A stretch of DNA of 35,332 nt from assembly GCA_017524595.1 (NCBI GenBank), contig JAFXVI010000098.1:1-35332 (forward strand), written 5' to 3'. This DNA is from Lachnospiraceae bacterium (lineage in GTDB: Bacteria; Bacillota; Clostridia; Lachnospirales; Lachnospiraceae). Positions 1 to 35,332 of this stretch are shown piece after piece. The number at the start of each line of letters is the position of its first letter. The stretch's first letter is position 1. The notes under the pieces were generated by a model. It was not told where the DNA came from. It did no database searches and was given only the letters and a program-made list of their open reading frames with translations. The translations under genes were made by a program, and so were the position numbers.

Positions 1-1477
1 TAAGTTCACCGACCATATGGCTTGCGTTCATGATGTATATCCTGTCGCTCATACCCAGAACCTCGGGAAGTTCCGAAGAGATCATGATAACAGACTTGCC
101 TGCAGCAACAAGATCGTTGATGATACAATAGATCTCGTACTTCGCGCCTACGTCGATACCTCTTGTAGGCTCGTCAAGAATAAGTATATCCGGATCTGCA
201 AACATCCACTTTGCAAGCAGTACCTTCTGCTGGTTACCACCTGACAGGTTGCCGACGTTCTGCTCAACCGAAGGAGTCTTGGTCTTTAACTTATCCTTGT
301 ACTCAACCGCTACCTGATATTCCTTATCCTTATCTATGATACCCCTGCTGCTTACTTCCTTAAGGTTTGCAAGAGTCGTGTTTATCTTAATGGGATTGGT
401 AAGTACCAGTCCGTTACCTTTACGATCCTCGGTAACGTATGCGATCTTGTGATCTATCGCATCCTTGATCGTATTGATATGTACTTCCTGTCCGTCTATG
501 GTCATGGTACCGGTTATATTGGTCCCGTAAGACTTACCGAAGATACTCATGGCAAGTTCGGTACGTCCGGCTCCCATAAGTCCGTAGATACCTACAACCT
601 CACCCTTACGTACATTTATGGAAACATCGTCAACGACCTTCCTTTCAACATACTGCGGATGATGTACGGTCCAGTTCTTAACCTCGAGACTGACGTTACC
701 GATCCTTACATCATGTCTCTTCGGGAAACGGTCTGTCAGTTCACGACCAACCATTCCCTTTATTATTCTATCCTCTGAAATCTCTTCCGCATGACAGTCG
801 ATTGTTTCGATGGTAGAACCGTCACGGATGACTGTGATCTTATCCGAAACATATGCAACCTCATTCAGCTTATGAGATATGATGATCGAAGTCATTCCTT
901 CCTTCTTGAATTTAAGAAGGAGATCAAGAAGTGCTCTTGAATCCTGCTCATTAAGTGATGATGTCGGCTCATCAAGTATAAGCAGCTTCGCATGCTTGGC
1001 CAGTGCCTTTGCTATCTCGACCATCTGCTGCTTACCTGTACCGATATCCTTAACAAGTGTCCTCGAACTGTCATCAAGACCAACCATCTTAAGATATTTG
1101 TCGGCTTCACCGTAAGTCTCGTTCCAGTCGATGGAAGCTCCGCTCTTGCCGCGCTCATTTCCAAGGTACATATTCTCACCTATGGTCATGTACGGTATAA
1201 GAGCAAGTTCCTGATGGATGATAACGATCCCGCGGGATTCCGAATCCTTGATCTTGTTGAACTTGCACACCTCTCCTTTGTAGACAATGTCGCCTTCGTA
1301 TGTTCCGTAAGGATAGATACCCGAAAGAACATTCATAAGTGTGGACTTACCGGCACCGTTCTCACCAACGAGAGCGTGGATCTCGCCTTCTTCCACTTCG
1401 AGATTAACATTGTCAAGAGCTTTTACACCCGGAAAGGTTTTGGTAATGTTTTTCATTTCCAGTATTAGATTTGCCAA
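1..1477 (-). CDS. mmsA: CUT2 monosaccharide ABC transporter ATP-binding protein (MmsA/XylG type), 3' end outside window
   Basis: This is the duplicated ATPase subunit that powers monosaccharide import at the cytoplasmic face of the membrane. I chose a TTG start at 1477 because GGGAGGG lies 7 bases upstream (1485-1491) and the resulting N-terminus, [20 protein letters not shown], is the usual one for the family; the first ATG is only at 1456. Walker [10 protein letters not shown] sits at residues 38-46, followed by a signature and Walker B ([11 protein letters not shown]). The second half has the degenerate P-loop [10 protein letters not shown], then LSGGNQQK and [11 protein letters not shown], the CUT2 pattern. 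The 492 codons present leave about 20 residues beyond position 1. It is downstream of the ChvE-like binding protein, and the permease gene is expected next, outside the window. Sugar specificity cannot be read from the ATPase; xylose or several monosaccharides is inferred from context. Confidence 0.93.
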
Positions 1478-1527
1478 AGTCGTTCCCTCCCAATGTTATT
1501 TTATGTAAGATTATGATCTATACTTAC

Positions 1528-1561
1528 ACATACAGGCGGGTTTTTGTGCCCGCCTGTATGT
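1528..1561 (-). repeat. Intercistronic stem-loop between binding protein and ATPase genes
   Basis: A perfect 13-base inverted repeat (arms 1528-1540 and 1549-1561, ACATACAGGCGGG and its complement) encloses an 8-base loop. Reading the minus strand there is no run of T after the stem, so it is not a standard intrinsic terminator. Such hairpins just behind a solute-binding-protein gene usually stabilise the upstream mRNA and lower downstream expression, which would give more binding protein than ATPase. That role is inferred. Confidence 0.7.
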
Positions 1562-1588
1562 TAAGTTCAAGATTCTGTTATCCTTAAA

Positions 1589-2764
1589 TTACTTAAGGTC
1601 ATCCTCTGTGTAGTAACCAGAGTCGATAAGGAGCTCTTTGTAGTTGTTGATATCAGCAAATACGGGCTCGCAAAGGTATGAAGGTATAACGCCTGTACCA
1701 TTGTCATAAGTCTTGGTATCGTTAACATCAACTGTCTCGCCTGAAAGGATCTGTCCAACCATCTTAACAACCTGAGATGCAAGAGTACGTGTATCCTTGA
1801 AGATTGACATTGACTGCTTGCCTGCGATCATGTTCTGTACAGATACAACGTCACAGTCCTGACCGGTGATGATAGGCCACTCGCCATTGTAGTTAGCATC
1901 AAGAGCTGCAACTACACCCTGTGCTGTAGAGTCGTTTGAGCAAAGCCATGCGTCGATATTTGATCCATCAGCGTAGGTTGAAGAAACGATGTTCTCAGCC
2001 CTGCTCTGTGCGTTCTCTGATGACCAGCTTGCTGTAGCAACTGTATCGAAGTCGATCTGGCCTGACTTAACAACGAGCTTACCCTCGTCGATGTAAGGCT
2101 GAAGAACGTCGATAGCGCCCTGATAGAAGTACCTTGCGTTGTTGTCGCCGGGATCACCGGTGGTAATCTCAAGATTGAAAGGACCTGCTTCAGTATCAAG
2201 CTTTAACTGATCCCTGATGTACTCGCCCTGCTTTGTACCTACCATGTAGTTATCGAATGTAGCATAGTATGAAACTGCATCCGTGTTCATGATAAGACGG
2301 TCATAAGCGATAACGGGGATGTTCTTTTCCTTAGCTGTTGCAAGAACTGTTCCAAGTGAATCACCTTCGATAGAAGCTATAACCAGAACTCCACATCCGT
2401 TGTTGATCATGTTCTCGATCTGAGAAACCTGAGTCTGAACGTCGTTGGAAGCGTACTGAAGGTCAACCTCGTAACCTGCTGCCTTAAGCTGCTCTTCCAT
2501 GTTAGAACCGTCCTGATTCCATCTCTGAAGATCCTTGGTAGGCATTGCAACACCAACCTTCATTCCACCAGCCGGAGCTGCAGGAGCTTCCTCTGCTGTC
2601 TCCTCTGCTGCAGGAGCTGCTTCCTCTGTTGCTGCAGGAGCTGCTTCCTCTGTTGCTGCAGGAGCTGCAGGAGCTTCTGTAGTTGCTGCTGTTCCGCCAC
2701 AGCCTGCAAGTAATGTAGCTACCATTGCTACGCTAAGAACTGCACCAAGTAATTTCTTCTTCAT
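1589..2764 (-). CDS. chvE: ChvE-like multiple-monosaccharide solute-binding lipoprotein
   Basis: This extracytoplasmic receptor would deliver a monosaccharide to the CUT2 importer encoded downstream. The 391-residue product begins with a lipoprotein signal (MKKKLLGAVL..., lipobox LLAGC, acylated Cys22). An Ala/Pro/Glu/Thr-rich tether follows at about residues 25-67, and then a type 1 periplasmic-binding fold starting MKVGVAMPTKDLQRWNQDG. The SQIENMINNGCGVLVI and AYDRLI stretches and the late GQDCD segment are typical of the ChvE/XylF group. A good Shine-Dalgarno (GGGAGGAAATC) precedes the ATG. The gene has its own probable promoter in the 200-base gap upstream, with direct repeats that could bind the YesN regulator. 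It belongs with mmsA and, presumably, mmsB. Family assignment is firm; xylose as ligand is inference from the neighbouring XylF-like gene and regulators. Confidence 0.93.
   Translation of the reverse strand: MKKKLLGAVLSVAMVATLLAGCGGTAATTEAPAAPAATEEAAPAATEEAAPAAEETAEEAPAAPAGGMKVGVAMPTKDLQRWNQDGSNMEEQLKAAGYEVDLQYASNDVQTQVSQIENMINNGCGVLVIASIEGDSLGTVLATAKEKNIPVIAYDRLIMNTDAVSYYATFDNYMVGTKQGEYIRDQLKLDTEAGPFNLEITTGDPGDNNARYFYQGAIDVLQPYIDEGKLVVKSGQIDFDTVATASWSSENAQSRAENIVSSTYADGSNIDAWLCSNDSTAQGVVAALDANYNGEWPIITGQDCDVVSVQNMIAGKQSMSIFKDTRTLASQVVKMVGQILSGETVDVNDTKTYDNGTGVIPSYLCEPVFADINNYKELLIDSGYYTEDDLK
2612..2659. repeat. Tandem 24-base repeat coding the lipoprotein tether
   Basis: Two identical 24-base units (2612-2635 and 2636-2659, each starting AGGAGCTGCTTCC on the plus strand) lie head to tail inside the ChvE-like gene, with a partial third unit after them. 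They encode the Ala/Pro/Thr/Glu-rich spacer between lipid anchor and sugar-binding domain. A multiple of three keeps the frame, so tether length can change by slippage. Confidence 0.75.
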
Positions 2765-2830
2765 TCTTGATTTCCTCCCTTATGAAATTGTCATGCGGTC
2801 TGAATATCAAACCGCTACTTGTTACAGTCC

Positions 2831-2858
2831 ATACTATATCACCAAATCCATAGTACAA
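2831..2858 (-). promoter_or_regulatory. Possible promoter of the ChvE-like gene
   Basis: On the minus strand TTGTAC (2853-2858) and TAGTAT (2831-2836) are separated by 16 bases, a sub-optimal sigma-A spacing, about 70 bases before the ATG at 2764. A weak core promoter would fit an activated gene. This is a pattern match only. Confidence 0.35.
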
Positions 2859-2882
2859 AATTGTTAACTGCTTAATTTTCTT

Positions 2883-2939
2883 GTTCACAATTCGTTCACT
2901 TTTGGATCGTTCTAGCATTTTCTTGTCAAGGCTCTAGCA
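2883..2939 (-). promoter_or_regulatory. Direct repeats upstream of the importer promoter, candidate YesN binding site
   Basis: In the plus-strand text GTTCAC occurs at 2883-2888 and 2894-2899, exactly 11 bases apart. TCTAGCA occurs at 2911-2917 and 2933-2939, exactly 22 bases apart. Same-face direct repeats about one or two helical turns apart are what AraC-type regulators bind, and they lie just upstream of the suggested -35. The neighbouring gene at 4042 encodes an AraC-type response regulator. The 201-base gap 2765-2965 contains nothing else I recognise. Binding is inferred. Confidence 0.45.
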
Positions 2940-2965
2940 CAGGTTAAAAATATGCTATTATTACG

Positions 2966-4045
2966 TCACTTAGCAACGTTTATGTAGATATCCTCTTTAA
3001 GATGATATCCGCCGTCTATTATGGTTTCGTCCATATTGTCCTTATTTACTGCTATAGGTTCAAGCTTTATATACGGTACATCATAGGTTCCGTCATTATA
3101 GCGGGTCGCCGTCTTTATCTCTTCACCCTTTGCAAGATTGACCGCATATTCGGCAGCCTTTTTTGCGAGATTTTCCACAGGCTTATAGACTGTCATTTCC
3201 TGAGTTCCTTCGACTATCCTCTGGCACGCATCCAGATCCGCATCCTGACCTACGACTACTACCTTTCCGGCAAGCCTCATTTCCGAGAGCGCCCTTATCA
3301 CTACCCCTGCCAACGCATCGTTACCGCACATTATGGCGTCCGCCTTTCTCACCAGGTCTTCATTTTCATTAACATAGTCATAGGCTATCTCAGACCTCCA
3401 GCCTTCACAATGGCATTCACCGATTATCTGGGCTGCATTCTTCCTTGACTGATAATCAAATCCCTGCGCCACCTGTACAACATTGTTATCAGACTCGGGA
3501 CCGCAGATCTTGATCACCTTTTTATTCTTTCCCAGCTTGTCATATATCGCCTGCCCCATCAGGTCTCCGACTTTCTCGTTATCAAATGATATATACATAT
3601 CCACGTTTGAGTCTTTTATCAGCCTGTCATAGCACATGACAGGTATCCCTTCCTTCCTGGCCTTGGCAACCACATCCTTAAGAGCTTCCGCATCTATTGC
3701 GACAACCACTATCGCATCCACTCCCTTATTTATAAAATACTGTATCTGCGATATCTGCTCATCTATCTCACCGTTTGCGGACTGAACATTCACATCGGCG
3801 CCAAGCTCCCTTGCCGTTGCGACAAAGACATCCCGGTCTCTCTGCCACCGCTCAATGACAAAAGAGTCAAAACTCATGCCTATCTGTATCCTGTCATTTG
3901 TCCTGCCCGTTGTCATGTTCCCGTCATTTTCATCCGAACCGCATCCTGCAAGGGATACTGCAAGCAAAATCAGGCACATTACTATGCATATATTTTTTGT
4001 ACTGTTCTTAAATCTCATTCCTTTATCCATATCCTTGTAGCTCAC
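2966..4045 (-). CDS. XylF-like D-xylose-binding lipoprotein
   Basis: A 359-residue extracytoplasmic binding protein of the XylF family. It has a signal peptide with lipobox (SLAGC, Cys35) and then a type 1 binding fold with the XylF hallmarks ERWQRDRDVF, VQSANGEIDEQISQIQYFI and CYDRLI. I chose the GTG at 4045: AAGGAG lies 5 bases upstream, and the GTG overlaps the TGA of the response-regulator gene (GTGA, 4 bases), implying translational coupling. In-frame ATGs at codons 6 and 10 are alternatives. Its place behind lytS/yesN and before a second binding protein is unusual: either it feeds the same CUT2 importer with another ligand range, or it serves signalling. Xylose as ligand is inferred from family resemblance. 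Confidence 0.88.
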   Translation of the reverse strand: MSYKDMDKGMRFKNSTKNICIVMCLILLAVSLAGCGSDENDGNMTTGRTNDRIQIGMSFDSFVIERWQRDRDVFVATARELGADVNVQSANGEIDEQISQIQYFINKGVDAIVVVAIDAEALKDVVAKARKEGIPVMCYDRLIKDSNVDMYISFDNEKVGDLMGQAIYDKLGKNKKVIKICGPESDNNVVQVAQGFDYQSRKNAAQIIGECHCEGWRSEIAYDYVNENEDLVRKADAIMCGNDALAGVVIRALSEMRLAGKVVVVGQDADLDACQRIVEGTQEMTVYKPVENLAKKAAEYAVNLAKGEEIKTATRYNDGTYDVPYIKLEPIAVNKDNMDETIIDGGYHLKEDIYINVAK

Positions 4046-5634
4046 TGCTTCTCCTTAAACTCCGTCGGCGTTACTCCGACATTCTTTTTAAATATCCTGC
4101 TGAAATAATTGGGATCCGAATATCCGACCTCGGTACATATCTCCTTCATTGACATATCAGTCCCGCTTATCAGTTGTTTTGCCTTGTTTATCCTTATCGA
4201 TGTAAGGTACTCAATGAAGTTCTCGCCTGTTTCTTCCTTAAACAGCTTGCTGAAATAATAAGGGCTTATATCAACTTCCCGCGATACTTCATCCAACGAA
4301 ATATCCTTATTATAACGCTCTGCTATATATGCCCTTGCTCGTTCCACGCTTGATGATGACTGTTTTTCCTTACTCTGGACAACATCCTTGCAGGCAGCGC
4401 TGATCTTGCTCAAGAACCACTGCTGGATCTCATCCATCGTATTTATGGCAAGCAAAGACGGAAGATAATCCTGTCTTGAAAGAAAATGGTATTCCATTCC
4501 GTTCTCCTCTATCGCAAGATGTTCCGCCCATAATACGAATTCCAGTACCTTGAGCTTGATATCGTAAATATGATCTCCGTAATTCTCTCTCATCCAGTCA
4601 AAGAAACGGTTGGCCGCAATAAGTGCTTCGTTCTCGTTGCCCTTCTCTGTCATGTCAAACAGGCGGCGTTCTTCATCTATCGGGTAATTAGCCTCGTAGC
4701 TTACCATGATAGGAAGGTCGGCCACATGTGCAACTGTACCGTCGCTCTTTCTTAATGCACGCTGCCCCTCCTGATAGGAACGTGCACATTCCTCCAGCCG
4801 GACTACAGACCCTATGCCCGCGCGGAACCTTACATCCACATACTGTTTCAGTTTGCGGATCATAGTCCTGGTCTTTTCGATTATCTCGATACGTTCCGTG
4901 TATTCTAAATGGTCGTTCCCGTAAGGAACATAGATTATCACACGATTTGCCATCATCGAGCCTATTATGCATTCATAGAAGCCCTTGACCACTTCCCTTA
5001 TTTCCCTATAATATGACTGCATCTTTATCCCGGTGCCAACGGCATTGGTCAGATGGTTATCGGCCTGATTGTCACCCCACTCAAGTACTATAACGAAGCC
5101 GTAATCCTTATCTATCGACAGCAGGCTCCTGAAATTGTCGATCTCCTTATCGTAATCATCCTGGAACAGTGCTGTATAGATCATGTTGTTCTCTATGATC
5201 GGAATGACAGTTTCAAGTTTCTCTTTGATGAGGAGATCCTGGCTACGTCTGTCCTTTTCATCATCTATCATACGCATCGCTCGCTTTAACACTTCCACGA
5301 TGCGCGCCTGATCCACCGGTTTATTAAGGTAATCAAGCACTCCTAAATTGATCGCTTCCCTTGCATAGTCGAACTTGTCATATGCGGACATGACAATAAA
5401 GATCGTGGAGCCGTTCATTCCACGGATCTCCTTCATCGCCTCGATACCGTTGATACCGGGCATCTGTATGTCCATAAATGCGATATCCGGCCTGAAGCTC
5501 TCAGCGAGTTCGATCACCTTCCTGCCCGTCTTGGCCGACTCTATCTGGCAGATCTCCGGGAAATTCTTCTCGATTATGAATTTCAGCGAATCGATGACGA
5601 TGCCCTCATCATCCGCAAGCATTATCTTATACAT
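4042..5634 (-). CDS. YesN-type AraC-family response regulator
   Basis: A cytoplasmic DNA-binding regulator of 530 residues. The N-terminal receiver domain (about 1-120) has the acidic pair DD at 8-9 and phospho-acceptor Asp55 in AFMDIQMPG, plus the conserved Lys in YLNKPVD. A long middle segment of unknown fold follows. The C-terminus (about 430-530) carries two AraC helix-turn-helices, including ISPYYFSKLFKEETGENF and EICTEVGYSDPNYFSRIFKK. The gene starts 20 bases after the LytS gene and overlaps the XylF-like gene by four bases. The gene order anchored binding protein-LytS-YesN matches known clostridial xylose sensing, where YesN activates the importer genes. The likely target site is the direct-repeat region at 2883-2939. 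Confidence 0.94.
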   Translation of the reverse strand: MYKIMLADDEGIVIDSLKFIIEKNFPEICQIESAKTGRKVIELAESFRPDIAFMDIQMPGINGIEAMKEIRGMNGSTIFIVMSAYDKFDYAREAINLGVLDYLNKPVDQARIVEVLKRAMRMIDDEKDRRSQDLLIKEKLETVIPIIENNMIYTALFQDDYDKEIDNFRSLLSIDKDYGFVIVLEWGDNQADNHLTNAVGTGIKMQSYYREIREVVKGFYECIIGSMMANRVIIYVPYGNDHLEYTERIEIIEKTRTMIRKLKQYVDVRFRAGIGSVVRLEECARSYQEGQRALRKSDGTVAHVADLPIMVSYEANYPIDEERRLFDMTEKGNENEALIAANRFFDWMRENYGDHIYDIKLKVLEFVLWAEHLAIEENGMEYHFLSRQDYLPSLLAINTMDEIQQWFLSKISAACKDVVQSKEKQSSSSVERARAYIAERYNKDISLDEVSREVDISPYYFSKLFKEETGENFIEYLTSIRINKAKQLISGTDMSMKEICTEVGYSDPNYFSRIFKKNVGVTPTEFKEKQ

Positions 5635-5654
5635 TGTTTCCAGCCTTTCTTACA

Positions 5655-7133
5655 TTAATCAACCGGGATCCGTATTATAACTTCCGTTCCCTTATTCTCA
5701 CCTTCTGAATAAATATTGAAGATATTATCCACATTAAAGTGCAGATCCAGCCTTGCGATAACGTTATTAAGCCCGATCCCGTTGCTGTCACCCGTTGGTT
5801 CCGACTGGACCAGCTCATCCGACAGTATCCTGTCTATCATATCCTGATCCATTCCGATGCCGTTATCCTTAACTGAAATGCACACCCTGTCTTCTTCCCT
5901 GTACACCGAAAGCGTGATCAATCCCTCCCAGTCTATATTCCTGATGCCGTAATTGACTGCATTTTCAACCAGGGGCTGAAGGGTCATGCTTGGGATCTCC
6001 GTGTCGATAAGCGTATCATCAATGTTCTTTTCAAAATGTATTTCCCCGGAGAATCTTACATTTAAAATATAGACATAATTATCTACAAGTTCGATCTCAT
6101 CCGCAATAGTCGTAAGCTCATTGTCTTTCTTTATATTATATCTGAAAAAATCAGCCATCTTACGGATATAGGTATTAGTCCTGTCCGCACCCTCAAGCAT
6201 CGCAAGCTGGGCTCCGGCATTAAGTGTATTGAACAGAAAATGCGGATTGATCTGCGCCTGGAGATACTTAAGCTGGGCTTCCTTAAGAGCCGCATTCATA
6301 CGAAGGTCTTTCTCCTTCATCGCACTTTCCTTCTCCATATTCTCCTTGACCTGTTCGATATAATCACGCAGGCTTAAGAGCATCTGGTTGAAGGCCCTGG
6401 TAACTACGCCTATCTCATCTTCCGATTCAACAGTAAGAAGTTCTCCCTCGATCTTGCCCTCCGATACCTCATTGGCACGTCCCGCAAGAAGGCTTAGAGG
6501 ACCCGTTATGGATCTTGTTGTCAGTATAATGACCAGTATGTTGCATATCGCAACCAGCACCAGAATGGTAAGGCAGAAAAACTCCGAATACTTAAGTGAT
6601 TTTAAAAGCCCTGCATAGTTGGATGAACTGTATCTGAACTGTTCATTATTCAGGCTGTAGATGCTGGTCTTAAGATAATTGTAGATATGAGTACTCTCAT
6701 TATAGAGGTCGGCGTACTTGGATACATTTCGTCCGCGCTTGGCATTTACTGCTTCTCCCGCTCTTTCAAGATAGGTGTCCGATAGTCCCTTTATCGATTT
6801 TTCCATGTACTTAAGCTCACTGCTGCCGGTAGTTATTGTAAGGGCGTCAAGCAGATCCCTGTATTCCTGCTCATGCTTGTAATAATCCTCCAGTGACTCG
6901 GTACTCTTCGTCTTAAGATACTGGGTCATATTATCATGCAGATCCGTAAGCTTATCAGTCAGTTCATTAAGGCTGACATTGCTTGAATACAGCTCTTCTA
7001 TACGGCCTATCATCTGATTGATATTTACATAAACGTAAACATTAACCACAAAAATAAGCGCAGTAGTGAGCAGGAACAGTATTGTTAGACGTGTTTGAAT
7101 AGACAGATTGGAAAAGCGGTTTTTATTTTTCAT
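5655..7133 (-). CDS. LytS/YesM-type sensor histidine kinase
   Basis: A membrane kinase of 492 residues from the ATG at 7133 (MKNKNRFSNL). An in-frame ATG at 7166 would add 11 residues and lengthen the overlap with the upstream gene from 11 to 44 bases; neither start has a clear ribosome site, and I prefer 7133 because the basic start leads straight into the first membrane helix. TM1 is about residues 16-37, an extracytoplasmic helical segment follows to about 185, TM2 is 186-205, HAMP about 206-258. The His_kinase domain (PF06580 type) has the acceptor His298 in AQINPHFLFNTLN. The ATPase domain has the N box (LVENAVNYG) and G boxes (DNGIGMD, NGIGLNNV). It probably receives its signal through the adjacent anchored binding protein and phosphorylates the YesN-type regulator. 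Confidence 0.93.
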   Translation of the reverse strand: MKNKNRFSNLSIQTRLTILFLLTTALIFVVNVYVYVNINQMIGRIEELYSSNVSLNELTDKLTDLHDNMTQYLKTKSTESLEDYYKHEQEYRDLLDALTITTGSSELKYMEKSIKGLSDTYLERAGEAVNAKRGRNVSKYADLYNESTHIYNYLKTSIYSLNNEQFRYSSSNYAGLLKSLKYSEFFCLTILVLVAICNILVIILTTRSITGPLSLLAGRANEVSEGKIEGELLTVESEDEIGVVTRAFNQMLLSLRDYIEQVKENMEKESAMKEKDLRMNAALKEAQLKYLQAQINPHFLFNTLNAGAQLAMLEGADRTNTYIRKMADFFRYNIKKDNELTTIADEIELVDNYVYILNVRFSGEIHFEKNIDDTLIDTEIPSMTLQPLVENAVNYGIRNIDWEGLITLSVYREEDRVCISVKDNGIGMDQDMIDRILSDELVQSEPTGDSNGIGLNNVIARLDLHFNVDNIFNIYSEGENKGTEVIIRIPVD

Positions 7134-8187
7134 CTTCGGCCCCGCTTTCCAGATAATCCTTGACATTATCCTTGTTTATGATCCTGTAGTCCACACCATA
7201 GTAATCGCTGACACGCCTGTAATCCATATATTCATTAAGCGCATCCACACAGTCACGTCCCAGCTGCTGCGTATCGACAGTGATCGAGGCATATATTACA
7301 TTCTTATCTATGGCACGCAGAATGGTATCCGAATCGTAATAACCGAGTATCACGGATTCGCCTACCCTGTTCTGCTCAACTATGGTCTGATATACACTGA
7401 CAGTATTTATCTCATTAAGGCATACGATGATATCGGGAAGCACAGGCCTGCCAAATACATCGCGGATCGATTCTTCGGCAGTGAACTCACCGCTGTTATC
7501 TATCTCAACAGTATTAAGGGTTATTTCGGGATATGAATCAGGTTTCTTCTGAAGTGTTTCCTTAATGGCTGTTAGTACGGTATTCTGCGTTGTATCTTCC
7601 ATATTTACATCGGTAAGTACCAAAACGCTTAATGCCTTGCCACTGCCGCCGGGTTTCTTATCCTCCGCTGACCTGGCCGCCTTCATGATCAGCCTGCCGT
7701 ATTCGGTCCCGAGGTTATAGTTACTGACGCCCACGTAACTTTTTCTCGCACTTCCGGGTGCATCTGCCATTACAGTAACCACCGGGATCCCGGCCGCCAC
7801 TGCCCTGTTTATGAGTACGATGGATTCTACAGAATCATCAGCCTCATATATAATGCCGTCAACCTTGGATGCTATCGCCATTTCCATAAGCTCATTCCTG
7901 GTATAGACATCCGCAAGATTATCACCCATCTTGTTTACGTATACATTGGTCTGCTCGCCCTCATTCTGCATGCTGCCAAAAGCCGCAGACCAGAACGTAT
8001 CCGCATTGTCCCTTACGACAAGCGCATAATACCGTGCGTATTTTCTGTATTCCTCATTATACAGTTCCGCATCTTTTTTGATATATATCCTGAAATATAT
8101 CATGCTGCCAACAGTAATGAGGCTTGATATGGATACCATGACAATGAGCAGGATAGTAGCGATTGTATATTTTTTTTCTTTCTTCAT
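7123..8187 (-). CDS. Membrane-anchored periplasmic-binding-protein sensor (XylFII-like)
   Basis: A 354-residue protein with an uncleaved N-terminal membrane segment (about 9-32, IATILLIVMVSISSLITVGS) and no lipobox, followed by an RbsB/LacI-type sugar-binding fold (VDGIIYEADDS, AAGIPVVTVMADAPGS, VGVSNYNLGTEYG, ILGYYDSDTI). Transport binding proteins are released or lipid-anchored, so a permanent transmembrane anchor next to a LytS kinase suggests a co-receptor. In the clostridial XylFII-LytS complex an anchored binding protein passes D-xylose occupancy to the kinase; this gene has the same position and design. It overlaps the kinase gene. The gap to ftsH upstream is only 27 bases, so some transcription may come from the ftsH promoter. 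The ligand is not proven; the fold and the anchor are seen directly. Confidence 0.85.
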   Translation of the reverse strand: MKKEKKYTIATILLIVMVSISSLITVGSMIYFRIYIKKDAELYNEEYRKYARYYALVVRDNADTFWSAAFGSMQNEGEQTNVYVNKMGDNLADVYTRNELMEMAIASKVDGIIYEADDSVESIVLINRAVAAGIPVVTVMADAPGSARKSYVGVSNYNLGTEYGRLIMKAARSAEDKKPGGSGKALSVLVLTDVNMEDTTQNTVLTAIKETLQKKPDSYPEITLNTVEIDNSGEFTAEESIRDVFGRPVLPDIIVCLNEINTVSVYQTIVEQNRVGESVILGYYDSDTILRAIDKNVIYASITVDTQQLGRDCVDALNEYMDYRRVSDYYGVDYRIINKDNVKDYLESGAEDEK

Positions 8188-8214
8188 CAGATCTTTATGC
8201 TTATGCCGAAAGGA

Positions 8215-10356
8215 TCATTTCCTTATGTGACGTCCAAACATCCTGTTCTTCATAAGCTTTTTTCTCAAATTCCTGGCCTTTGGAAGCTTCCTGCTTAAGA
8301 ACAGCTGTCTTATTACCATCTTATTATCCGATATGTCAGTATTCTCTCCTGCTCTCTTTATCCTGGCAGCTCCGTTTCCGTTTATCGTACCGGCAGCATA
8401 CAGTCCCTGCGGTGATATATTAAGAGTCACTGCCTTGTCACTATTAGGCTCTGCCTTGTTTCCGGCTTTACTCTTATCCTTGTCTGTTTCCTCTTCGCTT
8501 ATGCCTTTATGACGTTTAAATATCTTCATGAATTCCTTACCGGTTATGCTCTCCTTCTCAAGCAGATAAGCAGCCAGTTCATCCATGAGCTCACGGTTTT
8601 CAATGAGCATCTGCTTAGCCTTCTCATACGATTCGGATATTATGCGCATAACTTCCGCATCCACATCCGCAGCTGTCTTATCGGAACATTCAAGTACTTT
8701 CCCACCGCTTAAGTAACGATCCTGAACTGATTCCAGCTGGATAAGTCCGAACTTCTCGGACATGCCATACATCGTTACCATATTGCGGGCTATTCCGGTT
8801 GCCTGCTCAATATCATTAGCTGCACCCGTAGTTATAGAATCAAACACGATCTCTTCAGCAGCACGTCCGGCAAGCGCTGTGATAATGCGTTCTTCAAGCT
8901 CAACCTTACTGCGCAGGTGCTTCTCCTCATCAGGAACGTACCAGGCATAACCGAGAGCGCCCATGGTACGCGGTACGATAGTGATCTTCTGGATGGGGTC
9001 TGTATTCTTCTGGAGAGCACTCGCAAGCGCATGACCGATCTCATGGTAGGATACTATCTTCTTCTCTTCCGCGGTCATTACGCGATCCTTCTTCTCCTTA
9101 CCCATCATGACAACCTCAATGGCTTCAAGAAGATCTTTCTGGTTAACAGCTTCCCGTCCGTTCTTAACAGCGTTTATCGCAGCTTCATTGACCATGTTGG
9201 CAAGATCCGAACCTACGGCGCCCGCTGTTGCAAGACCGATCTCATCCATATCGACGGTATCATCAAGGAGTACATCCTTGCTATGAACCTTAAGTGTTTC
9301 AATACGTCCCTTAAGATCAGGCTTGTCCACTATGATACGTCTGTCAAAACGTCCCGGACGCAACAGGGCCTTATCAAGTATCTCCGGCCTGTTGGTCGCT
9401 GCAAGTATTAAGATACCCTTGCTGGTATCAAAACCGTCCATCTCAGAAAGCAGCTGATTCAATGTCTGCTCACGTTCGTCATTTCCGCCGCCGAACCTTG
9501 AATCACGGCTCTTTCCTATAGCATCTATCTCATCTATGAAAATGATACAAGGTGCATTCTTGGTCGCATCCTTAAATAAGTCACGCACTCTGGATGCTCC
9601 AACACCAACGTACATTTCAACAAAATCTGAACCTGCAAGCGAGAAGAACGGAACATGCGCTTCACCGGCAACTGCCTTTGCAAGCAGGGTCTTACCTGTT
9701 CCTGGAGGCCCCACCAACAGCGCGCCCTTTGGAAGCTTGGCACCTATCTTTACGTACTTGCCGGGATTATGCAGAAAATCAACAACTTCCTGAAGCGATT
9801 CCTTGGCTTCATCCTGACCCGCAACATCCTTAAATGTAATACCTGTCTCCTTCTGTACATATACTTTGGCGTTACTGCGGCCAACGCCCATGACACCGCC
9901 GCCCCTTGTCATCCTTCTCATAAGGAAGCTTAAGAGTACCCACACAAGCACTATCGGCAGTACGTAAGACACTATAACTGCTATGATATAATCCGATGAC
10001 GAGCTTTCCTTCTGCTCAAACTTAACGCCCGACTTAAGAAGCCTGTCGGTAAGTCCTTCATCCTGTACCCTTGCAGTATAGAAGGTATTTTTTACATACT
10101 TGTCTTCCTGTTTCTTCGGCGTTATCTCGATCTCGTCGGCATCTATCACTACCTTGTCTATCTCGCCGTTTTCAACTTTCTGTATGAATTCATCATAGCT
10201 TATCTTCTTATTGGTCCCTTCCGTTATTGATGAACGCATATATGAGACCATGAGCATAGTCACCAGCGTGGCTATGACCAGAATAAGTAGTGTCTGTCTG
10301 TTTTTCGGGGGCTTGTTCCCGCCGTTATTTCCCTGATTGTTGTCGTTCTCGCCCAT
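8215..10356 (-). CDS. ftsH: ATP-dependent zinc metalloprotease FtsH
   Basis: The membrane AAA+ protease that degrades misassembled membrane proteins and some regulators. The 713-residue product has TM1 about 22-40, an extracytoplasmic segment, TM2 about 123-146, Walker A GPPGTGKT (216-223), Walker B IIFIDEIDAIG (271-281) and the second region of homology ending RPGRFDRR (333-340). It has the zinc motif HEIGH (438-442) and the probable third zinc ligand Asp515 in AANDIEQAT. The start is supported by CGGAG six bases before the ATG. After the protease domain there is an unusual tail of roughly 80-90 residues: a charged stretch, then a very basic end (RKLPKARNLRKKLMKNR). It is transcribed from its own promoter, divergent from the acyltransferase gene. 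Confidence 0.98.
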   Translation of the reverse strand: MGENDNNQGNNGGNKPPKNRQTLLILVIATLVTMLMVSYMRSSITEGTNKKISYDEFIQKVENGEIDKVVIDADEIEITPKKQEDKYVKNTFYTARVQDEGLTDRLLKSGVKFEQKESSSSDYIIAVIVSYVLPIVLVWVLLSFLMRRMTRGGGVMGVGRSNAKVYVQKETGITFKDVAGQDEAKESLQEVVDFLHNPGKYVKIGAKLPKGALLVGPPGTGKTLLAKAVAGEAHVPFFSLAGSDFVEMYVGVGASRVRDLFKDATKNAPCIIFIDEIDAIGKSRDSRFGGGNDEREQTLNQLLSEMDGFDTSKGILILAATNRPEILDKALLRPGRFDRRIIVDKPDLKGRIETLKVHSKDVLLDDTVDMDEIGLATAGAVGSDLANMVNEAAINAVKNGREAVNQKDLLEAIEVVMMGKEKKDRVMTAEEKKIVSYHEIGHALASALQKNTDPIQKITIVPRTMGALGYAWYVPDEEKHLRSKVELEERIITALAGRAAEEIVFDSITTGAANDIEQATGIARNMVTMYGMSEKFGLIQLESVQDRYLSGGKVLECSDKTAADVDAEVMRIISESYEKAKQMLIENRELMDELAAYLLEKESITGKEFMKIFKRHKGISEEETDKDKSKAGNKAEPNSDKAVTLNISPQGLYAAGTINGNGAARIKRAGENTDISDNKMVIRQLFLSRKLPKARNLRKKLMKNRMFGRHIRK

Positions 10357-10432
10357 TTTTTTCTCCGGTTTCCTGTTTCAAGTCCAGGTTAATATTCATA
10401 AACAGGCACAATGTCCTGAATATACACTCAAC

Positions 10433-10461
10433 ATTATAAATTCTGTTATCTGATAAATCAA
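10433..10461 (-). promoter_or_regulatory. Sigma-A promoter of ftsH
   Basis: On the minus strand TTGATT (10456-10461) and a perfect TATAAT (10433-10438) are separated by 17 bases, leaving a leader of roughly 70 bases before the ftsH ATG. The rest of the 227-base divergent gap 10357-10583 shows no other strong structure. Confidence 0.75.
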
Positions 10462-10538
10462 CGAACAATTTTTGAAGATTGTGTGTTCTTATTTACAAAA
10501 AAATTCATAAATCAATAGCATAAACGCCAAGGATAACG

Positions 10539-10544
10539 TATAAT
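10539..10544 (+). promoter_or_regulatory. Possible -10 box of the MBOAT gene
   Basis: A perfect TATAAT lies 40 bases before the acyltransferase ATG and is the best candidate in the gap, but the -35 region 17-18 bases upstream is poor, so an activator or another start is possible. Confidence 0.35.
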
Positions 10545-10583
10545 TATACTGATTCAAAAGCTGCAGCATAAGAGGGGAAGCTG

Positions 10584-12056
10584 ATGGTTTTTAATTCATA
10601 CTCATTTGTTTTTGTTTTTCTCCCTGCAATTATCATACTGTATCACCTTATAAACAGGGGTGGTCACTATACGTCCGGCAAGGTAGTGCTTCTTGCTGCC
10701 TCCGTTTTGTTTTATTTTTACGGGGGATTCGCAGCGCTTGCCATACTTACTGCCAGTTTGGCCGTTAATTACTGTCTGTGCAGATACCTTATAATGACAG
10801 ATCTCGATGACCGTGTAAGACGTTTTTCTCTTAGTGCCGGGATAATCTTAAACATCGGTCTGCTCATCTATTTTAAATACCTCGGATTCTTTGAAAGCAT
10901 CTTAAATTCCCTGTTCAAAACAGGATTTCCCATACGTGAAGTCCTGCTGCCGCTTGGAATAAGCTATTATACCTTTTCACAGATCACATTCCTTGTAGAT
11001 GGATACAGGGAGCCTGATAAACAGTACAGCCTGCTTGACTACGCCCTGTTTGTGACTTTCTTCCCGAAGATATCGGTTGGACCAATAGCTGTTGCAAAGG
11101 AAATGATCCCGCAGTTTAACGATCTTTCCAGGAAAAAAGTCAATTATGACAACATCGCGGGAGGTATCGTGACCTTTACTGCCGGTCTTTCCAAGAAAGT
11201 CCTGCTCGCTGACAACCTCGCTCCTTATGCGAACTGGGGATTTTCACATATAAACGATCTTGGAACGACAAATGCGATCATCTCAATGCTTGCCTATACC
11301 ATGCAGATCTACTTTGATTTCAGCGGTTACTGTGATATGGCTAAAGCAATCTGCCTTATGCTTAACCTTGACCTGCCCGATAACTTCCTGTCCCCGTACA
11401 GGGCTGTCTCTGTGGCTGATTTTTGGAAAAGATGGCATATCACCCTTACGAATTTCTTTACAAGATACGTTTATATACCGCTTGGTGGAAACCGTAAGGG
11501 GCGTGTCCGTACATATATAAATATGTTCATCATATTTTTCTTAAGCGGCCTGTGGCACGGAGCCGCCTATACTTTTATAATATGGGGACTCATCCATGGC
11601 ATCGGGATATCGTTAAGCAAGCTTCTTAAGGACAGGATGAAAAAGATCCCGCATATCATCCGCTGTATAGGGACCTTCCTGTTTGTAAATGTAACCTGGA
11701 TAATATTCAGATCGGAGAACCTTGCTTATGCGATAGAATTCTTAAGACAGCTGTTCTCATTCAAAATGATCCCTGTAAACATAGAACTGGTGGCTGAAGC
11801 AACTCCCGATGAGATGCAGTTCCTGCAGTGGTTTATACTGAATTCCTCCGGTAAAACCCCCTACCTAAGCGGCTGCATCATCATCATAGGATTCCTGCTA
11901 ATCGCATCCTTTATATCTGTATATTGTAAGAATTCGACCGAATGGCTTGCCTCGCTTAAGTTAAGCGGCCGTACCGCCGCAACTACAGTGATACTGCTGA
12001 TCATGTCGATTCTGTCGCTCTCCGGAGTATCAGAATTCATATATACCAATTTCTGA
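10584..12056 (+). CDS. MBOAT-family O-acyltransferase (AlgI/DltB-like)
   Basis: A multi-pass membrane protein of 490 residues that would move acyl groups, usually acetyl, across the membrane onto an extracellular glycan or wall polymer. Family marks are LLPLGISYYTFSQITFLVD, the segment DFWKRWHITLTNFF followed by YIPLGGNRKG, and the conserved SGLWHGAAYTF with the catalytic His near residue 324. Many hydrophobic helices run along the whole length, which is normal for the family (about 460-500). AGGGG lies before the ATG. It is co-transcribed with the gene 12 bases downstream, an SGNH-like membrane-anchored protein, the common two-component arrangement for polysaccharide O-acetylation. The acceptor polymer is unknown; no glycan synthesis genes are in the window. 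Confidence 0.93.
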   Translation: MVFNSYSFVFVFLPAIIILYHLINRGGHYTSGKVVLLAASVLFYFYGGFAALAILTASLAVNYCLCRYLIMTDLDDRVRRFSLSAGIILNIGLLIYFKYLGFFESILNSLFKTGFPIREVLLPLGISYYTFSQITFLVDGYREPDKQYSLLDYALFVTFFPKISVGPIAVAKEMIPQFNDLSRKKVNYDNIAGGIVTFTAGLSKKVLLADNLAPYANWGFSHINDLGTTNAIISMLAYTMQIYFDFSGYCDMAKAICLMLNLDLPDNFLSPYRAVSVADFWKRWHITLTNFFTRYVYIPLGGNRKGRVRTYINMFIIFFLSGLWHGAAYTFIIWGLIHGIGISLSKLLKDRMKKIPHIIRCIGTFLFVNVTWIIFRSENLAYAIEFLRQLFSFKMIPVNIELVAEATPDEMQFLQWFILNSSGKTPYLSGCIIIIGFLLIASFISVYCKNSTEWLASLKLSGRTAATTVILLIMSILSLSGVSEFIYTNF

Positions 12057-12068
12057 CAGGAAACGGTT

Positions 12069-13115
12069 ATGGAAGCAAAAATCTTTGTAAAACGCACAAT
12101 AGCATACACCGTTCTGACACTTGCGCTGATAGTGGTTCTCGTTATCGTTATCGATCCGTTCTCACGGTATCATGCGCCATGGTTCGGGCTTGCCGCCGTG
12201 GAAACAGACGAACGGACCTCGGCCATAGGCATTGCGAGGAATCTTGAGTATGATACTGCCCTTATCGGTTCGTCCATGAGTGAAAACTTCCGCCGCTCAT
12301 GGTTTGAAGACGGGGTTTTCGGCAATAAATGCGTGAAGCTTTCTCTGCAGGGAGCCCACTACGGAGACTACAGGGTGGTACTTGATGAAGTCCTTAAGCA
12401 TCCCGGCACGAAAAACGTTGTATTCTGTCTGGATACTTATCTGTTTGCAGATGACGCCGCCACCTATCCGCAGACAATAGAATACTACTATGCGTCAGAT
12501 ATCGGTCCCGGTGACATCCACTATCTGTTCAATAAATCCGTGGTATTTGAATTCATACCCAAATTTCTTGTGACAAACGTGATGGAAAACTATGACAATG
12601 ATAATGCATATGTATGGTCAGATGACTATCAGTACTCTAAATATGCAGCCCGGTATGCATATATGTCCAAAAGGCTGCTGACTAAACTTGAAGAAAAGCC
12701 GTATGATGCATTTTTTGCAAATGCAGATGCCTTCACCGACCCTTTCATAGAACAGATACGTTCGCATCCTGATGTCAACTTCTATCTGTATGCGCCGCCC
12801 TACAGCATACTGTTCTGGGATGACGTGATCCTTCGGGGCAATGCGACTGCCACGATCTGTGTTCAGGAGCGGGAATACAGGAAACTGCTCGAATGCGATA
12901 ACGTGCGTCTGTTTTATTTTCAGGATGACAAGGATATAATCACGGATCTGTCTTACTACAGGGATTACTCACATTACAGAGATGATGTGAATTACTATAT
13001 GTATGAAGCTATGCGGGACGGCACTCACGAGATCTATTTAGACAACTATTATGATGTTCTGCTCGATATGTATAATTTCGCGATCACCTATGATTACGAA
13101 CAATGTTTTCATTAA
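12069..13115 (+). CDS. Membrane-anchored SGNH-hydrolase-like partner of the MBOAT protein
   Basis: A 348-residue protein with one N-terminal membrane segment (about 10-28) and an extracytoplasmic domain. An SGNH-like arrangement is visible: the serine block IGSSMSENF (GSS at 67-69) and, near the end, RDYSHY with Asp299 and His302 spaced as in the catalytic Asp-x-x-His of DltD/AlgJ-like proteins. It begins 12 bases after the acyltransferase stop with AGGA ahead of the ATG, so the two are an operon ending at the terminator at 13116. It probably takes the acyl group from the membrane partner or modifies the polymer. I recognise the fold class from motifs only; overall similarity to named families is low, so the exact role is open. 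Confidence 0.7.
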   Translation: MEAKIFVKRTIAYTVLTLALIVVLVIVIDPFSRYHAPWFGLAAVETDERTSAIGIARNLEYDTALIGSSMSENFRRSWFEDGVFGNKCVKLSLQGAHYGDYRVVLDEVLKHPGTKNVVFCLDTYLFADDAATYPQTIEYYYASDIGPGDIHYLFNKSVVFEFIPKFLVTNVMENYDNDNAYVWSDDYQYSKYAARYAYMSKRLLTKLEEKPYDAFFANADAFTDPFIEQIRSHPDVNFYLYAPPYSILFWDDVILRGNATATICVQEREYRKLLECDNVRLFYFQDDKDIITDLSYYRDYSHYRDDVNYYMYEAMRDGTHEIYLDNYYDVLLDMYNFAITYDYEQCFH

Positions 13116-13145
13116 AAACCCCTGACAATTACTGTCAGGGGCTTC
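13116..13145. terminator. Bidirectional intrinsic terminator between convergent genes
   Basis: A perfect 9-base stem (CCCCTGACA at 13119-13127, complement at 13133-13141) with a 5-base loop follows the SGNH-like gene. On the minus strand the stem is followed by TTTTTAAT, a strong U-tract for the fused DUF1846 gene; on the plus strand the following CTTCATCTTT is a weaker one. It therefore serves both converging units. Confidence 0.85.
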
Positions 13146-13149
13146 ATCT

Positions 13150-15612
13150 TTACCACAGCTTTTCGGGATACTCTCCCTTATCCTTAAGCGCCTTTATAGA
13201 TCCCATTACAAACGGCTTGTCTTCCTTATAGGTAACCCCAAACCATCTGTCTTTTGACTTAAGTACCCTGACAGTTGCCTTGTCTGCCGTAAGCAGCTCA
13301 TCTACAACTCCCGGCAGATAGCACTCAGCCTTCTGCGGATTACCGGGTACAACTTCCTTAAAGAACCTCTCAAAGCTCTTACCTGCTTCATCGATAAAGC
13401 TCTTTGAAAATCCCCACATATTCATAGATACGATGCTGTTTTCGTCTATGTCTGTATAAGTAGCCCCGTTATCTTCAGTAAAAGCAGCTCCTGCAGCAGT
13501 CTTTTCAATATGGGTACGCTCAACTATATCCGTAAGATATCCGTCCTTATCCGTAGTACATAAACCGCGGGATACATATCCGTTCTCGGTAAGTGTATTC
13601 TTAAGTTCATAACCTACCATCGCATATCTGTATTTCTCATCATCACTGCTGCCTGAGAGAAAATCATATATGATCTTAAACGCTTCCCTTCCATAGAAAT
13701 CATCCGCGTTTATAACGGCGAAAGGACCGTTTATCAGCTTACGGGCACTAAGCACCGCATGAGCTGTTCCCCAAGGCTTTACCCTTCCTTCAGGGATCTC
13801 ACATCCCGCCGGTATATCAGATAATTCCTGGAATGCATATTCAACTTCAATATGGTCTTTTACAACATCACCTATACAGGTGCGGAAATCCTGTTCATTT
13901 TCCTTCTTGATAACGAATACGACTTTTGAAAAGCCTGCCCGTATAGCATCATATATCGAAAAATCAATTATCTTGTTTCCCTGTTCATCCACCGGATCTA
14001 TCTGCTTAAGACCTCCGTACCTTGATCCCATGCCCGCTGCCATTATCACAAGAGTGGGACACGGGGACGGTTCTTTTGTCCTCACATCCTGCTCTGTTCC
14101 GGGTTTTATATCATGTGAGGACAAAAGAACCGTCCCCATTGTCCCAGCTACAGGTTTTCTTCTCGGTTCACTGGTAAGATCTACTCCAAGCTTCTTGAAT
14201 GTCTTGATATCTACCTCTGCCAGCATAACGGACGTATGCACCTGACAGCCCTTTAAAGCATGAAGCTGTTCCATTGCCGCCCTTGCATTTTTATCATTTA
14301 CGGCTGACATCGCAAGAGCTATCAATATCTCGTCAGTATGCAGCCTGGGATTCCTTCCTCCAAGATACTCCGTTTTGAGTGTCTGGATAGGTTCGATCGC
14401 TTCCCTTGAGATAACATGGAGCTTATGATCGATACCTGCAAGCTCCTTAAGCGCATTAAGCAAAAGCGCTGCAGACGCACCCAAAAGATCCGTTGTCTTT
14501 GATGTTATGATCCTGCCGTCCTGAAGCTCGATCGCGGCACAGGGAACGCCCAGATCTTCAGCCCTTTTGTTCGCGGCTACCGTGACTTTGCGGTCATCTG
14601 TATTAATGCCCGCCTGCTTCATGATAAGCTCTATCTTAAGTACTTCATTCTCTGAAGCCTTCTCATTAACGACACCGTTTAGCGTAGTATAATATCTGCG
14701 GATTATCTCCATCCGCGAAGCCTCACAGCATACGTCGTCATCTATTATACAGTTCCCCGCCATATTAACACCCATATCCGTGGGAGACTTATACGGATTG
14801 TACCCGTATATCCCTTCAAATATAGAATTAAGCACGGGGAATATCTCTATATCCCTGTTGTAATTGACCGTGGTCTGACCATAAGCTTCCAGATGGAACG
14901 GATCGATCATGTTTACATCATTAAGATCCGCTGTTGCGGCCTCATAAGCCAGATTAACCGGATGCTTAAGAGGTATGTTCCATATAGGGAAAGTCTCAAA
15001 CTTGGCATATCCGGCCTTAATACCCCTCTTATTTTCATGATAGAGCTGTGAAAGACAGGTTGCCATCTTTCCGCTTCCGGGTCCCGGTGCCGTAACTACA
15101 ACAAGAGGTCTTGACGTCTCAATATAGTCATTCTTACCGAAACCGTCGTCACTCGCGATCAGTGCAACATTTGACGGATAGCCTTCTATCCTGTAATGGT
15201 GATATACCTTGTAGCCCCTTTTCTCCATACGGGCTTCAAATGCTTCCGCAGCCCCCTGACCTTTAAACTGGGTTAGCACAACACTGCCCACATACAGGCC
15301 TCTGCTCTCGAATTCCCTTATAAGACGGATCACATCTTCATCATAGGTGATCCCCAGATCGCCCCTTATCTTGTTCTTCTCTATATCGTTTGAATTGATA
15401 ACTAAGATTATCTCAACCCTGTCTGACAGCTTCATGAGCATACGAAGCTTGCTGTCAGGCTCAAATCCCGGAAGCACCCGTGAGGCGTGATAATCGTCAA
15501 ACAGCTTGCCTCCGAATTCAAGGTACAGCTTATCACCGAACTTGCTTATCCTCTCCCTTATATGCTCCGACTGCATCTTAAGATATTTTTCGTTATCAAA
15601 TCCTGTTTTCAT
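13150..15612 (-). CDS. DUF1846 protein fused in frame to a sugar-phosphate nucleotidyltransferase through a REP-encoded linker
   Basis: The 820-residue ORF starts at the ATG 15612 (MKTGFDNEKYLKMQSEHIRE, the normal DUF1846 start; GGGAG eight bases upstream); a longer start nine codons earlier is unlikely. Residues 1 to about 489 form an almost complete DUF1846 protein (usually about 500 residues) with a P-loop-like GPGSGK at 177-182; its function is unknown. Residues 490-519 are encoded by the REP-like inverted repeat at 14055-14146. Residues 520-820 are a complete nucleotidyltransferase of about 300 residues, with PTLVIMAAGMGSRYGG (GxGxR loop, 524-534) and the NADDFYG metal-binding segment; it would activate a sugar phosphate with an NTP. 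The two parts are normally separate genes. Either a real fusion arose by repeat insertion, or two products arise by internal initiation. The reading frame is seen directly. Confidence 0.9.
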   Translation of the reverse strand: MKTGFDNEKYLKMQSEHIRERISKFGDKLYLEFGGKLFDDYHASRVLPGFEPDSKLRMLMKLSDRVEIILVINSNDIEKNKIRGDLGITYDEDVIRLIREFESRGLYVGSVVLTQFKGQGAAEAFEARMEKRGYKVYHHYRIEGYPSNVALIASDDGFGKNDYIETSRPLVVVTAPGPGSGKMATCLSQLYHENKRGIKAGYAKFETFPIWNIPLKHPVNLAYEAATADLNDVNMIDPFHLEAYGQTTVNYNRDIEIFPVLNSIFEGIYGYNPYKSPTDMGVNMAGNCIIDDDVCCEASRMEIIRRYYTTLNGVVNEKASENEVLKIELIMKQAGINTDDRKVTVAANKRAEDLGVPCAAIELQDGRIITSKTTDLLGASAALLLNALKELAGIDHKLHVISREAIEPIQTLKTEYLGGRNPRLHTDEILIALAMSAVNDKNARAAMEQLHALKGCQVHTSVMLAEVDIKTFKKLGVDLTSEPRRKPVAGTMGTVLLSSHDIKPGTEQDVRTKEPSPCPTLVIMAAGMGSRYGGLKQIDPVDEQGNKIIDFSIYDAIRAGFSKVVFVIKKENEQDFRTCIGDVVKDHIEVEYAFQELSDIPAGCEIPEGRVKPWGTAHAVLSARKLINGPFAVINADDFYGREAFKIIYDFLSGSSDDEKYRYAMVGYELKNTLTENGYVSRGLCTTDKDGYLTDIVERTHIEKTAAGAAFTEDNGATYTDIDENSIVSMNMWGFSKSFIDEAGKSFERFFKEVVPGNPQKAECYLPGVVDELLTADKATVRVLKSKDRWFGVTYKEDKPFVMGSIKALKDKGEYPEKLW
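14055..14146. repeat. REP-like inverted repeat element, copy 1, inside the fused ORF
   Basis: Arms of 33 and 34 bases (14055-14087 and 14113-14146) are complementary except for one small indel; they contain GGGGACGGTTCTTTTGTCC. The loop is 25 bases. Each arm can also fold on itself through GGGACA and TGTCCC, as REP units do. A second copy with the same arms but a different loop is at 23021-23125. The length of 92 bases replaces the gene junction and keeps the reading frame open. No transposase gene is in the window; mobilisation in trans by a REP-associated Y1 transposase is an inference. Confidence 0.9.
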
Positions 15613-15656
15613 TCCTAATACTCCCGATATTAAAATCACTCCGTATTATCTGTACA

Positions 15657-15696
15657 ACACTTTTATAAGTGTAGTATTTATGATTGATTTTTTCAA
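15657..15696 (-). promoter_or_regulatory. Promoter of the DUF1846-nucleotidyltransferase gene with an overlapping palindrome
   Basis: On the minus strand TTGAAA (15691-15696) and TACACT (15668-15673) are 17 bases apart. A palindrome ACACTT-TTAT-AAGTGT (15657-15672) overlaps the -10 and could be an operator. Both are pattern matches. Confidence 0.5.
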
Positions 15697-15714
15697 CCAC
15701 TGATTTCATTTAAA

Positions 15715-15740
15715 CAGGACGCTGCCAAAACAGCGCCCTG
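15715..15740 (-). terminator. Terminator after the FucI-type isomerase gene
   Basis: Ten-base arms (15715-15724 and 15731-15740) with one mismatch form a GC-rich hairpin 29 bases past the isomerase stop; on the minus strand it is followed by TTTAAATG, a short U-tract. It would separate this operon from the fused DUF1846 gene downstream. Confidence 0.6.
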
Positions 15741-15769
15741 TATATTTCATATATATTTCTGTCCTTGTC

Positions 15770-17257
15770 TTACTTGAAAGGATTCTCCGTAGGATAAGGA
15801 AGTGATGCCGGCTGGTTGTAACCTATCTCGCAGGTGCAAACGCCGATATACTTGAATACCTCATAAAGAGCCTTGCCGTAATGTCCGAAAGCAACTGCTC
15901 CATGGTGAGGATAATTCTTCTGAATGAGCACGTGACGATAGAAACGTCCCATCTCAGGAATAGCGAATACGCCGATGCCGCCGAATGATCTTGTGGCAAC
16001 AGGAAGAATCTCGCCCTGTGCAACGTATGCACGAAGGATGTTGTCAGCTGTTGACTGCAGACGATAGAAGGTGATAGGTCCTGGAACAAGATCGCCTTCA
16101 AGTGTTCCGTTTGTAACCTCAACCGGAAGTGAACGAGCCATTATAGCCTGATACTTCATCTCGCCCTTGGTAAGCTTCTTGGAGCATGTATTGCCGCAGT
16201 GGAAGCCCATGAATGTATCTGTATGCTTGTAATCGAACTTGCCCTTGATGCTGTCCTCATACATACACTTCGGAACAGAGTTGTTGATATCAAGAAGTGT
16301 AACGATATCATCACTTACGCAGGTTCCGATGTACTCGCTTAAGCAGCCGTAGATATCAACTTCACAGGATACAGGGATGCCGCGTCCGGTAAGACGTGAA
16401 TTAACATAGCAGGGAACGAAACCGAACTGTGTCTGGAATGCCGGCCAGCACTTACCTGCGATAGCAACGAATTCCTTGGATCCCTTATGTCCGTCGATCC
16501 AGTCAAGAAGAGTAAGCTCATACTGAGCCAGCTTCTCAAGGATCTCAGGCTTCTTATTTCCATCACCGAGTTCCTCAGCCATATCCTTAACAACATCAGC
16601 GATCCTTGCATCGCCTGCGTGCTTATTGAATGATTCGAACAGATCAAGCTCTGAATTCTCCTCGATCTCAACTCCAAGGTTGTAAAGCTGCTTGATAGGA
16701 GCATTACAAGCAAGGAAGTTAAGCGGTCTGGGACCGAATGATATTATCTTAAGGTTCTGAAGCGCATATACAGTACGTGCGATCGGAACGAACTCGTTGA
16801 TCATGTCAGCGCAGTCCTCAGCATCACCAACAGGATACTCGGGAATATAAGCCTTAACATTACGAAGTGCCAGATTGTAGCTTGCATTGAGCATTCCACA
16901 GTAAGCATCGCCACGGCCTGCTGTTGTTACAGAATCATAATCCTCCTCAGCTGCTGCACAGAACATCTTGGGACCGCAGAACTGCTGAGCCAGCATAGTC
17001 TCTGATATCTCGGGACCGAAGTTGCCAAGAAATACGCACAATGCGTTACATCCAGCCTTCTTGATGTCCTCAAGAGCCTGCTGCATATGGATCTCGCTCT
17101 CAATGATCGTAACGGGGCACTCATAAATATCAGCTGCATCATATTTCTTAGCATATGCCTCTACGAGAGCCTTTCTTCTTCTGATGGTAAGGTCAGCAGG
17201 GAAACAGTCACGGCTGACGCCCACGATACCGATTTTCACTTTGGGTATGTTGTTCAT
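15770..17257 (-). CDS. L-fucose/L-arabinose isomerase-family sugar isomerase
   Basis: A cytoplasmic, metal-dependent aldose-ketose isomerase of 495 residues in the FucI-like family. The probable catalytic set is visible: Glu299 in VSCEVDIYG, Asp323 in TLLDINN, and His451/His452 in YPHHGAVAFGHYG, corresponding to the Glu-Asp-His metal and proton-transfer residues of FucI. AAGGAG lies seven bases before the ATG. It follows the DUF4867 gene, with which it shares the promoter at 18088-18117 under the probable ROK operator. With a xylulokinase and a GH3 glycosidase in the same regulon, a pentose substrate such as xylose or arabinose is likely rather than fucose; no fuculokinase or aldolase is nearby, and no XylA. 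The exact substrate is not readable from sequence. Confidence 0.88.
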   Translation of the reverse strand: MNNIPKVKIGIVGVSRDCFPADLTIRRRKALVEAYAKKYDAADIYECPVTIIESEIHMQQALEDIKKAGCNALCVFLGNFGPEISETMLAQQFCGPKMFCAAAEEDYDSVTTAGRGDAYCGMLNASYNLALRNVKAYIPEYPVGDAEDCADMINEFVPIARTVYALQNLKIISFGPRPLNFLACNAPIKQLYNLGVEIEENSELDLFESFNKHAGDARIADVVKDMAEELGDGNKKPEILEKLAQYELTLLDWIDGHKGSKEFVAIAGKCWPAFQTQFGFVPCYVNSRLTGRGIPVSCEVDIYGCLSEYIGTCVSDDIVTLLDINNSVPKCMYEDSIKGKFDYKHTDTFMGFHCGNTCSKKLTKGEMKYQAIMARSLPVEVTNGTLEGDLVPGPITFYRLQSTADNILRAYVAQGEILPVATRSFGGIGVFAIPEMGRFYRHVLIQKNYPHHGAVAFGHYGKALYEVFKYIGVCTCEIGYNQPASLPYPTENPFK

Positions 17258-17384
17258 ATTCTTTCTCCTTTTCTTCTTGAAACTGTGTTTATGATAAAAC
17301 AGAACCCCCCGTCCTGCTTGATCCGGTTATTACTCCGATCCCTTCCCTTCAGACAAAACCTGTGTCCTGCGGGATCTTTTCTAT

Positions 17385-17401
17385 AGTAAATACTGTTTAC
17401 T
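17385..17401. promoter_or_regulatory. Palindrome AGTAAA-N5-TTTACT at the end of the DUF4867 gene
   Basis: This 6-5-6 palindrome overlaps the DUF4867 stop codon in the 139-base gap before the isomerase gene. It shares the string TGTTTACT with the ROK operator region and the ABC-operon leader, so it may be a further weak operator. The remainder of the gap shows no convincing promoter. Confidence 0.3.
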
Positions 17402-18017
17402 CATCTACATTTAAGTTCTTGCCTATTAGTCCGTTAAACGCTCCGTCTATCTTCGCATCCGGATGTCCGATGAGCCATTTATTCCTTGCAAACAGCAGCT
17501 TATCTTCAGGTGTTGAATCTGCCTTAAAATCAAGATCAGTATTCGTTCCCTTCGGAAGCACTACAACAACCCTGAACTTATTCCCCTGATAATTGCAGGG
17601 TGCATAATGCAGCGTTGTTGCAAAGCACTCAACTGCTGTTCCCGCAGGCAGATGGAAAGCAACCATCTTCGATGTATCGTAGGTATAATCCTCGGTAACA
17701 TCAGCCTCGCTGCCCCAAATCATCACGCAGTCGGTAACGGCTACATTGATCTCGGAATCCCTGTGGTACTCAACTGCATTAAGCAATACATTATTTCCGT
17801 TACAGTAACCTATCTGGATAGGCATTCCTCCGTACAGGCTCTCGGCTATCTGCTTGTATTCAGGGCAGGCCTCAAGTTCCTTAACGGACGGTACATATAC
17901 TACATCATCAGGGCAGGGAGTATTCCCCATCTCCTTAATGATATTGGAAAAATCAATTCCCTCTATCACCCTTCCGTACTTCCTGAATTCAGGATCTTTA
18001 ACACTTAAAATCTTCAC
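17397..18017 (-). CDS. DUF4867-family protein
   Basis: A 206-residue cytoplasmic protein from the GTG at 18017, chosen because AAAGGAG lies seven bases upstream; a start nine codons earlier gives a very basic, unlikely leader (MRGRERRRT). I recognise it as DUF4867, a family often beside FucI-type isomerases and xylulokinases in Lachnospiraceae. Visible features are MPIQIGYCNGNN, a cupin-like EYHRDSEINVAV with His and Glu, and HYAPCNYQGNKFRVVVVLPKG. No signal peptide or membrane segment is seen. The cupin-like character and its place before the isomerase suggest a sugar-ring or sugar-lyxose/xylose conversion helper, or a ligand-binding protein, but no function is established. It is the first gene behind the operator at 18064-18082. 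Confidence 0.85.
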   Translation of the reverse strand: MKILSVKDPEFRKYGRVIEGIDFSNIIKEMGNTPCPDDVVYVPSVKELEACPEYKQIAESLYGGMPIQIGYCNGNNVLLNAVEYHRDSEINVAVTDCVMIWGSEADVTEDYTYDTSKMVAFHLPAGTAVECFATTLHYAPCNYQGNKFRVVVVLPKGTNTDLDFKADSTPEDKLLFARNKWLIGHPDAKIDGAFNGLIGKNLNVDE

Positions 18018-18063
18018 TGTCCTTCTCCTTTCCCGTCCCCTCAAGATGTTAAGATCATAATAA

Positions 18064-18082
18064 TAGTTTATTTACTAAACTA
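18064..18082. promoter_or_regulatory. ROK/XylR-type operator in front of DUF4867-isomerase operon
   Basis: A perfect palindrome TAGTTTA-TTTAC-TAAACTA lies directly downstream of the -10 of the leftward promoter, where a bound repressor would block transcription. It resembles XylR boxes (TTAGTTTGTTT and complement) of Firmicutes and shares GTTTA-N5-TAAAC with the site at 18187. Confidence 0.75.
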
Positions 18083-18087
18083 AATTT

Positions 18088-18117
18088 ATGCTAACACCTT
18101 TTATATCGGTTAGTCAA
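18088..18117 (-). promoter_or_regulatory. Promoter of the DUF4867-isomerase operon
   Basis: On the minus strand TTGACT (18112-18117) is 18 bases from TAGCAT (18088-18093). The -35 lies inside another inverted repeat, GTTAG-N6-CTAAC (18109-18124), and ATGCTAAC is repeated at 18088 and 18117, so a second regulator may bind here. Confidence 0.55.
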
Positions 18118-18186
18118 TGCTAACTATGCCTGTCCGGAAATATATTTCTGATCAGCCATAATAAATTAAAATAAAGCCTTCTCTAA

Positions 18187-18216
18187 TTTGTTTACTTATT
18201 AAACAAAGTATGCTAT
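18187..18216 (+). promoter_or_regulatory. Autoregulated promoter of the ROK gene with operator
   Basis: The perfect palindrome TTTGTTTA-CTTAT-TAAACAAA (18187-18207) covers the -35 (TTGTTT, 18188-18193) and most of the 17-base spacer before TGCTAT (18211-18216). A repressor bound here would exclude polymerase from its own gene. It has the same GTTTA-N5-TAAAC core as the site at 18064. Confidence 0.7.
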
Positions 18217-18248
18217 TCTAATCATATACTATTTTCAAGGAGTCATTA

Positions 18249-19412
18249 ATGGTAACCGGCAGCAAGGAAATGATAAGAGATATCAATTCCCATCTTGTTC
18301 TTGAAATGGTCCTTAACGAAGGACCTATCTCAAGGGCTTCCATTGCTGCGAAGCTCGGACTTACCAAGGCGACCATTTCAACTATAGTAACAGAGCTTAT
18401 GGATAAGCAGCTTATAAGGGAGATCGGTTCTGATGATACCTCTCTTGGCCGAAAGCCGATACTGCTCGAGTTCTGCCGGGAGAACGGACATATTCTGTCA
18501 ATAGACATGGGTGTTAACAGTATCAGCGCTTTTACTTCGGATCTTACCTGCAATGACTGCGGACTTAAGCAGTTCCCCAACAACTACAGCCGTGACAACA
18601 TAATCAGCGGACTTATATACATTATCAATTCATGTATCGAATCACTCCCCGAAACGCCTTTCGGCATTGCAGGGATTTCAATAGGGGTTCATGGAGTTAT
18701 TCATAACAATGAGATCACTTTCACTCCCTACTATGATTATGCCGGACTCCCGATAGCTGAAAAGTTAAGCGAACATTTCAGTGTACCTGTCCTTTTGGAG
18801 AATGAAGCCAATCTGTCAGTAATAGGTGAGAAATGCTTCTGCTACAACGTTCCAAACATGATAGGCGTAAGTGTCCATTCGGGTCTTGGCGTAGGTATCA
18901 TAATAGACAACAAGCTGTACACAGGCTACAACGGCAACGCCGGTGAGTTCGGACATACCATTATAAACGTTGACGGCATCAAATGTCCCTGCGGCAACAG
19001 CGGATGTATCGAGCAGTATGCATCCGAGCGCGCCATACTTAAAAGGTATGCCGAAGTAAGGCATATGTCCAAGCTTACGATTGATGAATTCATCGCCGCA
19101 TACAATTCAGGCGACACGATGGCAGCCGCCCTTGTGGATCAGTTCGTCAAATACATCTCTGTCGGGATCAATAACATACTAAATATCTTTAACCCCGACG
19201 TGATAGTTATAAACTCAAGCTTCACCATGTATATAAAGGATCTTCACGAACGCATCAAATCACAACTTAAAAACCGGATGAACGAGTACTGTACTCTCGT
19301 TCCATCCGGTCTTCAGGATATTTCTATATTACTCGGGGGCACCTGCCTTATCATCAAGGACTTCTTAGGTGTCGATTATTCAGCCCCGAACAGTGATTTC
19401 ATTGTAGGATAG
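18249..19412 (+). CDS. ROK-family transcriptional repressor (XylR/NagC type)
   Basis: A 387-residue sugar-responsive repressor. The N-terminal winged helix (about 10-80) has the recognition segment ISRASIAAKLGLTKATISTIV. The ROK domain follows with sugar-binding and zinc-binding elements: ENEANLSVIGE, GNAGEFGHTIIN and CPCGNSGCIEQYAS (zinc cysteines near 246-256). AAGGAG is six bases before the ATG. The gene diverges from DUF4867-isomerase and converges on xylB, overlapping it by 37 bases tail to tail. The two perfect palindromes in the divergent region fit autorepression and repression of the isomerase operon. Xylose or a xylose derivative is the probable inducer by context. Its coding sequence also contains, on the other strand, the terminator of the xylB operon (19269-19309). 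Confidence 0.94.
   Translation: MVTGSKEMIRDINSHLVLEMVLNEGPISRASIAAKLGLTKATISTIVTELMDKQLIREIGSDDTSLGRKPILLEFCRENGHILSIDMGVNSISAFTSDLTCNDCGLKQFPNNYSRDNIISGLIYIINSCIESLPETPFGIAGISIGVHGVIHNNEITFTPYYDYAGLPIAEKLSEHFSVPVLLENEANLSVIGEKCFCYNVPNMIGVSVHSGLGVGIIIDNKLYTGYNGNAGEFGHTIINVDGIKCPCGNSGCIEQYASERAILKRYAEVRHMSKLTIDEFIAAYNSGDTMAAALVDQFVKYISVGINNILNIFNPDVIVINSSFTMYIKDLHERIKSQLKNRMNEYCTLVPSGLQDISILLGGTCLIIKDFLGVDYSAPNSDFIVG
19269..19309 (-). terminator. Terminator of the xylB operon, embedded antisense in the ROK gene
   Basis: On the minus strand CCGGATG-G-AACGAG pairs with CTCGTTCATCCGG (13 base pairs, one bulged G, 9-base loop) and is followed by TTTTTAAG (19269-19273 are A on the plus strand). 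It begins 67 bases after the xylB stop at 19376. The same bases encode residues of the ROK C-terminus. Hairpin and U-tract are seen directly; termination is inferred. Confidence 0.75.
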
Positions 19413-20848
19413 AGCTTCTTGAAATACTGATAACGCTCCTCATACTTAGCTGTCAGTTCCTTGTCGGGCTTAACCACGTCAATGACCTTAACAAGCTTGT
19501 CCGCTGCTTCCTCAACAGTTGCATATTCGCCGCAGCCAACAGCCGCAAGGATCGCTCCGCCGTAACCCGGACCTTCTTCTGATTCAATAACCTCAACAGG
19601 AATACCAAGAACATTAGCCATCATCTTCTTCCAAAGGGGTGACTTTGCACCGCCTCCGCAGATCTTCGTGCTTTCTATCTTAATGCCCTGTGACTTTGCA
19701 ACCTCAAATGAATCCCTGATACCGAAGCATACGCCCTCAAGCACTGCCTGAGTCATATCGGCTCTTGTTGAATCCATGGTCATACCGATAAATACAGCTC
19801 TTGCGTCCGGATTGTTGTGAGGTGAACGCTCGCCCATAAGATAAGGCATGAAGTATACATGATTCTCACCGAGCTTGTCATCTGTGATAGGTGCCTGCTC
19901 CTTGCCAAAATCAGTCGTTCCGATGATATCCTCCATCCACCACTTGTTACATGAAGCAGCGCTGAGCATACATCCCATGAGATGGAAGTGTCCGTCTGAA
20001 TGAGCAAAAGCATGGAGCGCGTTCTTGTCATCAACAACGAAATCCTTACTGGAGATAAATATCGTTCCGCTGGTACCAAGTGAGATATTGCAGCGTCCGT
20101 CGCCTACAGTTCCTGTTCCTATGGCTGCTGCCGCATTATCGCCTGCGCCTGCGATTATCTTAACGTCCTTACTGAAGCCAAGTTCATCGGCAAGCTCCGG
20201 CTTGATAGTTCCTACTACCTCGTAGCTTTCGAATATCTTCGCAAGCTGCGATTCCTTTACGGAACATATCTCCATCATTTCCTTGCTCCAGCACTTATTC
20301 TTTACATCAAAGAGCAGCATACCAGATGCATCTGAAACATCTGTGCAGTGAACTCCTGACAGCTTGTATGCAAGATAGTCCTTCGGAAGCATGATCTTCT
20401 CTATCTTTGCAAAGTTCTCCGGTTCATTCTCTTTCATCCACAGGATCTTGGGTGCCGTAAAACCGGCAAATGCAATGTTGGCTGTATACTGTGACAGCTT
20501 GTCCTTACCTATTACATTGTTAAGGTACTCTGTCTCCTTACCGGTACGTCCGTCATTCCACAATATTGCCGGACGGATAACATTATCATCCTTGTCAAGA
20601 ACTACAAGACCGTGCATCTGACCACCAAAGCTGATGCCTGCGATCTTACTCTTATCGCACTCGCTTGTGAGCTCTTTAAGTCCTGCCATTGACTGTTCCC
20701 ACCAGTCTTCGGGCTTCTGCTCCGACCATCCCGGATGAGGGAAGCTTAACGGATACTCTTTGGAAACTATCTTCTCGATCTTACCGTTTCCATCCATCAG
20801 AAGCATCTTAACTGCACTTGTTCCTAAATCGATTCCTACGTATAACAT
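19376..20848 (-). CDS. xylB: Xylulokinase
   Basis: A cytoplasmic FGGY-family kinase of 490 residues that converts D-xylulose to D-xylulose 5-phosphate, the entry to the pentose phosphate or phosphoketolase route. Visible are the phosphate-1 motif YVGIDLGTSAVKMLLMDG at the N-terminus, GISFGGQMHGLV, GAGDNAAAAIGTG and the C-terminal ICGGGAKSPLWKKMMANVLG and SEEGPGYGGAILAA typical of XylB. Length is normal for the family. The ATG follows the GH3 stop by 11 bases with AGGAGG between, so it is the last gene of the ABC-GH3 operon. The 3' end overlaps the convergent ROK gene by 37 bases. Confidence 0.95.
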   Translation of the reverse strand: MLYVGIDLGTSAVKMLLMDGNGKIEKIVSKEYPLSFPHPGWSEQKPEDWWEQSMAGLKELTSECDKSKIAGISFGGQMHGLVVLDKDDNVIRPAILWNDGRTGKETEYLNNVIGKDKLSQYTANIAFAGFTAPKILWMKENEPENFAKIEKIMLPKDYLAYKLSGVHCTDVSDASGMLLFDVKNKCWSKEMMEICSVKESQLAKIFESYEVVGTIKPELADELGFSKDVKIIAGAGDNAAAAIGTGTVGDGRCNISLGTSGTIFISSKDFVVDDKNALHAFAHSDGHFHLMGCMLSAASCNKWWMEDIIGTTDFGKEQAPITDDKLGENHVYFMPYLMGERSPHNNPDARAVFIGMTMDSTRADMTQAVLEGVCFGIRDSFEVAKSQGIKIESTKICGGGAKSPLWKKMMANVLGIPVEVIESEEGPGYGGAILAAVGCGEYATVEEAADKLVKVIDVVKPDKELTAKYEERYQYFKKLYPTMKSLFGAE

Positions 20849-20859
20849 ACCTTCCTCCT

Positions 20860-23001
20860 TTACATAGTTACCTCAATCTTCACAGGCTCCACACCACACA
20901 GCTTCACACTACGTTCATCCGGCTGGCTCACACCCGCAAACAATGTGAAGCTCTTGCTGTCAAGAACCCTCTTGCCTTCTTCATCATATTCAAGAAAGCT
21001 CTTGCCTGAAACAGGCAGTATAACCTCTGCCTCTTCACCGGCATTTAAAGCTACTCTCTTAAATGCGCACAGGCTGTGGTTCCTTACCGCAAGTGAAGAT
21101 CCATTATCCTTTATATATATCTGAACAACCTCTTCTATATTACGGCTGCTCTCATTCTTTATAACGACTTTCACGTCTGCAGATACTGATTCTAATGCAG
21201 AAGCCTCAGAACCTGCTGCCTTAAGAGCCTGAGTATCTATCCCGGCTGACTTTACCGATACCTTTCCATAAGTAAGTCCAAATCCGAACGGATACTGGGC
21301 CTCATTCTCCATGTATCTGTAAGTCCTGCCCTTCATCGAATAATCCGTGAATTCAGGAAGCTCACTTAACGAATTATACAATGTTATCGGAAGCTTGCCT
21401 GACGGGGACTTCTTGCCAAACAGTATATCAGCAAACGCCTTGCCGCCCTCGGCACCCGGATACCATGCCTGGATTATGGCTTTCACATTGGCTGCCTCAT
21501 TCGCAAAAGAAAGATCCATTGCAGAACCGGTCATTACTGCAAGAACTATCGGCTTACCCGTGTTTATGACTGCCTTTGCAAGTTCCATCTGTGATTCCGG
21601 AAAATTAAGATCGACCTTATCACCCGAAGCATAGCTGTTGCCTGTATCTCCCTCTTCACCTTCAAGCGTTTCGTCAAGTCCGAGAACCAACACGACTATA
21701 TCCGAGTGTTCAGCCACTACCAAAGCCTCTGCTAACCGGTCATTCTTAACAGCAAGCGGCTCCACTCTGTCAAGATACAGGTGAGAACCCTGTGAATACA
21801 GAACTGTGGTATTTGCACCCACCTCATCCTGTATGCCCTCAAGTATCGTTGTATATCTTGACGCGGTTCCATGATAGTTGCCGATAAGTGCAACCCTGCT
21901 GTTAGCATCCGGCCCGATCACGCCTATCTTGTTAACCGCATTCTTATTAACAGGAAGAAAATCATCATTCTTAAGCAGTACCATAGCCTTACCGGCTACT
22001 TCTACTGCATAATCCCTGTGTTCCTTACACTCTACTTTTTCATAAGGAATGCTGTCATACTCGCTTCCGTCAAACAGTCCCAGCATAAACCTGGTCGTAT
22101 ACAGATGTATGCAGGCTTTCGTGATATCCTCTTCTGTCACAAGGCCGTCATTATAGGCCTTAAGCAGATGGATATAGGTATTGCCGCAGTTAACATCGCA
22201 TCCTTTCTTAAGAGCCAGTGCAGCTGACTCCTCTATCGTCGCGGTTACCATATGATGTTCGTGGAAATCCCTTATGGCCCAGCAGTCTGAAACATAGTGA
22301 CCTTCAAATCCCCATTCGCCCCTTAATATATCTTCCATTAGTTCCGTATGAGCGCAGCACGGTTCACCGTTCGTCCTGTTGTATGCTCCCATGACCGCCT
22401 CAACTTTGGCTTCCTTTACGCATTCCTCGAAAGCGGGAAGATATGTCTCATGCATATCCTTCTTACTTGCCTTGGCGTCAAATTCATGCCTTATGGCTTC
22501 CGGACCCGAATGCACAGCGAAATGCTTGGCACAGGCAGCAGTCCTCAAACATTCTCCATCGCCCTGAAGCCCCCTGACATAAGCAGCTCCAAGCTTCGAT
22601 GTAAGGTACGGATCTTCGCCCAAAGTCTCATGTCCGCGTCCCCATCTGGGATCACGGAAGATATTCACATTGGGAGACCACATCGTAAGTCCCTTGTAGA
22701 TATCCCTGTCACCATGCTCAGATACCGCATTATACTTTGCTCTTGCTTCTGTCGATACCATCTCGCCAACCTTCTTAACCATCTCATCATCAAAGGTTGC
22801 CGCCATTGCGATCGCCTGCGGAAATACGGTTGCCTGACCTGCTCTGGCTACTCCGTGCAGGGCTTCATTCCACCAGTTGTATGCCGGAATGCTCAGCCTG
22901 TCTATAGACGGAGAATCATATCTTAACTGGCTCGCCTTCTCCTCAAGTGTCATCATCCCTACCAGTGTTTCTGCTTTCTTTCTTGCTTCGTCTCGTGTCA
23001 T
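20860..23001 (-). CDS. Glycoside hydrolase family 3 (beta-xylosidase/beta-glucosidase type)
   Basis: A cytoplasmic GH3 enzyme of 713 residues without signal peptide, expected to cleave imported xylo-oligosaccharides or related glycosides from the non-reducing end. The nucleophile is Asp239 in GHYVSDCWAI; other marks are PNVNIFRDPRWGRGHETLGEDP, AKHFAVHSGPE (Lys159-His160) and a C-terminal fibronectin-III-like domain. I place the start at the ATG 23001, with AAGGA five bases upstream, and not nine codons earlier, because that longer start lies inside the REP-like repeat. It stands between two permease genes and xylulokinase, which favours xylosidase activity; arabinofuranosidase or glucosidase remains possible within GH3. 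Confidence 0.93.
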   Translation of the reverse strand: MTRDEARKKAETLVGMMTLEEKASQLRYDSPSIDRLSIPAYNWWNEALHGVARAGQATVFPQAIAMAATFDDEMVKKVGEMVSTEARAKYNAVSEHGDRDIYKGLTMWSPNVNIFRDPRWGRGHETLGEDPYLTSKLGAAYVRGLQGDGECLRTAACAKHFAVHSGPEAIRHEFDAKASKKDMHETYLPAFEECVKEAKVEAVMGAYNRTNGEPCCAHTELMEDILRGEWGFEGHYVSDCWAIRDFHEHHMVTATIEESAALALKKGCDVNCGNTYIHLLKAYNDGLVTEEDITKACIHLYTTRFMLGLFDGSEYDSIPYEKVECKEHRDYAVEVAGKAMVLLKNDDFLPVNKNAVNKIGVIGPDANSRVALIGNYHGTASRYTTILEGIQDEVGANTTVLYSQGSHLYLDRVEPLAVKNDRLAEALVVAEHSDIVVLVLGLDETLEGEEGDTGNSYASGDKVDLNFPESQMELAKAVINTGKPIVLAVMTGSAMDLSFANEAANVKAIIQAWYPGAEGGKAFADILFGKKSPSGKLPITLYNSLSELPEFTDYSMKGRTYRYMENEAQYPFGFGLTYGKVSVKSAGIDTQALKAAGSEASALESVSADVKVVIKNESSRNIEEVVQIYIKDNGSSLAVRNHSLCAFKRVALNAGEEAEVILPVSGKSFLEYDEEGKRVLDSKSFTLFAGVSQPDERSVKLCGVEPVKIEVTM

Positions 23002-23020
23002 ATTATTCCTTTCTTCTCTT

Positions 23021-23125
23021 TGGGACACGGGGACGGTTCTTTTGTCCCACTATATTATTCCCAAAGACGATAAACATCACACCCGGTGTGACATGGTGGG
23101 ACAAAAGAACCGTCCCCGTGTCCCA
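23021..23125. repeat. REP-like inverted repeat element, copy 2, between permease and GH3 genes
   Basis: Perfect 30-base arms (23021-23050 and 23096-23125) with the same GGGGACGGTTCTTTTGTCC core as the element at 14055. The 45-base centre has its own hairpin (TCACAC/GTGTGA). The right edge is one base from the permease stop codon (23127-23129) and the left edge is 20 bases before the GH3 start. As RNA it would form a long hairpin in the middle of the operon, which could protect upstream mRNA or reduce GH3 and xylB expression. Confidence 0.92.
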
Positions 23126-23126
23126 T

Positions 23127-23987
23127 TTATCCTTTGACAGCTCCTGCCGTAAGACCTTCTACTATCTGGTTTGCAAATACACAGTATACGATGATCGTCG
23201 GAATGACCGCTATGACTATGGCTGCAAACATCTGACAATAATTTGTATGATACGGTCCGACAAACTTCGTAAGCGAAACCGGAAGCGTCTTCTTGGCTTC
23301 CTTGGAAATAAATACCATCGCAAGAAGGAGCTCATTCCAGTTACCTACGAATGACATAAGTCCCGTAACCATAAAGCCTGTCTTTGCAAGGGGAATACCC
23401 ACTGTCGTAAACATCCTGTATACGGAACAGCCGTCGATACATGCCGATTCAAACAGCTCATCAGGTATACCTTCAAAAAATCCCGCCATGATATAGATCG
23501 TGATAGGCAGTGAAAAAGTAATATATGGAATGATTATACCGATAAGCGTATTACTGAGCTTTAATGATGAAAACTGTACGAACAGCGGAATAAGCACGCA
23601 ATGTACCGGGATCATCATTCCTATCATGAAATATGTAAGTACAAGCTTACTTAACTTCCAGCGCATCCTTGCGATCGCAAATGCCGCCATGGCTCCGAAA
23701 ATCATTGAGAAAAGAAGCGTTATCGAGCAGACGATGAACGAATTAAGCGTTGCTGTTCCGAGATGTCCCATCGTCCACGCGAAACTGTAGTTCTCAAACA
23801 TAGGTCTTGCAGGAAGTTCCCATGGTGAGATCATAAGTACTGCGTCATCCTTTAGTGAAGTGATCACAACCCATGCAAGAGGCAACAGATAGATGATCGC
23901 AAGTAAAATAAGAAATGCATATATAAATCCGTGTATGACTTTTGTTCTATGGTTAGCTACCGAAATGGTTTCTGTTTTAGCACTCAT
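23127..23987 (-). CDS. CUT1 carbohydrate ABC transporter permease (MalG-like)
   Basis: A 286-residue inner-membrane protein with about six helices. The EAA loop that contacts the ATPase is seen as ESACIDGCSVYRMFTTVGIPLAKTG, and the last residues (NQIVEGLTAGAVKG) are the standard C-terminus of this family. The GGGGGA ribosome site is seven bases before the ATG. It forms the channel with the preceding permease for import of an oligosaccharide bound by the lipoprotein at 25047. No ATPase gene is in this operon; CUT1 systems often share one MsmX-type ATPase encoded elsewhere. The stop codon abuts the REP-like element. Confidence 0.94.
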   Translation of the reverse strand: MSAKTETISVANHRTKVIHGFIYAFLILLAIIYLLPLAWVVITSLKDDAVLMISPWELPARPMFENYSFAWTMGHLGTATLNSFIVCSITLLFSMIFGAMAAFAIARMRWKLSKLVLTYFMIGMMIPVHCVLIPLFVQFSSLKLSNTLIGIIIPYITFSLPITIYIMAGFFEGIPDELFESACIDGCSVYRMFTTVGIPLAKTGFMVTGLMSFVGNWNELLLAMVFISKEAKKTLPVSLTKFVGPYHTNYCQMFAAIVIAVIPTIIVYCVFANQIVEGLTAGAVKG

Positions 23988-24008
23988 ATTTTCTTCCCCC
24001 TTACGATA

Positions 24009-24911
24009 TTAGGTATAACTTTCTACCTTGACGAACTTGTTTATGAGCAAAGTCACCACAAGGCACATCACAAGCAGTACCACGCCAATGGCACATCCGT
24101 AACCCAGCTTGTTGAACTTGAACGCCTGCGTATACATGTGGGTTGCAAGAACATGAGCCTTGTCTCCCAAAAATCCCTCGGGGATCATATTATATACAAG
24201 ATCGAAAAACTTGAGTGAACCGATGGCATTAAGCGACATGGCCGTTGCTATCATCGGACGTATGAGTGGAAGTGTGATCTTGAAAAATGCCTGTGATTTG
24301 GTACATCCATCTATGGCTGCCGCTTCGTATATATCACTGCTTATACCGGAGATCTGCGCCATATAAAGCATCATCGACTGCCCGACATACTGCCACAGAG
24401 CCACAAACGAAATGACTATTATCGGAAGTATGATGAATCCTTCGGTGTTAAACAGCCATTGCGGACCTTCGGTACAGTCGGCTATCCATCCGAAACTGGC
24501 CATCATCTGATTGATACCTAACTTCGGCGTGAAAATGAACATCCACAGAAGACCCAGGGCTGCCGAAGAAAGCACACAGGGCAGATAATATATGTTCTTG
24601 AAAAGGTTACGTCCGGCTCTGATGTTTGTCAGCAGAGCCGCAAGAAACAGTCCCATAATGAACTGCGTGATGATCGAGAAGACCATAAAGAAAATGGAAT
24701 TCTTAAGAGCCGCCCTCATCGCCCTGTCCTTGGTAAACAGCTTAACGTAATTGTCAACTCCGGTGAACTTGATGGGATGCAGTGTTTTGTAATTACAGAA
24801 AGAGTAATACACCGCCTTACAGATAGGAATCAGCAGAACCAGCGTGAACAGAATGAACGCCGGAGCGATAAACATGATTATCGCCTTCTTGTTTCGTAAC
24901 AGTTTGTCCAT
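24009..24911 (-). CDS. CUT1 carbohydrate ABC transporter permease (MalF/UgpA-like)
   Basis: A 300-residue inner-membrane permease from the ATG at 24911 (MDKLLRNKKAIIMFIAPAFI), chosen because GGGAGGG lies six bases upstream; a start 16 codons earlier gives an atypical leader. Six helices are predicted by hydrophobicity, and the EAA loop appears as YEAAAIDGCTKSQAFFKITLPLIRP. It pairs with the MalG-like permease 21 bases downstream. Between it and the binding-protein gene are two hairpins that should reduce permease relative to binding protein. Confidence 0.94.
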   Translation of the reverse strand: MDKLLRNKKAIIMFIAPAFILFTLVLLIPICKAVYYSFCNYKTLHPIKFTGVDNYVKLFTKDRAMRAALKNSIFFMVFSIITQFIMGLFLAALLTNIRAGRNLFKNIYYLPCVLSSAALGLLWMFIFTPKLGINQMMASFGWIADCTEGPQWLFNTEGFIILPIIVISFVALWQYVGQSMMLYMAQISGISSDIYEAAAIDGCTKSQAFFKITLPLIRPMIATAMSLNAIGSLKFFDLVYNMIPEGFLGDKAHVLATHMYTQAFKFNKLGYGCAIGVVLLVMCLVVTLLINKFVKVESYT

Positions 24912-24937
24912 ACATAACCCTCCCTTTATGATATTTC

Positions 24938-25011
24938 TGACCTTTATATAAGGTACCATTCCGTCAAATGATCCCCTATATAAAGGTCAGCACCTGAAAT
25001 GCCAGGTGCTG
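24938..25011 (-). repeat. Two intercistronic hairpins between binding-protein and permease genes
   Basis: The first on the transcript is CAGCACCTG with its complement (25003-25011 and 24988-24996; 9 pairs, 6-base loop). The second pairs 24974-24989 with 24938-24953 (16 bases, one mismatch). They share two bases, so full formation of both is exclusive. A partial terminator or mRNA-stabilising role after the highly expressed binding protein is inferred; the U-tract after the first stem is poor. Confidence 0.65.
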
Positions 25012-25046
25012 GCCTTATTAACAACGTTCAGCTAAGATCTGATATC

Positions 25047-26462
25047 TTACCAAACATTCATCTCGTAGTATTCCTGGATAGGATCGAGTGCCTTCTCGGG
25101 ATCGGTACCAGTGAATATATCAACGAAGCAGTTATCGAAGGTTGAGCCTGCCTCTGTATCATACAGTGACTCGTTGTAGAAACCGAAGGTTGAAGATGCA
25201 TTCTTGAATACATCCATAACATACTTAAGCTCCGGAGGAGCAACCTTCTCGTCATACTGTACGCTCGTTACAGGGATCTTGCCGCCAACTTCAGCTGTAT
25301 ACTTGCTGGCTGTATCATCAACGAAATACTTGATGAGCTGAACTGCTGCATCAGGATACTGTGTAGATGCGCTCATGCAAAGTGAATCTGACTTAGCAAT
25401 AACTCTGTTAGGATCTGCTGAAGAACCGTCAACTGCAGGGAATGCAAATACGCCAACCTTGTCAGCGAAACCTTCTGCACATGAACCGTTGATCTGACCG
25501 ATAGCCCATGAACCCTGGATAAGTATAGCAGCCTCACCATTGTAGAATGCTGCTGTAGCTATATCATTGTCATCACCTGCTGCGGTCTTCTGGAAGTACT
25601 TGGAAAGTTCCTGGATCTGCTTACCAGCTTTTATAACCTTCTCATCTTTCCAATCTGTCTTGTGATCCTTGATGTCCTGAAGATTGAGGCCGTTCCTGTC
25701 GCACAGGTAACCTGCAACCATTGACAGACACCAAGCTGTACCTGCTGAAATGGTTATAGGGGTGTAACCCTTGTCCTGAAGCTTCTGGCATGCATCAAGA
25801 AGTTCTGAGAAAGTCTTGGGAACCTCTGCGCCTGCATCTTCAAACATCTCTGTGTTATAGAATACACAAGCTGCTGCGATGTTAAGAGGTATAGCATAGA
25901 TACCAGGGCCGTCGCCGCCGTCATCACCGTATGTGCCGCCTGCAAATACAGCATCGCTGGTGAATGTCTGCTTCCAGCCGTCAGCATTAAGATAATCATC
26001 CATCTTGGCTGCTACGCCTGTTGTAGCATAGTCATTAAGGTTAGCACCGGGAGAAGCGATGAATACATCGGGAGTCTCGCCTGCTGTAACAAGTGCATTG
26101 AGCTTATCATAGTACTCCTCAAGGTTTGTTGTTATAGGAGTGCAGTGATACTTGCCTTCGAAATCCTTGTTGAACCTGTCAACTGACTGCTTGTAACCCT
26201 TGGTAATAAGGTCTTCTGATGCCTCAAGATCATCCCATACCATGAATGTGATCTCCTGAACCTCGCCGTCAGCTGCGGGTGCCTCAGCGGTATCCTCTGC
26301 TGCAGGCTCCTCTGCCGTGTCAGCTGCGGGTGCCTCAGCAGTATCTTCTGCTGCGGGTTCTGCCGGAGCTGATGTAGCCGGAGTATTGCCGCCGCAACCA
26401 GCGAGCATGCTGAGAGTCATGGCCATACTAAGACCGATTGCCAATAACTTTTTCATCTTCAT
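25047..26462 (-). CDS. CUT1 extracellular solute-binding lipoprotein
   Basis: A 471-residue sugar receptor anchored outside the membrane. The signal peptide ends at the lipobox SMLAGC (Cys23); an acidic Ala/Pro/Glu/Thr tether with a 17-residue repeat occupies about residues 25-66. The MalE-like type 2 binding domain begins QEITFMVWDDLEAS and contains the CUT1 marks GETPDVFIASPG and AAFYNGEAAILIQGSWAIGQI. AGGAGG lies before the ATG. It heads the operon with two permeases, GH3 and xylulokinase. Its ligand is probably a xylo-oligosaccharide or other short pentose-containing glycan, judged from the operon; the sequence alone does not show it. Confidence 0.94.
   Translation of the reverse strand: MKMKKLLAIGLSMAMTLSMLAGCGGNTPATSAPAEPAAEDTAEAPAADTAEEPAAEDTAEAPAADGEVQEITFMVWDDLEASEDLITKGYKQSVDRFNKDFEGKYHCTPITTNLEEYYDKLNALVTAGETPDVFIASPGANLNDYATTGVAAKMDDYLNADGWKQTFTSDAVFAGGTYGDDGGDGPGIYAIPLNIAAACVFYNTEMFEDAGAEVPKTFSELLDACQKLQDKGYTPITISAGTAWCLSMVAGYLCDRNGLNLQDIKDHKTDWKDEKVIKAGKQIQELSKYFQKTAAGDDNDIATAAFYNGEAAILIQGSWAIGQINGSCAEGFADKVGVFAFPAVDGSSADPNRVIAKSDSLCMSASTQYPDAAVQLIKYFVDDTASKYTAEVGGKIPVTSVQYDEKVAPPELKYVMDVFKNASSTFGFYNESLYDTEAGSTFDNCFVDIFTGTDPEKALDPIQEYYEMNVW
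26268..26357. repeat. 51-base period repeat coding the tether of the CUT1 binding lipoprotein
   Basis: The peptide PAAEDTAEAPAAD occurs at residues 36-48 and 53-65 of the lipoprotein, a 17-residue (51-base) period, with small silent differences between the two DNA copies. It is in frame and only changes tether length. Confidence 0.7.
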
Positions 26463-26474
26463 ATCTTTTCCTCC

Positions 26475-26499
26475 TGTTTACTAATAAATATAGTAACAA
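26475..26499. promoter_or_regulatory. Imperfect palindrome in the leader of the ABC operon
   Basis: TTACTA (26478-26483) and TAGTAA (26491-26496) flank seven bases; with one asymmetric base the arms extend to TGTTTACTA and TAGTAACA. It lies between the transcription start and the ribosome site of the binding-protein gene and shares TGTTTACT with the ROK-gene operator. Confidence 0.4.
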
Positions 26500-26515
26500 A
26501 TTTAATACATTAACT

Positions 26516-26544
26516 ATTTTAACCCTTTTATTTTACGCTTGCAA
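26516..26544 (-). promoter_or_regulatory. Promoter of the ABC-GH3-xylB operon
   Basis: On the minus strand TTGCAA (26539-26544) and TAAAAT (26516-26521) are exactly 17 bases apart, leaving a leader of about 45-50 bases before the ATG at 26462. Confidence 0.65.
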
Positions 26545-26549
26545 GACTT

Positions 26550-26568
26550 AATTTATTCATTAAACAAA
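26550..26568. promoter_or_regulatory. Degenerate ROK operator upstream of the ABC operon promoter
   Basis: The minus strand reads TTTGTTTA-ATGAA-TAAATT. The left half is identical to the ROK-gene operator half-site (TTTGTTTA) and the spacing is the same five bases; the right half is degenerate. It is six bases upstream of the -35. Confidence 0.4.
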
Positions 26569-26584
26569 TTATATCGGATTTAAC

Positions 26585-26617
26585 AAAAAAGAGCGGTTCC
26601 GGTTGTGGAATCGCCCT
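26585..26617 (-). terminator. Intrinsic terminator of the aquaporin gene
   Basis: On the minus strand an 11-base stem with one mismatch and one G-U pair (arms 26607-26617 and 26590-26600, 6-base loop) is followed by six T. It isolates the aquaporin gene from the ABC operon downstream. Confidence 0.8.
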
Positions 26618-26657
26618 TTATTATATGTATAAATCACTTAACCTATGTGTTATTAAT

Positions 26658-27347
26658 TTAAGCCTCTTTATCATCCTTCTCGAGGAGCTTGTAAACAAAG
26701 CCGGCCAGTGCAGCGCCTGCAAGAGGACCTACGATAAATACCCACAGGCATGAAAGTGCATCCCTTCCTGCAAAAATAGCGGGACCAAGACTCCTTGCCG
26801 GATTAACGCTGGTTCCTGTAAGGCCAATACCCAGAATATGTACAAGCGTAAGCGTAAGACCAATGATCAAGCCTCCGAATGAACCATGTCCTGCCTTCTT
26901 TGAAGTAACACCAAGAATGGTGAGTACGAAGATAAAGGTAAGGATTATCTCAACTATAAGTCCTGCCACTGCGCTTCCGTTCACGCCCGCAAGCCCGTTT
27001 GAACCGTAGCCTCCGGTCATATCGGTAACTCCACCAAGACCAAATATTGCAGCAAGCAGCGCTGTTCCCACTATCGATCCAAGGCACTGTGCAATAACAT
27101 AGCATCCAAACTCACCGCCGCTGATACCGCCGTTCATGTACACTCCCAGCGATACAGCCGGATTGATATGGCAGCCCGAAATATTGCCTACGCAATAAGC
27201 CATCCCCACGATAACAAGGCCAAATGCAAGCGCCGTAAGCAAATATCCGCAGCCGTAGCTGCTGTCACAGCCCACCAGCATCGCCGTTCCGCAGCCCATA
27301 AACACAAGTACCAATGTACCGATAAACTCCGCTACATATTTCTTCAT
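26658..27347 (-). CDS. Aquaporin Z-like water channel
   Basis: A 229-residue membrane channel of the MIP family with six helices. The two NPA motifs are HINPAVSLG (62-64) and SVNPARSLG (182-184). The selectivity filter resembles AqpZ: Phe42, His170 in LVHILGIGL, Thr179 and Arg185, with the same His-to-Arg distance as in E. coli AqpZ. The His favours water over glycerol, since GlpF-type channels have a Gly at that place. The gene has its own promoter and terminator and is monocistronic. It has no evident link with the sugar operon beside it. Confidence 0.92.
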   Translation of the reverse strand: MKKYVAEFIGTLVLVFMGCGTAMLVGCDSSYGCGYLLTALAFGLVIVGMAYCVGNISGCHINPAVSLGVYMNGGISGGEFGCYVIAQCLGSIVGTALLAAIFGLGGVTDMTGGYGSNGLAGVNGSAVAGLIVEIILTFIFVLTILGVTSKKAGHGSFGGLIIGLTLTLVHILGIGLTGTSVNPARSLGPAIFAGRDALSCLWVFIVGPLAGAALAGFVYKLLEKDDKEA

Positions 27348-27402
27348 CCTAATCAGTCTCCCTTCTATATTAAGAATAATTACAGCGATGAACGCTATAA
27401 AA

Positions 27403-27432
27403 AATATACCACAATATTCCCTTCACATACAA
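27403..27432 (-). promoter_or_regulatory. Promoter of the aquaporin gene
   Basis: On the minus strand TTGTAT (27427-27432) and TATATT (27403-27408) are 18 bases apart, about 55 bases before the ATG at 27347. Confidence 0.5.
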
Positions 27433-27488
27433 CTCATTCTTATAAAATCACAAGCGCATCCACTGACGGTATACCTTAAACACACCCC

Positions 27489-27881
27489 CTAAAACTTCAC
27501 AACTTCCGGTGCTTTTGTGAATGAACTGAACGTTGCAGTCGCATCCTTGAAATAGAATACTTCAGTATTTCCGTCATCAGCCGAATACATGTCCTGTAAT
27601 GACGGATATGCATCAAGCATTGACTGCCTAGCTTCCCTTCGGTCATCTTCAACCAGCGTACCGGCAACGCGCAGCCAGTCTCCATCCTTGAAAGCGCATA
27701 TCTCAACCTTCGGATTGCTGTGGATCTGTTTGGAGACGTCTTTTGACTTGCCGGTCTGGATATACAGCTTACCTTCAAAGACGTTCACAGTACCGAAAGG
27801 CCTTACTCTTGCCTGGTCCCCATCGATCGTTGCAAGGTAATAAGTTTCTGCTTCTTTTAAGAATTTTACTACTTTCTCCAT
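27489..27881 (-). CDS. Pyridoxamine 5'-phosphate oxidase-fold flavin-binding protein
   Basis: A 130-residue cytoplasmic protein of the small split-barrel flavin family. Family features are ETYYLATIDGDQARVRPFG at the start, KLYIQTGKSKDVSKQI in the middle and the WLRVAGTLVEDDRREARQSML segment. It lacks the C-terminal part of true PdxH, so it is probably an FMN- or F420-type reductase or heme/flavin-binding protein and not the vitamin B6 enzyme. It starts 40 bases after hflX with AAGGAGG before the ATG and may be co-transcribed with it. The substrate is unknown. Confidence 0.88.
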   Translation of the reverse strand: MEKVVKFLKEAETYYLATIDGDQARVRPFGTVNVFEGKLYIQTGKSKDVSKQIHSNPKVEICAFKDGDWLRVAGTLVEDDRREARQSMLDAYPSLQDMYSADDGNTEVFYFKDATATFSSFTKAPEVVKF

Positions 27882-27921
27882 AATGATTCCCTCCTTGATT
27901 TATGTTGATATTTTGATATGT

Positions 27922-29250
27922 TTATTCATTCGTTAAAGCACTCTGCTGTATATTACTATACTGAGTCTTAATATGATCCGCAAGTGCTGCCGGACAGTCT
28001 GCCTGTAAGTATATCCCGTCTTCCTCAAAACGTTCCGAAATAACTTCGCCCTCCCTGTGGATACGGTCGATAAGATTCCCCTCGCTATACGGCAGGCGGA
28101 TATCGATCATCAGGTTTCCTGCATTAAAGACCTTCTGCATCGCATCAAGCAGGTCATCAATTCCTGAGCCTGTCCTGGCTGAAATATAGTATCTGTCCTG
28201 ATCCGGCTGATTTTGCATGAAAAGTCCCTTATCGCGAAGATCCGCCTTGTTATAAACGAAAAGTCTTGGAATGCCGTCTACATCAAGATCCCGCAGGGTT
28301 TCCTCAGTGACCCTCTTATGCGTTTCATGATGCGGATCGGAAGAATCCATAACTATGAGTATCACATCGGCATATCTTACCTCGGCAAGGGTTGACCTGA
28401 AGGCCTTGATAAGGTCATGCGGGATATTCTCTATGAACCCGACCGTATCCGATAAAAGAAACGGTCTTCTCCCGGGTATCGCGATCCTGCGCACCGAAGT
28501 ATCAAGAGTTGCAAAGAGCATATCCTTTTCAATTACCTTCTTCTCTTCGACCCTCTCAGACATGGGATCGCTCATGTTAAGTAGGCAGTTCATAAGCGAT
28601 GACTTTCCCGCATTCGTGTATCCGACAAGCGCAACATGTGGATATCCGTCCCTGCTCCTGCCCTTACGCTGAACATCACGTGTGCGTTCGATCTGTTTAA
28701 GTTCCTTCTTAAGCTCGGTTATTCTATGAGATATCTGACGACGGTCAAGCTCTATCTGCTTCTCTCCGATACCCTTGTTGGCCCGGCTTCCCCCTCCACC
28801 GCTCTGGCGTCCAAGGTGCTTCCACATGCCCGTAAGACGCGGCAGCATATACTGAAGATATGCGGATTCAACCTGGAGCCTCGCTTCACGGGTCCCGGCC
28901 CTTCTTGAAAAGATCTCTAGTATAAGATTGGTCCTGTCCCATACCGGAACTTCCACTATCCTTTGAAGGTTCTTCATCTGTGCGGGAGACAGATTCCCCA
29001 GGCACACAACATATTCGGCACATGTTGCTCCCACAAGATATTTAAGTTCTTCCGCTTTTCCGGAACCAAGCCATGTCGCGTTATCGGGATGCGGAAGTGA
29101 CTGAGTTATCATTCCCGACACATTAAGATCACATGCCTCACACAGGCTTTCAAGCTCCTTCATCATCCGGTCGAATTCTTCGTCATCTTCGTTCATGCGG
29201 ATCCCCGCAAGAACAACCGGGATCAGATCATCATTGTTCTTTATGTCCAT
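27922..29250 (-). CDS. hflX: Ribosome-associated GTPase HflX
   Basis: A 442-residue GTPase that binds the large ribosomal subunit and splits stalled or hibernating ribosomes. The N-terminal HflX domain carries the glycine-rich segment GRQSGGGGSRANKG (about 148-160) and a coiled-coil linker. The G domain has G1 GYTNAGKSS (210-218), G3 DTVGF and G4 NKAD. AAGGA precedes the ATG. Length is typical. It is transcribed away from the YccF-type gene; the 97-base divergent gap contains TATAAT on the plus strand at 29292-29297, but I see no convincing -35 for either direction. Confidence 0.96.
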   Translation of the reverse strand: MDIKNNDDLIPVVLAGIRMNEDDEEFDRMMKELESLCEACDLNVSGMITQSLPHPDNATWLGSGKAEELKYLVGATCAEYVVCLGNLSPAQMKNLQRIVEVPVWDRTNLILEIFSRRAGTREARLQVESAYLQYMLPRLTGMWKHLGRQSGGGGSRANKGIGEKQIELDRRQISHRITELKKELKQIERTRDVQRKGRSRDGYPHVALVGYTNAGKSSLMNCLLNMSDPMSERVEEKKVIEKDMLFATLDTSVRRIAIPGRRPFLLSDTVGFIENIPHDLIKAFRSTLAEVRYADVILIVMDSSDPHHETHKRVTEETLRDLDVDGIPRLFVYNKADLRDKGLFMQNQPDQDRYYISARTGSGIDDLLDAMQKVFNAGNLMIDIRLPYSEGNLIDRIHREGEVISERFEEDGIYLQADCPAALADHIKTQYSNIQQSALTNE

Positions 29251-29347
29251 ACTGCTTCCTTTTGCGCTGTCCTTTATGAAATACTATATGGTATAATCAC
29301 GACAGATGATATAATAATAATACTTACTTGGAGGAGGACTGATACTT

Positions 29348-29722
29348 ATGAGAATACTTTTAAATCTTCTATGGATCATCTGCGGCGGCTTATTAAGTGC
29401 TCTTGGCTGGTGGATCACAGGATTATTATGGTGCATCACCATTATAGGGATTCCTGTGGGATTACAATGTTTTAAGCTTGCAAGCGTATCACTGAATCCA
29501 TTTGGCAAGGAAGTAATAAACAGGGGCGGTGCAGGCTCTCTATTATTAAATATCCTCTGGATAATCTTTGGGGGACTTGGACTTGCCATAAGTAATGCTC
29601 TTCTTGGATTACTGTTGTGTGTAACCATCATAGGTATACCTTTCGGCCTGCAGTTTTTCAAGATAGCCAGAGTTGCGCTTACCCCGTTCGGAGCTGAAGT
29701 CGAGAGGGAGCATGTCTTTTAA
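29348..29722 (+). CDS. YccF-domain inner membrane protein
   Basis: A 124-residue membrane protein of the YccF family (DUF307), function unknown. It consists of two clearly homologous halves: each has a LWII-GG start, a hydrophobic span, CITIIGIPVGLQCFK (first) or CVTIIGIPFGLQFFK (second), then an Asn/Thr-Pro-Phe-Gly sequence followed by a charged end. GGAGGAGG lies 10 bases before the ATG. It is a single gene that converges on sbcC with a 19-base gap. Confidence 0.92.
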   Translation: MRILLNLLWIICGGLLSALGWWITGLLWCITIIGIPVGLQCFKLASVSLNPFGKEVINRGGAGSLLLNILWIIFGGLGLAISNALLGLLLCVTIIGIPFGLQFFKIARVALTPFGAEVEREHVF

Positions 29723-29741
29723 AAGCAGCTCATCAATGATT

Positions 29742-32700
29742 TTACACTCCCGTCTCAAAAGACAATTTGCTACCGTCTTTTGTTTTCTTTACACGTATCT
29801 GCTGTTGGATATTATCCATGAGTTCTTCTTTGTGACTGATGATCCCGACCAGTTTGTTATTTCCGGAAAGGCTCATCAGTATATCCATTGCAGATTCCAT
29901 GGACTTACGGTCAAGAGTGCCGAATCCTTCATCCACGAACAGGGCATCCATCTGTATTCCGCCCGAATTAGACGATACCTTGTCGGACAGTCCCAAAGCA
30001 AGGCACAGGGACGCTTTGAAGCTTTCACCACCCGAAAGATTTCCCACGGGTCTCCTGCGTCCTGTATAGTTATCAAGCACTTCCAGATTAAGGAAAGTAT
30101 TGCTTTGCCGTCCTAACGAATCCTCCTGCCTGAACAACTCAAACTGCCCGTCACTCATTGGAAGCAGCCTTCTGTTTGCCGCAGCGATGATCCCGTCAAA
30201 ACCGGCAGCCTGAATATACTGTTCCAACGTTATCTTTCCGTTTCTTGTCGTTCCCCTTACAAGGTTATATAATCTGATGCAGATTCCGTTCTCTTTTCTT
30301 GCTTTTTCAAGTTCCGCCTCTTTGGATGCAATCTTCTTATATTTATCCCCGTTACTTTGAATCCTGTTCTTTATTGAATTGACCAGCCCTCTTTTCTTTT
30401 CAACCTCTTCTTTTTGTGAATCACACTGTACAGTTAATGATCCGATATCAATAAGCTGACGGCCCTTAGCATCTTTTTTGGCAACTTCCAGCTGTTTTCT
30501 GTTTGCAGTCACTTCCTGCCTGTAACTGTTGATCTCTTCGTCAATCTCAGCGATCACACTCTCTGACACAACTGATCCAAGCATTTCATTAACAGATGCG
30601 AACCCGCTTTTTTTGACTGTCTCCTCAAGCTTATTCTTTCTGTTTTCTTCCTCTTCCTTCTCTTTTGACAGATTAGCGTTCAACGTTTTCAACGCCGATC
30701 TTACCGAAGCCAGAGCTTTGTCCGCATCCCTCTTTACATTATCCGAAAGCTCTATCTGATCCAGTATGGCTTTCTTCTTCTCAAGGGCTTTATCCATCGT
30801 GGATCTTGCGATCTCCCAGCTGTCATAACTTAACTTTGCCAGGGTGTTAAGCACAGCTTCTTTCTCTGCCTTGGCTGTCATGGTACTATGCTTTCTCTCT
30901 TCATATTCTTTCTTATCTAAAGTCAGTTTCTCGGTCTCACCGCCAAGCGCTTCTTCAAGAGCCTTCCCGGCTTCAGAAAGGGCTTTATTGTCATTCGTCA
31001 ACTTATTCTGCTGTTCTGTATTTACGCTTATCTTATTCTTAACGATCCCCTGCGCCTCTTTTATGCCTTTTATAAAGTCATCCTGTTCTTTATATATATT
31101 GTCCAATCCAAGAAGCTTATTCTCAAGGCAGTCAAGGATATCAACCCGGAGCTGATCTTCGTATTGTACCAGTGCAGAATTCGCAAGTTCCGCTGCTGTA
31201 TTGGCATCAGACTTCTCTTTCTGAAGCCTATCTTCCTCGTTCTTAAGTCTCTTAAATTCTTCTTCGGTAACAGCCGTATCCGGTATTTTTGCAAGTTCCG
31301 GATGATGCAGCGAACCACAGACCGGACACTTCTGTCCGTCCTCAAGCCCGGCAGCCAGTATACCGGCACGGCAGTCATCCAAGATCCTCTCTGCTTCTAT
31401 CCGTTTAAGATTGGCTGCTTCATATGCATCAAACGCTTTTTTATATACCTTTTGTTTATCATCAAGATTTCTCTTCTTTCTCTCACTTTCAGGTATGCGG
31501 AAATTTATTATCTTATCAATATCATCTGCCAGATCCTTATATTTCTCGTTAAGAGCATTAGCCTGTGCAAGCTTCTCAGGCGTATCTTTAAGATCGTTTA
31601 TGGCAGCCCTGAGTGACTTTACTTTATCCTTAAGCGCATCTTCTCTTTGCAACAATTCCTTTTCTTCATCAGCAAATCCTTCCACGGATCCCTTAAGCGC
31701 CTCGATCTCTTTTATCAGCTCATCCCGCTGCTTATATTTTTCTTCCTCTTCCTCTATCTTATCTATCATTTTCTGAAGTTTTTCGGCTTCCGGTTTATCT
31801 TTTTTCGCCTTATCCAGCGCTTTTAAGGCGTCATCGGCCTTTTTAATTGCTTCTTTTTCTTCATCTTCCCTGGCCTTTATCTGATTTTCAAGACCTCTGA
31901 CAGATGCCTCCTTCTCTTTCCATGATAGATAAACGGGATTTACTTCCCTCGTTGCCTTCTTTTGTCGGCCTGACAGTGCTTCCTTTGCATCAATCTCTGT
32001 CTTCTTTTCTTTTAGTTCCTTTTCCTTTGCCTGCAGATCATTAAAACGTGTAATAAAATCATTATTTGTCTTAGCGGTTGCAAGAGCTTCTTTGCATTTC
32101 TCATATTCATTTTCGATAGCCGTTAATCTGTTACCTGCTTCCTCTAACCTGCTTTCATCCGATTTAACAAGACTCTCAATGACCTTCATGATTTCTTTGA
32201 TATTCCATGCACTTCCGGACGTTTTCGCCATGTTCTGAAGATCACGCAGTTCATCACACAGTTCATCCTCCGGATCAATGATCACATCATCAAAATAGTG
32301 AACGATACTGCTTTCAATCTCTCCCTTTCGTCTTCCGCTTGCATCCATCCGGTCCTTGAGCTTAAATACCATGTTGTTATAACCACTCGTCTGAAAAATG
32401 GTACGCAATATCTCCGTACGCTGTTCCGTTTTCGCATTCAGCAGATTCCAGAATTCACCCTGTGCGATCATTGCTATCTGCATAAACTGCTTTGAATCCA
32501 CATGCAGAAGTTCTCTGATGACACCCGGTTCTTTCTCTGTTCCGTCAACGTTTCTGAGTCCCTCAACTGTCGTCCCGTCCGGATAAAAGAATGTGACTTT
32601 TTCAGATTCTTCAGTTATCCTGCCGTTCCGGTTTATGCGTTCATACGATGGTTCACGATATATATGGTAGTTTTTCCCCTGATGTGAAAAATAAAAATCA

Positions 32701-32939
32701 ACAAAGCTCTTTACAGAGTCTTGCGCATATTCGCTCCGCAGTTTCTTTTCGCTGCGGTACGTGCCACTGGTCTTGCCATATAATGCAAAACATATCGCAT
32801 CAAAGATCGTCGTCTTTCCTGCTCCGGTATCACCTGAAATAAGAAACAGGCCCTTTTCTTCAAATCCGGTAAAGTCTATTTCCGGCATCTTATCCGCATA
32901 TGGTCCAAATGCGCTTATTATCAACTTAATCGGCTTCAT
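29742..32939 (-). CDS. sbcC: Exonuclease SbcCD ATPase subunit SbcC
   Basis: The Rad50-like subunit of the SbcCD nuclease, which cleaves DNA hairpins and blocked ends in the nucleoid. I start at the ATG 32939 (MKPIKLIISAFGPYADK, the canonical beginning); a GTG three codons earlier is possible. Walker A GDTGAGKTT is at residues 36-44. A long coiled coil follows with the zinc hook CPVCG near residue 538 in the middle, then a returning coiled coil, the ABC signature NLSGGESFKASL and Walker B ALFVDEGFGTLD. At 1065 residues it is a normal length. It overlaps the sbcD stop by 14 bases, so translation is coupled. Confidence 0.97.
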   Translation of the reverse strand: MKPIKLIISAFGPYADKMPEIDFTGFEEKGLFLISGDTGAGKTTIFDAICFALYGKTSGTYRSEKKLRSEYAQDSVKSFVDFYFSHQGKNYHIYREPSYERINRNGRITEESEKVTFFYPDGTTVEGLRNVDGTEKEPGVIRELLHVDSKQFMQIAMIAQGEFWNLLNAKTEQRTEILRTIFQTSGYNNMVFKLKDRMDASGRRKGEIESSIVHYFDDVIIDPEDELCDELRDLQNMAKTSGSAWNIKEIMKVIESLVKSDESRLEEAGNRLTAIENEYEKCKEALATAKTNNDFITRFNDLQAKEKELKEKKTEIDAKEALSGRQKKATREVNPVYLSWKEKEASVRGLENQIKAREDEEKEAIKKADDALKALDKAKKDKPEAEKLQKMIDKIEEEEEKYKQRDELIKEIEALKGSVEGFADEEKELLQREDALKDKVKSLRAAINDLKDTPEKLAQANALNEKYKDLADDIDKIINFRIPESERKKRNLDDKQKVYKKAFDAYEAANLKRIEAERILDDCRAGILAAGLEDGQKCPVCGSLHHPELAKIPDTAVTEEEFKRLKNEEDRLQKEKSDANTAAELANSALVQYEDQLRVDILDCLENKLLGLDNIYKEQDDFIKGIKEAQGIVKNKISVNTEQQNKLTNDNKALSEAGKALEEALGGETEKLTLDKKEYEERKHSTMTAKAEKEAVLNTLAKLSYDSWEIARSTMDKALEKKKAILDQIELSDNVKRDADKALASVRSALKTLNANLSKEKEEEENRKNKLEETVKKSGFASVNEMLGSVVSESVIAEIDEEINSYRQEVTANRKQLEVAKKDAKGRQLIDIGSLTVQCDSQKEEVEKKRGLVNSIKNRIQSNGDKYKKIASKEAELEKARKENGICIRLYNLVRGTTRNGKITLEQYIQAAGFDGIIAAANRRLLPMSDGQFELFRQEDSLGRQSNTFLNLEVLDNYTGRRRPVGNLSGGESFKASLCLALGLSDKVSSNSGGIQMDALFVDEGFGTLDRKSMESAMDILMSLSGNNKLVGIISHKEELMDNIQQQIRVKKTKDGSKLSFETGV
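29756..29790 (+). terminator. Possible terminator of the YccF gene inside the sbcC 3' end
   Basis: On the plus strand CAAAAGAC (29756-29763) pairs with GTCTTTTG (29775-29782) over an 11-base loop and is followed by TTTTCTTT, 34 bases past the YccF stop. The stem is AT-rich, so efficiency is doubtful. Confidence 0.45.
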
Positions 32940-34083
32940 GCAATACACCCGCCTCTCTTGCTGCCATCCTCATGATATCCATTTCTTCCTCGGTGATCTC
33001 ACAACCGTAAACCTGCCTGTAAAAATCACTTATCAGCTCATCAAATGATCTGTTCTCTGTCATTTTCGATATATCCACCTGTTCCATCGCCCGTGTGTGT
33101 GAATTGTCATAGTCGATCTTTACGGTGTTTGGATATATCTGTTGAAAAATTCCCATTGCATCATTGATGATCTCTTCATCTGTAAGCGTGGCGTAAATAT
33201 AGTCGTCCGATGAGACAACATTTTCCCTGTCGAGCAATTCCCTGATCTTACCTCTTAAGTGCCTCATATCTCTTTTGGGTTTTAAAGGTATCAGTTCAAT
33301 ATCAACTTTCCCCTTCCCGTTTAATGTTATAAGCGGCACGGATTTATCGTTATTGACTTCACTCAACGAATATTTAAGCGGGGAACCGGAATATCTGATC
33401 TCTTTGCGTCCGACATGCTGTGGTGAATGTATATGGCCAAGAGCCACATAATCAAAACTGTCAAAACAGTCATACCCTATCTTTTCCACAAGTCCCACAC
33501 TCTGTGTTCCGATACTTTCAGATCCGCTAAGGGCAGGATCCTCGCTTTTGCCTGTCACAAACTGGTGGGCTACAAGCACGTTCTGCTTCGTATCATCAAT
33601 ATCTGCATTATCAAGGATGACTTTTACAGCATCATTATATGACTCTATCTTTGCTTCCGGATGATAACGCCTGACCTGCGATGCTTTCACAAAAGGAAGC
33701 AGATATATTATTACCTCTTCTTTACCTGTATTCAGGGTGTGCTTATACAGATCACCCTCATATCTGGTTGATATAAAAATATGATTCGTTTCGAACAGAT
33801 CACTGCCATAATTCAATCTTTCGTCGGAATCATGATTGCCGCTTATCATAAAAACATAAACATTTTTCTTCGCCAGACTGCTTAGAAAATAGTCAAGCAT
33901 CCGGGTTGCTGCTTCACTGGGAATCGCCTTATCATAAACATCACCGGCGATCAAGATCGCATCAACTGAATGCTTTTCCACCATCTCCAGCAATTGATCC
34001 AGAATATACTGTTGATCCTCTATCAGGTCAAAATCCCCCAATGACTTTCCCAGATGCAGATCACCTACATGCAGTAATTTCAT
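32926..34083 (-). CDS. sbcD: Exonuclease SbcCD nuclease subunit SbcD
   Basis: The Mre11-like metallophosphoesterase partner of SbcC, 385 residues. Motifs in order are HVGDLHLGK (Asp8, His10), AGDVYDKAIPS, SGNHDSDERL, VAHQF and GHIHSPQHV, which together bind two metal ions. The C-terminal cap domain is present. It is followed by sbcC with an overlap and preceded, after 20 bases, by the PD-(D/E)XK-like gene. Confidence 0.97.
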   Translation of the reverse strand: MKLLHVGDLHLGKSLGDFDLIEDQQYILDQLLEMVEKHSVDAILIAGDVYDKAIPSEAATRMLDYFLSSLAKKNVYVFMISGNHDSDERLNYGSDLFETNHIFISTRYEGDLYKHTLNTGKEEVIIYLLPFVKASQVRRYHPEAKIESYNDAVKVILDNADIDDTKQNVLVAHQFVTGKSEDPALSGSESIGTQSVGLVEKIGYDCFDSFDYVALGHIHSPQHVGRKEIRYSGSPLKYSLSEVNNDKSVPLITLNGKGKVDIELIPLKPKRDMRHLRGKIRELLDRENVVSSDDYIYATLTDEEIINDAMGIFQQIYPNTVKIDYDNSHTRAMEQVDISKMTENRSFDELISDFYRQVYGCEITEEEMDIMRMAAREAGVLHEAD

Positions 34084-34103
34084 ATACTGATCTCTCCGTT
34101 TGG

Positions 34104-34709
34104 TTATTTTCTTTTATTTCTCCTGTATTCTTCAATAGTTTCTTCGATCGTATTGTAATCTCTCTCAAAAAGTTCATTGCAGACCTGCTTCCATAGGATG
34201 TCATGATCAATCCGTTCAAGCAAAGCCTGCTGTACAAAATATTTGCTTTTCCGCGGATACCTGGGCAGACCATTAATGCTAAGCAGGTTATTAAGTTCAA
34301 TACGCCACAGGATCGATATCTTGCAATCATCTTTTACTTTGGGATTTTCTACGGGTTCTCGTAAGATATAGAAATCAGCATTGCTGTCCTTATCAGCCTC
34401 TACCGTGATTATCCCCCAATGCTTCGGCACATGCTCAGCTATATGTATCGCATGAGAGCTGCCCGCAACTATGATATTTCTGTCATAGTACATATCATAA
34501 TTCTTAACCTGCTTCTTAAGCCGTGCATATGTATCAGCGTCGCTCTTTATCTCTATGCCATACAGCTTTTCCTCGGTTATCATTACGACATCCGCTCTTG
34601 CCCTGCCTGTCATCTTTTCCTCAAGTATTCTGACTTTTCCATAAGTCTCTTCAAGAAAATCAAACAAAGGCTCCCGTATATCTTTATCAAGAAGTATCTG
34701 CTTTTCCAT
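34104..34709 (-). CDS. sce7726-like protein with PD-(D/E)XK nuclease-like core
   Basis: A 201-residue cytoplasmic protein. The segment RARADVVMI (Asp40) followed by LYGIEIKSDAD (Glu53, Lys55) is the Asp...Glu-x-Lys core of restriction-endonuclease-like enzymes, and the following RLKKQVKNYDMYYDRNIIV and HWGIITVEAD fit the sce7726 family. The N-terminal DKDIREPLFDFLEE also matches that family's start. The C-terminal part (YFVQQALLERIDHDILWKQV) is a helical region of unknown function. It lies 20 bases upstream of sbcD, so it may act in repair with SbcCD or simply share the transcript. Nuclease activity is inferred from motif only. Confidence 0.75.
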   Translation of the reverse strand: MEKQILLDKDIREPLFDFLEETYGKVRILEEKMTGRARADVVMITEEKLYGIEIKSDADTYARLKKQVKNYDMYYDRNIIVAGSSHAIHIAEHVPKHWGIITVEADKDSNADFYILREPVENPKVKDDCKISILWRIELNNLLSINGLPRYPRKSKYFVQQALLERIDHDILWKQVCNELFERDYNTIEETIEEYRRNKRK

Positions 34710-34724
34710 TTATTAAAATAGATC

Positions 34725-35027
34725 TCAATTGAAATGCGAATGGCTTACTATCCATTTCTTCAGTTTTATCTGAAGCCAGAACCCGTATATTCCTAAAGTG
34801 ATCAGCGTAAGCAGGAACCACTTGATCCAGTTACCGAAGAGACCGATAGCCGTACCGTCAAAAGTCAGCCTCTCGCCGTTGATCACTGTATGCTTGGCTT
34901 CCCAACCATAAACCATCGTATATGCCCAAGGCAGACATATCCCAAGGGTTAAGATCGTGACAAGCATTCCAAGTAACCGGTATCCAATAAGTTGGAACAA
35001 ACCTACGTCAAAATATGATTCTTACAT
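34725..35027 (-). pseudogene. DUF898-like small membrane protein, stop codon directly after the apparent start
   Basis: The coding region resembles DUF898 (YjgN-like) membrane proteins: GLFQLIGYRLLGML, GICLPWAYTMVYGWEAKHTV, LTFDGTAIGLFGNWIKW and ITLGIYGFWLQIKLKKW, with two to three helices. The natural start should be the ATG at 35025-35027, which has AGGAGG five bases upstream and is followed in frame by ESYFDVGLFQLIG, the family N-terminus. However codon 2 is TAA (35022-35024). The only remaining in-frame start is a TTG at 35000 without a good ribosome site, giving 91 residues. Either the gene is inactivated by one base change, it is expressed weakly from TTG or by re-initiation, or the base is a sequencing error. 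It heads the run of genes leading to sbcCD. Confidence 0.65.
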
Positions 35028-35056
35028 GTCAACCTCCTCTTTCTACTGTTTCCTTT

Positions 35057-35146
35057 CTATACTCTCTGTTCCCATGTACGACCGCACTTCTGACACTCGA
35101 AAGTCAATACCCTCCGGCCCCTGTATCCAAATGCTGTCAGGAACAT
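35057..35146 (-). CDS. Possible 29-residue CxxC micro-ORF
   Basis: An ATG at 35146 opens a 29-codon frame with a CQKCGRTW zinc-knuckle-like end, stopping at 35057, just 29 bases before the DUF898-like start. There is no strong ribosome site. It could be a remnant of a longer zinc-ribbon protein, a leader peptide, or chance. The last 120 bases of the window show nothing else I can name. Confidence 0.25.
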   Translation of the reverse strand: MFLTAFGYRGRRVLTFECQKCGRTWEQRV

Positions 35147-35186
35147 ATCAAGCTGCTCTCATTTTTAAACGAGTTATATACATTTT

Positions 35187-35217
35187 ATCATATTTCAGTC
35201 TGCAAATAAAAAGTCAA
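35187..35217 (-). promoter_or_regulatory. Possible promoter of the DUF898-sce7726-sbcDC run
   Basis: On the minus strand TTGACT (35212-35217) is followed after 19 bases by TATGAT (35187-35192). The spacing is long, so this is a weak prediction, but it is the best match in the 305-base stretch 35028-35332. Confidence 0.35.
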
Positions 35218-35332
35218 GCTTATTTTTGCGTATTATTTGATGTTTTTATGCTTGTATTTTTGGCACAAAAATAAGACCGCCTTAACACCGGCCACTGTTG
35301 AATATCCGATGTTTACTGTGTTTCTTGATTAA

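Follow-up and report, generated by a model that had tools for sequence, protein, structure and literature searches.

A REPIN lies at the junction of a single-frame DUF1846-nucleotidyltransferase gene in a Lachnospiraceae genome

Introduction

The Rickettsia palindromic elements (RPEs) are repeats of about 150 bp found in Rickettsia. As described in the accessible text of PMC10969869, they are short palindromes that lie in frame within unrelated proteins. A second system is REPIN/RAYT (TnpA-REP), in which, in the available portions of the literature including the report that defines the REPIN (PMC3116915), inverted REP doublets form a long hairpin, the copies are dispersed, and the RAYT gene is flanked by REPs. 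REP doublets with a GTAG/CGTC tag have also been described inside genes, where they code for 20-30 in-frame residues; the accessible sections of that report proposed that they are located in linkers or loops and found many of them in DNA replication and repair genes (PMC3733652). In those sections, the doublets were described within one gene, and a fusion of two genes is unmentioned.

Here we describe a REPIN that is read in frame at the junction between two genes in a Lachnospiraceae genome. As in REPIN/RAYT, inverted REP doublets of its family form a long hairpin, copies are dispersed and a RAYT gene is flanked by REPs. In contrast to that system, as far as its available description goes, several copies lie inside proteins and one lies at a gene-gene junction. 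Additionally, the GTAG/CGTC tag was not seen beside the arm in the rows inspected by eye, and the bases flanking the arm varied between copies. The family also resembles the intragenic GTAG/CGTC REPs in having in-frame doublets, and the many copies reported for those in replication and repair genes, in the sections available, are comparable to the MutS2 cases presented below. The REPIN works in the same manner as an RPE, although the nearest named protein records are from Lachnospiraceae MAGs, several of them labeled rumen, and the likeness, drawn from part of the RPE literature, is one of description. We found no report of a REP that fused two genes in the literature, as judged by titles, abstract openings and passages with few subscription papers covered, and the arm sequence had no literature match. 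Since intragenic REPs are already in print and no two-gene REP fusion was found, the kind of element is known, while its role at a junction looks new.

Results and discussion

Overall architecture of the fused reading frame

The window, which is the whole stretch of DNA analyzed, comprises positions 1 to 35,332 of the forward strand of contig C38 (JAFXVI010000098.1, 35,332 nucleotides). It belongs to genome G000 (GCA_017524595.1), a MAG of 1.73 Mb that is divided into 110 contigs and is 59.86% complete. The ORF list, the translation and Pfam revealed a fused ORF on the reverse strand (13150..15639), which is free of stops from DUF1846 across a repeat into a nucleotidyltransferase. Its product has 829 residues when counted from a GTG and 820 residues when counted from the ATG at 15612. 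In the 829-residue product, Pfam placed DUF1846 (PF08903) at residues 13-343, DUF1846_C (PF20921) at residues 348-494 and NTP_transferase (PF00483) at residues 531-747. The DUF1846 part (residues 13-494; 14158..15603, reverse strand) also matched NF010184 with 808 bits. The nucleotidyltransferase part (13153..14055, reverse strand) was complete except for its native start and first few codons. Both domains were complete within the single open frame, which, judging from the sequence, would give rise to an 820-residue fused protein in the cell.

The repeat search and the fold revealed that the junction is occupied by a REPIN at 14055..14146, composed of two inverted REP arms (14055-14087 and 14113-14146) and a 25-nt spacer (14088-14112). 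The inner arms (14063-14087 and 14113-14137) are each 25 nt long and 100% complementary, and the outer parts extend to 14055 and 14146. When folded as RNA, the element reached -60.6 kcal/mol with a z of -10.98, and 0 of 200 shuffles were as good; a hairpin of -60 kcal/mol might slow the ribosome. The element codes for the 30-residue linker GTMGTVLLSSHDIKPGTEQDVRTKEPSPCP (14056..14145, reverse strand), corresponding to residues 499-528 of 829, or 490-519 of 820. With the 829-residue numbering, the linker falls between the end of DUF1846_C at 494 and the start of NTP_transferase at 531. The initial annotation had described a 92-nt inverted repeat at the junction of the two genes, which was supported by the arms and the fold, and an open frame without a stop that encodes 30 linker residues at 490-519 of 820, with which both the translation and Pfam agreed. 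The REP arm also contains an ATG (14137..14139, reverse strand) in the nucleotidyltransferase frame, a candidate internal start from which some separate enzyme could be made; inspection by eye revealed no good Shine-Dalgarno sequence before it.

A second copy of the REPIN in the window, also found by the repeat search and the fold, is intergenic (23021..23125), lying after the stop of one gene and before the start of the next, and it folded at -70.3. It shares an identical 27-nt arm with the junction REPIN and is therefore of the same family, whereas the 25-nt spacer of the junction REPIN is not common to both. The shared arm, the fold and the gene boundaries are consistent with the earlier assignment of both copies to one REP class.

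As for the native sequence at the junction of G000, the DUF1846 end, stop, ribosome site, start and first codons were all absent. Approximately 8 nt remained between the conserved end of DUF1846 and the element, which directly abuts the first β-strand of the nucleotidyltransferase. The loss of the native stop, gap and start makes this arrangement a replacement and not a clean insertion.

Soundness of the fused protein

We compared the substitution rates of both parts with those of relatives. In the nucleotidyltransferase, dN was 0.119 for G000-G003 versus 0.131 for G035-G003, and 0.134 for G000-G036 versus 0.135 for G035-G036; the values from G000 were no higher than those between relatives and thus gave no sign of decay. 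In DUF1846, dN to G003 was slightly higher from G000 (0.059) than from G035 (0.046), and dN to G036 was about equal (0.070 and 0.071, respectively). At synonymous sites, G000 and its relatives have diverged almost to saturation (pS 0.64-0.87), so that a recent event would leave no visible trace there and the order of the steps is unreadable from them.

In the AlphaFold model (mean pLDDT 75.1, pTM 0.49), residues 485-515 of 820 had a pLDDT below 50 and contained no secondary structure, and the REPIN-coded linker is accordingly predicted to be unstructured. Prediction was good for the nucleotidyltransferase and for the C-terminal part of DUF1846 but poor in places within the N-terminal half of DUF1846, and we therefore used the linker alone from this model, in whose input alignment 13-15 N-terminal residues were misplaced in 16 nucleotidyltransferase-only rows.

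The REP family and its transposase

A search of G000 with a 19-mer at up to two mismatches revealed 30 sites, versus 0 for the reversed control, which indicates that the family did not arise by chance. The arm GGACRRAAGAACCGTCCC was counted 31 times in G000, 18 in G018, 5 in G002, 2 each in G035 and G014, and once in G024. It had a count of 0 in the remaining 31 of the 37 genus genomes, as did the reversed control. The family is thus dispersed and multi-copy, with arms in 6 of 37 genomes. After grouping, the 31 arms of G000 formed 24 sites, one of which is native ligA sequence.

G000 contains one Y1 transposase gene (C9:4073-4408; PF01797, E 9.7e-12) with an HTH at its C-terminus, and REPs of the family lie on both sides of it. 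This is how a RAYT is organized with its REPs, and the RAYT presumably moved the junction REPIN. No Y1_Tnp match was found in G002, though that genome has REPs. We also observed that the REP downstream of the RAYT gene is translated as the transposase's own C-terminal tail. In addition, a REP-like arm, GGGACAAAAGAACCGTCCCCCTGTCCC, was present on a viral contig (L383:191-209), and related REPs may thus exist outside the genus.

Comparison of the gene pair with relatives

Adjacent and co-oriented DUF1846-nucleotidyltransferase pairs were present in 29 of the 37 genus genomes, 31 pairs in all, as G014 and G022 have two each. The pair was not found in the matched or fetched stretches of G002, G005, G007, G021, G013, G015, G031 and G008, where contig ends may hide some. 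In 29 of the 31 pairs, the genes are separate: a stop follows the DUF1846 match after 6-39 nt, the two matches lie 17-119 nt apart, and the nucleotidyltransferase has its own ATG, as had been predicted for other genomes from the window. The searched form of the REP arm was absent from the gap in each of these 29 pairs. The other two pairs are fused, that of G000 with the REPIN and that of G019 without it. The G019 fusion has complete domains in a single open frame by Pfam, an 8-residue linker and no repeat.

In the DUF1846 tree (35 rows), G000 was placed beside G024 with weak support (81/70), and G019 was placed beside G004. The two fused genomes belong to different clades, and well-supported branches of the tree force two changes. 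The initial annotation had expected relatives without the repeat to be unfused; G019 alone breaks this expectation, from another clade than that of G000. The repeat is therefore not needed for such a fusion, which says nothing against its role in G000. In a family scan of 397 genomes (341 matched at 1e-60), a single match across both domains was found only in G000 among the matches listed, although the scan is no census because a fusion of the G019 type would show as two matches. The long DUF1846 frames of G323, G132, G312 and G253 had no nucleotidyltransferase match within the fetched stretch.

Some minor differences were present among the separate genes. Approximately 19 conserved residues near the N-terminus of the G024 nucleotidyltransferase (L040) are missing or out of frame. 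The G009 nucleotidyltransferase holds an extra segment, which we considered as a REP and rejected because it looks low-complexity.

One base in the outer arm

Continuity of the fused frame hinges on a single extra base that the junction copy has in its outer arm, at 14138..14140. We compared 58 arms from six genomes, 38 of which had a readable outer form: 30 had CGT, six had CAT, one had GT and one had CATT. CATT was confined to the junction copy, whose outer arm exceeds the remaining 37 readable ones by one base. The 20 arms with a different outer form include one in G002 (L199) that likewise looks a base longer than its neighbors. The neighboring frame at the junction stops in the REPIN loop. 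Because the longer arm is unique among the readable forms and the neighboring frame stops, the fusion hangs on a single base of a single MAG of about 60% completeness. The fusion may be a second step that followed the arrival of the REPIN, and it may not exist if the base is an error.

Origin of the fusion

The probable explanation, in our view, is that a REPIN of the RAYT-associated family forms the junction, that the stop and start were lost, and that the one frame open through the element gives one two-domain chain. The REPIN would have come to occupy the short gap between the co-oriented DUF1846 and nucleotidyltransferase genes in the G000 lineage, and the native stop, ribosome-binding site, start and first codons would have been lost, a loss that we infer the arrival of the REPIN to have caused. 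At the length of the junction copy, one REPIN frame has no stop and matches the frames of both neighboring genes, so that the ribosome would translate the hairpin into a flexible linker within a single chain of two domains. The initial annotation had likewise attributed the fusion to the repeat. The REP-class element, its place at the fusion point and its coding of the linker all held, whereas its causal part is suggested for G000 and does not extend to G019, which is fused without a repeat.

It is unlikely, but worth weighing, that two genes are still present, with DUF1846 stopping in the loop, the nucleotidyltransferase starting in the arm, and the extra arm base either arising from faulty assembly or sequencing or representing a rare allele. 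The longer spacing in only one of 38 readable arms would fit such an arrangement, as would the loop stop of the neighboring frame and the arm ATG in the nucleotidyltransferase frame. However, the extra base lies in a non-homopolymer stretch, where a short-read consensus seldom carries an indel error; the assembly gives 820 codons without interruption, and the L199 arm suggests that arm length does vary. We consider it less probable still that an ordinary deletion of the stop-start segment made the fusion, as in G019, and that the REPIN entered the resulting linker later or as a bystander. Linkers that already exist can take up REPs, as found for FeoA-FeoB in G035 and G024, and the short linker of G019 demonstrates that the same pair can be joined without a repeat, but no fused relative is near G000, with 29 of 31 pairs separate and G019 in another clade, and no remnant of a native stop, start or short linker flanks the element beyond approximately 8 nt. 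Finally, because the arms are multi-copy, a chimeric assembly at the repeat might have joined two loci; this is very improbable, as DUF1846 and the nucleotidyltransferase are natural neighbors in 28 other members of the genus and the second REPIN in the window lacks the 25-nt spacer present here.

In-frame REPs in other genes

We found 46 REP sites in the six genomes, of which at least nine, the junction included, are in frame inside Pfam-supported genes; the nine become eight if the FeoAB site of G035 and G024 is counted as one event, and the spanning ORFs were partly run through Pfam. In G000, MutS2 (L212) contains an in-frame REPIN directly ahead of the MSSS domain. MutS2 of G018 (L215) contains an in-frame REPIN in the same linker by alignment, with the second arm in a different frame. 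A sigma factor of G000 contains a REP between regions 2 and 4, where it is approximately 12 residues longer than most of 12 aligned relatives. In G018, an in-frame REP separates the two domains of a DUF4910-HTH_47 protein (L208, C22), and another follows the domain of a proton antiporter-type protein. The GH2 enzyme of G018 has an in-frame REP inside the Pfam match, unlike the other in-frame copies, which are outside or between matches.

The linker between FeoA and FeoB contains REPs only in G035 (L320; by Pfam) and G024 (L321; via 98% identity), and in G035 it consists of two REP units in direct order. As at the junction, a REP codes for an interdomain linker. In 27 of the 28 genus genomes with a match across both FeoA and FeoB, no stop was found inside the match, and G034 had one TGA. 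Since FeoAB is a single chain throughout the genus, this chain predates its REPs, in contrast to what is proposed for the junction, and we rejected it as a second REP-made fusion.

Taken as a whole, these sites lead us to propose, tentatively and as a matter on which the balance falls slightly short of even, that the REPIN family is a recurrent donor of interdomain linkers in the genus and that in G000 it replaced a stop, gap and start to give a two-domain protein in one step, or in two if a one-base change followed its arrival. If this is true, REPINs provide a route from bacterial operon neighbors to fused proteins. The fusion of operon neighbors has mostly been inferred from end states, and here the connecting DNA is still recognizable as a mobile hairpin. 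The relatives with separate genes reveal the starting state, and the repeat-free fusion of the same pair in G019 offers a natural comparison. The other in-frame copies, mostly outside Pfam domains, form a set of linker insertions with which the effects of REP-coded peptides could be tested.

We also made minor observations on individual genes. The MutS2 linkers of G032, G009 and G027 contain stretches that, by eye, resemble decayed copies. In G018, region 2 of the orthologue (L260) of the sigma factor that bears the REP contains an in-frame TAG. In LigA of G009, G032 and G036 (L312, L313 and L314, respectively), the OB-fold and zinc-finger parts are separated by an in-frame insertion of low complexity, and these extra segments were rejected as REPs because of their low-complexity appearance. 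A putative REP in an amylase tail on C82, near the contig end, was set aside as unsure, as were REPs directly upstream of the start of genes that we take to be PurN and peptidyl-tRNA hydrolase. We rejected ligA as a REP insertion because its DTGTVLSSSPT segment belongs to the native protein and has the usual length in 29 other aligned rows; only its DNA resembles the arm. The corresponding stretch of ligA in G035 and G014 (L283 and L284) matched that of G000 (L282) at 26 of 30 bases, and the likeness to the arm is either a coincidence or a hint, from the sequence, that ligA is a possible source of the REP.
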